Assembly (NCBI RefSeq): GCF_023554555.1
Contig: NZ_JAMJWC010000001.1
Location: 1,922,001-1,986,000 of the forward strand
DNA length: 64,000 bases
From: Sphingobacterium sp. lm-10
GTDB lineage: Bacteria > Bacteroidota > Bacteroidia > Sphingobacteriales > Sphingobacteriaceae
Direction: 5' to 3'
The notes under the pieces were generated by a model. That model saw only the letters and a program-made list of their open reading frames with translations. It made no database searches and was not told the DNA's origin. Each line of letters begins with the position of its first letter. Position 1 is the first letter of the stretch. Positions 1 to 64,000 of this stretch are shown in pieces. A program made the translations under genes and the position numbers.

Positions 1-457
1 ATGGAATACTACCGTTCACGTCAGACACATACCATGCTTGCCATGCTTTTACTACGCTAGGAATTGCTCTTTTATACGTATTTCTTGCTCTTTCGTCGTC
101 CGGCATACGATCGATCATCCGTTGTACGTCTTCTAATAATGGACCTACATCTTCAAAAAACTTACCGTAGCGATTGTTCGCGTTGGCGGCATTGTCCGTC
201 ACGCCCAGACTATTTCCAGTAACCTGTAAAAAGACCCGTGACCATCTGCTGACGTAGCTATAATTATCATAAAAGGCCTCCATATCATTATCTTGACTCA
301 TGATGACGGCCTGGGTAAACAAATAATCTACCGGCGGATTTAGCACCGCATCGGGATCTGTATTGTACTCTGCAAACTTGTCGCGGCTGCACCCCATAAT
401 GGTTGCTTGAGCCACCAGCGCAAATGTAAAGTACTTGAATATTTTTAATGTTGTCAT
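1..457 (-). CDS. SusD/RagB-like lipoprotein, 3' end cut by window edge
   Basis: The reading frame opens at the ATG at 457 and stays open for about 152 codons to the window edge, so only the N-terminal part is present. It begins with a hydrophobic signal ending in the lipobox-like TIMGC, followed by SRDKFAEYNTDPDAV, a typical start of the SusD-like family whose members often sit behind sugar or peptide SusC proteins. SusD lipoproteins cap the SusC channel on the cell surface and bind the substrate. It lies 10 bp behind the susC stop in the same direction, which supports a SusC/SusD pair in one transcript. The substrate cannot be told from the sequence. Confidence 0.85.
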   Translation of the reverse strand, partial: MTTLKIFKYFTFALVAQATIMGCSRDKFAEYNTDPDAVLNPPVDYLFTQAVIMSQDNDMEAFYDNYSYVSRWSRVFLQVTGNSLGVTDNAANANNRYGKFFEDVGPLLEDVQRMIDRMPDDERARNTYKRAIPSVVKAWQAWYVSDVNGSIP

Positions 458-467
458 AACGCTGTTA

Positions 468-3400
468 TTAAAAATTGGTGTTGATAGTGAAATTGAAATT
501 TCTCATTAACGGCGAACCACCACCTAACATAGATGCTGCCGCAGAGGTAGATCTCAAATCTTCTGGATTCAAATTATCAGGCAATGAATTGTATAGGAAG
601 CCTAAGTTGCGACCATTGACAGTCAATCTCAAATTGTTCAGTTTAAGCCTGTTTGCTACAGTTTGTGGCAAATCGTAGCTTACAGATACATCACGCACCA
701 TAATCCATGATGATTCAAATGCCGAACGCTCCCGAATACCAGTACCCCACCCGTAAGACGAATTATAAAAGTTCACATCACTGACAGGCACTGTTACACC
801 TTTATCGACAGTCTCCTGATACGTTAAGCCGCCTACATCTTGACCTCCGATACGCGTACCTTGTGCAAAAACACCGTCAGGAATGATACCCCAAGCTTGA
901 TTTCCGGCTGCATTCGTAAATTCTACACTACCTTCAGTTCCCGGTCTACCATACAGCGAACTTGCGATTTGACCAGTCTGCATACCGTAGTTGTAAGTTG
1001 GAGAGTATACATAACCGCCGAATTTAGCATCTAGCATAAAACTAAACGAAAATGACTTGTAGTTGAATCGATTGATAATACTTCCCATAAAGCTTGGCAA
1101 GACCGAACCAATAACCTTTTCGCGTTCTAATCCTGATGCATAATCTTGTGAGCGGACAAACCTTCCGGTATTAGTTCCTAACAGTGTCATCACATTTTTA
1201 CCATTATTCACATGATCAATCGGATTGCCACTAGCGTCACGTGCTTGGAAAAGCGCGTGACCATAATTAGACACCATCGTCCCATACGATCCGCCTACTT
1301 TAGCAATGGTACGGATACCATCATCCGACTCTAACTCGTGAACATCTACGCCAGGAGCCAATGCTAATATCTTATCGCGGTTACGTGTGAAGTTGAAGAA
1401 AGTATCCCAAGAGAAATCACCTATTTTTACTGGCGTGCCGTGTAATCCAAGCTCCACCCCGTAGTTACGAATGTGTCCGCTATTGATCAACGCTCTTGTT
1501 ACACCACTTTCGCGAGATACAGGTAGGTCAATGATCTGGTCACGTGTATCGCGACTATAATAGGTGGCATTAATACCAAAGCGGTTGTTAAACATTTTCA
1601 CTTCTGTTCCCACTTCCCAAGTGCTACTCCGTTCTGGGCGAAGATCACTATTTCCTAATCGCTTGGAGTCAAAGTTATACACAGAGATACCCGCCGTATA
1701 AGGATCGCGAGGCGTGTAGAAGCCTGTCATCGCGTTGTATACATTAGTTCCTTTACCCACCTGATTGAAGGATGCACGCAATTTACCAAATGATAGAATA
1801 TCTCCGGTAAGGCCTAACATATCCGAAAATACCCAAGCCGCATCCGTTCCGTAGTAGAAGTAGGAATAGTTACCAGTTCCATCTGGATACACCAAGCTAG
1901 AATCCCAATCATTACGTCCGTATAAGTTGAGCGTTAATCCATTTTTGTAATCGACCGCTGTCTGAAAAATAGCCGACACTGTACGCTGCTGATTAGGTTT
2001 ATCCTCATTTACGATAGGACGCAAACGAGAATTGCTTAATCTGAATACATCTGGAATTAGCATACCATCTGTTCTTGCATTTATACCATTTCTTGACGAA
2101 TGATTCAATTCCAAACCGGCCTGTCCCATTACATCAAAATCTCCAAACGTTCTCGTAGCGCGCAAACTGTTGATATACCGTGTTTGCAATACTCTGGAAG
2201 AATAATTACTATAGTTTCCTCCCTCAAAGCGGTCTTCAAAACCACGATTCATAATCTGCCTGTTAGTAGCAAACAAGTTGGCACTAAAGTTACTTTCCAA
2301 GGTAAGCCATTCCGTAAAATTGATCCGGCTATTCAAGTTACCTCTAAAGTTATCTTCCGTGTTCATCTGCTTTTGTTCATAAAGATTGAAAAGCAACGAA
2401 GAGCGACCAGATGCATCATCTGTATTTACACCACCATTGATTGGATCGATATAATTATCTCTCCAGTACAATAGATCATAATGTCTTGGTAGACCAAACG
2501 ATAAGCGGTAGAGCAAATTGTTATTCATGTTCCAACGATCTCCACCATATTGCGGGTTAAAAGCAGCACTATTTACATAAGTAACACCTCCATCTAATTG
2601 AATCGCATTGCCTAGACGTTGCGTTGCACGTAGATTGAAGTTATTCCGATCTAATCTATTATTAGGTGACGCGCCTTTGGCATAAGCATTGGAATAGGAG
2701 AAGCGGAATGTAGTACGCTCATTTCCACCTTGTAATGACAAGTTGGTATTGGTATAGCGACCAGTCTCGTAGATATCCAATGGATGATTATTTACTTGAA
2801 AAGGTACAACTCGGCCATCTACATCACGTATAGGTTGGCCGTCGAATTTTTTACCAAAACTATAGGCATAATTGGTGGTTGGTATTTGTTCAATACCATC
2901 TGCCCCTACCACATATTGTGCATTAGGGTTTGTTCCCGGACCATAGATATCCTGAAAATCCATGGTGGCATAAGGTTGATCAAAACCTTGCGTATGTGTA
3001 AATCCAATTCCAAAGCCACGCTGTGAATAGCCTTTCTTGGTCGTAATCATAATCACACCATTACTGGCGCGACTACCGTACAATGCCGTAACCGAACCAC
3101 CGTTGAGTACCGAAATAGATTCAATATCATCCGGGTTGATGTTTTTCAGAATGTTACCAAAATCTTGATCACCACCACGGTGAGGCAATACCACCTCTTC
3201 ATCCATGATGATACCATCTACCACGATCAATGGTGTGTTTCCAAATGGATCCAACGAGCCAGCACCACGAATTAGAAACCGTGGCGATGATTGCGGTCCA
3301 CCTGTTCCTACGTTTACCTGCAGTCCGGGTACCATACCTTGCAATGCTGCAATAGGATTGATCGCATTGGTTTGTCTGATCTGGTCACCCGAAATCTGCG

Positions 3401-3776
3401 TCATGGCGTAACCAAGCTGCCTACGCTCGCGTTGCTCACCAAGACCTGTAACTACTACTTCGTCGATATTTCCAGCATCGGCTTGTAGCTGTATATCGAT
3501 AGTAGGCGCAGAACCGACTTGAAATTCTGCAGAATTGTAGCCAAGGCTGGAGAAGCGTAAACGATCTCCTGCTGCGGCAGTAATGGTAAACCTCCCACGC
3601 CCATCTGTCTGGGCTACTCGGTTTGTCCCGACCAAGATGACCGTAACGCCAACTAATGGTCCATTCGCGTCCTTCACCGTACCGGTGATGGGTGGCTGCT
3701 GTTGTGCAAACAGTGTCCCGAAGGCAAACACCAAAAGCACCAGCAAGCTGCATGTTCTAAGATTGATTTGATTCAT
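468..3776 (-). CDS. SusC/RagA family TonB-linked outer membrane protein
   Basis: The 1102-residue product has a signal peptide (about residues 1-24), a carboxypeptidase-regulatory-like domain (about 29-100), a TonB-box-like DEVVVTGLG near 105, a plug domain and a long beta-barrel ending in an aromatic residue (NTNF), as expected for SusC transporters. It imports a ligand handed over by the downstream SusD-like lipoprotein, using TonB energy. There is no N-terminal STN domain, so unlike the SusC at 38.6 kb it should not signal to an anti-sigma factor. It starts 5 bp after the ROK regulator stop and ends 10 bp before susD, so the three genes look like one operon with the regulator first. Substrate unknown; the ROK partner suggests a sugar. 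Confidence 0.93.
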   Translation of the reverse strand: MNQINLRTCSLLVLLVFAFGTLFAQQQPPITGTVKDANGPLVGVTVILVGTNRVAQTDGRGRFTITAAAGDRLRFSSLGYNSAEFQVGSAPTIDIQLQADAGNIDEVVVTGLGEQRERRQLGYAMTQISGDQIRQTNAINPIAALQGMVPGLQVNVGTGGPQSSPRFLIRGAGSLDPFGNTPLIVVDGIIMDEEVVLPHRGGDQDFGNILKNINPDDIESISVLNGGSVTALYGSRASNGVIMITTKKGYSQRGFGIGFTHTQGFDQPYATMDFQDIYGPGTNPNAQYVVGADGIEQIPTTNYAYSFGKKFDGQPIRDVDGRVVPFQVNNHPLDIYETGRYTNTNLSLQGGNERTTFRFSYSNAYAKGASPNNRLDRNNFNLRATQRLGNAIQLDGGVTYVNSAAFNPQYGGDRWNMNNNLLYRLSFGLPRHYDLLYWRDNYIDPINGGVNTDDASGRSSLLFNLYEQKQMNTEDNFRGNLNSRINFTEWLTLESNFSANLFATNRQIMNRGFEDRFEGGNYSNYSSRVLQTRYINSLRATRTFGDFDVMGQAGLELNHSSRNGINARTDGMLIPDVFRLSNSRLRPIVNEDKPNQQRTVSAIFQTAVDYKNGLTLNLYGRNDWDSSLVYPDGTGNYSYFYYGTDAAWVFSDMLGLTGDILSFGKLRASFNQVGKGTNVYNAMTGFYTPRDPYTAGISVYNFDSKRLGNSDLRPERSSTWEVGTEVKMFNNRFGINATYYSRDTRDQIIDLPVSRESGVTRALINSGHIRNYGVELGLHGTPVKIGDFSWDTFFNFTRNRDKILALAPGVDVHELESDDGIRTIAKVGGSYGTMVSNYGHALFQARDASGNPIDHVNNGKNVMTLLGTNTGRFVRSQDYASGLEREKVIGSVLPSFMGSIINRFNYKSFSFSFMLDAKFGGYVYSPTYNYGMQTGQIASSLYGRPGTEGSVEFTNAAGNQAWGIIPDGVFAQGTRIGGQDVGGLTYQETVDKGVTVPVSDVNFYNSSYGWGTGIRERSAFESSWIMVRDVSVSYDLPQTVANRLKLNNLRLTVNGRNLGFLYNSLPDNLNPEDLRSTSAAASMLGGGSPLMRNFNFTINTNF

Positions 3777-3781
3777 AATTA

Positions 3782-4984
3782 TTATTGATTTGGTAATATT
3801 GTGGCTAATGAGTGAGCCGTTAAGGTAGAGAAATCAAACTCCTGTATAGCAACCGCATAGGTTCCGATGAGTTGTGGATGTTCCATGGTAGAAATGATTA
3901 TTTTGGTAAATCGGGCAATGCGCGGTATAGCATATTTCTGTATGGCAATTTGTATTTCAGGTAGTAGTATAGCGTCCATTTTGGCACCACGTCCACTTAT
4001 GATGATGTACTCTGGATTAATAATATGAATCAAAGTAGCGATTCCCTTACCCAGCATACCAGCGATTTTTTGTGCTTCTTCTACCGCGAGTTGGTCACCA
4101 CTGTTAACAGCATAAATGAATTCATCGATAGAAATAACATCATTCTGATCATAGGTAGCCCTCAGTGAAGATGCCTCGCCCCGGTCCATTCTTTGCTTTA
4201 CCGCTGCAAGAGCCACTTTAAGCGATGCACTAACTTCCAAGCAGCCCCGTTTTCCGCAAGAACATAGCAATTCGGTATCTGCCAGTGGGATATGACTAAA
4301 CTCACCTGCATGACCACTGTGGCCTTTAAAGAGCTTGCCGTCTATAATGATGCCCAAGCCAACTCCCCAATTTAAGTTGACCACCAATAGATCTCTTGCA
4401 GACTTCTGCTCACCAAATGATTTTTCTGCCATGGCTATGGCGGCCGAATCATTCTCAATTACGACTGGTATATCGAAAGCAATTTCTAATCCCTGTTTAA
4501 GATTATGAAACGAATCTGATATGGGGTAAGAGTTATTGGTACCTGTTTGCGAATCGATGAATCCGGGCATAGATACTCCTATGGTACAGATATGCTTATC
4601 ATTATGCTTTGCCATAATTCTGTGGCAAGACTCTAGCAATTGCCCATAGGCAGATTCTGTATCTTTTAGTGGATTATACTGATTGTGGATCGTACCTACC
4701 AGATGGCCTGAAATATCTAATAATGCAAAAGAAGTATAATATTGGTCAATAGCAATAGAAAATACATAAGGTAGTTGTGCTACGTTCATTGCAAAGCGTT
4801 GCGCCCTTCTTCCACCAGTAGACGGAGCTAATCCTTGTTCTATAACTAACCCTGAATTCATCAAACAGTTGATTTCCCCTGTAACATTGGGAATACTTTT
4901 GTTGATCAATTGAGACAGCTCCGCAATAGAATGTCCTCGGTCAATCGAAAGACACCTCATTATTTGGCTTAGATATTTTGCCAT
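3782..4984 (-). CDS. ROK family transcriptional regulator
   Basis: The 400-residue protein has an N-terminal winged-helix region (about 1-65) followed by a ROK (repressor, ORF, kinase) domain. The ROK zinc motif is intact as C241-S-C243-G-x-x-G-C248-L-E, and the usual acidic residue is in ENDSAA near 179. The nucleotide loop that reads DxGGTK in sugar kinases is DQYYTS here (about 80-85), so kinase activity is unlikely and a NagC/Mlc-type sugar-responsive repressor is the better reading. It is the first gene of an operon with SusC and SusD, 5 bp from susC, and probably controls that operon. The inducing sugar is unknown. ATG at 4984 is the only start that keeps the whole DNA-binding region. 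Confidence 0.88.
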   Translation of the reverse strand: MAKYLSQIMRCLSIDRGHSIAELSQLINKSIPNVTGEINCLMNSGLVIEQGLAPSTGGRRAQRFAMNVAQLPYVFSIAIDQYYTSFALLDISGHLVGTIHNQYNPLKDTESAYGQLLESCHRIMAKHNDKHICTIGVSMPGFIDSQTGTNNSYPISDSFHNLKQGLEIAFDIPVVIENDSAAIAMAEKSFGEQKSARDLLVVNLNWGVGLGIIIDGKLFKGHSGHAGEFSHIPLADTELLCSCGKRGCLEVSASLKVALAAVKQRMDRGEASSLRATYDQNDVISIDEFIYAVNSGDQLAVEEAQKIAGMLGKGIATLIHIINPEYIIISGRGAKMDAILLPEIQIAIQKYAIPRIARFTKIIISTMEHPQLIGTYAVAIQEFDFSTLTAHSLATILPNQ

Positions 4985-5904
4985 GGTATATAATAAAGGT
5001 TGTGCAGCAAAAGCTACACGCTAATAAGATTTGGTTTGTTAATAATTTCTGACAGCAAGATAATAACATATTTTTAAAATAACGACATCTTCTTAAAATT
5101 TTTATAAAGAAAATTGCGCTATACGCCAGAAAAACGAATCTAAAAATTAACTAGACTTGAGAAATTTATTCATTTTCTTTGCAGAGGAAAGCGTTCCGTC
5201 TCTAGGATGACGGACAAGAATCAAAATAAACTCTATAATATTTCGAATAAACATATATCCAAGTAAATAGGAAAGAATACAAACTAATGGTTTAAAAACA
5301 GGTATAAAGAGCAAATTATAAAAGAACCATTTTGAGTTCTGAAAAATGTATTACCTATAATAATATTTGCACTTATTTGGTTAGATATTTCCTCAAGTTG
5401 ATAAATTCGGAATGTTGGCAATCTAAAGAAAAGCATATGCTAGCCAATAACCTTCATTGACTGGACCTGTTAATTACCTAGTAATGAAAAGTTTTTACTT
5501 ATTTGGGGACTGTTAATACGATATGTTCTTTCGTTCGGTAAGGATTTTTGCTTGACTTTTTGCGTAATCCTTTTCCAGCTTTACACCATGTAGTAGTAAT
5601 CCTTTTCAGGATTTGTAGGGTTGATTTTGAATATCCAAAGTAGGTAGTGCATTTATCTCATCAATCATAGTTTTATTATGGTGTTCGTTCCAATAGTTTT
5701 TTCACTTTCTGGAAAAGATTCATTCAGAAGAATTTGCTACTTTTAACATGATCATATTTGTACTACCAGAATTGATCATTCTAGCGGTTTGGTCGATACG
5801 TCCGGAGCCGGGAGGATTGTTTGAATTGTGCTATGGAATTCTCATAAAGCTACAAAACATCTAATCAGATGAATCCGTTATGTATCCGTATTTTCTCAAT
5901 AAAA

Positions 5905-5930
5905 TACCCCAATTTTATAAAATTGGGGTA
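5905..5930. repeat. 26-bp perfect palindrome
   Basis: The arm TACCCCAATTTTA (5905-5917) is followed directly by its exact reverse complement (5918-5930). On the minus strand it is followed by a T-rich stretch (TATTTTATT), so it could be a terminator for minus-strand transcripts. It lies about 180 bp beyond the dehydrogenase stop, behind another hairpin, so its role is open; a dimeric-protein binding site is an alternative. Confidence 0.6.
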
Positions 5931-6053
5931 AACATACCTACTCTACCAAAAAAATCCTCTATAAACGGTTAGTACATTGAAATTTCACTGATATAGACAA
6001 TTGGTTCGCTAAAGAGTAAAAGTACCTGGAAAATAAGGTAACATATCTATCAG

Positions 6054-6090
6054 GAGAGCTTATCAGACACATGTGGTAAGACAAGCTCTC
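6054..6090 (-). terminator. Hairpin downstream of the SDR gene
   Basis: GAGAGCTT (6054-6061) pairs exactly with AAGCTCTC (6083-6090) across a 21-nt loop, starting 17 bp beyond the dehydrogenase stop codon. It has no strong T-run, so the terminator call rests on position and stem only. Confidence 0.4.
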
Positions 6091-6106
6091 GTGCTGATCC
6101 TACGAT

Positions 6107-6874
6107 CTAAATCTTAAAACCGCCGGATACTTCGATACGCTGTGCGTTAATCCACTTAGATTCTTCAGAGCAAAGAAAAGCTACCACACTACCTATATCA
6201 TCCGGCATTCCGACTCTACCCAAGGCGGTTTCGGAAGACAGAAACTTACCAAAGTCTGCATTATCCCGTGTGGCCCCTCCACCAAAGTCGGTGGCTATCG
6301 CTCCGGGTGCCACGGAATTTACCCGGATTTTCCTGCTTCCCAACTCCAAAGCTTGGTACCGAGAAAGCGAATCGACGGCTGCTTTCATAGCGCCATAGGC
6401 CGAGTAGCCGGGGAATGAGAAGCGCGCTAGACCGGAAGAGGTATTCACTACGCTACTTCCATCTTTTAATAACGGCAGTAGTTTTTGAGTTAAAAAATAG
6501 GGGCCTTTGAAATGTATATTAGTCATTGCATCTAGCTCTTCCTCTGTGGTACTTGCAAAAGGCACATTGATACCCACTCCTGCATTGTTGACCAAAGCAT
6601 CTAATTTCGCAGCGCCGAATTCCGTATCAAGAAGCCCTTGTACTTTGATCACAAAGTGATCAAAATCTTTAGTATTCGAAAGGTCCAATTTAAGAGCGAA
6701 TGCTTTTGTTCCTAATTTCTCTATTTCCTTCACTACTTGATCTGCAAACTCTTGCTGTGAGTGATAGGTAAGGATAACATGGAAGCCTTTTTCCGCTAAT
6801 CTCAGTGCGGTATCTTTTCCAAGCCCGCGACTACCCCCAGTTACCAATGCTATTTTTTGCTGTTCGTTTATCAT
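6107..6874 (-). CDS. SDR family oxidoreductase
   Basis: This classical short-chain dehydrogenase/reductase has 255 residues from the ATG at 6874. The longer frame would begin with TTG at 6898 and add eight residues before the Rossmann fold, so the ATG is preferred. Visible motifs are TGGSRGLG (nucleotide binding, right after the N-terminus), NNAG, the catalytic serine in NTSSG, YGAMK (catalytic Tyr-x3-Lys) and the PGAIATDF segment. It should be a cytosolic NAD(P)H-dependent oxidoreductase; the substrate is unknown. It follows the AraC regulator gene by 58 bp on the same strand, so the regulator probably controls it. Confidence 0.9.
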   Translation of the reverse strand: MINEQQKIALVTGGSRGLGKDTALRLAEKGFHVILTYHSQQEFADQVVKEIEKLGTKAFALKLDLSNTKDFDHFVIKVQGLLDTEFGAAKLDALVNNAGVGINVPFASTTEEELDAMTNIHFKGPYFLTQKLLPLLKDGSSVVNTSSGLARFSFPGYSAYGAMKAAVDSLSRYQALELGSRKIRVNSVAPGAIATDFGGGATRDNADFGKFLSSETALGRVGMPDDIGSVVAFLCSEESKWINAQRIEVSGGFKI

Positions 6875-6955
6875 ATCGTCTATTAATTTATAGTACAAAA
6901 TTCAGCAATAAACAAGATAATGAGTTTGTCTATATCAAACCGAAGTTTGTAGTAA

Positions 6956-7897
6956 TCAAACAACAGGCAACAATCGGTATCCATTTGGAGATTGCCCAGA
7001 AAACTTCTTAAAGAAGTGGGAAAACGAGGACAATTCATCAAAACCGAGGGCGAAAGCGATTTCTGAAACATTCCAATGGGTTTGGTTGAGGAGTATCTTT
7101 GCTTCTTGAAAAATTCGGCCACGAATGATTTCACCCGTTGTCCTTCCAGTAGTTTCCTTCAAAACCCGATTGAGGTGATTGACATGTACACCTAGCACTT
7201 TAGCATAGTCGGCCGGAACCTTCATTTGCAGCGATTGGCTAAGGTTGTCCAATGGAAATTGTGCTTCTAGCAACTCAATAAATAATGCAGTAGTCCTGCT
7301 GGCAGCAGTCTTGGTGGTATCTAATGTTGGAATAGGCCTCAGCTTCTGTCCAAAATGCACCAACTCCATCAAGAGATTGCGTAGCAAATCATATTTGTAG
7401 GTATAATCTGAAGACATTTCGCGCCTCATCTTGATAAAAACTTCTTCAGCAACGCGGTATTCGTCATTTGAAATCTGAAACACGAAATCACTTTCGGAGG
7501 AAAAGATCGGCAACTGATCGATATCCATCCCGATGGTGGACTTGGAAATAAAATCTGTTGTGAACACACAGAAATAGCCGCGTTGATCGGTATCCAATGG
7601 GAGATAATGGTAGGGTACTTTTGGCGATGCGAAGAGTATTGCACACGTTTTGATTTCTAATGTTTTGTCGGCATACTCGACTTTGTTTTTGCCGTGAATA
7701 AGACTGACTTTGTAGTAAGACCTCCTATTGTATGGCATTTTTGGCCCTTGCTTATTCATTCGGTACAGCTCTGAAATATCGAACACATTGAAGTTGCCGA
7801 TATCCTTACCTACACGCTCCGTCAGGAAGCTGGTCACTTCTGGGCAGGCCTCGCCGAGAATATGCTGGTAGAATTCCTTAATTGTTGTGGCGCTCAT
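6956..7897 (-). CDS. AraC family transcriptional regulator
   Basis: The C-terminal third carries the two helix-turn-helix motifs of AraC/XylS regulators (EIIRGRIFQEAKILL, then VSEIAFALGFDELSSFSHFFKK, with the conserved SPNGYR end). The N-terminal part is a cupin-like sensor region. The frame can be extended to a TTG at 7945, but the first ATG is at 7897, giving 313 residues; no ATG exists further upstream before an in-frame stop. The short-chain dehydrogenase gene follows it in the same direction. Effector unknown. Confidence 0.87.
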   Translation of the reverse strand: MSATTIKEFYQHILGEACPEVTSFLTERVGKDIGNFNVFDISELYRMNKQGPKMPYNRRSYYKVSLIHGKNKVEYADKTLEIKTCAILFASPKVPYHYLPLDTDQRGYFCVFTTDFISKSTIGMDIDQLPIFSSESDFVFQISNDEYRVAEEVFIKMRREMSSDYTYKYDLLRNLLMELVHFGQKLRPIPTLDTTKTAASRTTALFIELLEAQFPLDNLSQSLQMKVPADYAKVLGVHVNHLNRVLKETTGRTTGEIIRGRIFQEAKILLNQTHWNVSEIAFALGFDELSSFSHFFKKFSGQSPNGYRLLPVV

Positions 7898-8063
7898 CGG
7901 GGATTTGTAAAAATCGAATATATCTTCTTTTTTTGATTCTTGCAATATGTATAGGATTGCCGAGCCTAAAGGGTCGATTTATTCGCACTCACCCACGCAC
8001 ATCCCTAAACTTATGAATACCTATTCGATCAATTGAGTGTCCTTATATGAATTTGCGAAACAA

Positions 8064-8097
8064 AAAAAGCCGTCGACAGATCTGTCGACGGCTTTTT
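8064..8097. terminator. 34-bp palindromic terminator behind tRNA-Arg
   Basis: AAAAAGCCGTCGACAGA is followed immediately by its exact reverse complement. It begins 2 bp beyond the 3' end of the tRNA-Arg gene on the minus strand and ends in a T-run there. It is symmetric, so it may also stop plus-strand transcription. Confidence 0.85.
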
Positions 8098-8098
8098 G

Positions 8099-8172
8099 TA
8101 CGCCAAAAGGGATTCGAACCCCTGACCGACGGTTTAGAAAACCGTTGCTCTATCCAACTGAGCTATTGGCGC
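8099..8172 (-). tRNA. tRNA-Arg (anticodon UCU)
   Basis: The minus strand reads GCGCCAATAGCTCAG at the 5' end and folds as a 74-nt cloverleaf. The acceptor stem GCGCCAA pairs with TTGGCGT (one G-U), the anticodon stem ACGGT/ACCGT encloses the loop TTTCTAA with anticodon TCT, and the T-arm contains GGTTCGAATCC. The discriminator base is A, and CCA is not encoded. A consensus promoter lies upstream and a strong palindromic terminator directly downstream, so it is a single-gene transcript. Confidence 0.96.
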
Positions 8173-8186
8173 GTTTTACAGTGCAG

Positions 8187-8218
8187 CAAAAGTAGCTAAT
8201 TGCCGTAGTATTGCCAAA
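8187..8218 (-). promoter_or_regulatory. Promoter of tRNA-Arg
   Basis: On the minus strand TTTG (8218-8215) is followed after 20 nt by TACTTTTG (8194-8187), matching the Bacteroidota -33/-7 consensus TTTG...TAnnTTTG. The box ends 14 nt before the mature tRNA. Confidence 0.7.
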
Positions 8219-8404
8219 TTATTTTATCAATTTTTATAGCAAATGATCTACGCTAAGGCTCCTCTAAGTCACGATAGACGTAATTTATCGTGCAATAAAA
8301 TTATTTTGAGCTATGCAATAAATTGTATTACACTGCTATCCAGCGCATTATTTTATTTGTGACCTAATAGCCTATTTATGTACTAATATATTTTAAAATT
8401 AAAT

Positions 8405-8435
8405 TTTGCGAATCTGTCCAGAATTTCTACTTTTG
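8405..8435 (+). promoter_or_regulatory. Promoter of tRNA-Ser
   Basis: TTTG (8405-8408), then 19 nt, then TACTTTTG (8428-8435), matching the Bacteroidota housekeeping promoter pattern. The box ends only 4 nt before the mature tRNA 5' end at 8440, so the primary transcript would have almost no leader. Confidence 0.75.
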
Positions 8436-8439
8436 TCGC

Positions 8440-8524
8440 GGAGAGTTGGCAGAGTGGTCGAATGCGGCAGTCTTGAAAACTGTTGACTGTCACAGGTCCG
8501 GGGGTTCGAATCCCTCACTCTCCG
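8440..8524 (+). tRNA. tRNA-Ser (anticodon UGA)
   Basis: A class II tRNA of about 85 nt. The acceptor stem GGAGAGT pairs with ACTCTCC, the anticodon loop CTTGAAA carries TGA, a long variable arm follows, and the T-arm contains GGGGTTCGAATCCC. The discriminator is G as in serine tRNAs, and CCA is not encoded. It has its own promoter and a terminator at 8532. It is divergent from tRNA-Arg. Confidence 0.96.
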
Positions 8525-8531
8525 CACAAAG

Positions 8532-8561
8532 AATCCTTCATCACATGATGAGGGATTTTTT
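8532..8561 (+). terminator. Terminator of tRNA-Ser
   Basis: AATCCTTCATC pairs with GATGAGGGATT (one mismatch) around a 4-nt loop and is followed by a T-run. It lies 8 bp beyond the tRNA. Confidence 0.85.
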
Positions 8562-8600
8562 GTGTTGTGAGGGTTCGAACGGAAGCACTGGACGGAGTCT

Positions 8601-8632
8601 AAAAGCCTTAAAAGACAGCAATAAGGCTTTTT
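8601..8632 (+). terminator. Second hairpin terminator behind tRNA-Ser
   Basis: AAAAGCCTTA (8601-8610) pairs exactly with TAAGGCTTTT (8622-8631) and ends in a T-run. No gene lies between it and the previous terminator, so it is either a back-up or a relic of a lost RNA gene. Confidence 0.65.
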
Positions 8633-8650
8633 AAAAACTTTATTTTATAT

Positions 8651-8721
8651 GTTTCACAAACCGTCGGTCAAGGGTTCTACCCTCTTTTGGCGTACTTAAA
8701 ATCTGTCGAAGACTTTTTTAC
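8651..8721 (+). pseudogene. Decayed 3' half of tRNA-Arg with terminator remnant
   Basis: Positions 8651-8695 match the tRNA-Arg gene at 8099-8172, from the anticodon loop to just past the 3' end, at 37 of 45 positions by my hand alignment without gaps. AAACCGTCGGTCA and TTTTGGCGTAC are intact, while the T-arm is mutated. The next bases (ATCTGTCGAAGACTTTTTT, 8701-8719) resemble the second arm of the tRNA-Arg terminator, while the first arm is missing. The 5' half of the tRNA is absent, so it cannot be a working tRNA. It is inverted relative to tRNA-Arg. Confidence 0.75.
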
Positions 8722-8774
8722 TTTACAAATCAATAAGACCTGATAAGGTTAGCTACTATCCACCTAAACACAAA

Positions 8775-8802
8775 AAAACCTTAACTAAACAGTCAAGGTT
8801 TT
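8775..8802 (-). terminator. Terminator of the two-component/PepSY operon
   Basis: AAAACCTTAACT and AGTCAAGGTTTT pair with one mismatch around a 4-nt loop, and on the minus strand a T-run follows. It lies 49 bp beyond the stop of the last PepSY-like gene. Confidence 0.8.
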
Positions 8803-8851
8803 GGCATTACTAAAAATTCTCTGTTTCTCAAACAAAGAGCTCCGATGCACT

Positions 8852-9295
8852 TTAGTCCATACGCTTGAATGCGCCATTGGAATCGAAGACCAGATCGAAA
8901 CCATTCGTTAGTTCCACATCGATTTCGTTCCGATCTTTTTCAATACTCGTAATCTTTTCACTTGGATAGTTTTCTGCGACATAGGCAATGATAGGTGCTG
9001 GAATAAAGCTGTATGGGATAGGCTCATTTCTAGGGCCATCAACATCTGTCCAGTTTCCATCTTTATCAAAAACAACCTCGGTTCCGTTACTTAGGTATAC
9101 CGTATACTCACGACCAGAAAGACCTTCTCTTTCTTTTTTTACATTAGAAATGCGAACATCTGTGAAATGAGTGGTGAGAAAGGCATTAGCTGCTACCGGC
9201 AACTCATCGGACTGAATGGTTTCCTCTTTGTCGCAAGACATGGTAGCGACAGCCATTGTAATTAGAACCAGGGTGTTTAAGATAACATTTTTCAT
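8852..9295 (-). CDS. PepSY-like domain lipoprotein
   Basis: This 147-residue protein has a lipoprotein signal ending in ATMSC (Cys21). Two related segments follow, each with the pattern 'variant of NG-T/D-x-x-VFD-x-DG' (YLSNGTEVVFDKDGNW and LTNGFDLVFDSNGAF). These are typical of the Bacteroidota PepSY-like family, earlier likened to beta-lactamase inhibitor folds. The molecular role is not established. It is the last of four genes transcribed together (response regulator, histidine kinase and two PepSY-like proteins), 15 bp behind its sister gene, so it is probably an envelope partner or target of that two-component system. Confidence 0.83.
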   Translation of the reverse strand: MKNVILNTLVLITMAVATMSCDKEETIQSDELPVAANAFLTTHFTDVRISNVKKEREGLSGREYTVYLSNGTEVVFDKDGNWTDVDGPRNEPIPYSFIPAPIIAYVAENYPSEKITSIEKDRNEIDVELTNGFDLVFDSNGAFKRMD

Positions 9296-9310
9296 TGTTG
9301 TAGTGTAGAG

Positions 9311-9763
9311 TTATTGTTGATTGATTTTTATAAATTCTCCTTTTTTGTTAAATTCAAGTTCCAAACCATTTGATATCGCAACCAGGTATTTTTCTGCTTT
9401 TCGCCTCATCCTAACCACATCAGTTTTTGGAAAGCTGCGCGCAAGATAGGTAAGCACTTGCTCCGGGACGAGCGCTATCGGCAAAGGTTTTCGGTGGCCA
9501 TCGACTTCTCGCCAATTTCCTTGTTCGTCAAATTCTATTCTTTTTCCATCTTGTAGCAGAACATGGTACGCATCGCTTCTAAACCACGACTCGACATCCG
9601 AGCTAATCGATGCTACACCTGTGCGAGAATAATAAACTTGAAGAAAGTGCTTCGCCTTTTGAGGCAAGTCACGGACCGAAATACTTTTGCTTTGTCCACA
9701 AACCATACTAGTGTAGCAGGTCGATACAAAGCAGATCATCAAATAGCGCACCTGTGGTCTCAT
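9311..9763 (-). CDS. Secreted PepSY-like domain protein
   Basis: The 150-residue protein starts with a probable signal peptide (hydrophobic segment at about 7-22). It shares the two-segment layout of its neighbour: LLQDGKRIEFDEQGNWREVDG and, near the C-terminus, ISNGLELEFNKKGEF. Without a clear lipobox it is likely periplasmic. The gene lies 55 bp behind the histidine kinase and 15 bp before the other PepSY-like gene, indicating tandem duplication and cotranscription. In other systems small periplasmic proteins of this sort tune sensor kinases; that role here is inference. Confidence 0.8.
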   Translation of the reverse strand: MRPQVRYLMICFVSTCYTSMVCGQSKSISVRDLPQKAKHFLQVYYSRTGVASISSDVESWFRSDAYHVLLQDGKRIEFDEQGNWREVDGHRKPLPIALVPEQVLTYLARSFPKTDVVRMRRKAEKYLVAISNGLELEFNKKGEFIKINQQ

Positions 9764-9818
9764 TGCCTTGCTAATTCATTTAACTTACAACAAAACTCGA
9801 AACCTATTTAGGAAAGAT

Positions 9819-11108
9819 TTAGGAATTTTTGAAAATAACAGAAAAAATATGAAACTTTTGATCGAATGTATACTGAATATTTCCTCCAGGTGTCATCTGG
9901 AGGATTGATTTCACGAGAGACAAGCCTAATCCGTTGGATTGAATGCTATCCGAACCCTTATAAAACCGGTTGAAAATGTAATTGTCAGGCAGGGCTCCCG
10001 CTGTACTGCTATTCCGTATTTCCCAACAGTTCGCGGAAATCATGATATAGATACTCCCCGCTGGCTCTGTGTAACGAATAGCATTTCGAATCAAGTTGGA
10101 CAACGCCATTGTTAATAATGTGCGGTTCCCTTTCACCAGAAGTAGTGCCTTCGATTGAACCTCTATGCTGATGTTTTTGTGCGCTGCAATGTCATTAAAA
10201 TTCTCTACCAATTCCTGCGTCAATTTATGGAGATCTACTTCCTCATTTTGCAAAAACTGCCTATTTTCGATACGGGACAAGAATAGCAACGATCGGTTCA
10301 AATCGATAAGTCTCTGTAAGGATTTTTTCGCCTCAGCTAGTTTAACCAGTATTGGTGGAGGCGTTTCATTATCCTCCATAATCATATCGATTTTATTAAT
10401 AGTAATGGCCAAGGGAGTTTGCAATTCATGAGAAGCATTTTCAATAAACAGCTTTTGATCGGCAAATACAGCCGCATTCCGCTCGACCATAGACCCAATA
10501 TGCTGGTGCAGCTGGTGGAACTCGAACACATCTGTCTCGACTGGCGCCAGTGTAGTGGTACGGCCTACATTATAGGCATCCAAGTCATCCAATATCTTCT
10601 TAAATGGCCGCCATGCTCTGGTAAGAATATACTTTTTGAGAAGGTATATACTCAACACCATAGCTATATAGAGCACCAGCAGAGCTGTGGACAGATCTAT
10701 TATTAAATCATCTCGCTCAACGGTAGATGCCCTTATCTCCAATTGATAGGATCGCTTGTCGGGACCAAAAAACATAGTAGTAAGTACACGATAAGGCTCT
10801 TCTTCATCGTCAAAAGGCATATAGAAAAACTGATTCGAAAATGTATTTCGCTCGTTAAATGCCACATGGTCTGCGGGCGTAATTCTAAACTGGTTCACGC
10901 CATAATCAGACAGAGTAAGCAGTGTAGTATCTTCATATGCAGCACGAAGGATCGTAATTTTGTGATCACGCAGTCCATCATCCACATTATCGTACACTTC
11001 ATCTAAAATATAGGCATAGAAAAGAAGTGCCCAAACCGTCATGATAGCAAATATCGCGACAACGAGGTGTCGCATTGTATATTGTTTTAAAGAGACTGCC
11101 TTGCCCAT
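9819..11108 (-). CDS. Sensor histidine kinase
   Basis: The 429-residue inner-membrane kinase has two membrane segments (about 14-33 and 136-160) enclosing a ~100-residue periplasmic sensor. The H-box NASHELQTPLA has the phosphorylated His near 227, followed by an N-box (LSNLIRNAIRYTEPAG) and the GLGLSLVKSI box. The DxGxG (G1) motif is poorly conserved in the short segment NSSTAGALPDNYIF, though the overall ATPase fold seems kept. The gene follows the response regulator by 6 bp and precedes two PepSY-like envelope genes. The stimulus is unknown. Confidence 0.9.
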   Translation of the reverse strand: MGKAVSLKQYTMRHLVVAIFAIMTVWALLFYAYILDEVYDNVDDGLRDHKITILRAAYEDTTLLTLSDYGVNQFRITPADHVAFNERNTFSNQFFYMPFDDEEEPYRVLTTMFFGPDKRSYQLEIRASTVERDDLIIDLSTALLVLYIAMVLSIYLLKKYILTRAWRPFKKILDDLDAYNVGRTTTLAPVETDVFEFHQLHQHIGSMVERNAAVFADQKLFIENASHELQTPLAITINKIDMIMEDNETPPPILVKLAEAKKSLQRLIDLNRSLLFLSRIENRQFLQNEEVDLHKLTQELVENFNDIAAHKNISIEVQSKALLLVKGNRTLLTMALSNLIRNAIRYTEPAGSIYIMISANCWEIRNSSTAGALPDNYIFNRFYKGSDSIQSNGLGLSLVKSILQMTPGGNIQYTFDQKFHIFSVIFKNS

Positions 11109-11114
11109 GTCTAC

Positions 11115-11786
11115 CTACACTAACTTGTAGCCTACACCATAGACTGCTTGAATATCTACCAACGCTCCATGGTCGCGCAATTTTTTTCGTAGATTCTTTA
11201 TTTGCGAATAAATAAAATCTAGATTGTCCACCTGATCTACCGCATCCCCCCAAATGGACTCCGCTAATAGAGCCTTTTGCACGAGCTTTTCCGGGCGGAT
11301 GATGAAATAGTAAAATACGTCAAATTCTTTGCGATTGAGTTGCACCTCTTCTTCATTAATTAGCACCTTACGATCATCTGGTACCAACACTACATTTTTA
11401 TACATAATACGGTTATCCACATGTTGATGATGTCGTCGAATAGCCGACTTAACCCTTGCATGTAACTCCGCCAAATGAAATGGCTTTGGCAAATAATCAT
11501 CTGCGCCAAGATTAAGCCCTTCCACTCGATCATCAATCGCTCCTTTTGCAGATATAATAATAACAGGTGTAGTGTCTCCTTGCTCCCGAAGTAATTGCAA
11601 CAATTGCATCCCATTTCCACCGGGCATCGCGATATCGAGCAATATACAGCCATATTGGTACAAAGAAATCTTTTCCCGACCAATCTCAAAGCGATCTGCA
11701 ACCTCCGTTAGATATCCCTCCTTTGATAAGAAATCCACCATCACCTGTTGAAGGTCTAATTCATCCTCTATAATCAAGATTTTCAT
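11115..11786 (-). CDS. OmpR/PhoB-type response regulator
   Basis: The 223-residue regulator has an N-terminal receiver domain with acidic pocket IEDE, phospho-acceptor Asp51 (LLDIAMPGG) and Lys101 (LPKPF). A C-terminal winged-helix DNA-binding domain spans about 125-223 (RKEFDVFYYF...VYGVGYKL). It is the first gene of the operon with the kinase and two PepSY-like proteins and probably activates that operon itself. It is divergent from tamB, with 240 bp between. Confidence 0.93.
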   Translation of the reverse strand: MKILIIEDELDLQQVMVDFLSKEGYLTEVADRFEIGREKISLYQYGCILLDIAMPGGNGMQLLQLLREQGDTTPVIIISAKGAIDDRVEGLNLGADDYLPKPFHLAELHARVKSAIRRHHQHVDNRIMYKNVVLVPDDRKVLINEEEVQLNRKEFDVFYYFIIRPEKLVQKALLAESIWGDAVDQVDNLDFIYSQIKNLRKKLRDHGALVDIQAVYGVGYKLV

Positions 11787-11936
11787 AAATTAATTTGTGG
11801 GGTTAACAAAAAAATCAGCCTATAAAAGCAGAAAGGAACGTTTTTTGTGCACTGTAAAAGTCTTAACAAAAATAATGCTGCAATTATTAATATCGTATCT
11901 TTCTCGCGAAATATATGCGTTTGAAGCTCAACTTTC

Positions 11937-11944
11937 TAACTTTG
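11937..11944 (+). promoter_or_regulatory. Putative -7 box upstream of tamB-tamL
   Basis: TAACTTTG matches TAnnTTTG and lies 82 bp upstream of the tamB start; no good -33 element at the standard distance was seen. Confidence 0.45.
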
Positions 11945-12026
11945 CAACAAACATAATATATAGCAACGTGTTTTCAGTTTAGTATTAACACGCATAGATA
12001 GTATTTAACACATATACACTCATATT

Positions 12027-15000
12027 TTGAATAGGTTCGGAAAAATCGCACTAAAGACTCTCCTATGGATCATTGGTTCTGTCATCTTTTTGCTTCTATT
12101 GATTATTGTCCTGATTCGCATCCCTTCGGTGCAGAATTTCGTGGTGGGCAAAGTCACCAATTACGTAGAAGGTAAAATTGGCACCCCAGTTCGCATAGGC
12201 TACATTAACATTGCTTTCCCAAAGAAACTTGTATTAGAAAATATTTATCTGGAAGACCAGTCCAGAGACACGCTTTTATCCGGAGAAAGTATTTTAGTAG
12301 ACATCAACATGTGGCGGCTATTGGATAACACCGTGGAGTTGCAAGAGTTGGAGATAAAAGGTGTAACTGCGAAAATTAATAGAACCCTTCCAGATAGTAC
12401 CTTTAACTTTGATTATATTGTTAATGCTTTTGCATCTCCAGAAACACAACCTAAACAAGAAGAATCTGAATCAACGATGGTTTTTGATCTAGATAAGGTT
12501 TTGTTCGAGCGTATCCGCTTCGTATACGACGACCAAGTTATTGGTACCGCAGCGGAGTTAAATCTACAACATTTCAGCACACGCATTAAGAAATTTGATT
12601 TATCTGGCGACATGGCCTTTGAGCTTCCTACCATAAATCTGGATGGCGTGCAAGCCAATATTCGACAGTGGGCTGTAGCTAATAGCAGTGATGCCCCGAA
12701 TGCCAGCGATTTTGGCGTTACTACCGCGGATACTTCTGCCAGTTCTGCAATGCCTGCGTTGGCTATAAATACGATTAACCTGAGCAACATTCATATCAAA
12801 TATGATGATGAAGCCGCCGGTATGGATACCAAATTTGACTTACGTAAATTCATCGCGAACATCGAGGAGATGGATTTAAATAAGGAAGTGGTGCGCATTA
12901 AGGATGTGACCTTAGAGGAATCCGACTCCTATGTTTTATTTGGGAAGACCGCTCAACCAGCCGTCTCGTCAAAACCTACAACATCGGACACCACCACAAC
13001 AGAGGCGGAACCGATGAAATGGATAGTAACCCTAGGCAAACTAAATGTAGAGAAAACAAACTTCTGGTTTAAAGATGAAAACCAACCTCGTACTAAAGGG
13101 CTGGATTTTTTCAACATGCGCCTTTCTGACTTCGAAACTGATTTGCAGGATCTCTATTACTCGGCAGACTCGATTTCCGGCTCTCTTAAAAACCTAACTG
13201 TAAAAGATCATTCTGGTTTTTTATTGAAAAAAGTAACGGCCAACTTTGCTTATCATAATACAGGTGCATTGATAGAAAATCTGTATGTGGAAACCTCTAA
13301 GAGTCTGATCAGAGACTACGTGAAGGTGAGCTACCCATCTTTGGATGCATTATCGAATGACTTAAATTCCGTACAGATTGAGGCGAACATTAAAAAGAGC
13401 CATATCGATATGTCAGACCTGCGTTTCTTGGCTCCTGATTTAGAGAAAGAAGAATCCATGCGTCCGTTGCTAAACAAAAAATTTTATATCGATGGGCGGG
13501 TGTATGGCCGCGTGAACGACTTGCATATTCCAAACTTTGAATTTAAAACACTAGACAACACACATATGTTGGCGAAGGCACACATTAAAGGCCTACCCGA
13601 CATGGAGAAACTATATGTAGACTTAGACCTTCGTAAGTTTACTACCGGACGTAGAGATATTGAGCGCCTAGTGGCTCCTTCTATGTTGCCTGATAGTATA
13701 CAGCTACCGAATTCTATTAGCTTAGCTGGTAAATTTAAAGGTGGCATGACGGCTTTTGCCACGAACTTAAAACTAGTTACTGAACAGGGTAATGCTAGTG
13801 TAAATGGTAACATGCGCATGGCGCGCGATACGACATACGACTTGCGCGTAGCCATCAATGACCTGAACATCGGGCAAATTCTTAAGCAGGATTCTGTATT
13901 AGGCATTATCGCCGCGGAAGCACATATAAAAGGTACAGGACTGGATCCAAAGACCATGTTAGCACAGGTACAAGGTACCGTTAATCGGGCTGATGCGATG
14001 GGCTACTCTTACCGAGATATTACCCTCGACTTAGAGGCCAACCGTGGTGACATTCGCGGAAACATCAATAGTCCGGATCCCAATGTACGCTTCGACTTAG
14101 ACCTGGATGCGAACATGCACGGTACCTATCCTCGCCTAACGGCAACGCTGATGGTGGATAGCGTCAATCTACAAAACTTGAAGTTAATGGATGATGATTT
14201 CCGCTATCATGGGCGTATAGTAGCCGATTTTGAGACATTGGATATCGACTATCTAAATGGGTCACTAAAAGTATTGAATTCTAATATTGCGCATAACGAC
14301 GACCGTTATTACCTGGACACACTTGCTTTAACCGCAGTTACAACCGAAGACCGCAATAAGATCCTTTTTAATTCGGAATTTCTCAGTGCGCATTTGGTGG
14401 GTAATTACCGACTATCGGAGCTAGGCACATCTATCCAAGATATCATCCGCGTTTATTACAACCCAACTAATGTTACAGACACCACTTCTTATTCACCGCA
14501 GCGCTTCGAATTTAGTGCGCGTGTCAACCATTCTCGCATTATCCGTGAATTGGTGCCTGATTTGGAAGAGATGCGCGACGTTACGCTAGATGGAACTTTC
14601 GACAGCGAAACGAAAACATTGATCGCTAAAATTCTTGCTCCAAAATTGATATATGCAGGTACAGAGGTAGAAAATGTGGGTGCCGATATTATTACAGTCG
14701 ATAGCACACTTTATTATAACACCCTGATAAACCGTATAGCAGTGGGTGACATAGAATTGATCAACACCATCATTAGTGGTGATGTCATTGAAAACAATGT
14801 CAACTTCGGCCTGTGGATTCGGGATAAAGAAAGCAAACCTCAGTATCATCTCGGCGCAAAGATGAATGCAGATAATAACAACTTCCTATTCAGCCTGATG
14901 GAAGATGGTCTTATGCTAAACTATGATACTTGGAACGTGATGCCAAACAACCAAATCGCTTTTGGTGATACGGGGGTATTAGTCCGGGATTTCATCCTTC

Positions 15001-17342
15001 GGCAAGAAGGTCAGGAACTTTCTATACAGTCTCAAGACTCTACCTTTAATGCACCTATCGCCGTTAATTTCAATAACTTCCGCATTGAAACCATCAGTCG
15101 CATGGTTGATTCTGAAAATCTGGATGTCGCCGGCGGTATCAACGGTACCGCTACGATCTCACGCTTGGAAAGCAGCCCGGTATTCGTTTCCGATTTAATG
15201 ATCAATGAGTTTGCTTTTGCGAAGCAACAAGTGGGAGATATCAGCATCAAAGTTAACAACGAGCAGCAGAATACATTCGCTGCCGATATCGCCATCACCG
15301 GTAATGGTAATGAGGTACAACTATTGGGGACCTTCATCTCCCCTCCTGAGGGTGATGCGCAGATCAACGCATCACTTGAACTAAAGCCCATGATGATGAA
15401 AACATTGGAAGCATTTAGTTTGGGTAACCTAAAAAATACTGAAGGTACAATCACTGGAAAAATAGATATCGCGGGCACTACAGCAGCGCCTAGAATTACC
15501 GGCGGGATCACTTTTAACAACAGCCAGATGAATGTGGCGATGTTAAATTCCAAAATGTTTATTAACAACCAAACTATATCGTTTAATAATCAGGGCATCC
15601 AATTCCGGCAGTTTGAAATACGTGACGCCAGAAACAATACTGCGCGTATTGATGGCCGCGTGCTCACGACCGACTACAGCGACTTTGGGTTTAATCTGAA
15701 CTTGGCGATGAACGATTTTGAAGCGATGAACTCTTCTATGGAAGATAATGACCTATTTTATGGAAAAATGTATCTTACAACGAATCTACAGGTAAGGGGT
15801 GATATGAACAGCCCACGTGTAGACGGTAATATCCGTGTGAACGACAATACAGACTTCTACTTCGTAGTACCTAATGAAAATCCAGGTGTAGCAGATCGCG
15901 AGGGTGTCGTAAAATTCGTTAATCGAAGTGACACATCAGCCAGAAATATATTTGCCCAGCTGGATTCCATCACAACTGCACCTGCTGCACTTACTGGTAT
16001 GGATATCAGTTTGAAATTACAAACTGATCCTGAAGCACGTTTTACCGTTGTGCTTGATCCGGGTACTCAGGATGAGTTGCATATTCAAGGTATAGCCGAA
16101 TTGACCGCCGGAATTGATGCCAGCGAAAAGATCACTATGTCGGGTACCTACACGATAGAAAAGGGTGAATACACGGTTCCTTTAGGTCCGTTGTCCCGTC
16201 GTTTTACCTTCCAGAAAGGAAGCGTAATCACTTGGGGCGGCGATCCGTTAGACGCTAATATGAACATAACGGCGGTATACACCAATCGATTCCCAACCTT
16301 GGAACTGGTTCAGGGCCAAGTAGACCAACAGGCTCAAAATTTGTATAGACAGCGTATTCCTTTTAATGTCTTGTTGAAGTTATCAGGTGCGTTATTTACT
16401 CCTGACCTGAGTTTTGATATACAATTGGACGACAATAGCACCATGGTGCCTCAGGATGTAACGAACAACGTAAATATCGCACTAGCGAATATGCGAAATG
16501 ATCCAGCAGAATTGAACAAACAAGTATTTTCTTTGATCGCGCTTGGTCGCTTTATGTCGGCAAATCCTTTTGAAAGTTTGTCTGGTGGTGGCGGTGTAGA
16601 GGGCATGGCTCGCAGCACGCTGAGTAACTTCCTTACAGGGCAGTTGAATAACCTGACCTCCGATCTGATTCGCGGCGTAGACATCGACTTTAACTTGCAA
16701 TCTGAACAGGACTTCCTTACCGGAAGTGCGCAGAACCGTACCGACTTGAACGTTGGTCTATCCAGGACGCTATTTGATGATCGGCTTAAGGTTACTGTAG
16801 GATCCAATTTTGAAGTGGAGGGCAATGCTAGACCAGGGGAAAAAACATCTAACATAGCGGGCGATGTGTCTCTGGAATACCGCTTATCCCAAGACGGTCG
16901 CTATATTGGCCGAGTATTCCGAAATAACCAATATCAGCCTACGTTGCAGGGGCAGTTTATTGAAACGGGAATCGGTATCGTGGCCAATATGACGTACGAT
17001 AAGTTCCGCGAGATATTTATGAGTGCCAGGTCGATAGACAACTACTACAACACGAATAATGCGAATTTCCGTAGACGGTTTGACGTGGATCGAGTGGAGA
17101 CCGATTCCGTATACCGAGATAGTGTACGAACGATTATTCAAGATAGTCTGGAACTTCGACTGAACAGAGACCGTCGCTACAACATGTCATCACGCAGACC
17201 TGCGGAAACACGTGATAGTGTAAGCAACAATGGCGTAACCAATTTTGGTGCACGACCACGCAGCAAACAAGATACCGTAAAAAGAAAAGAAAATACAGCC
17301 ATAAGAAATGAGGAAGAAGAAAGGGAGTCTAATGAAAAATAA
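12027..17342 (+). CDS. tamB: TamB-like translocation/assembly module protein (DUF490)
   Basis: The 1771-residue protein has one N-terminal membrane anchor (about 9-31), a very long AsmA-like repetitive beta-rich region, and a C-terminal TamB/DUF490 domain (about 1290-1680), then a charged low-complexity tail rich in Arg, Asp and Ser. TamB proteins span the periplasm from the inner membrane and work with an Omp85 partner in outer-membrane protein or lipid delivery. The partner gene tamL follows with an 11-bp overlap. The start is TTG at 12027: an in-frame TAA lies at 12006-12008, no ATG falls between it and the anchor, and the anchor follows directly. Length is greater than that of the E. coli homologue (about 1260). 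Confidence 0.9.
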   Translation: MNRFGKIALKTLLWIIGSVIFLLLLIIVLIRIPSVQNFVVGKVTNYVEGKIGTPVRIGYINIAFPKKLVLENIYLEDQSRDTLLSGESILVDINMWRLLDNTVELQELEIKGVTAKINRTLPDSTFNFDYIVNAFASPETQPKQEESESTMVFDLDKVLFERIRFVYDDQVIGTAAELNLQHFSTRIKKFDLSGDMAFELPTINLDGVQANIRQWAVANSSDAPNASDFGVTTADTSASSAMPALAINTINLSNIHIKYDDEAAGMDTKFDLRKFIANIEEMDLNKEVVRIKDVTLEESDSYVLFGKTAQPAVSSKPTTSDTTTTEAEPMKWIVTLGKLNVEKTNFWFKDENQPRTKGLDFFNMRLSDFETDLQDLYYSADSISGSLKNLTVKDHSGFLLKKVTANFAYHNTGALIENLYVETSKSLIRDYVKVSYPSLDALSNDLNSVQIEANIKKSHIDMSDLRFLAPDLEKEESMRPLLNKKFYIDGRVYGRVNDLHIPNFEFKTLDNTHMLAKAHIKGLPDMEKLYVDLDLRKFTTGRRDIERLVAPSMLPDSIQLPNSISLAGKFKGGMTAFATNLKLVTEQGNASVNGNMRMARDTTYDLRVAINDLNIGQILKQDSVLGIIAAEAHIKGTGLDPKTMLAQVQGTVNRADAMGYSYRDITLDLEANRGDIRGNINSPDPNVRFDLDLDANMHGTYPRLTATLMVDSVNLQNLKLMDDDFRYHGRIVADFETLDIDYLNGSLKVLNSNIAHNDDRYYLDTLALTAVTTEDRNKILFNSEFLSAHLVGNYRLSELGTSIQDIIRVYYNPTNVTDTTSYSPQRFEFSARVNHSRIIRELVPDLEEMRDVTLDGTFDSETKTLIAKILAPKLIYAGTEVENVGADIITVDSTLYYNTLINRIAVGDIELINTIISGDVIENNVNFGLWIRDKESKPQYHLGAKMNADNNNFLFSLMEDGLMLNYDTWNVMPNNQIAFGDTGVLVRDFILRQEGQELSIQSQDSTFNAPIAVNFNNFRIETISRMVDSENLDVAGGINGTATISRLESSPVFVSDLMINEFAFAKQQVGDISIKVNNEQQNTFAADIAITGNGNEVQLLGTFISPPEGDAQINASLELKPMMMKTLEAFSLGNLKNTEGTITGKIDIAGTTAAPRITGGITFNNSQMNVAMLNSKMFINNQTISFNNQGIQFRQFEIRDARNNTARIDGRVLTTDYSDFGFNLNLAMNDFEAMNSSMEDNDLFYGKMYLTTNLQVRGDMNSPRVDGNIRVNDNTDFYFVVPNENPGVADREGVVKFVNRSDTSARNIFAQLDSITTAPAALTGMDISLKLQTDPEARFTVVLDPGTQDELHIQGIAELTAGIDASEKITMSGTYTIEKGEYTVPLGPLSRRFTFQKGSVITWGGDPLDANMNITAVYTNRFPTLELVQGQVDQQAQNLYRQRIPFNVLLKLSGALFTPDLSFDIQLDDNSTMVPQDVTNNVNIALANMRNDPAELNKQVFSLIALGRFMSANPFESLSGGGGVEGMARSTLSNFLTGQLNNLTSDLIRGVDIDFNLQSEQDFLTGSAQNRTDLNVGLSRTLFDDRLKVTVGSNFEVEGNARPGEKTSNIAGDVSLEYRLSQDGRYIGRVFRNNQYQPTLQGQFIETGIGIVANMTYDKFREIFMSARSIDNYYNTNNANFRRRFDVDRVETDSVYRDSVRTIIQDSLELRLNRDRRYNMSSRRPAETRDSVSNNGVTNFGARPRSKQDTVKRKENTAIRNEEEERESNEK

Positions 17343-19614
17343 TCACCTTTTAATAGCTACCGCGTCACTGCTTCTGGTAGTGGGCTGTAACGCCACTAAG
17401 CATATTGCCGACGGAGAACACCTTTTTGAAGAGGCTACGGTCAATATTCAAAATGACACCCTAGATAAAGATCGGAAAGAATTATTTGAAAGTCGCCTGC
17501 AAAGTTTTGTACGCCCAGAGCCCACCTCTAAATTAAAGGTAGCGCTTTGGAATATGGGTGGTGGACCGGATACGACGGTCGGATTTATCAAACGTTTCAT
17601 CAAGCGCCAGGGTAAAGCCCCGGTACTGTTGAGTGAGGTGAATTACGAATACAATGAGAATCTGTTGCGAAATCGCTTGGAGAACCTCGGTTTTTTTCAG
17701 GCGCAAGTTACTTCCGACACATTGATTGATGGTAAGAAAGCCACAGTGCAATTCGATGCATTTCCTGGCCCGGGCTACAAAATCAGAGAAGTTTCCTATG
17801 AGGTAGATTCTACAAAACAATGGGGCCAGGATATGGCTAGCACCAAGGACGCTACGCTACTGCGCCGCGGTAATAACTACAACCTAGATGTGGTGATTAA
17901 CGAGCGGGAACGCATCGATGTAGCCATGAAAAACAAAGGCTACTACTATTTCAATGCAGACAATATGTTGCTGGATGTGGATAGCACTGTAGGGCAGCAT
18001 CAGGTAGACATGTTTATGACCGTAAAGCCGGAGACGGCAGAACGCGCGAAACAGCCTCAGCGTATCGGAAAAATTGTGGTATTCCCAGATTACCGACAGA
18101 CGGCAGATGGCTATACCCGCGAGATTCCTCCCGGTACGGAAGCCTATCAGGGCGAATATTACATCTATGACCCGGAAAACAAATTTAGGAACAAGGTTTT
18201 GGCAAACCACTTGTTCTTCCATCGTGGCAAGACATATAACCGCGAGGATCACAACATGACCATCAACCACCTGGTCAATATGAATACTTTCCAATTTGTA
18301 AAGAATGACTTTGTAGATAGTCCGGATTCGGCCAACACGATGGATGTCTATTATTACCTGACGCCTATGAAGCCAAGGGCGTTGCGTACTGAGCTCATCG
18401 GTAAGACGGCAACGGTGTACAATGGTATCGAAGGAAGTGTAAACTGGAGTTTAAAAAACGCTTTTAAAGGCTTCGAGACACTAACTTTAACCACTTTTGC
18501 TGGCTTTGAAACGCAGGTAGGTGGTGCAGCTTTGAACTCTAATTTTATTCGCTATGGTGCCGAAGCGGCTATCAGCTGGCCACGCTTGCTCTCTCCTTAT
18601 AAATGGGCACCCTCCCGGAGGTATATTCCACGTACCTTTGCTAGTTTACGCTACGAGTTTTTGGATCGTCGCGCGTTTTATAGCTTAAACTCCCTGACTT
18701 TTAACTTCGGTTATTCCTGGAAGGAAAATGAGCGTAAAGTTCATGACTTGACGGTAGCGGAGATTATCTACGCCCAACCCCGAAATGTGACGGAACAATA
18801 CCGGAATCAAGCCGTAACATTTCCTTCCTTGCTACATATCATAGAGCCCCAGTTCTCCTTTGGTCCTAACTATGTGTATACCTTCCAAAACAGCATGGAG
18901 GATCGTACCCACACGTATTTTGTGCGAAGTGCATTAAACACTTCAGGCAATGTGCTTGGATTGATACAAGGTGCGAATGCGTCAGCTGATAATCCAGATT
19001 ATTTATTTGGTACACGTTATGCGCAGTTTCTTCGTGGTGAAGCTGATTTCAGACATTATTGGAAAATAACGCCAAAATCCACTTTCGTGACACGCGCGAT
19101 GATCGGAGTGAGTCATTCTTATGGAAACTCTATCCAATTGCCTTACCTTAAACAATTTTTCTCAGGCGGCCCGAATGGTATGCGCGCTTTCCGTGCACGC
19201 TCTGTCGGACCAGGATTGGTCAATGCAGCAGACTATGTACCTGATGATTTTTTTGCCGATCAAACCGGTGATTTCAAATTGGAACTCAACGCCGAGTATC
19301 GCGCTCCAATTTCTGGAATCTTCAATTGGGCCGCTTTTGTGGACGCTGGTAATATTTGGTTACAACGCCGAGATGAAACCAGACCTGGTGCGGAGCTGAC
19401 CAATCGCTTCTACGAACAGCTAGCTGTTGGTGGTGGTTTGGGTTTACGGGTCGATATTGATTTTCTGGTCATTCGTACGGATTTGGCTATTCCATTTCGC
19501 CAGCCATACGTACAGTCGAATAGCGGTTGGGTGTTTAACCAGATCGATTTTGGTGATCGCGAATGGAGACGTCGCAACCTTGTATTTAATCTGGCTATCG
19601 GATATCCATTCTAA
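17332..19614 (+). CDS. tamL: TamL-type Omp85 outer membrane lipoprotein (BamA/TamA family)
   Basis: From the ATG at 17332 the protein has 760 residues; an earlier ATG at 17308 would put eight charged residues before the signal, and the purine-rich AAAGGGAG just upstream of 17332 supports the later start. It has a lipoprotein signal with lipobox VVGC, POTRA-like repeats in the N-terminal half, and a C-terminal Omp85 barrel with the diagnostic SGGPNGMRAFRA loop near residue 610 and a terminal Phe. Lipid-anchored TamA homologues of this kind are known as TamL in Bacteroidota. The tamB stop overlaps its start by 11 bp, so translation is probably coupled. Confidence 0.9.
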   Translation: MKNNHLLIATASLLLVVGCNATKHIADGEHLFEEATVNIQNDTLDKDRKELFESRLQSFVRPEPTSKLKVALWNMGGGPDTTVGFIKRFIKRQGKAPVLLSEVNYEYNENLLRNRLENLGFFQAQVTSDTLIDGKKATVQFDAFPGPGYKIREVSYEVDSTKQWGQDMASTKDATLLRRGNNYNLDVVINERERIDVAMKNKGYYYFNADNMLLDVDSTVGQHQVDMFMTVKPETAERAKQPQRIGKIVVFPDYRQTADGYTREIPPGTEAYQGEYYIYDPENKFRNKVLANHLFFHRGKTYNREDHNMTINHLVNMNTFQFVKNDFVDSPDSANTMDVYYYLTPMKPRALRTELIGKTATVYNGIEGSVNWSLKNAFKGFETLTLTTFAGFETQVGGAALNSNFIRYGAEAAISWPRLLSPYKWAPSRRYIPRTFASLRYEFLDRRAFYSLNSLTFNFGYSWKENERKVHDLTVAEIIYAQPRNVTEQYRNQAVTFPSLLHIIEPQFSFGPNYVYTFQNSMEDRTHTYFVRSALNTSGNVLGLIQGANASADNPDYLFGTRYAQFLRGEADFRHYWKITPKSTFVTRAMIGVSHSYGNSIQLPYLKQFFSGGPNGMRAFRARSVGPGLVNAADYVPDDFFADQTGDFKLELNAEYRAPISGIFNWAAFVDAGNIWLQRRDETRPGAELTNRFYEQLAVGGGLGLRVDIDFLVIRTDLAIPFRQPYVQSNSGWVFNQIDFGDREWRRRNLVFNLAIGYPF

Positions 19615-19675
19615 GAATATCGGGAAGTCTGGTGTATTTTATGTATCTTTAAGTGAATCACTAATCCACTAAGTC

Positions 19676-20614
19676 ATGAAAGTAACTGTAGTTGGTGCAG
19701 GCGCTGTTGGCGCAACGACTGCCGATAACATTATCCGAAGAAATATTGCCGAAGAGCTTGTTTTGTTAGATATTAAAGAGGGTTTTGCCGAAGGCAAGGC
19801 ACAGGATATGTCACAAACGGCAGCCCTACTTGGCTTCGAATCTAAAATCAAAGGCGTCACTAACGATTACCTCGCTACGGCTGGTTCTACCGTAGCCGTA
19901 ATTACTTCTGGCATCCCTCGCAAGCCGGGCATGACTCGGGAGGAATTGATCGGTACCAATGCCAATATCGTTAAGACAGTAGTAGAGAATCTGGTAAAAC
20001 ATTCTCCAGATATCATCATTCTGATCGTTTCCAACCCAATGGATACCATGACTTATCTCGCGCTTAAATCCAGCGGACTTCCGAAAAATAGAATTATTGG
20101 GATGGGAGGTGCATTGGATTCAGCCCGGTTTAGATACCAAATCAGTGAAAAATTAAATGCTGCTGCTACAGATCTTAATGCCATTGTGATCGGTGGACAT
20201 GGCGATGCCACCATGATTCCATTAATCAAACACGCTACCTGGAATAGCGTGAAGGTGTCTGATTTCCTATCCGAAGAGGAAGAAGCAGATATCGTACAAA
20301 AAACAATGGTCGGAGGCGCTACGCTTACGAGTTTAATTGGCACATCTGCTTGGTATGCTCCTGGCGCAGCTGCGGCTGCTATGGTAGAGAGTATAGTGCG
20401 CAATCAAGGCAAGTTGTTTACCGCGTCCGTATATTTGGACGGCGAATTTGGACAGCAAGATATTACGCTTGGTGTACCCGTAATCATCAATAACAAAGGA
20501 TGGGATCGTATTATTCCACTCGACTTGGCTCCCGAAGAAGAAGAACTATTTACAAAAAGTGCTGATGCGGTACGCGCAATGAATAAAGTATTGGTAGATG
20601 AGGGCATTATTTAA
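19676..20614 (+). CDS. mdh: Malate dehydrogenase
   Basis: The 312-residue cytosolic enzyme oxidises malate to oxaloacetate with NAD in the TCA cycle. It has the LDH-like Rossmann loop VVGAGAVGAT (5-14), substrate arginines in SGIPRKPGMTRE (Arg82, Arg88) and near 151, and the active-site pair Asp148/His175 (GGHGD). Arg82 in place of a Gln is what separates malate from lactate dehydrogenases. It begins 61 bp after tamL; TATCTTTA at 19644-19651 is a near-consensus -7 box, so it may have its own promoter. Confidence 0.95.
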   Translation: MKVTVVGAGAVGATTADNIIRRNIAEELVLLDIKEGFAEGKAQDMSQTAALLGFESKIKGVTNDYLATAGSTVAVITSGIPRKPGMTREELIGTNANIVKTVVENLVKHSPDIIILIVSNPMDTMTYLALKSSGLPKNRIIGMGGALDSARFRYQISEKLNAAATDLNAIVIGGHGDATMIPLIKHATWNSVKVSDFLSEEEEADIVQKTMVGGATLTSLIGTSAWYAPGAAAAAMVESIVRNQGKLFTASVYLDGEFGQQDITLGVPVIINNKGWDRIIPLDLAPEEEELFTKSADAVRAMNKVLVDEGII

Positions 20615-20688
20615 GTTTTCTTAGCCCGTCCCTACTTTCATACAAATACGCATGGCTATCATTTATAGATTGGCTTAACTCCCATTAG

Positions 20689-21192
20689 ATGACTAAGATT
20701 CCCTTGGAAATTATCCGGCTTCAGCCAGATGGTTTTCATATACTTGTGGAGATTAAATTACTCCAGAAAACGTTCAAAATGGTCGTCGACACCGGTGCAT
20801 CGAAGACGGTGTTAGATAAAGAAACACTTTTAGCATCAGGCATAGATGCCGCTGCATTACAAGGCACCAATGTACTCTCCACCGGGTTGGGCACTAATAA
20901 CATGCAAAGTTTTTTTGTACACATCCCGGAAGCGAATATTAGCGATTGGTACATTAAGAATTTTGACTTTGCTGTCTTAGATCTTAGCAGTATCAACGCA
21001 GCATATAGACAAATGAGACTACAGCCAGTGGTAGGTGTTCTTGGTGGCGATATCTTACATACTTACGGTGCGGTCATCGATTATCGGAAAGCCACCCTGC
21101 AATTGAACAATCGCAAAAGAGTTATTTCAATCCCTAAAAAAGATAAAAAAACTAAAGTAGCAATCCGACCCTCAGCAGCACAAAGTGAGTAG
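20689..21192 (+). CDS. Retropepsin-like aspartic protease (clan AA)
   Basis: The 167-residue protein has a single aspartic-protease half: the catalytic motif VVDTGASKTVLD (Asp34-Thr-Gly-Ala) and the later flap/hydrophobic motif VVGVLGGDILHTYGAVIDY. No second DTG is present, so it would have to dimerise like retroviral proteases. No signal peptide or membrane segment is seen, so it should act in the cytoplasm. The C-terminus is basic (KKDKKTK). It follows mdh by 74 bp and converges with the MFS gene. Its substrates are unknown; proteases of this type occur widely in Bacteroidota but few are studied. Confidence 0.82.
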   Translation: MTKIPLEIIRLQPDGFHILVEIKLLQKTFKMVVDTGASKTVLDKETLLASGIDAAALQGTNVLSTGLGTNNMQSFFVHIPEANISDWYIKNFDFAVLDLSSINAAYRQMRLQPVVGVLGGDILHTYGAVIDYRKATLQLNNRKRVISIPKKDKKTKVAIRPSAAQSE

Positions 21193-21248
21193 AGGCTAGC
21201 GTATTTAGAATGTATTGGCAGCAACTTCTTCTAGCACGCGAGAAAGAG

Positions 21249-22487
21249 TTATTCCGGAGACTGCCAATGCCGCTTGAATAACCGTCGCTTGATATGCAAA
21301 CGTAAATAAAGATAAAATCCGAGCGATATCAAAACTCCACAGGTTCCCATAATATATAACGTATTTTTCAAACCCGCTGCCTGCGCCACGCTGCCAATCA
21401 GTAAACTTCCTATGGGGAATATCCCCTGAAAAGCCATGATATAATACGACATCACACGAGCTCGATAGGCTGGTATTGCATGTGTCTGTATATAAGTATT
21501 AATAGACGAGTTTTGCATCATCATACCAAAAGCAACACATGCGGTAAACAACAATGCTGAGGGCAAATAGTGCGCATAGGCAAGAAAGAGCAAAGCAATC
21601 CCCATAATTCCGGCCGAAAACATGACTCTGTAGCGAAGATTCTGCCCCGACTTAAGTCGCGCCATATTTACAGCACCGATCATTGCGCCTAAGCCAGCCA
21701 TACTTTCGAACCAAGAGAACGTCGCTTCATCACCATTAAAGAGCTCACGCGCTACCGCAGGCAACAGCGAGGTATAAGGAATCACCAGAAGACTAGAACA
21801 TGTTAGTACAATAACGAGAGAAGCAATGTGCGGCGAACGTCTAAGGTAGTCAAATCCCTCCACCAGGCCTTCCCAGGTCGTTTCTTTTTTGTAAGTGAAA
21901 GTCTGTTCCGTAACACGCATAAGCATCAAACAAATAATCACCGGAATAAAACTCAGGAAGTTTACGCCGAAGCAAAATAATTCACCATATGTGCTCAATA
22001 AAATCCCCCCTATTGCTGGACCAACCATTCGGGCAGCATTAAAAATAGAGGAATTTAAGGCAATGGCATTCGGCAAATCCTTTTTATCGTCGACCAGTGA
22101 GACCATGAGAGACTGTCTCCCTAAGACATCGAACGCATTAATAACGCCCTGCATGAATCCCAAAATTGATAACAACAATACAGATTCCAAACCAAGGTAA
22201 ACTAAAAGCGTGAGTAATCCTGCCTGCAACATCAACCCAAACTGCGTTTTTCTGACCAAATCATATTTCTTCCTTTTATCGATGAAAGAACCAATGAATG
22301 GAGACAAAAACAGTGATGGAGAGAGAGAAATAAAGGATACGAATCCCAACCAGAAGACGGAGTTGGTCAGCGAATACACCATCCAACTAATTGCTACACG
22401 TTGCATCCATGTGCCCATTAGAGAAATAGCTTGTCCAATGACATGAAGCCTGAAATTGGGGTATTGCAACGATCTAAAAATATTCAT
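21249..22487 (-). CDS. MFS transporter (MFS_3/EntS-like)
   Basis: The 412-residue inner-membrane protein shows about 12 hydrophobic segments and starts [13 protein letters not shown], followed by [17 protein letters not shown], which is characteristic of the MFS_3 group (enterobactin exporter EntS and relatives). It probably exports a small molecule by proton antiport. It is a single gene, convergent with the retropepsin and divergent from the transaldolase gene. Substrate unknown. Confidence 0.85.
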
Positions 22488-22545
22488 CTATCAAGATATG
22501 GTTCGAATTTAAGAATTACCTTTTACTGTTTGTCTTTTTTATGGT

Positions 22546-22553
22546 TAACTTTG
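22546..22553 (+). promoter_or_regulatory. -7 box of the transaldolase gene
   Basis: TAACTTTG matches TAnnTTTG and lies 63 bp upstream of the ATG at 22617. It also shows that the longer frame from 22431 is not the gene start. Confidence 0.55.
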
Positions 22554-22616
22554 GAACAACTAACCCGTTTGTTAGTTTTCCAATATCATAATACACTAAA
22601 AATCAAGACATCGAAT

Positions 22617-23276
22617 ATGAAGTTTTTTATCGACACGGCAAACCTGGAGCAAATTAAGGAAGCGCAGGATTTGGGCGTATTGGATGGTGTAACCACCAAC
22701 CCGAGCCTTATGGCTAAAGAAGGTATTTCTGGACAGGAAAACATCTTGAATCACTACAAAGCAATCTGCGATATTGTGGATGGCGACGTTAGTGCAGAAG
22801 TGATCGCTACTACCTATGATGAGATGATCACAGAAGGGGAAGCACTAGCCGCACTAAATGCTAAAATAGTGGTAAAAGTACCTATGATCAAAGACGGTAT
22901 TAAGGCCATTAAATACTTCTCAAACAAAGGCATCAAAACCAATTGCACCTTGGTATTTTCTGCTGGTCAAGCATTGCTTGCGGCAAAGGCTGGAGCGACT
23001 TATGTATCTCCATTTATCGGCCGCCTAGACGACATCTCTGTAGATGGTTTGGCGCTCATTGAGGAGATCCGTTTGATCTATGACAACTATGCTTTCGAGA
23101 CGCAAATTCTAGCGGCATCTGTACGCCACAGCGCACATATTTTGGGCTGTGCTAAACTAGGTGCAGACGTGATGACCGGACCACTTTCGGCGATGCTTTC
23201 TTTATTGAAACATCCCTTAACTGATAGCGGACTTGCTCAATTTTTGGCAGACTATAGTAAGGCTGCTGGTAAATAA
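22617..23276 (+). CDS. fsa: Fructose-6-phosphate aldolase / small transaldolase
   Basis: The 219-residue protein is the short transaldolase/FSA type of the pentose phosphate pathway. Visible motifs are [27 protein letters not shown], the Schiff-base lysine segment [23 protein letters not shown] and [10 protein letters not shown]. The frame could extend 62 codons upstream to 22431, but that would overlap the divergent MFS gene and cross a promoter box, and the family starts exactly at the ATG at 22617. Whether it acts as transaldolase or aldolase is not decidable by eye. A terminator follows. Confidence 0.92.
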
Positions 23277-23301
23277 TATTTGCCCTATATTAGGGCGCTG
23301 T

Positions 23302-23339
23302 AAAACCGTTGTCATAACCCATGGCAACGGTTTTTTTTT
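23302..23339 (+). terminator. Terminator of the transaldolase gene
   Basis: AAACCGTTG (23303-23311) and CAACGGTTT (23325-23333) form a 9-bp stem followed by nine T. It begins 26 bp beyond the stop. Confidence 0.9.
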
Positions 23340-23367
23340 GCACTTATAATACGTACTTTTATACCGT

Positions 23368-23823
23368 ATGAAAGACGAGCAGACAGGCCTTACAGGCGCA
23401 ACAGATATAGCGGGTTTCAAAACCTTACTTCGGGAAAACAAACTGAAAGTAACCCAACCAAGGTTACGTGTTTTGGAGATCATTTCTGCAAAACAAAGGG
23501 CAATATCACAACCTGAATTGGAAAAATTACTCGGGAAAGAAACTGACAGAGTGACGCTATATCGGATTCTAGCTAGCTTCGAGGAGAAAGGAATATTACA
23601 TAAGATTTTCGACTTACACGGTACCGCTACCTATGCTACTTGCTCACACCATTGCACAGAACACAAACACGAAGACCAGCATATACACTTCATATGTTCG
23701 TCTTGCAACAGCGTAATTTGCCTAGAAGAAATTTCGATTCCTAATATCAAAGTTCCCAAGAATTTTGCTTTGCAATCTGTCGCAGTGAATGCTGTTGGAC
23801 TTTGTGATAAATGCCAGCAATAA
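23368..23823 (+). CDS. Fur family transcriptional regulator
   Basis: The 151-residue protein has the Fur winged helix (LRENKLKVTQPRLRVLEII... DRVTLYRILASFEEKGIL) and a C-terminal dimerisation domain with metal-site residues: a His-rich stretch HHCTEHKHEDQHIHFIC, and the paired cysteines CSSC and CDKC of a structural zinc site. Which metal or signal it senses (iron, zinc or peroxide) is not clear; the Cys-pair and short His cluster fit a Zur- or PerR-like protein as well as Fur. It stands alone between two terminators. Confidence 0.88.
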   Translation: MKDEQTGLTGATDIAGFKTLLRENKLKVTQPRLRVLEIISAKQRAISQPELEKLLGKETDRVTLYRILASFEEKGILHKIFDLHGTATYATCSHHCTEHKHEDQHIHFICSSCNSVICLEEISIPNIKVPKNFALQSVAVNAVGLCDKCQQ

Positions 23824-24246
23824 ACTAATCCACATTCAAAACCACACCATTGAGATTCATCAAAAACAGTCAAGTAAAAATTTTAGCAAAATAAAATTAA
23901 AACATTGAATTTTAAATATTTAAATAATTTATTATAATATATTTATTTACATAAAAAAATTTAGCAAAGCCATCATATACTGATGGCTTTTTCATTTAGT
24001 TGCCACAATCAGTAAGAACTCATATTATAAACACATAAAATTTAGCAAAAAAATATATAAATACCTAAAAATGAAATACATAATTAAGCTAAAATAATAA
24101 TTTTATTTACATAACAAATCGCCCTCTCCATCCCCTACCCTTACACCTTGTATATGCCAAAAAAAAAGGTTACCTTAGAGTATATACGGGCGATATACAT
24201 CAGCTATTTGCGAGATCAGGTCGTTCTAATAATTTGACACAAAACA
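23824..24246. other. AT-rich intergenic region with short repeats
   Basis: This gap before rnr is strongly AT-rich and contains no ORF. TTTAGCAAA occurs three times in direct orientation (23882, 23960, 24041), about 80 bp apart, and TTTATTTACATAA occurs near 23941 and 24102. A hairpin at 23966-23992 is listed separately. The rnr promoter must lie in the last part, though no clean TAnnTTTG box was found. Confidence 0.5.
23966..23992 (+). terminator. Hairpin terminator between fur-like gene and rnr
   Basis: AAAGCCATCA and TGATGGCTTT form a perfect 10-bp stem around a 5-nt loop, followed by TT. It is 142 bp beyond the regulator stop, so a transcript with a long 3' UTR would end here. Confidence 0.7.
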
Positions 24247-26376
24247 ATGAAAAATAAAACAGACAAAATCTACAAAGACGTTTTTACAAAACTGATCGTG
24301 GAGATTTTTGAAAAAGGAAATAACAAGCCACTTAACTATAAACAAGTAGGCGCAAAGCTAAGCTTGGAAGATGATGAGGCAAAAGAGGCGATACGAGACA
24401 TCTTGTCAGACAAATCTAAAAATGGATTATTTGTTCAACATGACCGAGGCAAGTTCAAACTTAAATCAGAGCAGGCGTACATCACTGGAAAAGTAGACAT
24501 GACTGCCGACGGATCGGCGTTCATCGTTCCAGAAGATTCACAAGATGGAGACATCTTTGTAGCCCCGAGAAAACTACGCCAAGCCCTACATGGAGACATC
24601 GTAAAAGTACACGTTTTCGAACGCAAGGGAGGCCGCAAAAAAGAAGGAGAAGTAGTAGAGATTTTGCAGCGTGCCAAGACCGATTTTACAGGTACTATTG
24701 ACGTTTCTGGAAGTTATGCTTTCTTCATGGCTGACGACCGAAAGATGCATCATGATATCTTTATTCCGCTGGATAATCTGAACGGTGCAAAGAATGGAGA
24801 AAAGGTATTGGTCTCGATTTTGGAATGGCCAAAAAGCGCCAAGAATCCTATCGGAATTGTGAAGAACGTATTGGGCAAAAAAGGTGAAAACAATACTGAG
24901 ATGAATGCCATCTTGGCCGACTATGGTTTCCCATTAAGTTTCCCCAATGATGTGGAAGAAGAGTCCAAGAATATCTCCACAGAAATCAGTTCTGAAGAGA
25001 TCGCAAAACGACGTGATTTCAGATCAAAAATTACCTTCACTATTGACCCTGTTGACGCAAAAGATTTTGACGATGCTATCTCCTTCGAACGACTGGAAAA
25101 TGGCAACTATGAAATCGGTGTTCACATCGCGGATGTATCCCATTACGTGATCCCAGATTCTCCGTTAGATAAAGAAGCTTTTGACCGCGGCACTTCGGTA
25201 TATCTGGTAGATCGTGTGATCCCGATGTTGCCCGAGCGCTTATCCAACAACCTCTGCTCACTTCGTCCAAAGGAAGACAAACTTTGTTTCTCGGCTGTAT
25301 TTGAATTGAACGACCAAGCGCAGATTCAAAACGAATGGTTTGGTCGCACCGTGATCCATTCCGACCGTCGCTTCTCCTACGAAGAAGCTCAGGAAGTGAT
25401 TGAAAATAAAGCCGGAGATTTCTCAGAAGAAATTCTTAAGCTGAATGAACTGGCATACATCCTGCGCGAACGCAAATTCAAAAGCGGCGCCATCAGCTTC
25501 GAGTCCGAAGAAGTGAAATTTCACCTCGACGAAAACGGCAAACCTACCGGTGTGTATACCAAAGTCCGTAAAGATGCGCATAAGCTAATTGAAGATTTCA
25601 TGCTATTAGCCAACAGACGCGTGGCTGAATTCATCGGAAAGCGTGGTAAAGGAAAGAATAAGCCGACCTTTGTGTATCGTTTTCACGACGTACCAAAACC
25701 CGATGCTCTGGCCTCCTTCTCGCAATTCGCTTCGCGATTTGGACATAAAATGAACACAAAGACAGACAAAGAGACCGCCAAATCGCTGAATGCACTGATG
25801 ACAAAAATTGAAGGGCAAAAAGAGCAAAACATACTGACCTCGCTAGCGGTACGCTCGATGGCTAAGGCGATCTACACCACCAAACATACTTCGCATTATG
25901 GATTAGCCTTTGATTACTACACACACTTCACCTCCCCTATTCGTCGCTACCCGGATGTGATGGTTCATCGTCTGTTGCAATTCTATCTAGATGGTGGCGA
26001 ACAAGTAAATCCAGAACATTACGAAAAGCTATGTGAGCACAGCTCTCAGATGGAAAAGAAAGCCGCAGAAGCAGAGCGTGCATCTATTAAGTATAAGCAA
26101 GCAGAATTCCTGCAAGATCAGATTGGAAGAGAATATACGGGTTTGATCTCTGGCGTAACAGAATGGGGCATGTATGTAGAGATTGAGGAGAATAAATGTG
26201 AAGGTATGGTGAGGCTACGCGACATCAATGACGACTTCTATACTTTGGATGAAAAGAATTATGCCATTATAGGCCAGCGCAAGAAAAAGGTATATCAACT
26301 GGGCGATGAAGTGCAGATCAAGGTAAAGAAAGTAGATTTAGAAAAACGGCAAATCGACTTTACACTGATCACCTAA
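24247..26376 (+). CDS. rnr: Ribonuclease R
   Basis: The 709-residue 3'-5' exoribonuclease degrades structured RNA. An N-terminal winged-helix-like region is followed by cold-shock/OB domains (about 75-210), the RNB catalytic domain with the metal-binding DPVDAKDFDD (267-276) and YTHFTSPIRRYPDVMVHR, and a C-terminal S1 domain (about 625-705, GLISGVTEWGMYVEI). Length is normal for the family in this phylum. It is a single-gene unit with a strong hairpin downstream. Confidence 0.95.
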   Translation: MKNKTDKIYKDVFTKLIVEIFEKGNNKPLNYKQVGAKLSLEDDEAKEAIRDILSDKSKNGLFVQHDRGKFKLKSEQAYITGKVDMTADGSAFIVPEDSQDGDIFVAPRKLRQALHGDIVKVHVFERKGGRKKEGEVVEILQRAKTDFTGTIDVSGSYAFFMADDRKMHHDIFIPLDNLNGAKNGEKVLVSILEWPKSAKNPIGIVKNVLGKKGENNTEMNAILADYGFPLSFPNDVEEESKNISTEISSEEIAKRRDFRSKITFTIDPVDAKDFDDAISFERLENGNYEIGVHIADVSHYVIPDSPLDKEAFDRGTSVYLVDRVIPMLPERLSNNLCSLRPKEDKLCFSAVFELNDQAQIQNEWFGRTVIHSDRRFSYEEAQEVIENKAGDFSEEILKLNELAYILRERKFKSGAISFESEEVKFHLDENGKPTGVYTKVRKDAHKLIEDFMLLANRRVAEFIGKRGKGKNKPTFVYRFHDVPKPDALASFSQFASRFGHKMNTKTDKETAKSLNALMTKIEGQKEQNILTSLAVRSMAKAIYTTKHTSHYGLAFDYYTHFTSPIRRYPDVMVHRLLQFYLDGGEQVNPEHYEKLCEHSSQMEKKAAEAERASIKYKQAEFLQDQIGREYTGLISGVTEWGMYVEIEENKCEGMVRLRDINDDFYTLDEKNYAIIGQRKKKVYQLGDEVQIKVKKVDLEKRQIDFTLIT

Positions 26377-26442
26377 GCAATCAATATCAAGAAGCATGCA
26401 CGGATAATTTTATACAGTTACCGTTTGATAGGATAGAAAATA

Positions 26443-26475
26443 AGAGACGACCTCCTGGCGCAGGAGGTCGTCTCT
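26443..26475. terminator. 15-bp-stem hairpin between rnr and mprF
   Basis: AGAGACGACCTCCTG, the loop GCG and the exact complement form a 15-bp stem. A T-rich stretch follows on the minus strand, so it probably stops the mprF operon as well as rnr. Confidence 0.8.
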
Positions 26476-26547
26476 GTAAGGAGTAATCCGATCTGCGACA
26501 AATCTTTGAGATATAAATTCTTCTAATTTATTTTGACAGATCTCATC

Positions 26548-29163
26548 CTAATCCTTCATCACGTTTTTTAAAGCCTGTGGTATGCCGAACAATTGGAGAT
26601 CATCGGAGTACAAAAGATATACATTCTGCCAAATGGGATGATACTTTTCTTTGAATTCCCGAAGCCCCTTATAATGACCATATCTCGAAGCATGCTCATA
26701 GGCAAACTTGATAACATGCTCTCCGACGCCTGAAGCCTTATCTAGCCCAGACATCGGTGCCATACCAAGGTTTACATACCTAATATCTCTTTCCTGAAAA
26801 TAGCGAAACATTTGAAGGATTAGCCCATCCATAGCACCATTGGGAGCAGTATTCTTTTTACGGATAAGATCATAGGTTCCTTCATTGAAAACATAATCAG
26901 GAATAATGTTCAGAAATGCGAACACCTCACCATCACGCTCCAACACAATCACATCATTACGGGCGACTTCATGCCTAACAAACATTCCCTCCGCGAAGAG
27001 CATTTCCGTCTTTCCATTCTCATGTAGCCACGATTCTGAAACTTCTTCTAAGCGATCCACCAAATCTGCTGATAATGGTGAAGGGTAAATATTCAAAACA
27101 TAACCGGTAGATTTTAACTTGTTTACAGCATTTCTCAACGACTTCTTTTCTTTGCCATCCAGAGAAAAATCATGAAGATCGACTATTGCTTCCTGTCCTA
27201 AAAAGAATCGCTTCCTACCCATCTCTTCAAAAAGCCCAAGATCTTTCTCTCCCACTCGATAATAGACCGCAGAATAACCTAGCCCATTGCAGTAATCTTC
27301 AAACTCTAACAGACATTTTTTACTCTCCGTTACATCAATAGCAACAGGTTTTTCCAGGACCACGGCAAACCTGCCCGAAATCTTGAATGATATAAATGCT
27401 TTTTTATTGGCCGACCAAAAGAGCTGTTTATCCCAGTAATATTTGAAGTAATCTATGGCGCTTGCTCCATATTTTTGCGTAAAAGCAATTGCTTCATCTA
27501 GCAGTTGACTTCTTGCCCATTTCGTTTGAGAAAGCCAGGACTTAAATACCGTATATAATAGGAAAGAAAAAAATGTGAAGCCCAACAGGTTTATAGATTT
27601 CAAAAACATGCGACCTGAAGAATCAAGATATACCATATCATTATCCAAAAGGAAAAACTCGCGAATGGTATACACCAAAGACTCGTACCATGTAAAATCC
27701 CTCTGGAAATGGGCCGGGTTCATCAGATAAAATCCAAGCATACCATACACTAATATCATAGCCATACAGACACCCAATGTCAGAAAATTTCCTTTTGTAT
27801 GCCAAGAAGTTGCTCCTTTCACAAAATATTGCCTACGGGTCACCAATAAACAAAAAAGCACAATTAGTGACAGCGCCGCCTCTTCATAGTCATAGGCCTT
27901 TAAGAGGTTTCCAACGACTGAGACGAAACATAAAAGACATGCAAATATCCAAGCACTGCGCTGGGCACGCAATAGAAATAGACCCGTCCCTAACATAAAA
28001 ATACCTGTTGCAAAAACCAGGAAGTTGGAAGCATGTGAAATATCTATTGAGATGAAACCCCGAATAATCCGTATTCTTTCCACAATTGCAGGTGTCAGTA
28101 CTGATAGGATATTGATAATACCAGACAGCATCAATAATACAGAAGGAACGATTCTCAATACAATTTTATTCCAAGGCAAAACAAAAGCAATCACTCCTGC
28201 CAGCAAAGGCAACCAGAATTCGAAAACTCGGTACAACATTGTCATGGAAAGTGCTGCACCTTGATCATACCCAAATTTGGCAAGAAGGAAAGCCATAGAT
28301 AGCTCAACGGCGCCCAGACCCCGCAAAAAAGGAGATATCAGCATAAAAATAACTGCAACGACGTAGCCGATTGCAGCTGCCATAAAAAGAGGCGCTACCC
28401 CAAGTGCCTTCATAGCTATATAAAGATGTCCGATGCCACACAATTCTACCAATATGCTGTAAAAAATGGTCAAAAATATATACCGCCGTTCGAGTAGACT
28501 GCTGGAAGCATCTTCCAAAATGGTGCGAAGTACAGGAAGTTTGTCCTCCAGCCAATCCTTTAAAGATCCGCCTTGGCGAATAGCACGATAGCCAAGTAGA
28601 ATTCCTAGGGTAAGTAATAGCGTCAATGCTAGTGCAAGCCAGGATGTCCAACCAAGCGATACATAGAAAAAAGCACTAATAAATGCAGGTATGGCCACGA
28701 GCAGAATGGATACGATCCCCGCAAACCCGTATAAAGCAGATGCCATACGGATACTAGATTTGCTCACGCCCTTTTTCTCCAGCGGTTGCCCAAAAAAAGC
28801 GAGAGAAGAGACACCGCCTGCCGGCAAAAACACACTGGCAAGATTTCTTTTCAGAAAAAGAGCTGCCATATCGGAAATGTTCGTATTAGAACGGGTGGCC
28901 TTGAACGCCATGCGGTACATCATGGCCTGTACAAAAATGTATAGTACGGCCAAAGCAATTCCGCTACAAATCCAGTACGGATTTGATTGGCTGAGCATTT
29001 CTGGAACATGGCTCAATTCTGATTTTTCATGCCTGAAGAACCACCACACCAAAATAATGCATAGTAATGAAAAGGATACTTGAATTATTTTCGAGCCATT
29101 GTCCTTTATGGCAAGCCATGATCTCATTCTAACTAAACTATATCCGGTTTTGAAAAGAATCAT
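26548..29163 (-). CDS. mprF: MprF-type phosphatidylglycerol aminoacyltransferase/flippase
   Basis: The 871-residue inner-membrane protein combines an N-terminal multi-helix flippase region (about 20-340, UPF0104-like), further membrane helices to about 540, and a C-terminal soluble DUF2156 domain (about 550-865) with RKNTAPNGAMDGLI and YVNLGMAPMSGL. Such proteins transfer an amino acid from aminoacyl-tRNA to phosphatidylglycerol and flip the product outward, lowering negative surface charge and raising tolerance to cationic peptides. It is the last gene of a three-gene operon behind mgtA and a small membrane protein, 15 bp after the latter. Whether lysine, alanine or another amino acid is used cannot be read here. 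Confidence 0.87.
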   Translation of the reverse strand: MILFKTGYSLVRMRSWLAIKDNGSKIIQVSFSLLCIILVWWFFRHEKSELSHVPEMLSQSNPYWICSGIALAVLYIFVQAMMYRMAFKATRSNTNISDMAALFLKRNLASVFLPAGGVSSLAFFGQPLEKKGVSKSSIRMASALYGFAGIVSILLVAIPAFISAFFYVSLGWTSWLALALTLLLTLGILLGYRAIRQGGSLKDWLEDKLPVLRTILEDASSSLLERRYIFLTIFYSILVELCGIGHLYIAMKALGVAPLFMAAAIGYVVAVIFMLISPFLRGLGAVELSMAFLLAKFGYDQGAALSMTMLYRVFEFWLPLLAGVIAFVLPWNKIVLRIVPSVLLMLSGIINILSVLTPAIVERIRIIRGFISIDISHASNFLVFATGIFMLGTGLFLLRAQRSAWIFACLLCFVSVVGNLLKAYDYEEAALSLIVLFCLLVTRRQYFVKGATSWHTKGNFLTLGVCMAMILVYGMLGFYLMNPAHFQRDFTWYESLVYTIREFFLLDNDMVYLDSSGRMFLKSINLLGFTFFSFLLYTVFKSWLSQTKWARSQLLDEAIAFTQKYGASAIDYFKYYWDKQLFWSANKKAFISFKISGRFAVVLEKPVAIDVTESKKCLLEFEDYCNGLGYSAVYYRVGEKDLGLFEEMGRKRFFLGQEAIVDLHDFSLDGKEKKSLRNAVNKLKSTGYVLNIYPSPLSADLVDRLEEVSESWLHENGKTEMLFAEGMFVRHEVARNDVIVLERDGEVFAFLNIIPDYVFNEGTYDLIRKKNTAPNGAMDGLILQMFRYFQERDIRYVNLGMAPMSGLDKASGVGEHVIKFAYEHASRYGHYKGLREFKEKYHPIWQNVYLLYSDDLQLFGIPQALKNVMKD

Positions 29164-29178
29164 ATGGACATCTACTAT

Positions 29179-29481
29179 TTATAAAAAATATAAAAATATG
29201 AAAAGGATAAGGAGCACAATGGCAACCAGAGAGATGATGAACAACGCATCTGCAATATCCTCTAGCCGGCCGGAGAGCCGGGTAGCATTTTCAGTTCGTA
29301 TAGAAAAGAAGGACAGCAGTGATGATAGAGCCAATAACAATGCTATTACGGAAGTGAACTCATCCATTATTGTCCCTTCGTGTTTATCATTCACATGCAA
29401 AGCAGTGATCACAAATAAGCAAAAACCTAAAAGATTTGCAGACGTGTTTAAAATATGTGGCGATGTTTTTGTTGTTTTCAT
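29179..29481 (-). CDS. Small three-helix membrane protein, unknown function
   Basis: From the ATG at 29481 the protein has 100 residues and three hydrophobic segments: LLGFCLFVITAL, FTSVIALLLALSSLLSFF and a C-terminal ALFIISLVAIVLLILFIF, with a charged cytosolic-type stretch RTENATRLSGRLEDIAD between the last two. An upstream ATG at 29529 would add 16 residues; the later start is preferred because the protein then begins with a short basic head before the first helix. I do not recognise the family. It sits between mgtA and mprF with short spacings, so it is probably translated with them. Confidence 0.65.
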   Translation of the reverse strand: MKTTKTSPHILNTSANLLGFCLFVITALHVNDKHEGTIMDEFTSVIALLLALSSLLSFFSIRTENATRLSGRLEDIADALFIISLVAIVLLILFIFLYFL

Positions 29482-29558
29482 CAAAATCAGAGTAAATAAT
29501 ATTTTCGATTTTTGAAAATATATGGGCATTAGATTTTGGTAGTTCCTTTATATCTAAA

Positions 29559-32117
29559 TCAATATCCGGGAGCCACTTTCCTATAAAACCACCTTTTAAC
29601 ATAATCCGCTATAAGAACATATACCGCCACAATAAGCAACATATAGATATAGAATTGGATTGGAAGCGCTACGAATCCAAACACACTTCCTAAAGGGGTA
29701 AGAGGCAATATCAATACAGTAATGATAATTAATAAATTTGCAAACAGCAGAGCCCACCCTGGTTTACTTTTAAAGAACGGCAGGCGAGTACGCATGACCA
29801 ATACGATCAGAGAGGCAGATACTACGGACTCTAAGAACCAGCCTGTCTGGAATTGCTGTTCATTGGCTCGGAGCACTAAAATCAATAGACCAAACGTACA
29901 AAAATCAAATAGGGAGCTGAGCAGTCCAAAAACAAACATAAACTTTTTGATAAAGCCGATATCTATCCGATGTGGAGAATTAATATACTCTTCATCGACA
30001 TTGTCAGTAGCGATTGTTGTTTCGGGAACATCTGTGAGCAGATTGGTCAGTAGTATTTGCTTGGGCAATAATGGGAGGAACGGGAGGATTAGCGAAGCGC
30101 CTGCCATACTAAACATGTTGCCAAAGTTAGCACTGGTAGCCATAAAAATATATTTCATCGTATTGGCGAACGTCCTTCTGCTTTCCTTAACACCATTGAT
30201 GAGTACTTCCAAATTCTGATTCATCAGCACCAGATCAGCAGCTTCTTTTGCAACATCAACGGCAGTATCTACAGAAATACCCACATCCGCCGCATGAAGT
30301 GCCGCTGCATCATTAATGCCATCTCCCATGAAACCAACTACGTTCTTTGACTTCTTAAGCGCCAAAATGATTTGTTCCTTTTGGCTGGGTTCTACCTCTG
30401 CAAAGATATCAGCCTGCAAAACCGCTACTTGAATCGCCTCGCTGCTCTTTTCTCTTAAAGACTCTCCACTAACTACGACCGGATTTAGTATACCCACCTG
30501 TTTGGCAAGGCTCTCTGCAACTAAGGCATTGTCTCCGGTAATTATTTTCAGCTTCACCCCCAATTTTTCCAGGTTTGCAATCGCAGAAATCGCACTTTCC
30601 TTAGGCGGATCATAAAAGGTTACAAAACCGAGAAATACCATATCCTCTTCTATTTGCTTACTTATGGCAGCATTATCTATGATTCTGTAGCAAAGCCCGA
30701 GTGTCCGATAACCTTCCTTGCTATATTGTTCGTACAAGTCTAAGAGACTAGATTTTCTATCATCAGATAAATCTGCAATATTTTTAGGGCCGACCTGTAC
30801 CCGCTTACATATAGAAAGGATCTGTTGGAAAGCACCTTTTGTAATAAGAGTAGTATTTTCATCAACAACGGCGCCTATACTCAGCCGTTTACGACTAAAA
30901 TCATACGGCACTTCCCCCAATAATTCGGGTAGTTGAAAATTGCTTTGCGCAAAAACATCTATGATTGCCTCATCTATTGGATTCTTAAATCCCTTCTGCA
31001 TTACTGCATTGAAAAATGCGTACCGACTAACCTTTTCATCATCTACTCCATCAAATCCAAATGCTTTGTACAATTTCACCTTTCCCTCTGTGATTGTACC
31101 TGTCTTATCCGAGCAGAGAACATTCATACTTCCAAAGTTTTCAATTGCCGAGAGTCGCTTAACAATTACTTTCTGTATAGCCATTTTCTTGGCTCCTGAG
31201 GCAAGGTTTACCGTGATAATTACAGGCAACAGTTGAGGCGTGAGACCCACAGCCAGAGCCAATGAAAAAAGAAAAGAGTCCAGAATAGGTTTATGCAACA
31301 ATACGTTGAACGCAAAAATAATGAGTATCAAGACCAGTGTAATCTGCATCAACATGTAGCCGAATTTTTTGATTCCCACCTCGAATTCCGTTGCAGGAGC
31401 GTTATGTTGAAGGCGATCCGATATCTTACCAAACTCCGTAGACATTCCCGTAGAAACTACAATTACGGATGCCTTTCCACTGATAACATGCGACCCCATA
31501 AATAACATGTTGGAACGTTTCGAAACAGAGGTATCCTCCGCCAACACTCCTGCTTGTTTTTCTACCGGATAGCTTTCACCCGTAAAGGCTGCCTCGTCGA
31601 CAAAGAGATCTTGGGAATTCATTATGATACAATCAGCCGGAATAATATCACCGGCAGAAAGAACCACTATGTCACCACGAACAACTAAAGCCGTTGATAA
31701 TGACATCACATCACCTCCTCGAACGACCTTTACAGTCACCTGAACAAGTTTCAATAACTTAGCGACAGCATTCGAAGCTCCATACTCCTGCCAGAAGCCT
31801 AAACAACTACTAACCAAAACAATAGACAAAATAATAATTGCGTCTGTCCTGTCTTGAAGTAAAAATGACAAGATGGCGGCAGCGATGAGTATCAGGGTGA
31901 TTGGACTTTTAAACTGTTGCAGAAACAATAAATAAGCGCTGGTTTCACTTTTATTGCTTAGGCTGTTCGGGCCATAAATAGCCAATCTAGACGCGGCCTC
32001 TTCTTCTGAAATACCTCCCTGTGCTGAATTAAGTTCGGTTAATAGCTCCTCTACAGACCTTGCCCAATAGGAAGATAATTGCGAATGGCTTGGTTCCTTG
32101 TTTGCATTCTTCAGCAT
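29559..32117 (-). CDS. mgtA: Magnesium-translocating P-type ATPase
   Basis: The 852-residue P-type ATPase resembles the MgtA/MgtB group, which imports Mg2+ across the inner membrane. It has the actuator motif TGES (179-182), phosphorylation motif CSDKTGT with Asp337, the transmembrane-4 motif GLTPQLLPVI (about 291-300) and the hinge GDGINDAAALHAADVGI, plus about ten membrane helices. It is slightly shorter than E. coli MgtA (898). A TAnnTTTG box lies 34 bp upstream, so the 5' UTR is too short for a Mg2+ riboswitch. It heads an operon with a small membrane protein and mprF. Confidence 0.93.
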   Translation of the reverse strand: MLKNANKEPSHSQLSSYWARSVEELLTELNSAQGGISEEEAASRLAIYGPNSLSNKSETSAYLLFLQQFKSPITLILIAAAILSFLLQDRTDAIIILSIVLVSSCLGFWQEYGASNAVAKLLKLVQVTVKVVRGGDVMSLSTALVVRGDIVVLSAGDIIPADCIIMNSQDLFVDEAAFTGESYPVEKQAGVLAEDTSVSKRSNMLFMGSHVISGKASVIVVSTGMSTEFGKISDRLQHNAPATEFEVGIKKFGYMLMQITLVLILIIFAFNVLLHKPILDSFLFSLALAVGLTPQLLPVIITVNLASGAKKMAIQKVIVKRLSAIENFGSMNVLCSDKTGTITEGKVKLYKAFGFDGVDDEKVSRYAFFNAVMQKGFKNPIDEAIIDVFAQSNFQLPELLGEVPYDFSRKRLSIGAVVDENTTLITKGAFQQILSICKRVQVGPKNIADLSDDRKSSLLDLYEQYSKEGYRTLGLCYRIIDNAAISKQIEEDMVFLGFVTFYDPPKESAISAIANLEKLGVKLKIITGDNALVAESLAKQVGILNPVVVSGESLREKSSEAIQVAVLQADIFAEVEPSQKEQIILALKKSKNVVGFMGDGINDAAALHAADVGISVDTAVDVAKEAADLVLMNQNLEVLINGVKESRRTFANTMKYIFMATSANFGNMFSMAGASLILPFLPLLPKQILLTNLLTDVPETTIATDNVDEEYINSPHRIDIGFIKKFMFVFGLLSSLFDFCTFGLLILVLRANEQQFQTGWFLESVVSASLIVLVMRTRLPFFKSKPGWALLFANLLIIITVLILPLTPLGSVFGFVALPIQFYIYMLLIVAVYVLIADYVKRWFYRKVAPGY

Positions 32118-32150
32118 GGTTTATCGAACTGAAATTTCAAATGTTACAAC

Positions 32151-32158
32151 CAAATTTA
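32151..32158 (-). promoter_or_regulatory. -7 box of the mgtA operon
   Basis: The minus strand reads TAAATTTG, matching TAnnTTTG, 33 bp before the mgtA ATG. Confidence 0.6.
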
Positions 32159-32359
32159 TGAAAATAATTTTTTAATAGTTACGATTCCATTTTAAAAATA
32201 AATGAGAAAAAATTACATGTGTTGATAGAGGAGGAAAGGTATTCTTCTAATCACGAACGCTTATTATTATAAATCACCAAAAGCTCATGTAGAATAACAA
32301 ACCATCTTATTAGATCTAAGTAGATCCATTTCACGCTGATCAATTAAATACATAGCAAT

Positions 32360-32388
32360 AAAGCCAGATCTAATATAGATCTGGCTTT
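32360..32388 (-). terminator. Terminator of the lipoprotein gene
   Basis: AAAGCCAGATCT and AGATCTGGCTTT form a perfect 12-bp stem around AATAT, 25 bp beyond the stop of the minus-strand lipoprotein gene. Confidence 0.75.
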
Positions 32389-32413
32389 ATCATGTAACCC
32401 TAAATAAATAAGT

Positions 32414-32818
32414 TTATTGCTTATTTCCCTTGAAAGTAAATAAAACTTCACCTTCTGCCATAGGAGCAGATTGGTAGATTACACTCTGCTCTCTGACATC
32501 GTATATAAAGTCGCCTCCTGTAGAAATTGATGCAGATTGAATAGCTATATTAGCGTTGTTGGTAACATTAAATTCGCGATCAGGTAAATTCAACGAAGCG
32601 TCACCCACCTTCACCCTAATTCTCTCGTTAGAAACTTTGGTCACGACAATCGTTTGATTAAATCTTGCATCTTGTCCGGTAACCTCCAAACTCCCCTGAA
32701 AAGTACCCACAGCCGCATCAATACTACCTCCCGAAGGACTATTATCATCTTTAGAGCATCCAACGAATAAAAATGCCACTAGCGCCAACACAATGGCGGA
32801 AACCCAAGTACTTTTCAT
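32414..32818 (-). CDS. Hypothetical lipoprotein
   Basis: The 134-residue protein starts with a lipoprotein signal (MKSTWVSAIVLALVAFLFVGC, cysteine 21) followed by the charged SKDDNSPSGG linker typical of Bacteroidota surface or periplasmic lipoproteins. The rest is predicted beta-rich (repeating alternation such as FNQTIVVTKVSNERIRVKVGD), a layout seen in small lipocalin-like or calycin-like proteins. I do not recognise a family. It is a single gene, divergent from the rpsL operon. Confidence 0.75.
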   Translation of the reverse strand: MKSTWVSAIVLALVAFLFVGCSKDDNSPSGGSIDAAVGTFQGSLEVTGQDARFNQTIVVTKVSNERIRVKVGDASLNLPDREFNVTNNANIAIQSASISTGGDFIYDVREQSVIYQSAPMAEGEVLFTFKGNKQ

Positions 32819-33127
32819 AGTTTTAATAGATAATGTTTAAATTTTATAATTTATTGTGCTATTCGCAAAATATGTGCCAAATAAATACAATAATGGTAAA
32901 GAAAAACATTTTAGCAATATAAATAATCAATTACATGTATCTAAAAAATGTGAACCTCACCATGCGCTAATAAGCTAGGTGTCATATATAATTTATGTTA
33001 GGCTCCTCTTGGCAACGAAAAAACATTCAAACTTTCTTCACTAACTATTTAATATTCAAATGGAAATAAGTATCTTTGCGGACTTTAAAAATTAATTTTA
33101 AACGAATTAAAAAACTAGAACAGGTAA
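32819..33127. other. Intergenic region upstream of the str operon
   Basis: It separates the divergent lipoprotein gene and rpsL. It holds the rpsL -7 box at 33071 and, nearer the lipoprotein, a near-consensus box for that gene around 32866 (CAAAATAT on the plus strand). No ORF or other structure was seen. Confidence 0.5.
33071..33078 (+). promoter_or_regulatory. -7 box of the rpsL operon
   Basis: TATCTTTG followed by CG is a full match to TAnnTTTG and lies 49 bp upstream of the rpsL ATG. Confidence 0.65.
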
Positions 33128-33541
33128 ATGCCTACTATCCAACAATTAGTTAGAAAAGGTAGAGTAGCTCTGGTTGACAAGAGTAAGTCACCAGCGTTGG
33201 ACTCATGTCCACAGCGAAGAGGTGTATGTACACGTGTATATACTACTACCCCTAAAAAACCAAACTCAGCAATGCGTAAAGTCGCTCGTGTCCGTTTAAC
33301 AAACGGTAAAGAGGTGAATGCCTACATCCCTGGTGAAGGCCACAACTTACAAGAGCACTCGATCGTGTTAATCCGCGGTGGTCGTGTGAAAGATTTACCA
33401 GGTGTACGTTACCACATTATCCGTGGTGCGCTAGATACATCCGGTGTAGCTGGACGTAACCAACGTCGTTCGAAATACGGAACAAAACGTCCTAAACCAG
33501 GACAAGCGGCAGCAGCTCCTGCAAAAGGCAAAAAGAAATAA
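33128..33541 (+). CDS. rpsL: 30S ribosomal protein S12
   Basis: The 137-residue protein carries the strongly conserved S12 motifs [33 protein letters not shown] and [14 protein letters not shown]. It forms part of the decoding centre. The lysines in TPKKPN and RVKDLPG are the wild-type residues at the classical streptomycin-resistance sites. It is the first gene of the str operon and lies 19 bp before rpsG. Confidence 0.98.
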
Positions 33542-33560
33542 TTAAACGGAGGAAATTAAA

Positions 33561-34028
33561 ATGAGAAAGTCAAAACCAAAAAAGAGAATCATTTTACCTG
33601 ATCCGAAGTTTAATGACGTTCAGGTAACGCGTTTCGTAAATAACATGATGTTCGACGGTAAGAAATCTATCGCGTACTCTATCTTTTACGATGCAGTAGA
33701 ATTAGTAGAGCAAAAAACACAAGAGAGCGGTCTTGAAGCTTGGAAAAAAGCATTGAACAATGTGATGCCTGCCGTAGAGGTAAAATCACGTCGTGTAGGT
33801 GGTGCTAACTTCCAAGTTCCTATGGAAGTTCGTCCAGATCGTAAAATCGCTTTGGGTATGAAATGGTTAATCTCTTACGCTCGTAAACGTGGTGAAAAAA
33901 CCATGTTCGAAAAACTAGCAGGAGAAATCATCTCAGCTTCTAAAGGTGAAGGTGCAGCTGTAAAGAAGAAAGAAGATACGCACAAGATGGCGGAAGCTAA
34001 CAAAGCGTTCTCACACTTCAGATTCTAA
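33561..34028 (+). CDS. rpsG: 30S ribosomal protein S7
   Basis: The 155-residue protein starts [17 protein letters not shown] and contains [21 protein letters not shown], the S7 signature. It is an assembly initiator of the 30S head. A GGAGG Shine-Dalgarno-like site (aacggaggaaatt) lies just upstream of the ATG, unusual among the genes here. In other bacteria S7 represses its own operon at the mRNA level; hairpins in the following gap could serve something similar. Confidence 0.98.
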
Positions 34029-34058
34029 CTGTGAAAACTAGCAGAATCTAATAAGGCA

Positions 34059-34103
34059 TACGCCGGCTTTGACATCTCGCAAGGGTTTGACAAAGCCGGT
34101 GTA
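34059..34103 (+). promoter_or_regulatory. Hairpin between rpsG and fusA
   Basis: TACGCCGGCTTTG (34059-34071) pairs with CAAAGCCGGTGTA (34091-34103), a 13-bp stem with one G-U pair, followed by CTTATTT. It may be an attenuator, a processing site or a partial terminator separating S12/S7 from EF-G expression. Confidence 0.65.
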
Positions 34104-34160
34104 CTTATTTAAAAACATTGAACAACAATACAGGCATAGGCCTATCGCTTTAAAATTATT

Positions 34161-36284
34161 ATGGCAAGAGATTTAAGATTAACTAGAAATATCGGTATCG
34201 CTGCCCACATCGATGCTGGTAAAACTACGACAACAGAGCGTATTCTATACTACTCTGGCGTAAACCACAAAATCGGTGAGGTACACGAAGGTGCATCGAC
34301 CATGGACTGGATGGAGCAAGAAGCAGAACGTGGTATCACGATCACTTCAGCTGCGACGACCGTATTCTGGAACTACCGCGATAAAAAATACCAAGTAAAC
34401 GTTATTGATACACCAGGTCACGTGGATTTTACCGTAGAGGTAAACCGTTCTTTGCGCGTATTAGACGGATTAGTGTTTTTATTCTCCGCAGTGGATGGAG
34501 TAGAGCCACAGTCAGAAACTAACTGGCGCTTGGCGGATAACTACAAAGTGCCTCGTATCGGTTTCGTCAACAAAATGGATCGCTCTGGTGCTGACTTCTT
34601 GAAAGTGGTTGGCCAAGTAAAATCCATGTTAGGATCTGATGCAGTAGCATTACAATTGCCTATCGGAGCAGAAGATACATTCACTGGTGTAGTTGACTTG
34701 ATTAACAACCGTGGTATTGTATGGAATGAGCATGATAAAGGAATGACCTTTACCGAAGTGCCAATTCCTGATGATATGTTGGATGAAGTAGCTGAGTATC
34801 GTGAAAAATTATTAGAAGCGGTAGCTGGTTATGATGAGACTTTGATGGAGAAATTCTTCGAAGATCCTAATTCCCTAACAGAACGCGAAATCTTAAATGC
34901 ATTGCGTGCAGCCGTTTTAGATAACTCCATCGTACCAATGGTATGTGGTTCATCTTTCAAAAACAAAGGTGTTCAAACCATGTTGGATCTAGTGATGGAA
35001 TTATTGCCTTCACCAATGGATTCAGAAGGTGTTAAAGGAACTCATCCTGACACGGGCGAAGAATTAGTGCGTAAGCCAGATGTGAAAGAGCCATTCGCAG
35101 CATTAGGTTTCAAAATCGCTACTGACCCATTCGTAGGTCGTCTATGTTTTATCCGCGCTTACTCTGGTAAGTTAGATGCAGGTTCTTACGTCTTGAACAC
35201 ACGTTCAGGCAATAAAGAGCGTATCTCTCGTATCTTCCAAATGCACGCGAACAAACAAAACCCTATCCCACAAATCGAAGCGGGTGATATTGGTGCTGTA
35301 GTTGGTTTCAAAGACATCAAAACAGGTGATACTTTATGTGATGAAAAACACCCTATCGTGTTAGAGTCTATGAACTTCCCTGAGCCAGTTATCGGATTAG
35401 CTATTGAGCCTAAAACGCAAGCTGATATGGATAGATTGGGTATCGGTCTTGGTAAACTAGCGGAAGAGGATCCTACATTCGTTGTAAAAACGGACGAAGA
35501 AACTGGTCAAACAGTAATCTCTGGTATGGGTGAGCTTCACTTAGAAATCTTGATCGACCGTTTGAAACGTGAATTCAAAGTAGAGGTAAATCAAGGAGCT
35601 CCTCAGGTATCTTACAAAGAGTCTATCAACGGTACTACAGAACACCGTGAGGTATTCAAGAAACAATCTGGTGGTCGTGGTAAATTCGCGGATATCAAAG
35701 TGGTTATCTCTCCAGCAGACGAAGATTATGACTTAACAAAGTCACCACTTCAGTTTGTCAACGAAATCGTGGGTGGTAAAATCCCTAAAGAATTTATCCC
35801 TTCTGTTCAAAAAGGATTCGAAACTTCGATGGTAAACGGTGTATTGGCCGGCTACCCATTATCAGGCATGAAAGTTCGTTTGATTGATGGATCATTCCAC
35901 GCAGTCGATTCAGACTCTCTATCATTCGAACTAGCTGGTCGCCAAGCATATCGCGAGGCATTGCCAAAATGTTCTCCAGTATTGATGGAGCCTATCATGA
36001 AAATTGAGGTATTAACTCCAGAAGAGAACATGGGTGACGTAATGGGTGACTTAAACCGTCGTCGTGGTCAGATGCAAGGTCTTGATTCTCGTAATGGTGC
36101 ACAAGTAATCAAAGCGTTAGTACCACTTTCTGAAATGTTTGGTTACGTAACGCAATTGCGTACCATTACTTCTGGTCGTGCAACATCTACTATGGAGTTT
36201 GATCACTATGCAGAAGCTCCGCGTAACGTCATGGAAGATGTAATCGCGAAATCAAAAGGTAAAGTTAAAGGATCTGTAGAATAA
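34161..36284 (+). CDS. fusA: Elongation factor G
   Basis: The 707-residue translocation GTPase has the G1 loop [23 protein letters not shown] and NKMD in the GTPase domain, followed by the usual domains II-V (for example [19 protein letters not shown] and [19 protein letters not shown]). Length is normal. It lies third in the str operon with a 132-bp gap before it that contains a hairpin. No tuf gene follows, as is common in Bacteroidota. Confidence 0.98.
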
Positions 36285-36306
36285 TACAGCCTTTCAAAAT
36301 AAACCC

Positions 36307-36340
36307 GATCGCCAGTTGTTAATAGCTCTAATTGGCGATC
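36307..36340 (+). promoter_or_regulatory. Hairpin between fusA and rpsJ
   Basis: GATCGCCA (36307-36314) pairs exactly with TGGCGATC (36333-36340), and ATTTT follows. The position between two cotranscribed genes suggests an attenuator or processing signal. Confidence 0.6.
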
Positions 36341-36365
36341 ATTTTAAACAATTAAACAACATACA

Positions 36366-36671
36366 ATGAGCCAAAGAATCAGAATCAAATTGAAATCTTA
36401 CGATTACAACTTGGTTGACAAATCAGCTGAGAAAATCGTAAAAACAGTAAAACCTACAGGTGCTGTAGTAAGCGGACCTATTCCATTGCCTACAGAGAAA
36501 AAAATCTATACCGTTTTACGTTCACCACACGTTAACAAAAAAGCGCGTGAGCAGTTCCAATTAAGTGCTTACAAAAGACTATTGGATATCTACTCTTCGA
36601 ACTCTAAGACTGTTGACGCATTGATGAAACTTGAATTGCCTTCAGGCGTTGAAGTGGAAATCAAAGTGTGA
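36366..36671 (+). CDS. rpsJ: 30S ribosomal protein S10
   Basis: The 101-residue protein starts [20 protein letters not shown] and contains [25 protein letters not shown], the S10 signature. It belongs to the 30S head and also acts as NusE in antitermination. In many Bacteroidota it is followed by rplC and the rest of the S10 operon; here a strong terminator and an unrelated sigma factor gene follow instead. Confidence 0.98.
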
Positions 36672-36694
36672 TCGATTTTCAATCTGAAAAAACT

Positions 36695-36725
36695 AAAAGC
36701 TTCCAGTCCAACTGGGAGCTTTTTT
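36695..36725 (+). terminator. Terminator closing the str operon after rpsJ
   Basis: AAAAGCTTCCAG pairs with CTGGGAGCTTTT (one mismatch) around a 5-nt loop, followed by T-rich sequence, 23 bp beyond the rpsJ stop. Confidence 0.88.
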
Positions 36726-36794
36726 CGTATATAGGTATTTGCAGTTTGTAACAAATATTATATATATTTATCACTACGTAATTATAAACTACTT

Positions 36795-37394
36795 ATGCAG
36801 ACCTGCGATCTAACCAATCAAACGCTGCTGTCCTTGTTAAAAAAAAGCGATCACGGCGCATTCGAAGAGATTTACCGGCGCTATTGGCGATCACTATTCA
36901 GGCAGCTTCATGCTAAATCCGGTAATATGGAATTAGCCGAGGAGCTGACGCAAAAAATCTTCGTCTCCCTTTGGGAACGGCGAGCAGAACTGAATATTCA
37001 ACACCTACCCTCCTACCTCGACGCGGCAGCGCGCTTTAGCTTCATCAATCATATCAAATCGGTGATCAAGGCAGAACGTTTTGCCCACTTTAAGAAATCA
37101 GAAGATGATCCGCAACAGCAAAACAACTGTATTGACCCGCTTTCTGCTAAAGAACTAATGGGACAATTATACGACGGATTAAAACAATTACCGCCCAAAA
37201 CTAGGCAGATTTTTGTGATGAGCCGAATTGAATACCAATCTGTCAAAAAAATTGCCCACGCTTTACAGCTCTCTGAAAAAGCGGTCGAATACCACATTAC
37301 GAAATCCTTAAAAGCATTACGCATAGTATTGCGCGATTACCTAACCATAGGTGCGCTCACCATTTGGATCAGCGCACCTTATCTATTTTCCTGA
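36795..37394 (+). CDS. ECF RNA polymerase sigma factor (FecI-like)
   Basis: The 199-residue protein has sigma region 2 (about 15-85, FEEIYRRYWRSLFRQLH and ELTQKIFVSLWERR) and region 4 (about 130-185, QLPPKTRQIFVMSRIEYQSVKKIAHALQLSEKAVEYHI). The hydrophobic tail is usual for the Bacteroidota branch. It should direct transcription of the SusC/SusD genes that follow when released by the FecR-like anti-sigma factor encoded next. The fecR gene starts 126 bp downstream. Confidence 0.92.
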   Translation: MQTCDLTNQTLLSLLKKSDHGAFEEIYRRYWRSLFRQLHAKSGNMELAEELTQKIFVSLWERRAELNIQHLPSYLDAAARFSFINHIKSVIKAERFAHFKKSEDDPQQQNNCIDPLSAKELMGQLYDGLKQLPPKTRQIFVMSRIEYQSVKKIAHALQLSEKAVEYHITKSLKALRIVLRDYLTIGALTIWISAPYLFS

Positions 37395-37520
37395 TTAAAA
37401 GAAATAAAAAAATTATCTTCTTTTTTTAGGGATATACCTTTCCTGTGCTACTTATAGTGTAGATGGCAAGATCTTGATATGTCATCACTGACCTTTACAC
37501 ATTATAAACTGACTTTTCTG

Positions 37521-38483
37521 ATGAGTCGTAAACAATTTAAAGACATTTTGCAGCGGTATCTGCAAGGTACTTGTACGCTCGATGAGACGCGTATGATAGA
37601 GAAATGGTATGACATGCTGCCCGAAAAAGAAAAATTATCTTTAAGCAAAGAAGATTACCAAGCAATGGAAGAACGTCTTTGGCAAAAGATTTCTCAAGCC
37701 ACCCCAATTTCCAAGCCTATCATCAAGATGCCGAAAAAATCGTCCAATTGGATCGCTGTGGCAGCAGCTATCTTACTTCCTGTGCTGGTATTTACATTTT
37801 GGTGGCCAGCCTCTCCTTTGGAAGTGGTAAGCAATGCGGGAACAGACACACTGCAGGTAGATCTACCAGATGGGTCTACAATAAGGTTGCTGCAAGGGGC
37901 TAGACTAAGCTACACCGCTAACTTTTCACCAAGAAAAGTAGCTCTCGTGGGTAGCGCCATTTTCCATGTCGCTTCCGACCCACTTCGCCCCTTTTCCGTC
38001 TTGCACGGAAAAATGACCACTGAAGTATTAGGCACGGAATTCCTCATACAGGATATGGATACAGACGAAAGTGAAGTGATCGTATACTCTGGCAAGGTAC
38101 AAGTAACGCATACCTGCCGGGACGTATCTCTAGTGCAACGCATTTTCACAAAACCTAGGCCCGTAGAGCTAACCATAAATCACCGCGCAGTATTTAATAA
38201 GAAAAGAGAAACATTACAAGCGACCATCGTAGAAAAACCAAAGGTAGTAGTTACAGATCAGGCAATACTTGCACAAGTGCGTTATCAGGCTGTTGATCTT
38301 GCCGTATTGGCCAACAAACTTAGTAAAATCTATGAGCTAGATATTCGGGTAACACCACCCCATAGGAGCACCACATTCACGGGTGATTTGGATAACCTGA
38401 CGCTCTTCGAACAACTGGATCTGATCTGTGCCGTTACTGCCACACGCTATGTAATTCACGATCGTAAAATCTCCATTCTATAA
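37521..38483 (+). CDS. FecR-like anti-sigma factor
   Basis: From the ATG at 37521 (the frame could extend to 37479, but MSRKQFKDILQRYLQG is the normal family start) the protein has 320 residues. A short cytosolic sigma-binding part (about 1-75) precedes one membrane helix (about 77-96), then the periplasmic FecR domain with LPDGSTIRLLQGARLSY and VLGTEFLIQ, and a C-terminal DUF4974-like segment (YQAVDLAVLANKLSKIYELDI...). It should hold the sigma factor at the membrane and respond to the STN domain of the SusC encoded downstream. Confidence 0.92.
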   Translation: MSRKQFKDILQRYLQGTCTLDETRMIEKWYDMLPEKEKLSLSKEDYQAMEERLWQKISQATPISKPIIKMPKKSSNWIAVAAAILLPVLVFTFWWPASPLEVVSNAGTDTLQVDLPDGSTIRLLQGARLSYTANFSPRKVALVGSAIFHVASDPLRPFSVLHGKMTTEVLGTEFLIQDMDTDESEVIVYSGKVQVTHTCRDVSLVQRIFTKPRPVELTINHRAVFNKKRETLQATIVEKPKVVVTDQAILAQVRYQAVDLAVLANKLSKIYELDIRVTPPHRSTTFTGDLDNLTLFEQLDLICAVTATRYVIHDRKISIL

Positions 38484-38508
38484 ACCACTAACAAATAAAC
38501 ACATACTT

Positions 38509-38610
38509 ATGATAAAAACAGAAACTCAAATCTTATCCGGCAGTCCTCTTATCTGCCGAGAAAATGGCAAACCAACAGATATATATCTGACCGAGAAATC
38601 CGAGTGGTAA
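38509..38610 (+). CDS. 33-codon ORF between fecR and susC
   Basis: An ATG at 38509 opens a 33-codon frame that begins MIKTETQILSGSPLI, ends KSEW and stops 18 bp before the susC ATG. It has no signal peptide or membrane helix and resembles nothing I know. It could be a short translated leader influencing susC expression, a small protein, or chance. Evidence is only the open frame and its position in an operon gap. Confidence 0.3.
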   Translation: MIKTETQILSGSPLICRENGKPTDIYLTEKSEW

Positions 38611-38628
38611 ACATCAAAACCAATCATT

Positions 38629-41600
38629 ATGAACTTCACAAAATACAGTTCCAAAAGGAACGCAATGTATAGCACAGCACTCCTCTGTGGCTGGCTATTC
38701 ATGGCGCTGGTGGTCGGGGCAAACACGCAAGCTGCGGAAAGCAAAAACCCAACCACCCAAAAAGTGACGCTGACAGAGAAAAAAATCAGTCTGCAACGCA
38801 CGATTAATGAAATCGAAAAGCAGACACAAATCCAATTTGTCTATAGCCCATCGGTACTACAAACAACGCGTATGCTCGATCTGAAGACCACAGATTGGGT
38901 GCTGGGGCAGCTACTAAATCAGATACAGGCTGACTTGAACGTCCAATACAAATTAGAAAAAGAAAAAATCTTATTGATGCGGAGTACAGCACAAAGCAGT
39001 ATCCGCGGAAAAGTAGTAGATGCTACGAGTAAGCAAGCAATTCAAGGTGTTGGAATCACCGTGAAAGGCACTAACATCAGTACACGCACAGAAGAAGACG
39101 GGAGCTTCGAGATTGTGGCAAAGGTCGGCGACGTACTCGTATTTGACTATATAGGTTATACCCAAAAAGATGTTCCTGTAACATCTGCGACCGAGAGTTA
39201 TACCGTACAGCTTAACGAGTCTACCAGTAACTTAGATGAAGTTGTGGTAACGGGTTACGCTACACAAAGGCGGAAAGACCTCACCAGTGCTGTTTCGGTA
39301 GTGAATGTTTCGGAAATGAACCGCCAGCCATCTGGCCAGATTAACAATCAGCTGCAAGGACAGGCATCTGGTGTTACAGTGGTCGGCTCCGGACAACCAG
39401 GACGGGAACCGGAAGTCCGTATTCGCGGTATCAATACGTTTGGCAATAACTCGCCTTTATACGTAGTAGATGGAATTCCGATCCAAAATATTGTCGATTT
39501 AAACCCGAACGACATTGATCAGATGCAAGTGTTGAAAGATGCCGGTTCGGCCTCGATATACGGAGCCCGCGCTGCCAATGGAGTAATTATCATTACTACT
39601 AAAAAAGGAAAGCAGGACGGAGAAGTACGCGTCAATTACGACATGTTCTACGGCAGCCAGCGCCCGATCCGAGGCAATATTTGGGACATCGCTTCCCCAT
39701 TGGATAATGCTCGCCTAACATTTCAGGCTCAGCGCAACAGTGGTGTAGCAGTTGGCAATGATTTATATGGAACTGGTGCTGAGCCACGTTTGCCAGATTA
39801 CATTGCTCCACAAGGAGCGATGGAGGGCGATCCCAGAGTCAATCCAGCACTCTACAATGTCAATCCTAATTATTTCGATAGAAACCCCGGAGGTTTCTAC
39901 AGGATTAATCGTGCTAACCATGCCGGTACAGACTGGGCAGACGAAATTTTCAGCAATGCGCCTATTATGAGTCACAATATTGCTGTGAGCCATGGAAATG
40001 AAAAAGGAGCATTTCTTTTCTCCGCCAATTATTTCGATCAGGAGGGTGTGCTGAAAAACACGTATATGAACCGTTATACGATTCGGGCAAACTCCAACTA
40101 CAAAATTGGTAACCGAGTACGCATTGGAGAGAACATTACCTACGCGTTGCGCCGATCTCCACAAACGGAAGAAGGGTCTCTTACTGACGGATTAGGAAAT
40201 GATGGTATAGGAGAATTGGACGAAGGTAGTTCAATTGGAATGAGCTTTCGTCAGGCTCCCATCATTCCGGTGTATGATATTATGGGAAATTATGCCGGAA
40301 CGGCTGGCGGTGGATTGGGCAATGCACGAAATCCAGTGGCTATCGCCGATCGTACGCGTAATAACCGCAGCCAAAATAACCGCCTCATCGGTAATGTATT
40401 TGCTGAGGTAGATCTTTGGAAAAACTTCACAGCTCGTACTGTATTTGGAGGGGAGATCAATTCCGGACATTCACAGCGTTTCATATTTCCACAATACGAA
40501 AACTTGGAAAATGAGGTAGCTAATGCCTACACGGAAAATTCTGTGAATGCGTGGAACTGGACCTGGACTAACACCATCAACTATAAGCAAAACTTCAACA
40601 ATATTCATGACATCTCTGTAGTATTAGGTACGGAAGCGTATCAGGAGAATTTTCGTTTTATGGAAGCCACTACACAGGGATATTTAACATTCGATCGTGA
40701 TTTTGTCGATCTAAACACTGGGTTTGGTGCACAGACTGCACGATCTGCACGGGATGCTTCGATGTTGTCTTCTTTAATTGGACGTGTTGATTACAACTTC
40801 AAACAAAAATATCTGTTGGGATTAACATTACGCCGTGACGCATCCTCCAAATTCCTAAATAACCAATCGGGTTGGTTTCCTGCAGTAAGTGCAGGATGGC
40901 GCATATCGGACGAAAACTTTATGGCGGAAACGAAAAGCTGGTTAAATGACTTCAAGATTCGAGGTGGATATGGGGTAATGGGAAATCAACTCAATGTCAA
41001 CTCCCGCAATTCCTTTAACACTTTTGTGGGCGTGCGCCGCTCGTCTTATTATGATATCACGGGTTCTGGAAACAGTACAGTATTGGGCGTACAGCCATTT
41101 CGTATCGGCAATCCTGATGCACGTTGGGAGAAAAACATCAATACCAATGTTGGTTTCGATGCGACCTTATTTTCTCGTCTAGAATTAAACGTAGACTATT
41201 ACACCAAAGTTATTGACGACCTATTGTACAACCCCGAGCTACCGGGCACAGCTGGACGCGCTACACAGCCATTTGCCAATGTGGCTCGTATGAAAAACTC
41301 CGGATTAGACGTGGCAATTACTGGAAATTTTGATCTAGGACCAGATTTAAAATTAACCACCACAGGTACCTTAACGACCTACAAAAATGTGATCCAAAGC
41401 GTTTCTCAAAACAGTGATTATTTCGATGTAATTGGATCACAATACCGCTTTAATGGTAGTTATGTAGTACGGAATTCTGTAGGAAACCCGATGGGTTCTT
41501 TCTTTGGTTATCAAACAGACGGCTTCTGGAACTCACAGGAGGAGGTCAATGCGGCAAATGCGAGAGCTAGAGAATCCTCAGGCAATCCAGAAGCGCTCTA

Positions 41601-42201
41601 TCAAACAGATATTGGCGTTGGTCGCTTCCGCTATGCAGACGTCAATGGAGACGGTATCATAGACGCTAACGATCGCACCGTGCTAGGCAATCCGAATCCA
41701 ACCATGAGTTATGGTTTGAATTTAGGGTTGACTTACAAAAATTGGGATTTTACTGCATTTTTCTATGGGGTCGCTGGGAACGACATCTGGAACAACGTGC
41801 GTTGGTACACCGACTTCTATTCTTCGTTTAATGGTAGCGCAAACAGTAATACCGCGGTCTATGACTCATGGACACCAGAGAACATGAACGCGAAAGCACC
41901 TATACAAGAGTTAACCAGTTATGCCAGTACGAAAGACGTACCTAACTCCTATTTCGTGGAGAAGGGAGATTATCTGCGCCTACGCAATGCGGCTTTAGGC
42001 TACACCCTTCCAGAGGAGTGGTTAACACGTGCCAAATTGAAGCGCGTACGTGTGTATGTACAAGCGGCCAATATTTTCACGTTAACGAAATATTCGGGTC
42101 CAGATCCTGAAATTTCTGGTTCAACCACGGCTTTTGGTATTGATCAGGGTACATACATCACGCCACGCCAAATACTATTTGGATTAAATGTTGGGTTTTA
42201 A
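38629..42201 (+). CDS. SusC/RagA TonB-linked outer membrane protein with STN domain
   Basis: The 1190-residue protein has a signal peptide (about 1-36), an STN signalling domain (about 47-115), a carboxypeptidase-regulatory-like domain (about 124-196), a TonB-box-like LDEVVVTGY (202-210), a plug and a beta-barrel ending in Phe. The STN domain is the part that contacts a FecR-type protein in the periplasm, so this transporter should signal substrate presence through FecR to the sigma factor encoded upstream. SusD follows after 12 bp. The substrate is unknown; no degradative enzymes are nearby. Confidence 0.94.
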   Translation: MNFTKYSSKRNAMYSTALLCGWLFMALVVGANTQAAESKNPTTQKVTLTEKKISLQRTINEIEKQTQIQFVYSPSVLQTTRMLDLKTTDWVLGQLLNQIQADLNVQYKLEKEKILLMRSTAQSSIRGKVVDATSKQAIQGVGITVKGTNISTRTEEDGSFEIVAKVGDVLVFDYIGYTQKDVPVTSATESYTVQLNESTSNLDEVVVTGYATQRRKDLTSAVSVVNVSEMNRQPSGQINNQLQGQASGVTVVGSGQPGREPEVRIRGINTFGNNSPLYVVDGIPIQNIVDLNPNDIDQMQVLKDAGSASIYGARAANGVIIITTKKGKQDGEVRVNYDMFYGSQRPIRGNIWDIASPLDNARLTFQAQRNSGVAVGNDLYGTGAEPRLPDYIAPQGAMEGDPRVNPALYNVNPNYFDRNPGGFYRINRANHAGTDWADEIFSNAPIMSHNIAVSHGNEKGAFLFSANYFDQEGVLKNTYMNRYTIRANSNYKIGNRVRIGENITYALRRSPQTEEGSLTDGLGNDGIGELDEGSSIGMSFRQAPIIPVYDIMGNYAGTAGGGLGNARNPVAIADRTRNNRSQNNRLIGNVFAEVDLWKNFTARTVFGGEINSGHSQRFIFPQYENLENEVANAYTENSVNAWNWTWTNTINYKQNFNNIHDISVVLGTEAYQENFRFMEATTQGYLTFDRDFVDLNTGFGAQTARSARDASMLSSLIGRVDYNFKQKYLLGLTLRRDASSKFLNNQSGWFPAVSAGWRISDENFMAETKSWLNDFKIRGGYGVMGNQLNVNSRNSFNTFVGVRRSSYYDITGSGNSTVLGVQPFRIGNPDARWEKNINTNVGFDATLFSRLELNVDYYTKVIDDLLYNPELPGTAGRATQPFANVARMKNSGLDVAITGNFDLGPDLKLTTTGTLTTYKNVIQSVSQNSDYFDVIGSQYRFNGSYVVRNSVGNPMGSFFGYQTDGFWNSQEEVNAANARARESSGNPEALYQTDIGVGRFRYADVNGDGIIDANDRTVLGNPNPTMSYGLNLGLTYKNWDFTAFFYGVAGNDIWNNVRWYTDFYSSFNGSANSNTAVYDSWTPENMNAKAPIQELTSYASTKDVPNSYFVEKGDYLRLRNAALGYTLPEEWLTRAKLKRVRVYVQAANIFTLTKYSGPDPEISGSTTAFGIDQGTYITPRQILFGLNVGF

Positions 42202-42213
42202 ACACACGGTATT

Positions 42214-43983
42214 ATGAAAACGAAATTATTATCAATTATACAATGGGGAGTATGCACCAGTCTGTTGATTACAGGTTGTAGCAAATCGTTCCTAGAGCAA
42301 GCTCCCTTGGGAGAATTGAGTGAAGAGCAGCTCAGCAATAAAGTGGGAGTCAACTCTTTATTAACCGGTGCCTACTCTGCATTAGCAGCTGCACGAAACG
42401 ACGATGGTTTAGGTGGCGGTGGCCCATGGGAATCGTCTCCAGACAACTGGATTTATGGCAGTGTCGCCGGCGGTGAAGCGCATAAAGGAAGTGATGGCGG
42501 CGATCAACCTGCCATCAACCAAATTGCACGATTAACACAAGACGCCAGCAACGGATTTTTCAACAACAAATGGAAATCCTCTTTTGAAGGGGTGAGTCGT
42601 GCCAACCAGACGTTACGATTCTTAGATCTTGCCACCGATCTTACGGATCAGGAAAGACTAGAAATTTCGGCTCAGGCTCGCTTTCTACGTGCACATTTCT
42701 ATTTTGATTTGAAAAAGATGTTTAATCAGGTGCCGTGGGTGGATGAGAACAGTGAAAGCTACTACCAGCCCAACACCGCGGACATTTGGCCACAAATACA
42801 GGCAGATTTTGAATATGCTTTCGCGAACCTCCCGGCCACATTTGCGGAGGTGGGTCGTGTCAACAAGTGGGCTGCAGCTGCATATTTAGGTAAAACACTG
42901 TTGTATCAGAAAAAATTTGCGGAGGCTCGTACCGTATTTACAGATGTAATCACTAATGGGGTGACTGTAAACGGCATTCGCTATGACTTAGTGCCTTTTA
43001 AAAACAACTTTGATGCAGCCACAAAGAACAACGCTGAATCGGTTTTTGCCATTCAGATGGTCGCTAATGATGGCACCAATTCGATCACTTTTGCCAATTC
43101 TGGAGGAAAGCTAAACTTTCCGTACGAAAGTCCTTTTCGCTGTTGCGGATTCTATCAGCCAACACAAGATTTGGTGAACTCTTATCGTACCTCGCCTACA
43201 ACAGGTCTTCCATATCTGGAGAACTATAATAGCACAGCAGTGAAGAATGATATGGGCATAGCATCTACTAGTGCATTCACACCAGATGTTACAACACTCG
43301 ATCCTCGACTGGACTGGACTGTGGGTAGAAGAGGCATCCCATTTCATGATTGGGGACTGCATCCTGGACGTAGCTGGATTAGGGAGCAAGTGAGTGCGGG
43401 GCCGTATAGTAATAAAAAGAACATTTACTGGCAGGCCACACAGGATATCTATTCAGACCAAAGCTCTTGGGCCCCCGGTACTGCGATTAATGTGTTGGTA
43501 ATTCGCTTTGCGGACGTGTTGTTAATGGCTGCTGAGGCGGAGGCACAAAGCGGATCCTTAGATCAGGCGTTGACGTATGTTAACCGGGTTAGAACACGTG
43601 CTGCAGACCCTGCTGGATGGTTGTATAGTTATATTAACAACAGCGCGCCTTTGGCAGGATTTAACAATACACCGGCAGCAAATTATGTAGTTAATCCTTA
43701 TCCGGCTGGGTATTTCAGTTCGCAGCAATTAGCATTGAACGCGATTTATTTTGAGCGCAAGTTAGAGTTGGCTATGGAAGGACATCGTTTCTTTGACTTA
43801 TCTCGTTGGGGTATTTTGCAGACAGCAATGAATGCCATCTATCAATATGAGGGTACCATTACAACTGATGTTCGGGGTGCAAGTGCCATATCTCGCACGA
43901 ATTATTTCCCAATTCCACAGAATCAAATTGACTTAAGTGTCATCAATGGTTCAGCAACATTAACACAGAATCCGGGATATTAG
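42214..43983 (+). CDS. SusD/RagB family nutrient-binding lipoprotein
   Basis: The 589-residue protein has a lipoprotein signal with lipobox LITGC (cysteine about 22), then SKSFLEQAPLGELSEEQ, the standard SusD N-terminus, TPR-like helices (SAQARFLRAHFYFDLKKMF) and the C-terminal SusD/RagB signature IYFERKLELAMEGHRFFDLSRWG. It caps the SusC channel at the cell surface. It lies 12 bp behind susC and ends the operon, followed by a strong terminator. Confidence 0.94.
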   Translation: MKTKLLSIIQWGVCTSLLITGCSKSFLEQAPLGELSEEQLSNKVGVNSLLTGAYSALAAARNDDGLGGGGPWESSPDNWIYGSVAGGEAHKGSDGGDQPAINQIARLTQDASNGFFNNKWKSSFEGVSRANQTLRFLDLATDLTDQERLEISAQARFLRAHFYFDLKKMFNQVPWVDENSESYYQPNTADIWPQIQADFEYAFANLPATFAEVGRVNKWAAAAYLGKTLLYQKKFAEARTVFTDVITNGVTVNGIRYDLVPFKNNFDAATKNNAESVFAIQMVANDGTNSITFANSGGKLNFPYESPFRCCGFYQPTQDLVNSYRTSPTTGLPYLENYNSTAVKNDMGIASTSAFTPDVTTLDPRLDWTVGRRGIPFHDWGLHPGRSWIREQVSAGPYSNKKNIYWQATQDIYSDQSSWAPGTAINVLVIRFADVLLMAAEAEAQSGSLDQALTYVNRVRTRAADPAGWLYSYINNSAPLAGFNNTPAANYVVNPYPAGYFSSQQLALNAIYFERKLELAMEGHRFFDLSRWGILQTAMNAIYQYEGTITTDVRGASAISRTNYFPIPQNQIDLSVINGSATLTQNPGY

Positions 43984-43997
43984 TATGAAGCGATAAA

Positions 43998-44035
43998 AAG
44001 GAAAGCCCGGCTATTATTTTAGCTGGGCTTTCCTT
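43998..44035. terminator. Bidirectional terminator between susD and the barrel gene
   Basis: AAGGAAAGCCCGGCT pairs with AGCTGGGCTTTCCTT (one G-U) around an 8-nt loop. It lies 14 bp past susD and 23 bp past the convergent barrel gene, so it can serve both. Confidence 0.85.
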
Positions 44036-44058
44036 GCTAAAAAACTTTACAGATTGTA

Positions 44059-44709
44059 TTAAAACTTAAACGTCAGACCGAAGCTTGCTGTCTCGAAAAA
44101 GTTGTCAAAGACATTGAGATTGGTATCGAAAGTAGACGTAGAGGTACCTTGGTTATTCCCATAATTCTCTGTTGGCTTAAATGTGGCATATGAGAGCACA
44201 TTAGCAAATAAGAAATTAATTGCGACGCGCTCTGTAAGGAAGAAATTTGCCCCAATCCCCGCATTGGCTCCAAACCCCCTTTTTTTGCTTTCCAACGGAT
44301 TAAACCCTATAGCGTTATAGAAGTAAGTGTGGCTTCCATAACCAGTACTAAGCTCCGTATATGTTTTAAAACGGCTTCCTACTTCCAAAAAGTAGTATCG
44401 ACCGAATACTCCTAATTCAAAAGCATTAAGTTTGTCCTGCTCTTCCGAAACCGCTCCTACACGCTCAGTTAGTTTTTCTCTTCCTATCCCTAAAAATAAT
44501 CCAAGTGCAAAACGATCACTCAAGAATAGGCCCGCTTTCGGAGTAAAATTAAAAGAAGATTCCTTTCTACCAGCAAGCCGGTCATTGACGGTGCTAGATT
44601 GAAAACTTCCTTCTAAAATTACGTTTCCTTTTTGAAATCCAAAGTCCTGAGCCGTACCAATGAGAGCGAATCCAGCTAGCGCGGAGATGGTCAATAATAG
44701 TTTCTTCAT
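44059..44709 (-). CDS. Outer membrane beta-barrel protein
   Basis: The 216-residue protein has a signal peptide (MKKLLLTISALAGFALIGTAQ) and then alternating strands such as ILEGSFQSSTVN and FALGLFLGIG, ending in LTFKF with a terminal Phe, the layout of an eight-stranded OmpA/OmpX-like barrel (porin-family, OMP_b-brl type). The function is unknown; such barrels are common in Bacteroidota. Upstream on the minus strand TATCTTCG is a near-match to the -7 box. Confidence 0.82.
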   Translation of the reverse strand: MKKLLLTISALAGFALIGTAQDFGFQKGNVILEGSFQSSTVNDRLAGRKESSFNFTPKAGLFLSDRFALGLFLGIGREKLTERVGAVSEEQDKLNAFELGVFGRYYFLEVGSRFKTYTELSTGYGSHTYFYNAIGFNPLESKKRGFGANAGIGANFFLTERVAINFLFANVLSYATFKPTENYGNNQGTSTSTFDTNLNVFDNFFETASFGLTFKF

Positions 44710-44802
44710 AATTGTTTAATAATTGTTAGTATTAGTCGCGAAGATACATATTTTAGCTACAAAAGGAAATTATTAGCAAGGTTTCTTAAACAGATATAAA
44801 TA

Positions 44803-44832
44803 AAGAAGTCCGGCGATATCGCCGGACTTCTT
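44803..44832 (-). terminator. Palindromic terminator of the isocitrate dehydrogenase gene
   Basis: AAGAAGTCCGGCGAT is followed directly by its exact reverse complement, 65 bp beyond the icd stop on the minus strand. Confidence 0.82.
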
Positions 44833-44897
44833 ACGTCTATTATCAGAGTAATCGCTACATGATACAAGTAACAAACCTCATAAAATATCACAATAAT

Positions 44898-47132
<2,235 letters not shown>

Positions 47133-47164
47133 CTAAAGATAACAAAATCATTATAAATAGCCCG

Positions 47165-50100
47165 CTATCGATGCGTTTTACGATGGGCAAAATAGAAAAC
47201 TACTGGTAGAATGGTAAACGAAAGAATCAAGCAAATCAATAAACCTCCAACAATCATAATGGCCAGCGGCTTTTGTATTTCTGATCCCATGCCTGTAGAC
47301 AATGCTGCCGGAAGTAAACCCATAGAACCCATCAACGCAATCATTACCACTGGACGAATACGACTTCTCACTCCTTGTTGAATCGCTTCGATAAGACTGT
47401 ATCGCCGATTCAGATTGTCCCGAATTACACCAATCAGTACAATACCATCAATAGTGGCTACGCCGAATAAAATGATAAATCCTATTCCGGCAGAAATTCC
47501 AAAAATGGTGCCCGTAACCCAAAGGGAAATAAAGCCGCCAATAAAAGCGAACGGCAACGTGAGTGCAGCCACAGCGGTATCGGTAAAGTTGCCAAAGTTG
47601 AAGTACAACAATAGTAAAATCAGCACCAGCGACACAGGCACTACCAAGCTCAATTGCTGAGCTGCACGCTCCTTACTTTCGAATTCTCCGGCCCACTCCA
47701 TGTGATTCTCCTTAGGTAGCTTTACCTCTTGCGCTACGACGCGTTTGGCTTCTTCGATAGTGCTACCGAGATCGCGTCCTTCTATGCTAAAGCCTACACC
47801 AATGTACCTGCTATTGCCTTCACGATAAATAAAAGCCGGACCAGTATGATAATCTACGGTAGCAATCTCTTGCAGTGGAATATTTTGCCCGTTACTGGTA
47901 GGAATTAATATGTTACGGATTTTTTCTGGTGTATCACGATAGCCTTCTTCGAAACGTAAAACTACATCAAACTGCCTATCTCCTTCATAGAATTTGGTAG
48001 CTGCCTGCCCGCCAATAGTCATCGCGATTACGGCCTGCACATCGTCTGTAAACACCCCATATTTGGCCATTTCAGAATCGTGAAGCTGGATGCGTAACTC
48101 CGGCTGTCCAATGTTCTTGTACACGTTAATATCCGTAATGCCTCTTACCTTTTCAATAGACGCAGCTACCTGATTGGCATAGCTTTCCAAATCATTAAGC
48201 TCATCCCCAAAAATTTTAATCACCAACGAACTTTTCACTCCGGCCACATATTCTTCTACATTATCTTGTATGGGCTGGCTAAAACCGAAATTAATTCCAG
48301 GATAGCGATTAAGTTTTTCTCGTAGATTTTGAATGATCTGTTCTTTGGATACACCACCTTCCCAATCACTTTCATCCTTGAGTTGTACATTAAATTCAAT
48401 GTTGAAAAAACCAGTGGGATCTGTACCATCATTGGGCCGACCTGTTTGCGTGAGTACAAAATCGATTTCCTGACAACTTTCGCGCATGATCTGCTTCATT
48501 TCTTTGGTGAGTCTGGTTGATTCTTTCAGACTGATGCTGTTAGGTAGCGTAGCTCGAATATAAATCGCTCCCTCATTGAGCTGTGGTAAAAATTCGGAAC
48601 CGTAATGCATAAACTTCAAGACGCATAAGCTCAAAATACCAATAAAGATGGCTATCGTTGCCTTCTTATAACGGAATGCAGCATCGTATAAGCCATATAT
48701 ATTTCGCTGAAAAAAGCGTGTAATCGTATTTTCTTTTTCTTCGATATGCTTGGTAAATAACAACTTACACATCGCTGGCACATAGGTTAAGCTCAAAATT
48801 AGAGAGCCAAACAGCGCATAGCCAAGCGTAAACGCTAAAGGAGAAAACATCTTACCTTCTACCTTCTGGAAAGAGAATATCGGCAGCAAGGCAACGATCA
48901 AAATGAGCAATGCGAAGAAAATATAGGATGCTACACTCCCTGCACTTTTCTTAATGATTCCCATTTTGCTCATCTTCGCAAAGCGCTCTCTACCCACCCT
49001 ATGAGACACGGTTGCTAAGGCAACAAATACGGTTTCTACGATTACCAGGGTACCCTCCAGCAACAAGCCAAAATCCAGCGATCCCATAGAGATCAGATTG
49101 GCAGGCAGACCCTGAATCTTGAGCATGATAATCGCAAACAGAAAAGCTAATGGGATAACGGATGCGACAATGAAGGTGGACTTCCAATTATACAGGAATA
49201 TGAACACAATCAGCGATACGAGAAGCACGCCTTCAATCAGGTTTCTTGATACAGTATGGACCGTGTTATCAACTAGTTTGGTACGGTCGATAACCGTTTC
49301 CATATGTACGTTTTCTGGGAGGATGCGGGTGTTTAGTTCTTCGATTTTTGTTTTTAATCGCTCGATTACTTCATTCGGATTCTCTCCGCGCAACATAATT
49401 ACAATACCCTGCACTAGGTCATCTTCGTCATTATAGCCGACTTGCCCTAATCTCGGCTTATTTGAAACGACTACATCAGCGACATTCTTGATCAATACCG
49501 GTGTGGAGCGGTTCAACTTGATGGTGATGTTTCCAATATCTTCGATCTTGTCCAAGAGCCCTACACCACGAACTACGTAGGCTTGGTCTCCTCGCTGTAT
49601 AACGTCTCCACCGACATTAATATTGGAGCGCGCTACGGCTTCGTAAACATCCAGTGGAGAAAGGTCAAAGTTTTTTAATTCCGTCGGATTGATCTTGATT
49701 TCATAAATCTTTTCTTCGCCCCCAAAGCTGACTACATCAGCGACGCCTGATACACTAAGAAGCTCTCTTTCGATCACCCAATCCTGTATAGCCGAAACTT
49801 CCTTAATGGGCAGGTCGCTCTTGATTACATAGCGAAATATCTCTCCAGTTGCGCCAGAAGGTGGTTCAATTTCCGCATCTACATCCTCTGGCAGATTTAC
49901 ACCATTCAATTTATTCGCGACATATTGTTGTGCATAAAAATCATCTACACCATCTTCAAACTGTACGGTGACTACCGAAAGACCAAACAAGGAGATAGAG
50001 CGTATGTGTGACTTCTTTGGAATACTGTTCATTTCCTTGGAAATGGGCAAAGTGACAAGCTTCTCCATCTCTTCCGCACTTCTGCCGGGCCATTGCGTGA

Positions 50101-50257
50101 TGATGCGGGCACGTGTATTAGTCACATCTGGAAATGCTTCTATCGGTGTATGACGTAAAGCATAGACACCTGCAAAAAGCAGTAGCATCGTACCAAATAA
50201 GATGAGCGTGGTGTTACGCAGTGAAAAGGTAACAATCTGTTGTACAAACTTCTTCAT
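47165..50257 (-). CDS. Heavy-metal efflux RND pump (HME family, CzcA/CusA-like)
   Basis: The 1030-residue inner-membrane proton antiporter shows the usual twelve helices and two large periplasmic loops, with TPIEAFPDVTN at the start. The transmembrane-4 motif reads LDFGLLLEGTLVIVE (Asp395, Glu401, Glu408). The acidic spacing of 6 and 7 residues matches the divalent-cation CzcA type (DFG...DG...E), with Glu in place of the middle Asp, rather than the CusA copper/silver type. It therefore probably exports Zn, Co, Cd or Ni. It is the last gene of a channel-adaptor-pump operon, 7 bp behind the adaptor. Confidence 0.92.
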   Translation of the reverse strand: MKKFVQQIVTFSLRNTTLILFGTMLLLFAGVYALRHTPIEAFPDVTNTRARIITQWPGRSAEEMEKLVTLPISKEMNSIPKKSHIRSISLFGLSVVTVQFEDGVDDFYAQQYVANKLNGVNLPEDVDAEIEPPSGATGEIFRYVIKSDLPIKEVSAIQDWVIERELLSVSGVADVVSFGGEEKIYEIKINPTELKNFDLSPLDVYEAVARSNINVGGDVIQRGDQAYVVRGVGLLDKIEDIGNITIKLNRSTPVLIKNVADVVVSNKPRLGQVGYNDEDDLVQGIVIMLRGENPNEVIERLKTKIEELNTRILPENVHMETVIDRTKLVDNTVHTVSRNLIEGVLLVSLIVFIFLYNWKSTFIVASVIPLAFLFAIIMLKIQGLPANLISMGSLDFGLLLEGTLVIVETVFVALATVSHRVGRERFAKMSKMGIIKKSAGSVASYIFFALLILIVALLPIFSFQKVEGKMFSPLAFTLGYALFGSLILSLTYVPAMCKLLFTKHIEEKENTITRFFQRNIYGLYDAAFRYKKATIAIFIGILSLCVLKFMHYGSEFLPQLNEGAIYIRATLPNSISLKESTRLTKEMKQIMRESCQEIDFVLTQTGRPNDGTDPTGFFNIEFNVQLKDESDWEGGVSKEQIIQNLREKLNRYPGINFGFSQPIQDNVEEYVAGVKSSLVIKIFGDELNDLESYANQVAASIEKVRGITDINVYKNIGQPELRIQLHDSEMAKYGVFTDDVQAVIAMTIGGQAATKFYEGDRQFDVVLRFEEGYRDTPEKIRNILIPTSNGQNIPLQEIATVDYHTGPAFIYREGNSRYIGVGFSIEGRDLGSTIEEAKRVVAQEVKLPKENHMEWAGEFESKERAAQQLSLVVPVSLVLILLLLYFNFGNFTDTAVAALTLPFAFIGGFISLWVTGTIFGISAGIGFIILFGVATIDGIVLIGVIRDNLNRRYSLIEAIQQGVRSRIRPVVMIALMGSMGLLPAALSTGMGSEIQKPLAIMIVGGLLICLILSFTILPVVFYFAHRKTHR

Positions 50258-50264
50258 AGGTAAC

Positions 50265-51374
50265 TTAGTGATTTAAGTGTTCGAAGATTAGCAGTGCATT
50301 CGATCCAATTACTTTTTCATCGTCTGCAAAACGTTCGTGCACGTAGGTATACTCCTCATTACTAGCGACAGCGGTGATTTGCCGCACTTCCATCTGGCAA
50401 TCGCCTTTATAAATCACGACATACTCTTTATTGTTGCTAAACACCTTGGCAGTATTAGGAATTGCAAAGGCTTTTTCTGCCGTACTTTTGCGGTCTATAA
50501 TGATATCTGCACTCAATCCAGGCATGAGGTTGAGATTTTGATTATCTAACACGACACGCGCCTTGAGCACATGTTCTTCATTATCAAAAACATGGTAAAT
50601 TTTATCAATTTTACCTGTATATAAGTGATCGGGATACGCCACAGTTCTCACCTTAACCGGATCACCATTATTCACGTAGCGCAAGTTTCGTGCATAGATA
50701 TTTACCATCACCCATACCTGTTTTAGATTGGATATAGAAAATAGCGGTTCGTTATCTTCGGTAATACTCTGCCCCATACTGATCGCTTTTTGTATAATGT
50801 ATCCATCTTTTGGAGCCAGGATTTGAAATGTACCCGGTCCTACAGCTTTAAAAAGTTGTAGCGACTGAGATACACGATCTAATTCGATGCGTGCACTGGC
50901 CAATTCACTTTCCACTTCTAGTACTTCCGGTTTTGACGCGAGGCCATCTTCTAATAGCTCCCGCTTGGTTTCCACTTGATTTTCTAGTACCTGAATTTGA
51001 CTTTGGTAAGAGCGGCGTTGTTGCACGAGATCTTGAATTTCGTTGGATTTCACCGTAGCTAGCACCTGTCCTTTATGGACAAAATCACCTAGCTCGAACT
51101 TCACTTGCTCTACTGTTCCGACCAGCAAACTCTGAAAAGCTACCAAGTCATTTTCATTGTATTCAATTTTTCCAGATAGTGCTAATTGCTCTGTTATTGG
51201 GCGCTCCTGAATTTCAATAATCGAGGTGCTAGAACGAAGTTGATCATCGAGGCAATATACTTGCGTTGAATCTGCCTGTTGCTCATCAGAAGCATTTTCG
51301 CTTGTGCTTCCAGCACAAGCAGATACGGCCATGCCGGCCAAAATTACGTAATAGGTTAATCGCTTATTCATCAT
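50265..51374 (-). CDS. Efflux RND periplasmic adaptor lipoprotein
   Basis: This membrane fusion protein has a lipoprotein signal (lipobox VSAC), a lipoyl-like half (GTVEQVKFELGDFVHKGQVLATV), a helical hairpin (about 120-165), the second lipoyl half (FQILAPKDGYIIQKAISMGQSI) and beta-barrel domains. It links the inner-membrane pump to the outer-membrane channel. The frame extends to an ATG at 51386, overlapping the channel stop by 11 bp; the ATG at 51374 (about 369 residues) just past that stop is an equally good start. No N-terminal His-rich metal-binding tail is seen. Confidence 0.9.
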   Translation of the reverse strand: MMNKRLTYYVILAGMAVSACAGSTSENASDEQQADSTQVYCLDDQLRSSTSIIEIQERPITEQLALSGKIEYNENDLVAFQSLLVGTVEQVKFELGDFVHKGQVLATVKSNEIQDLVQQRRSYQSQIQVLENQVETKRELLEDGLASKPEVLEVESELASARIELDRVSQSLQLFKAVGPGTFQILAPKDGYIIQKAISMGQSITEDNEPLFSISNLKQVWVMVNIYARNLRYVNNGDPVKVRTVAYPDHLYTGKIDKIYHVFDNEEHVLKARVVLDNQNLNLMPGLSADIIIDRKSTAEKAFAIPNTAKVFSNNKEYVVIYKGDCQMEVRQITAVASNEEYTYVHERFADDEKVIGSNALLIFEHLNH

Positions 51375-51375
51375 G

Positions 51376-52632
51376 CTAAAAGTCATTGCCGACTACAAAC
51401 TGTAGCTCCTCGTAGGTGTTTAAATAATTCTTCTGTAGCTCCAACATCGATTGGTAGGATGCTCGCCATGCTTGGGTAAAATCGATAAATTCAAGTAAGG
51501 TGATTTGTCTAGAAAGCATGTTCTTATGATAATTTTCCAACATTTTGCTTTCTGCGTCTCTATCTAGGTCTGACCAACGATCCAGTGTCTGGCGGTATCG
51601 CATCAATTGCGCCGTAAGGCTAGACAACCGGGTATCCAATGCTATTTCTAATGCCGATCGATTTGCGCGTTGTTCCTCAATCTGATACTGAGCCACTTTA
51701 ATGTTTCCTTTATTTCGATTGAATAAAGGAAGATCCAAACTCACCCCTAATCCAAAGAAGTCCTGCATGATATTTCCGCCACGATCGTAATTCATCTGTA
51801 CGGTGAGGTCTGGCTTTCTGTTGGCCAATTCTAACTCCAGCTCCTTGTCTGCGATAAGAAGTTGGTTTTTTTGCTTCTTAATACCCAGATTATTTTCGAA
51901 AGCCATCTCCCGGGCAGTAAGTGGCACATTACGGTGAAGACGCTGCGGCATGTCTTCAAAAGATAGTTGTTCGATCGTCATCGCCGGCATGTTGGTTAAC
52001 GCTTGGATTACACCTATTGCTTCGATCAGCTCAGCCTGCAAATCAACTTGGTCTTTTTCCATGGTGACCAACTCGGACTGTACACGTAACCAGTCTGCTC
52101 TGGATACATTTTGAGTAGCGGCCTGCCTTTTAAACACTTCTCTTAAGTTGGCAAATACCGCGACAGATTCCTGCAATTTCTCGAGATCATTACTGATCAC
52201 ATACAACTCATTGTATGCCTGACGAAGATCTTTTCGCAGCTCGCGCATCAGTTCTTCATACTCGAATACCGCTGTATTTTTCTCCAGCGACCGGATCGCC
52301 ACACGCTTTTTCCGCTTACCCGCCGTCTCAATTAACTGCTCTAATTCTACTGCCACTTGCTGCGTACGGCCATAGTTACCCAATAGCGGAGGATATTGTT
52401 CACTAGTTTGATTGCTCCACAGATTCACTTCGCTGATACTCAGCGTTGGATTGTCCCAAAGTTTCTCTTGAATAATCTCTGCATCGGCCTGATTGACCTG
52501 AAACCGAGAAGCGATCAGCATGTAATTGTTCTTTAAGAATGCCGCTTCCAATTGCGCTAAAGAATAGGTTTGCGCTCTTCCGGACTGAGAAAAAAGAATG
52601 CCAGATAACAGCAGGATATATAATATTTTCAC
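51376..52632 (-). CDS. TolC family outer membrane efflux channel
   Basis: The 418-residue protein has a signal peptide ending near RAQTYSL and two related alpha-helical halves with heptad-like repeats, typical of CusC/TolC channels (IIQEKLWDNPTLSISEVNLW; VQMNYDRGGNIMQDFFGLGVSLDLPLFNRNKGN). The start codon is GTG at 52632, the only one next to the signal sequence. It is the first gene of the metal efflux operon; a TACCTTTG promoter box lies 27 bp upstream. Confidence 0.9.
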   Translation of the reverse strand: MKILYILLLSGILFSQSGRAQTYSLAQLEAAFLKNNYMLIASRFQVNQADAEIIQEKLWDNPTLSISEVNLWSNQTSEQYPPLLGNYGRTQQVAVELEQLIETAGKRKKRVAIRSLEKNTAVFEYEELMRELRKDLRQAYNELYVISNDLEKLQESVAVFANLREVFKRQAATQNVSRADWLRVQSELVTMEKDQVDLQAELIEAIGVIQALTNMPAMTIEQLSFEDMPQRLHRNVPLTAREMAFENNLGIKKQKNQLLIADKELELELANRKPDLTVQMNYDRGGNIMQDFFGLGVSLDLPLFNRNKGNIKVAQYQIEEQRANRSALEIALDTRLSSLTAQLMRYRQTLDRWSDLDRDAESKMLENYHKNMLSRQITLLEFIDFTQAWRASYQSMLELQKNYLNTYEELQFVVGNDF

Positions 52633-52658
52633 TACCTATGATGAGTTTTATAAAGCCT

Positions 52659-52666
52659 CAAAGGTA
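52659..52666 (-). promoter_or_regulatory. -7 box of the metal efflux operon
   Basis: The minus strand reads TACCTTTG, a full TAnnTTTG match 26 bp before the GTG start, in the gap behind the histidine kinase gene. Confidence 0.6.
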
Positions 52667-52735
52667 CTAGGCGTAGATTAAGCCTATTTGCGATAAAGAT
52701 TAGAATTCGATTAGAAGTGACGGCTTACGGCACTA

Positions 52736-54079
52736 TTAGGCTTTAAGAAACAGTAATGTGACGGTTGTACCTTGGTTGCTGGAAGCAATATCCATCTGAA
52801 TGCTGTGTAAAGAGAAAACAATACTCGCCATGGATAGGCCAATGCCTTTACCTTGGTAAGCCGAGGTATTCTGTCCGCGAAAGAAATTTTGTGTGCAACG
52901 CTCCAAATCTTCCGCCGGAATCCCTATTCCCTGATCCACGATTTGAATGCTCAAATGGCCATCGTTTTCATGCAGGATTAAATGCACCACTTGGTTATCA
53001 GAATATTTAATGGCATTTTCCACCAGATTATTGATGGCCAGTTCCAGCAGTTTGTCGTTGCCATTCATCTCCAACAACTGATTATCTTCTACATCTATGC
53101 GTACCTCAATCTGCGCCTCATGGTACATGGTGGCATGTTCCACCACTTCCCAAAGCACTTCATCGATCCGCATAGGCTTAAACTCAAAACTGGTTTTGGC
53201 GCCAGTGAGCAGCATCATGTGATCCAGTGTTGCTTGCAGGTCGTGAATGTATTCGTCGAGTTGCTTTACCATGCCTTGGTACTCTTCAACAGACCTATTT
53301 TTCTGATTGGTCACTTCAAGCGTTCCCAAAAGAGCCGTGATCGGTGTCCGCAACTCGTGGGAAACATAGTCAATGAAATTCTTCTGAATATCAAATGTCT
53401 GCCCAATTCGCTTAATAAAACGATTATACGTCTGAATAAGTTCATCTACCTCTTCATAACTACGATCAACCGCAATAGGTACAGTGAGGTTCTGATGATT
53501 TCGGGCATTAACTTGTTCAATAATCCGCAGTATGGGCTGATAGGCAATGGTACCCAACCATCTGGAAAACACCAATATGATCAATAAGCTTGATACAAAC
53601 ACGGCAGAAAGGATACCTAATAATACGTACATCAGCTCCTTAAAACTTGCTTTGCTACTTCGTGTGAAGACCACAAAATCTCCTTGATTGTCGTGATAAT
53701 GTATGCCGGCATAAAAATCGGTTTTGGATTCGAATACATGATAATCATCTGCCCGTGTTTTTGCCAGTACCTCTGGTGAAATCATCACATCGTGATCCAT
53801 TTTTCCAAAAGCTTGCTTGTCCGTACTATCATACACTGCGATATTGGTCTGCGAAATTAATCGCTGTAATTCATTCCGCACACTCACATGTTCCGCATGC
53901 GTTTGTTCATCTTTTTCTAGGTAATAGACCGCAGAAACCAGTGTTGTATTTTGCAGATTCTTGTATTCATTTTGTCTTGCCCACCGGTAGAATAGCGTGT
54001 AGATTACGATGGAGGTAAAGACGAAAAGTACGCCGAAAATAAATAAAGAATAATACGAAAGACGCGATCTTAATTTCAT
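52736..54079 (-). CDS. Sensor histidine kinase of the metal efflux locus
   Basis: From the ATG at 54079, 10 bp after the response regulator stop, the kinase has 447 residues; the longer frame begins with TTG inside the regulator gene. It has two membrane helices (about 12-32 and 150-172) around a periplasmic sensor that contains several His residues (HAEHVSV, YHVFES, IHYHDNQG) which could bind metal. A HAMP segment, the H-box DYVSHELRTPITA with His241, and the N, G1 (DQGIGIP) and G2 (GKGIGLSMA) boxes follow. Its place beside the pump operon suggests it senses the exported metal. Confidence 0.92.
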   Translation of the reverse strand: MKLRSRLSYYSLFIFGVLFVFTSIVIYTLFYRWARQNEYKNLQNTTLVSAVYYLEKDEQTHAEHVSVRNELQRLISQTNIAVYDSTDKQAFGKMDHDVMISPEVLAKTRADDYHVFESKTDFYAGIHYHDNQGDFVVFTRSSKASFKELMYVLLGILSAVFVSSLLIILVFSRWLGTIAYQPILRIIEQVNARNHQNLTVPIAVDRSYEEVDELIQTYNRFIKRIGQTFDIQKNFIDYVSHELRTPITALLGTLEVTNQKNRSVEEYQGMVKQLDEYIHDLQATLDHMMLLTGAKTSFEFKPMRIDEVLWEVVEHATMYHEAQIEVRIDVEDNQLLEMNGNDKLLELAINNLVENAIKYSDNQVVHLILHENDGHLSIQIVDQGIGIPAEDLERCTQNFFRGQNTSAYQGKGIGLSMASIVFSLHSIQMDIASSNQGTTVTLLFLKA

Positions 54080-54089
54080 ACCGGCAACG

Positions 54090-54767
54090 CTAGCTTTTAA
54101 ACATATAACCAATGCCTTTTACGGTGTAAATATACTTCGTGTCGGCAGTTTCCAGTTTATTGCGGAGATACGATATGTACACGTCTACTACGTTGGTTTG
54201 GCTATCAAAATGGATGTTCCAGACCGCATTTAGAATTTGTAGCCGACTGAGTGCCATATTTTTGTGGTCAACTAGGTATTTAAATAGTTTGAATTCACGT
54301 GGCGAAAGCTCAATAGCTACCCCTCCTCTACTTACCTGATATTGGTTCAGGTCGATCTGCAAATCGGCCACTTCCACCACATTCGATCTTAGCGTGATTT
54401 GGGGGCTTTGCTGGCGGCGCGTTAATGCATGAATACGCGACAATAGCTCTGCAAAATGAAAAGGTTTGGTCATATAATCATCTGCTCCGGAATCCAGCGC
54501 TGAAACTTTGTCATTGACAGTTTGTAACGCACTCAGCATCAATACCGGCACCATGATTTTCTTGTAACGAAGCGATTGGACCAGCTGAATACCGTCCATC
54601 TTAGGCAGCATCACATCTACAATCATCAAATCCCACGACATCTCTATATAATGATCGAGTACCTCCTCTGCATTTTTTGAAAGCGTCACAGAATAGCCAA
54701 CTTCTTCCAGTCCTTTTATCAGAAAGCTGCTAATTCGGGTATCATCTTCAACAAGTAAGATTTGCAT
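54090..54767 (-). CDS. OmpR/CusR-type response regulator
   Basis: The start is the ATG at 54767 (MQILLVEDD, 225 residues), not the GTG at 54791. The receiver domain has VEDD, phospho-acceptor Asp51 (MIVDVMLPKMDG) and the lysine in YMTKPFHF; the C-terminal winged helix ends VKGIGYMFKS. With the kinase that follows after 10 bp it probably activates the metal efflux operon on the same strand. Confidence 0.94.
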   Translation of the reverse strand: MQILLVEDDTRISSFLIKGLEEVGYSVTLSKNAEEVLDHYIEMSWDLMIVDVMLPKMDGIQLVQSLRYKKIMVPVLMLSALQTVNDKVSALDSGADDYMTKPFHFAELLSRIHALTRRQQSPQITLRSNVVEVADLQIDLNQYQVSRGGVAIELSPREFKLFKYLVDHKNMALSRLQILNAVWNIHFDSQTNVVDVYISYLRNKLETADTKYIYTVKGIGYMFKS

Positions 54768-54931
54768 AGAATGGATTGGAATAAGTTTCACGACCGAGAA
54801 CTGTTGCCTACAAACCGCAACGAATCATATCGGGCTATGCACGAAGATAATAAAAACGGGCTGAAATAGTGCTTGTGCACAAAGCAGCATAGTGGATTGA
54901 CAGCGGAGAAGAATATGAAGCGGATATAACT

Positions 54932-54939
54932 TACCTTTG
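54932..54939 (+). promoter_or_regulatory. -7 box of the VOC-like gene
   Basis: TACCTTTG is a full TAnnTTTG match 22 bp upstream of the ATG at 54962. Confidence 0.55.
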
Positions 54940-54961
54940 AGATTCCTATACGACAGAGCAT

Positions 54962-55360
54962 ATGGACATCTTGATCGAACAAGTAGAACGCTACCAAAAG
55001 CTCTCTCCGGAGAGCAGAAATGCTCTTCTGTACATGCCCGGCAATGATAAAACGAGCATGTTGGGTCTTTGGGAAGAAACCACCAACTTGCAACCGCGTC
55101 ATTTTGCATTCTATTGTGACAAAGATTTTATACTATACCATGCGGTAGATTTTCTGCAAGAGCATAAGCTGCAACCTTACAATTTCTTGAAAGATGGATC
55201 TGTACAACCGATGGTTTTTTGTTGGATGCCGGCCTTAGCGATTTACTTCAACGATCCAGATGGGAATCAATTGGAATTCTTGGCTTTGCTCGATGGTACG
55301 CCTAAGCCAAGCTTGGGTGTGGTAGCTTATGAAGATTGGTTGGCACAATCAAAACCTTAA
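54962..55360 (+). CDS. VOC-like (glyoxalase/bleomycin-resistance fold) protein, atypical N-terminus
   Basis: The 132-residue protein shows the second half of a VOC module clearly (RHFAFYCDKDFILYHAVDFLQEHKL, then ALAIYFNDPDGNQLEFLALL with the metal-site glutamate). The first half is incomplete: the usual N-terminal strand-helix-strand with an initial His is replaced by MDILIEQVERYQKLSPESR. An in-frame TGA 24 nt upstream and a promoter box at 54932 exclude a longer start. It may be a diverged or truncated enzyme. It is divergent from the metal-response regulator. Confidence 0.7.
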   Translation: MDILIEQVERYQKLSPESRNALLYMPGNDKTSMLGLWEETTNLQPRHFAFYCDKDFILYHAVDFLQEHKLQPYNFLKDGSVQPMVFCWMPALAIYFNDPDGNQLEFLALLDGTPKPSLGVVAYEDWLAQSKP

Positions 55361-55483
55361 TTCTAGTATACTTCAAGACCCAGCATTATATTTTTGACAG
55401 TTCCATATTTTGTCATCTTAAATAGACATATTTGGACATCACACATGGACAATAAGCACACTATTAAACACAAATAAATACCT

Positions 55484-56020
55484 ATGAAATTCAATCTACT
55501 TTTATCCCTTACCTCCTTAGCCGTTATCCTATTGATAAGCTGTAACCGCCCGTCACCAGATGAGTTCTTTCAAACCACAGTCTTAAATACCAATATTCTT
55601 AACGAATTTGCTTCCGAACGTTTTGCCAAATCGTTATTAGCGGAAACGGTTGAATTTCCGGATATGCCCAGTACCAAGAATAAGGGTGACGAAGCACAAC
55701 AAATTGTGGATAACAAAATTGCTTACATAGAGCAGACGATCAAAAAGATTGAAGATAGCACGGCTACGGACGAGGATGGCAAAGTGCTCAAGGAAAAAGC
55801 ATTGGATCTCTTCAAATTTGTACTACCAGTATACCAGAAAGAATATAAAAATCTGGCATTGATGTGTGATCAAAAGAAGTCAGAAGAGGAAGTTATGGCG
55901 GAGTCTGAAAAAATTATTGCAACATATGGATCGGCTTATGAAGAGAAATATGTTACTCTGCTGACTCTAGGACAAGATTATGCGGAGAAGCACAGTCTTA
56001 ATGTTTCCTTTGGTAATTAG
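55484..56020 (+). CDS. Hypothetical lipoprotein
   Basis: The 178-residue protein has a lipoprotein signal with lipobox LLISC (cysteine about 20) and is otherwise helical and charged (KIAYIEQTIKKIEDST; KALDLFKFVLPVYQKEYKNL). It resembles small periplasmic helical-bundle lipoproteins, but no family is recognised. It sits between two VOC-type genes in the same direction, 123 bp and 40 bp from them. Confidence 0.75.
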   Translation: MKFNLLLSLTSLAVILLISCNRPSPDEFFQTTVLNTNILNEFASERFAKSLLAETVEFPDMPSTKNKGDEAQQIVDNKIAYIEQTIKKIEDSTATDEDGKVLKEKALDLFKFVLPVYQKEYKNLALMCDQKKSEEEVMAESEKIIATYGSAYEEKYVTLLTLGQDYAEKHSLNVSFGN

Positions 56021-56060
56021 ATCACAATAATAGATCATTTCCCAGTAAATACATTACAGC

Positions 56061-56402
56061 ATGAAAAACAACCACATCAATTACATTGAATTCAGAGCCA
56101 AGGATCTACTGGCTATTAAAGCGTTTTATACCAAGGCTTTTGCATGGAATTTTACAGATTATGGGCCAAGTTACGTCGCATTTGCAGGAAGTGGCGTAGA
56201 GGGTGGTTTTGAACAAACCGACGAGGATGTAATCAACGGCGTACTGGTGGTTCTTTACCACGAAGACTTAGCATTGGCAAAAGAAAATGTGATTCAAGCC
56301 AGTGGCACCATCACGCAGGATATATTCTCCTTTCCGGGAGGACATCGCTTTCATTTCCTAGATCCATCAGGAAATGAACTAGCTGTATGGTCATATCAAT
56401 AA
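56061..56402 (+). CDS. VOC family protein
   Basis: The 113-residue protein is a complete single VOC unit: HINYIEFRAKDLLAIKAFYTKAFAWNF at the N-terminus, the loop PSYVAFAG, and FSFPGGHRFHFLDPSGNELAVW at the C-terminus with the metal-binding Glu. Such proteins dimerise and may be glyoxalases, dioxygenases or resistance proteins; the substrate is unknown. A strong terminator follows. Confidence 0.87.
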   Translation: MKNNHINYIEFRAKDLLAIKAFYTKAFAWNFTDYGPSYVAFAGSGVEGGFEQTDEDVINGVLVVLYHEDLALAKENVIQASGTITQDIFSFPGGHRFHFLDPSGNELAVWSYQ

Positions 56403-56413
56403 TCTATTCACTT

Positions 56414-56460
56414 AAAGATCGATGCTCAAAAATATAAGTTTTAGAGCATCGATCTTTATT
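56414..56460 (+). terminator. Terminator of the VOC gene
   Basis: AAAGATCGATGCTC (56414-56427) pairs exactly with GAGCATCGATCTTT (56444-56457), followed by ATT. It lies between convergent genes, so it may also act on the MFS gene. Confidence 0.85.
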
Positions 56461-56483
56461 ACACTAACGTTACAACTCAGCTA

Positions 56484-57698
56484 TTATACTTTATATGGTG
56501 TTAAACGTATTTTTTTACTGAATAATAAATGTGCCACTAAGCCCAAAAGACCAAATACCACACCTACAGCACAGACGCCCGACCATTGTGCGTATTGCCA
56601 AGCGATCGAAGCCAACCATGTGCCGAGCGATCCACCGACAAAATAGGAAACCATATACACTGTATTAAGCCGGTTGACGGCATCTGATTTTAATGCGAAG
56701 TAACTGGTTTGATTCATAATATGGCTTGCTTGTACACCTAAATCCACCAGAATGACACCTGCAATCAGTCCCCAATAAGTTTCTCCACCAAAGTACGTAA
56801 ATCCCCAACTACCAATCAAAACTATTAAGGAGTAAAAGATAGTACGATCTGTTCCAATCTTCAATTGTAATTTGCCGACTTTGGCTGCTGCTAAAGCTCC
56901 TACTGCACCAGCTAATCCGAAACTCCCTACGACAGAAGCCCCAACGTTGAATGGCGGTTGTTCCATATGAAATACTAATGTGGTAAACAGTGCTGACATA
57001 GAACCAAAAGCCATGGCACCCCGAAAAGAAGCTAATTGCAAGACGGGTTGCGTCTTCGCTAAGCGCGCTACAGATACCATGAGTTGCTTGTAGCTTCCTG
57101 AAAAGTTAGGATGCATTTCGGGAATCATTTTGTAAACAATAACCCAAACAAAAACCATTATTCCTGCTGCGATACCAAACATAGAACGCCAACCCCACAA
57201 TTCGCCCACGATGCCACCGAAAAAGCGTGACAAAAGGATTCCCAATAACAAGCCAGACATCACCAATCCAATATTAGCCGATCTTTCTTGATCATTCGAA
57301 AGCTGTGCTGCGATTGGCACAAACAGCTGCGGGATGACCGAAGTAGCTCCAATTAGCAAACTGGCTGCATAGAGCATCCATAATTCTTGAGCAAAAGTCA
57401 TCCACAACAAGGCAGCAATAACCAAAAGCAAATCGATAAGAATAAGTCTTTTTCGTAATAGCTTGTCTCCCAAGGGCACGACCAATAGCAATCCCAACGC
57501 GTAACCTATCTGAGTAAGCACCGAAATTCTCCCTGCCGCACTTTCCGAAACACGCAGCTCATCTGCAATTAACGCCAATAACGGCTGATTGTAATAATTG
57601 TTGGCTACAACAAGGCCTGAGATAATAGCCATTAGCCAAACTAATGTGCGTGATATACCAGTAGCTTTATTTCCCTGTTTAGTATTAGATTCTTTCAT
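56484..57698 (-). CDS. MFS transporter
   Basis: The 404-residue inner-membrane protein has about 12 helices and the motif A-like GDKLLRKRLIL (loop 2-3). The start MAIISGLVVANNYYNQPLLALIADEL is typical of the YdgI/YbcL-like drug:H+ antiporter group of MFS_1. Export of a small compound is likely; substrate unknown. It is a single gene. Confidence 0.87.
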   Translation of the reverse strand: MKESNTKQGNKATGISRTLVWLMAIISGLVVANNYYNQPLLALIADELRVSESAAGRISVLTQIGYALGLLLVVPLGDKLLRKRLILIDLLLVIAALLWMTFAQELWMLYAASLLIGATSVIPQLFVPIAAQLSNDQERSANIGLVMSGLLLGILLSRFFGGIVGELWGWRSMFGIAAGIMVFVWVIVYKMIPEMHPNFSGSYKQLMVSVARLAKTQPVLQLASFRGAMAFGSMSALFTTLVFHMEQPPFNVGASVVGSFGLAGAVGALAAAKVGKLQLKIGTDRTIFYSLIVLIGSWGFTYFGGETYWGLIAGVILVDLGVQASHIMNQTSYFALKSDAVNRLNTVYMVSYFVGGSLGTWLASIAWQYAQWSGVCAVGVVFGLLGLVAHLLFSKKIRLTPYKV

Positions 57699-57774
57699 GA
57701 AATTGATCGCAAATTACTTAAAACAACAATTATTAAACCCATAAAAATAACACTTCCAAGCGGTGATAAAAAAT

Positions 57775-57802
57775 AAGGCCGACCAAAGAATTGGCCTGCC
57801 TT
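57775..57802 (-). terminator. Hairpin downstream of rny
   Basis: AAGGC/GCCTT and CCAA/TTGG form an interrupted stem 47 bp beyond the rny stop; weaker than the other terminators in the window. Confidence 0.5.
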
Positions 57803-57848
57803 AATCAGATTTTAAATACAAGCAACGCGGAAAAACGCTGCTATCAAT

Positions 57849-59408
57849 TTATTTTGCGAACGAAACCGATCGAGTCTCCCGAATTACCGTTACTTTGATC
57901 TGGCCCGGATAGGTCATCTCTGTCTGGATACGGTTGGAAATGTCTGCTGCCAGAATTTCTGCATCCGTATCATTTACCTTCTCGCTTTCTACAACCACGC
58001 GCAATTCACGTCCCGCTTGGATGGCGAAAGTCTTTTCTACACCTGGATAAGATAGCGCCAGGTCTTCCAGCTCTTTCAAGCGTTTGATATAACTTTCCAC
58101 TACTTCTCTACGCGCACCAGGACGTGCACCAGAGATCGCATCACATGCCTGAATAATCGGAGAGATCATAGACGTCATCTCGATTTCATCGTGGTGAGCT
58201 CCGATCGCATTACATACATCTGGGTGTTCCTTGTATTTCTCTGCCAATTGCATACCTAAAATAGCGTGTGGCAGTTCTGGGTTATCGTCAGGCACTTTAC
58301 CAATATCGTGCAAGAGTCCGGCGCGCTTCGCCTGTTTTACATTTAAGCCTAATTCTGCCGCCATAGTGGCCGCGAAGTTGGCCACTTCACGAGAGTGCTG
58401 TAACAAATTCTGTCCGTAAGAAGAACGATAACGCATACGCCCGACCATACGGATTAGCTCTGGATGTAATCCATGAATACCTAGGTCGATGGCAGTCCGT
58501 TCTCCGATTTCTACAATTTCATCTTCAATCTGTGAGCGTGTTTTGGCAACTACCTCTTCGATACGCGCTGGGTGTATACGACCATCTGTTACCAGACGGT
58601 GGAGGGATAAACGCGCAATCTCGCGACGCACTGGATCAAATCCAGAAAGGATGATTGCTTCTGGTGTATCATCTACGATGATTTCCACGCCAGTGGCAGC
58701 TTCCAACGCACGAATATTGCGCCCTTCACGACCAATGATCCTACCTTTCACTTCGTCGTTTTCTATATTGAAAATTGACACTGTATTTTCTATAGCGGAC
58801 TCCGTAGCGGTACGCTGGATCGTTTGAATAACGACTTTTTTTGCCTCTTTAGATGCCGTTAGTTTTGCTTCGTCGACAATATCTTTAATCTGCATGATTG
58901 CTTGCGAGCGCGCTTCTTCTCGTAGCGAGCTAACCAATTGTTCTTTGGCTTCATCAGCGGTAAGTCCGGCAATGGTTTCCAGCTGCTTGATATGCTGGTT
59001 TTTCAAAGCTTCTACTTCCTCCCGTTTTTTGTCCTGAATTTCTACCATCTGCTCCAGCTTTTTACTACGTGTTTCCAGCTCTTGCTTATCGCGATTGGCA
59101 TTCTCTAACTTTTGGTTGAGAGATTGTTCTTTTTGCTTGATGGAGTTTTCTTTCTGAGCGACCGTATTGTTACGCTGGCTGACTTCTTTCTCGTGCTCGG
59201 ATTTTAGTTGCAGAAATTTTTCTTTCGCTTCCAGCTGACGTTGCTTTTTTACGTGCTCAGCTTGTTTCTCGGCTTCCTTTATAATGCTTTCTGCCTTTTC
59301 ATTAGCAGCTTGCTCCTGCTTCTTGAGTAACATCTGCAATAAGTATCGTCCGATGACGATGCCTATTACGAGCGATATGATGATTGATATAGTAATAGAT
59401 ATATACAT
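57849..59408 (-). CDS. rny: Ribonuclease Y
   Basis: The 519-residue endoribonuclease has an N-terminal membrane anchor (about 4-24), a long coiled coil (about 25-180, rich in Glu, Lys and Gln), a KH domain ([24 protein letters not shown]) and an HD domain with [10 protein letters not shown] and LLHDIGK. It starts mRNA decay at the inner membrane. It follows the pheT-ORF-zapA cluster with the 6S RNA candidate in between. Confidence 0.95.
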
Positions 59409-59439
59409 TGTATAAAGAGTAATTAATTAAAATTCAGTC

Positions 59440-59618
59440 AAAAAAAAACCGCAATTAAATAACCAGGTTCCATGTATTATTAAACTTCGAATTCACATGA
59501 TTTGAGCGTATGATCATGACCCAGATGGCTTTCGCAAAATGGCCTACATCTTGTTTTGCTCGTGATATTGAAGCGTTAAGTTTAAAATAGTGACAACCCG
59601 AATTTAACTGCGGCAAAT
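59440..59618 (-). ncRNA. ssrS: Candidate 6S RNA (ssrS)
   Basis: The 246-bp gap between zapA and rny encodes no protein. On the minus strand its start CCGCAGTTAAAT pairs with ATTTAATTGCGG near its end, with GGGTT/AACCT continuing the stem, so a roughly 180-nt RNA closes on itself and ends in a run of about nine T, a Rho-independent end. Size, closed terminal stem with large inner loop and position beside zapA are those of 6S RNA, which binds housekeeping RNA polymerase in stationary phase. No clear TAnnTTTG box was found upstream. Exact 5' end uncertain. Confidence 0.68.
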
Positions 59619-59654
59619 TCGTTGTTTTAAGCCCGTAAATAAAGAACGTATGTT

Positions 59655-59945
59655 TTATTTATTGAAAAAATCGGAAAGCAATTTGTCTAATTCGTGTACG
59701 GATTGCTCAATGCCCTGGCCTTGATCCTGTGCATTACGCTCTGCTTTAATCATCCCTGTAGCATATTGCAATACACACATGGACAATAAATCCTGCTTAT
59801 CACGAACTGCATAATTGTCTTGCAATTCTTTTATTTTTTCATTTATCAATTTCGCAGCGTAACGTATCACCTCTTCTTCTTCCGTTTCTACGCGCAACGG
59901 ATACACCCGGTCTGCGATATTTATTTTTATGGAAATGTCTCCCAT
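59655..59945 (-). CDS. zapA: Cell division protein ZapA
   Basis: The 96-residue protein starts MGDISIKINIADRVYPLRV and has EEEVIRYAAKLINEKIKEL followed by a helical C-terminal part, as in ZapA, which bundles FtsZ filaments. It lies 46 bp behind the small coiled-coil gene in the pheT cluster and 37 bp before the 6S RNA candidate. Confidence 0.9.
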   Translation of the reverse strand: MGDISIKINIADRVYPLRVETEEEEVIRYAAKLINEKIKELQDNYAVRDKQDLLSMCVLQYATGMIKAERNAQDQGQGIEQSVHELDKLLSDFFNK

Positions 59946-59991
59946 TACGTTGAGCTTAAAAATGTATACTATCCATGCTGACTGCCTTAGG

Positions 59992-60297
59992 CTATTTCAA
60001 CAGGTTGATACATTTATCTATTTCACGGACAAAATCGTTAATTTTTTGTTTCGTGTCAAGTACTTTTTCACTTATTGCCGTATCTGCCTCAGAATTTTCA
60101 AAGGTTTTAGCGACCGCTAATGCTTTCACTCTTTCCTCCAGTTGTTTTACTTTTTCTGAGCTCGTACCCAAGGCTACTTGAAGAGATTGTACTTCCAATT
60201 TCAACAAGTCATTTTCCTCCTGGTATGCTTCACACAATTGAATTAAATTTGTCGCCTTCTCGACGATAAGATCCATTTGCGCAGATAAAGACGCCAT
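59992..60297 (-). CDS. Small coiled-coil protein between pheT and zapA
   Basis: The 101-residue acidic protein is almost entirely heptad-like coiled coil (MDLIVEKATNLIQLCEAYQEENDLL, LEVQSLQVALGTSSEKVKQLEERV) and ends KINDFVREIDKCINLLK. The position next to zapA and the coiled coil suggest a ZapB-like or other divisome-related role, which is inference; no catalytic motif is present. It is 29 bp behind pheT and 46 bp before zapA. Confidence 0.8.
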   Translation of the reverse strand: MASLSAQMDLIVEKATNLIQLCEAYQEENDLLKLEVQSLQVALGTSSEKVKQLEERVKALAVAKTFENSEADTAISEKVLDTKQKINDFVREIDKCINLLK

Positions 60298-60326
60298 ATT
60301 TCGCGATTATATCAAATATTATTCAC

Positions 60327-62723
60327 CTAGCGCACCTCAGCGCCAACTTCCTTCTCAAAGTTAACAATTAATTTTTGAATTACGCCATCAATTTGTTTAT
60401 CCGTTAGGGTCTGATTTTCATCCTGAAGCGTAAAACTAAGCGCATAGGATTTCTTTCCAGCAGGCAATTTATCGCCTTTGTACACATCAAATATGGCTAC
60501 GTCTTTAAGCAGTTTGCGTTCCGTTTTTTGTGCCAGCAGCCGAAGTTGTTCAAATGGTACTTTATCATCCAGCAACAAGGCCAGGTCGCGTCGTACTGCC
60601 GGAAATTTCGAGATCTCTTGAAACTTGATCGTTTGCTTACGGATCATCTTTAAAACAGCATCCCAATCAAACTGAGCAAAGAACACGGTACGTTCTACAT
60701 CGGCTTTTTTGAGATTCTCTTTAGAGACCTCTCCAAATGTGACCAACACCTTTTCGCCTTTCTTATACGTCAATCCGTAGCTGAAATAGCTCGATGTGGT
60801 TTCCTCCACACGAACACCATCGATGCGCAATCGTTTCAAGATACCATCAACAACGGCTTTGACACCGTAGAAATTAACCTGACCAGCAGCGTGATTCCAT
60901 TGCTCAGGAGCCTGCCTGCCCGTAATCGTAATTGCTAAATGATGTTTTTCCTGATACTTGTCTTCTACCAGGTGATAAGATTTGCCGAACTCGAATACTT
61001 TCAAATCTGCACTTTTGCGCTTCTGATTGTAGGCTACTGCAGTTAGGGCGGAGAACAACAGGTTTTGGCGCATGGTATCCAGGTCGGTACTCAGCGGATT
61101 CAATAACTTCACCGCCGTATCTACATTCTCGGCATACGCTTCTTTGCTTAAGGAATTAGACAAAATCTCCCGATAACCATTGCCGATCAAAAGATCTGCT
61201 ACCTGATTCAGAATAACTTCTTTATCCGGTTTTTGTACGGTATTGAGAGATGCTTTGATCTGTGTACCCAGCTCAATATTGTTATATCCGTAAATCCTTA
61301 AAACTTCTTCGATAACGTCTACTTCGCGCGTAACATCTACTTTAAACGGCGGGACTGCGACTTCCAACGTTTCTGGCGTTTCGTGTTCAATACCGATGCC
61401 GAGCGACTGTATAATCGAGCGAATCTCTTCTACCGGAATTGCTTTGCCGATCAAACGTTGCACTCGGCTGTAATCCACTTCAAAACGGAACGCTTCTACC
61501 GGAGCTGGGTATAAATCGGTAATAACCGAAGAAACTTGGCCACCAGCAACCTCTTGAATCAAGGCAGCTGCTTTGTGTAAGGCGATCACCGGCATGTTTG
61601 GATCTGTACCACGCTCGAAACGAAACGACGAATCTGTCTTTAAGCCATGACGCTTGGCCGTTTTGCGCACCGTAACCGGATGGAAATAGGCCGATTCTAA
61701 GAAAATATCCGTGGTCGCTTCAGAAACACCAGATGCTGCGCCGCCAAATACCCCCGCAATACACATGGGTTTTTCGGCATCAGCAATGACCAGATCATCC
61801 GTAGATAATTTGCGCTCCACATCATCTAAGGTCGTAAATAACTCATCTGCATTAGCTTTGCGCACGACAATTTGGTTACCCGTAATTTTGGCCTGATCAA
61901 AAGCATGCAAAGGCTGCCCCAGATCATGCAATATATAATTCGTGATGTCGACCACATTATTGATCGGGCGGACACCAATAGTCTGTAATTTTTCTTTCAA
62001 CCAGGCTGGAGATTCCGCCACGGTGATACCGGTTATATTGACGCCTGCGTAACGTGGCGCATCTTCCGGTGAGCGCACTTCTACCACCGTACTTACATTT
62101 TGCGATTCTTCGACAGAAGTTGTATTGATAGGCAGTAATCCTTTACGGAAATAAGCCGCCAGATCGCGTGCAACACCCAGATGTGAGGCTGCATCAGCAC
62201 GGTTCGGTGTCAAGCCGATTTCAAAACAAAAATCGTCTTCCATCTGATAGAAATCCTTTACCAATAAACCAGGAACAGTTCCTTCTGGCAATTCGACAAT
62301 GCCGGCATGAGATGTACCCAAGCCTACTTCGTCTTCTCCACACAACATCCCTTCGGATACTTCTCCACGGATTTTTGATTTTGTAATCTTAAATGGTTCG
62401 CCGTTACTTGGATGGCATACTGCTCCCGGAGGCGCTACGATCACTTTCAATCCAGCGCGACAGTTGGGCGCTCCACATACAATATGAAGCGGCTCGGCTG
62501 CACCCACATTCACCGTGGTGATTTGCAACTTATCAGCATTAGGATGGCGCTCGCAGGTTAATACTTCGCCTACTATCAGCCCTTCCAATCCGCCAGGAAT
62601 ACTTTGCACTTTGTCTACCGCCTCTACCTCCAGACCAATATCGGTCAATATCAGAGACAGCTCTTCGGGTGTATATGGAGTGATATCGATAAAATTCTTA
62701 AGCCAATTATAGGAAATCTTCAT
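60327..62723 (-). CDS. pheT: Phenylalanyl-tRNA synthetase beta subunit
   Basis: The start is the ATG at 62723 (MKISYNWLKNFID, 798 residues); the frame could extend eight codons further. It has the N-terminal tRNA-binding domain (VGEVLTCERHPNADKLQIT), B3/B4 editing domain (about 210-400), B5 domains and a C-terminal anticodon-binding FDX-ACB domain (FPAVRRDLALLLDDKVPFEQL). With PheS it charges tRNA-Phe. pheS is not in the window. It is the first gene of the minus-strand cluster and is divergent from valS. Confidence 0.96.
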   Translation of the reverse strand: MKISYNWLKNFIDITPYTPEELSLILTDIGLEVEAVDKVQSIPGGLEGLIVGEVLTCERHPNADKLQITTVNVGAAEPLHIVCGAPNCRAGLKVIVAPPGAVCHPSNGEPFKITKSKIRGEVSEGMLCGEDEVGLGTSHAGIVELPEGTVPGLLVKDFYQMEDDFCFEIGLTPNRADAASHLGVARDLAAYFRKGLLPINTTSVEESQNVSTVVEVRSPEDAPRYAGVNITGITVAESPAWLKEKLQTIGVRPINNVVDITNYILHDLGQPLHAFDQAKITGNQIVVRKANADELFTTLDDVERKLSTDDLVIADAEKPMCIAGVFGGAASGVSEATTDIFLESAYFHPVTVRKTAKRHGLKTDSSFRFERGTDPNMPVIALHKAAALIQEVAGGQVSSVITDLYPAPVEAFRFEVDYSRVQRLIGKAIPVEEIRSIIQSLGIGIEHETPETLEVAVPPFKVDVTREVDVIEEVLRIYGYNNIELGTQIKASLNTVQKPDKEVILNQVADLLIGNGYREILSNSLSKEAYAENVDTAVKLLNPLSTDLDTMRQNLLFSALTAVAYNQKRKSADLKVFEFGKSYHLVEDKYQEKHHLAITITGRQAPEQWNHAAGQVNFYGVKAVVDGILKRLRIDGVRVEETTSSYFSYGLTYKKGEKVLVTFGEVSKENLKKADVERTVFFAQFDWDAVLKMIRKQTIKFQEISKFPAVRRDLALLLDDKVPFEQLRLLAQKTERKLLKDVAIFDVYKGDKLPAGKKSYALSFTLQDENQTLTDKQIDGVIQKLIVNFEKEVGAEVR

Positions 62724-62744
62724 GCTGATTCTTTTTTCGTGGTA

Positions 62745-62752
62745 CAAATATA
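62745..62752 (-). promoter_or_regulatory. -7 box of pheT
   Basis: The minus strand reads TATATTTG, matching TAnnTTTG, 22 bp before the pheT ATG. Confidence 0.55.
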
Positions 62753-62817
62753 GAATTTTACGCTAAAATATGGAGCCTACTATCGTATTGCACATCGCAT
62801 AAATCAAGATTAATCCC

Positions 62818-62825
62818 TATTTTTG
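62818..62825 (+). promoter_or_regulatory. -7 box of valS
   Basis: TATTTTTG matches TAnnTTTG, 27 bp upstream of the valS ATG. Confidence 0.5.
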
Positions 62826-62852
62826 TTGCTTTATTTTTATGCATAATCAAAG

Positions 62853-64000
62853 ATGAGTATAGCGAAAACATATAGTCCTAAAGAAGCCGAAAACAAATGG
62901 TACGCCTACTGGAAAGAGAATGGATTTTTCCGTTCTGTACCCGACGATAGAGAGCCGTACACGATTGTGATGCCTCCTCCTAATGTGACTGGCGTGCTTC
63001 ATATGGGACATATGTTAAACAATACGATTCAAGATGTATTGATCCGTAAAGCACGTATGCAGGGTAAGAATGCCTGCTGGGTGCCTGGTACAGATCATGC
63101 ATCTATCGCGACGGAAGCGAAAGTAGTCGCGATGCTGAAAGAGAAAGGCATTAATAAAAAAGACATCTCCCGCGAAGACTTTTTGAACTACGCTTGGGAG
63201 TGGAAAGAGAAATACGGAGGCATTATCCTCAAACAATTAGAAAAACTGGGTGCTTCCTGCGATTGGGACCGCACCAAGTTTACGATGGATCCTGATCTTT
63301 CTGAGGCCGTTCTGGATACCTTCATCAAGTGGTACGAAGCCGGTTATATTTATCGTGGTGTACGGATGGTAAACTGGGATCCACAAGGAAAAACCGCCCT
63401 TTCGGATGAGGAAGTGATCCGCAAAGAAGTCAACCAAAAATTGTATTATATCCGCTATCAGATCAAAGATAGCGAAGAGCATATTGTCATTGCCACGACG
63501 CGTCCGGAAACCATCATGGCCGATTCGGCGATCTGTATCAACCCGAACGACGAGCGCTATGCAAACCTAAAAGGAAAAACGGTATTCGTACCGATCATCA
63601 ACCGAGAAATCCCGGTTATATTGGACGAATATGTGGAGATGGATTTTGGAACAGGTTGTTTGAAAGTAACTCCAGCACATGATCTTAACGATTATGAACT
63701 GGGACAAAAACACAATCTACCGGTGATCGACATTTTGAATGATGATGGTACGCTGAATGAAAAAGCAGAAATCTTCGTCGGTGAAGATCGTTTTATCGCA
63801 CGCAAAAAGGTAGCCAAGCAACTGGACGAGATTGGTCAGTTAGAAAAAGTGGAAGATTACGTTTCTCAGGTAGGCTTTTCGGAACGTACCGACGCCGCTA
63901 TAGAGCCAAAATTATCCATGCAATGGTGGTTGAAGATGGAAAACCTCTCTAAGCCTGCCTTGGATTATGTGCAGGATGGCACGATAAACCTGATACCAGA
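62853..64000 (+). CDS. valS: Valyl-tRNA synthetase, 3' end cut by window edge
   Basis: The frame opens at ATG 62853 ([20 protein letters not shown]) and continues open to the edge, giving about 382 of the expected ~880 residues. The class I HIGH-type motif is [13 protein letters not shown], followed by [18 protein letters not shown] and the editing domain with [10 protein letters not shown] and [19 protein letters not shown]. The KMSKS motif lies beyond the window. It is divergent from pheT. Confidence 0.97.

Follow-up and report, generated by a model that had tools for sequence, protein, structure and literature searches.

An apparent transcription unit of an MgtA-like ATPase, a small three-helix membrane protein and MprF in Sphingobacterium sp. 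lm-10

Introduction

Do a cation pump gene, a gene for a small membrane protein and mprF, which lie next to each other in the genome of Sphingobacterium sp. lm-10, belong together, and with which of its large neighbors does the small protein work? MprF attaches an amino acid to phosphatidylglycerol, flips the product and thereby lowers the negative charge of the membrane, and in many bacteria it influences how well cationic peptides are resisted. A first, sequence-only reading of this DNA had proposed an operon in which the import of Mg2+ and the control of surface charge are linked by shared transcription, with the small protein as a regulator of MgtA or a partner of MprF. Here, the locus was analyzed within a window of 64,000 nucleotides and compared with related genomes.

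Results and Discussion

Organization of the locus

The three genes were confirmed on the minus strand of the window in the transcription order mgtA-like gene, small ORF, mprF (Table 1). The ORFs and an AlphaFold2 model bear out the first description of the middle gene as one coding for 100 residues and three helices. The intergenic gaps measure 77 bp between the mgtA-like and the small gene and 15 bp between the small gene and mprF. A -7 box of the form TAnnTTTG, which we take to be the Bacteroidota-type consensus, lies at 32158, 41 bp 5′ of the ATG of mgtA. This motif occurs 67 times in the window on both strands, equal to 0.17 per 320 bp of single strand, and was not found inside the unit on the coding strand of 29160-29600. 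A stricter -33/-7 pattern has no match at the unit. The common strand, the short gaps and the lack of an internal -7 box suggest that the three genes form one apparent transcription unit, so that this part of the sequence-only reading is supported.

Table 1. Features of the locus in window coordinates.
Feature	Position	Strand	Description and basis
mgtA-like gene, P3-type ATPase	29559..32117	-	852 aa; TIGR01524 match, tree and residue alignment
Small three-helix membrane protein	29179..29481	-	100 aa; Bacteroidota family alignment and AlphaFold2; proposed MprF partner
mprF, two-domain aminoacyl-phospholipid synthase/flippase	26548..29163	-	871 aa; Pfam domains, best solved match a lysyl-PG synthase
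TAAATTTG, -7 box of the TAnnTTTG form, putative promoter element	32151..32158	-	Pattern scan with the Bacteroidota-type consensus
Terminator-like hairpin 3′ of mprF	26443..26475	-	15 pairs, T-rich tail; hairpin scan
Terminator-like hairpin between the upstream lipoprotein gene and the unit	32356..32392	-	17 pairs, T-rich tail; hairpin scan

The unit is flanked by a lipoprotein gene upstream and by the convergent rnr gene downstream. The hairpin scan returned five structures in total vs. 5.6 in shuffled sequences, so that it is length alone that speaks for the two flanking hairpins. A scan for sigma-70 promoters was set aside (24 sites vs. 19.9 in shuffles). An RNA leader 5′ of mgtA was discarded, as the region 22000-37000 gave no Rfam match at the gathering score and the -7 box leaves room for a short leader only.

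The site in the genus

A search of 40 genus genomes, among them the window genome, found rnr in every one. The content 3′ of it varies among congeners, with the lipoprotein gene or rpsL following in 16 of 29 other loci within about 1.5 kb of flank. Judged by RNR, G224 (94% identical) is the nearest relative; it shows the order rnr, a 92-aa GNAT gene, lipoprotein gene, rpsL and does not carry the three-gene unit at this site, and its genome gave no match to the ATPase (E up to 1e-100) or to MprF (E up to 1e-60). The unit between rnr and the lipoprotein and rpsL genes may therefore have been gained as a block in the lineage of the window genome or lost from its relatives. The GC3 of mgtA and mprF lies within one standard deviation of the window, and their G+C content gave no sign of foreign origin; the base composition of both large genes is ordinary and points to neither a direction nor a source of this change. 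The small gene has a G+C content below that of the window (0.376 vs. 0.422).

An MgtA-type match (E up to 1e-100) is present in 38 of 93 genus genomes, the window genome counted, and a match to MprF (E up to 1e-60) in 45 of them, and the two genes stand side by side in the window genome only. The sequence-only reading had named relatives with the three genes apart as speaking against it. Such relatives exist in the genus, and a conserved mgtA-small-mprF operon is ruled out by the adjacency in 1 of 93 genomes. Each large gene has a second copy in the window genome: a classical MgtA encoded in an mgtC-mgtA pair, which lies behind genes for a histidine kinase and a response regulator, and another mprF, from which a VirJ-family gene is separated by one gene.

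A family of small membrane proteins

The small ORF can start at an internal ATG, which gives 100 aa, or at a longer in-frame start at 29529. The shorter form agrees with the conserved N-terminus of 68 relatives, an agreement that is only partly independent because the starts of the relatives were set as the ATG nearest the expected place. The alignment of 69 sequences has a mean column identity of 62% and seven invariant columns, and this conservation identifies the ORF as a real gene family. In the AlphaFold2 model (pLDDT 75.8, pTM 0.59), helices span residues 7-31, 37-62, and 69-99. Within the family, 43 of 201 genomes carry the gene (one with an internal stop), and within the class 15 of 395 (one broken); it is also present on 83 GTDB contigs, 80 of which were kept for analysis. 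One distant copy lies on a plasmid. Three contigs with the gene carry labels outside the Bacteroidota (L055, L081, and L096) and are probably mis-binned.

No Pfam or NCBIfam family scored over its curated cut-off for the window protein. Across the 69 members the best E-value among the listed matches was 1.4e-4 (DUF2254, Pox_A14), and the six members examined singly all stayed under the cut-offs. DUF2254 was matched by 28 of the 69 members at E up to 0.1, over residues 1-58 in five of these six, and was kept as a lead only. The best sequence match in the PDB had an E-value of 0.11, and Foldseek returned no match to the model at 0.001 or better. A structural comparison with the Ninjurin fold (9bia_A) gave a Z-score of 12.1 and an rmsd of 2.6 over 97 residues, with the next unrelated row at 10.5; in Foldseek, Ninjurin was found at E 1.3, below chains of DgkA at 0.67. 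The resemblance to NINJ1 lies in the range common for helical bundles. The small proteins are a broad, unannotated and undescribed family of Bacteroidota.

MprF of the window

The mprF product consists of a flippase transmembrane domain (PF03706, 1.4e-24) and a C-terminal synthase domain (PF09924, LPG_synthase_C, 7.2e-60). It stays below the cut-off of the equivalog model NF033480 (530.4 vs. 600), as do two other MprF proteins of Bacteroidota (477 and 560). It scores 165 bits against the lysyl-PG synthase 4v36 and 89 bits against the alanyl-PG synthase 4v34, and lysine is the likeliest candidate for the amino acid used. The best named match among full-length solved structures is LpiA, a low-pH-inducible protein. 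A VirJ-family gene directly follows mprF in 10 of 12 other mprF contexts and is missing at the mprF of the window.

The MgtA-like ATPase

The window ATPase passes TIGR01524 (751.5 bits, cut-off 610.75; classical paralog 1267) and stays below the stricter NF011702 (710.5, cut-off 975; classical paralog 1299.9). In a tree of 34 sequences it was placed in a clade of 13 members (support 0.956), which is sister to classical MgtA, and therein in a subclade of five (support 1.0). With residues numbered as in E. coli MgtA after PMC10925321, the phosphorylated D373 and the catalytic D738 are conserved, and so is site I, whose D780, N709, S776, and S813 correspond to D738, N667, S734, and S767 of the window protein. 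E331 on TM4 is replaced by Q295 and Q741 on TM6 by E699. The five rows of the subclade share this E331Q/Q741E pair; the 28 other rows (27 distinct genes) all lack it and have E (26) or A (2) at position 331. The subclade has thus lost an acid on TM4 and acquired another on TM6. In addition, D441 is replaced by G in the window ATPase. According to the excerpted text of PMC10925321, alanine substitution showed E331 to be required in E. coli MgtA, and the D441 alanine mutant grew poorly at low Mg2+. The alignment points to a putative cation pump of the MgtA clade whose ion path is rearranged, and the E331Q/Q741E pair is a natural experiment on the acidic residues that an MgtA-type pump needs. The low-Mg2+ premise of the sequence-only reading is weak because the genome has its separate mgtC-mgtA locus behind a two-component system and because the window ATPase lacks the TM4 glutamate.

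The unit might instead answer acid or proton stress, since MprF homologs are low-pH inducible, LpiA being among the solved full-length relatives, and the ATPase keeps the TM6 aspartate without the TM4 acid. With the proton-pump model TIGR01647, three members of the window subclade reach 480-504 bits, vs. 414 for the classical MgtA of the genome, and a Daejeonella stretch with mprF and the small gene (L220) encodes a P3A proton-pump type ATPase two genes after mprF (654 bits with TIGR01647, over the cut-off). However, a member of the same wider clade from a Saprospiraceae MAG (L034) reaches just 413 bits with this model, and TIGR01524 far outscores it for the window ATPase. Moreover, the window ATPase retains the Mg-clade residue D780 and its site partners N709, S776, and S813, whereas in the Daejeonella proton pump D780 is replaced by C and E331 by V. 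A response to acid is therefore regarded as rather unlikely.

Fourteen other contexts of the ATPase were read, namely the Saprospiraceae locus and 13 more (11 clade members, the fragment L145, and L187 on the classical side of the tree). The Saprospiraceae locus shows the order small-mgtA without mprF; in the 13 others neither the small gene nor mprF was found beside the ATPase gene within the flank examined. Genes for universal-stress (Usp) proteins over the Pfam cut-off were observed near the ATPase in L179, L180, L181, L186, and L187, and one below the cut-off in L185.

Gene neighborhoods of the small gene

The survey covered 109 other loci of the small gene, which are partly non-independent and 29 of which have only about 1.5 kb of flank. 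The Saprospiraceae locus is the only one with an MgtA-type neighbor, and L049 and L071 have distant P-type ATPases nearby (23-28% identity). The sequence-only reading had suggested that the small protein could be a regulator of MgtA, as small membrane peptides are in E. coli; MgtS and MgtR act in this way on the enterobacterial MgtA. The adjacency in the window and the small-mgtA order of the Saprospiraceae locus fit this idea, as does the excerpted text of PMC13174805, by which transmembrane peptides modulate MgtA; a co-occurrence with the ATPase type, given below, stands as well. What did not stand is a recurring gene order, with one of 109 loci and none of the 13 contexts, and the known regulators have less than 50 aa in the excerpt of PMC10925321, vs. 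100 aa and three helices here. Regulation of the ATPase is less likely than a role with MprF, and in itself quite improbable.

An mprF gene was found near the small gene in three of 80 GTDB loci, and most loci contain neither mprF nor an MgtA-type gene. In Daejeonella (L071; genome G114, the same as L220) the pair small-DUF1003 is divergent from mprF at a distance of 273 bp, in Lutibacter (L074) the order is mprF-DUF1003-small, and in a Bacteroidales locus (L095) DUF1003-small and mprF are separated by two genes. In two genomes of one genus of another family, f23, the small gene lies directly 5′ of mprF on the same strand, 14 bp apart in G637, where mprF is split in two frames, and 10 bp apart in G656, where it is intact. 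A VirJ-family hydrolase gene, in two stretches in G656, follows mprF there. The small-mprF pair therefore recurs, and the link to mgtA hardly does. This order small-mprF-virJ offers a natural system for testing a small MprF partner.

The small protein could also be a general membrane protein of envelope or ion stress without a fixed partner, which drifts among stress clusters (DUF1003, DUF347, MgtC, MgtA-like, MprF). Its neighbors are indeed diverse. The commonest is a DUF1003 cluster: of 93 loci with a called ORF, 12 have it immediately next to the small gene, a count in which L006 and L071 are one stretch and L099 and L100 near-identical, with Pfam run on cluster members. Co-directional neighbors encode DUF347 in four and MgtC in two loci (a single stretch seen twice) of the 68 scanned out of 108. 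A plasmid copy in Fibrella has DUF1003/chloride-channel genes on one side and, on the other, a VIT1/CCC1 gene near metal efflux. The largest genus (g14) shows another, fixed context of the gene, with clusters (c1 and c2) that appear AI-2E-transporter-like and MazG-like. That a second family has small and mprF in direct succession, and that the two co-occur beyond chance, argues against a protein without a fixed partner. A general stress role is nevertheless a strong rival and a real possibility.

Co-occurrence of the genes

With the window genome counted, the small gene and mprF occur together in 5 of 395 class genomes (0.34 expected), in 18 of 201 family genomes (9.4 expected) and in 3 of 24 genomes of f23 (1.0 expected, p 0.028; without G637 2 of 23, p 0.08). 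Without the window genome, the counts are 4 of 394 (0.28 expected, p 7e-5) in the class and 17 of 200 (9.0 expected, p 0.0013) in the family. The small gene occurs with the window ATPase type in 3 of 394 class genomes (0.39 expected, p 0.005), or in two (p 0.045) without G625, the protein of which falls with classical MgtA, and mprF is therefore not its sole link. All these p-values are too small, because the genomes are related and the samples overlap, with no correction for ancestry. The combination of mprF with the ATPase type was found in none of the 394 class genomes besides the window genome (0.22 expected).

In 4 of the 23 genomes with both genes the small gene and mprF are within 1 kb: the window genome, two genomes of one f23 genus and one with a divergent arrangement. 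For the 22 other genomes 0.010 cases are expected by chance, vs. three seen in two lineages. This bears on the view that three functionally unlinked genes came to lie side by side near rpsL because the spot is prone to insertions, a view that agrees with the single adjacency in the genus, the variable content after rnr and the lack of another genome in the class sample with mprF and the ATPase type. Given the recurrence of the small-mprF pair, chance assembly seems unlikely. The suggestion that the small protein is a partner of MprF is supported by the direct order in f23 and by co-occurrence.

A possible function of the unit

The reading preferred here, held tentatively and short of being probable, is an inner-membrane or envelope-stress transcription unit, with the small protein as a membrane partner of MprF and the ATPase as an accompanying cation pump. 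The three genes would be transcribed together under inner-membrane stress, from a block that this lineage gained or its relatives lost. MprF would load phosphatidylglycerol with an amino acid, probably lysine, and flip the product, which would make the membrane less negative. The small protein may sit beside the helices of MprF and help or limit the transfer or the flipping of the lipid; such a position is what the gene order most simply suggests, and co-occurrence points the same way. The ATPase with its E331Q/Q741E exchange would pump a cation alongside MprF, as we propose because cationic lipid and cation pumping may both be responses to one surface-charge or ion stress and because pumps of the MgtA type may respond to anionic lipid. 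In Daejeonella, too, a P3-type pump, there of the P3A type, is encoded close to mprF and the small gene. In the excerpts of PMC13174805 and PMC4758953, E. coli MgtA is activated by cardiolipin. The joint setting of lipid charge and ion pumping by one unit would make sense. A further-reaching version, in which the small family is a dedicated MprF partner in Bacteroidota that is wired here to an MgtA-clade pump with its key TM4 acid moved to TM6, as a self-contained module in which the pumping of cations is coupled to lipid charge, appears doubtful.

Comparison with known systems

No small membrane partner of MprF stood out in a literature search judged from the beginnings of abstracts. Like MgtA (P3B, 8uy7), the window ATPase, which it matches with 580 bits over residues 23-847, keeps D373, D738, and site I; unlike MgtA, it has 852 instead of about 900 aa, belongs to a sister clade and carries E331Q, Q741E, and D441G. 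The small membrane protein adjoins a Mg2+-type pump gene as MgtS and MgtR do, but its size of 100 aa, its three helices and a gene order in which it is rarely found by an MgtA-type gene set it apart. The window MprF has the LPG_synthase transmembrane and C-terminal domains of MprF/LpiA and matches 4v36 and LpiA, but it scores under the NF033480 cut-off, as do the two other MprF proteins of Bacteroidota, and has no adjoining VirJ-family gene. For Agrobacterium, an lpiA-acvB operon is described in the excerpt of PMC13197417, and its AcvB, a relative of VirJ, hydrolyses lysyl-PG according to the excerpts of PMC13197417 and PMC13135905. The same combination of an mprF-type and a VirJ-family hydrolase gene is present in f23 and in many loci of Bacteroidota; in contrast to lpiA-acvB, f23 has the small gene in front, and the window unit carries the small gene and mprF without the hydrolase gene.

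Genomic context of the ATPase, small and mprF genes

The genome of Sphingobacterium sp. lm-10 carries a further locus with mgtC and a classical mgtA, which is its ordinary Mg2+ locus (see table). Near MgtA-like ATPases of the window type, universal-stress genes are recurrent (L179, L180, L181, L186 and L187, the last lying on the classical side of the tree).

Gene arrangements at related loci

Locus	Position	Genes
Daejeonella-type stretch	L220:4204-10100	three consecutive genes (P3A proton-pump type ATPase, MtfA-like, mprF), divergent from small gene-DUF1003
Bacteroidales locus	L095:4116-7481	1121-aa protein, polysaccharide-deacetylase region fused to glycosyltransferase region; small gene on one side, mprF on the other
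Own genome, second locus	L146:3231-9002 (G000:C1, ~1183-1189 kb)	four consecutive genes (response regulator, histidine kinase, mgtC, classical mgtA)

A gene for a VirJ-family hydrolase immediately follows mprF in 10 of the 12 other mprF contexts examined (L214-L218, L221-L223, L225 and L226), whereas the mprF of the window lacks such a gene directly after it. In one genome (G637:C8:44211-46797, locus L204) the mprF downstream of the small gene is split into two frames, and in G656, which belongs to the same genus, it is intact.

The small protein

The otherwise Bacteroidota small-protein family was also found on contigs labelled Streptomyces, Sulfuricurvum and Spirochaetia (L055, L081 and L096), which are probably mis-binned MAG contigs. 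Ranked by Z (12.1) and by TM (0.77, one chain), the top structural match of the model of the small protein (window 29179-29481) is NINJ1 (9bia), but its Foldseek E exceeds 1.
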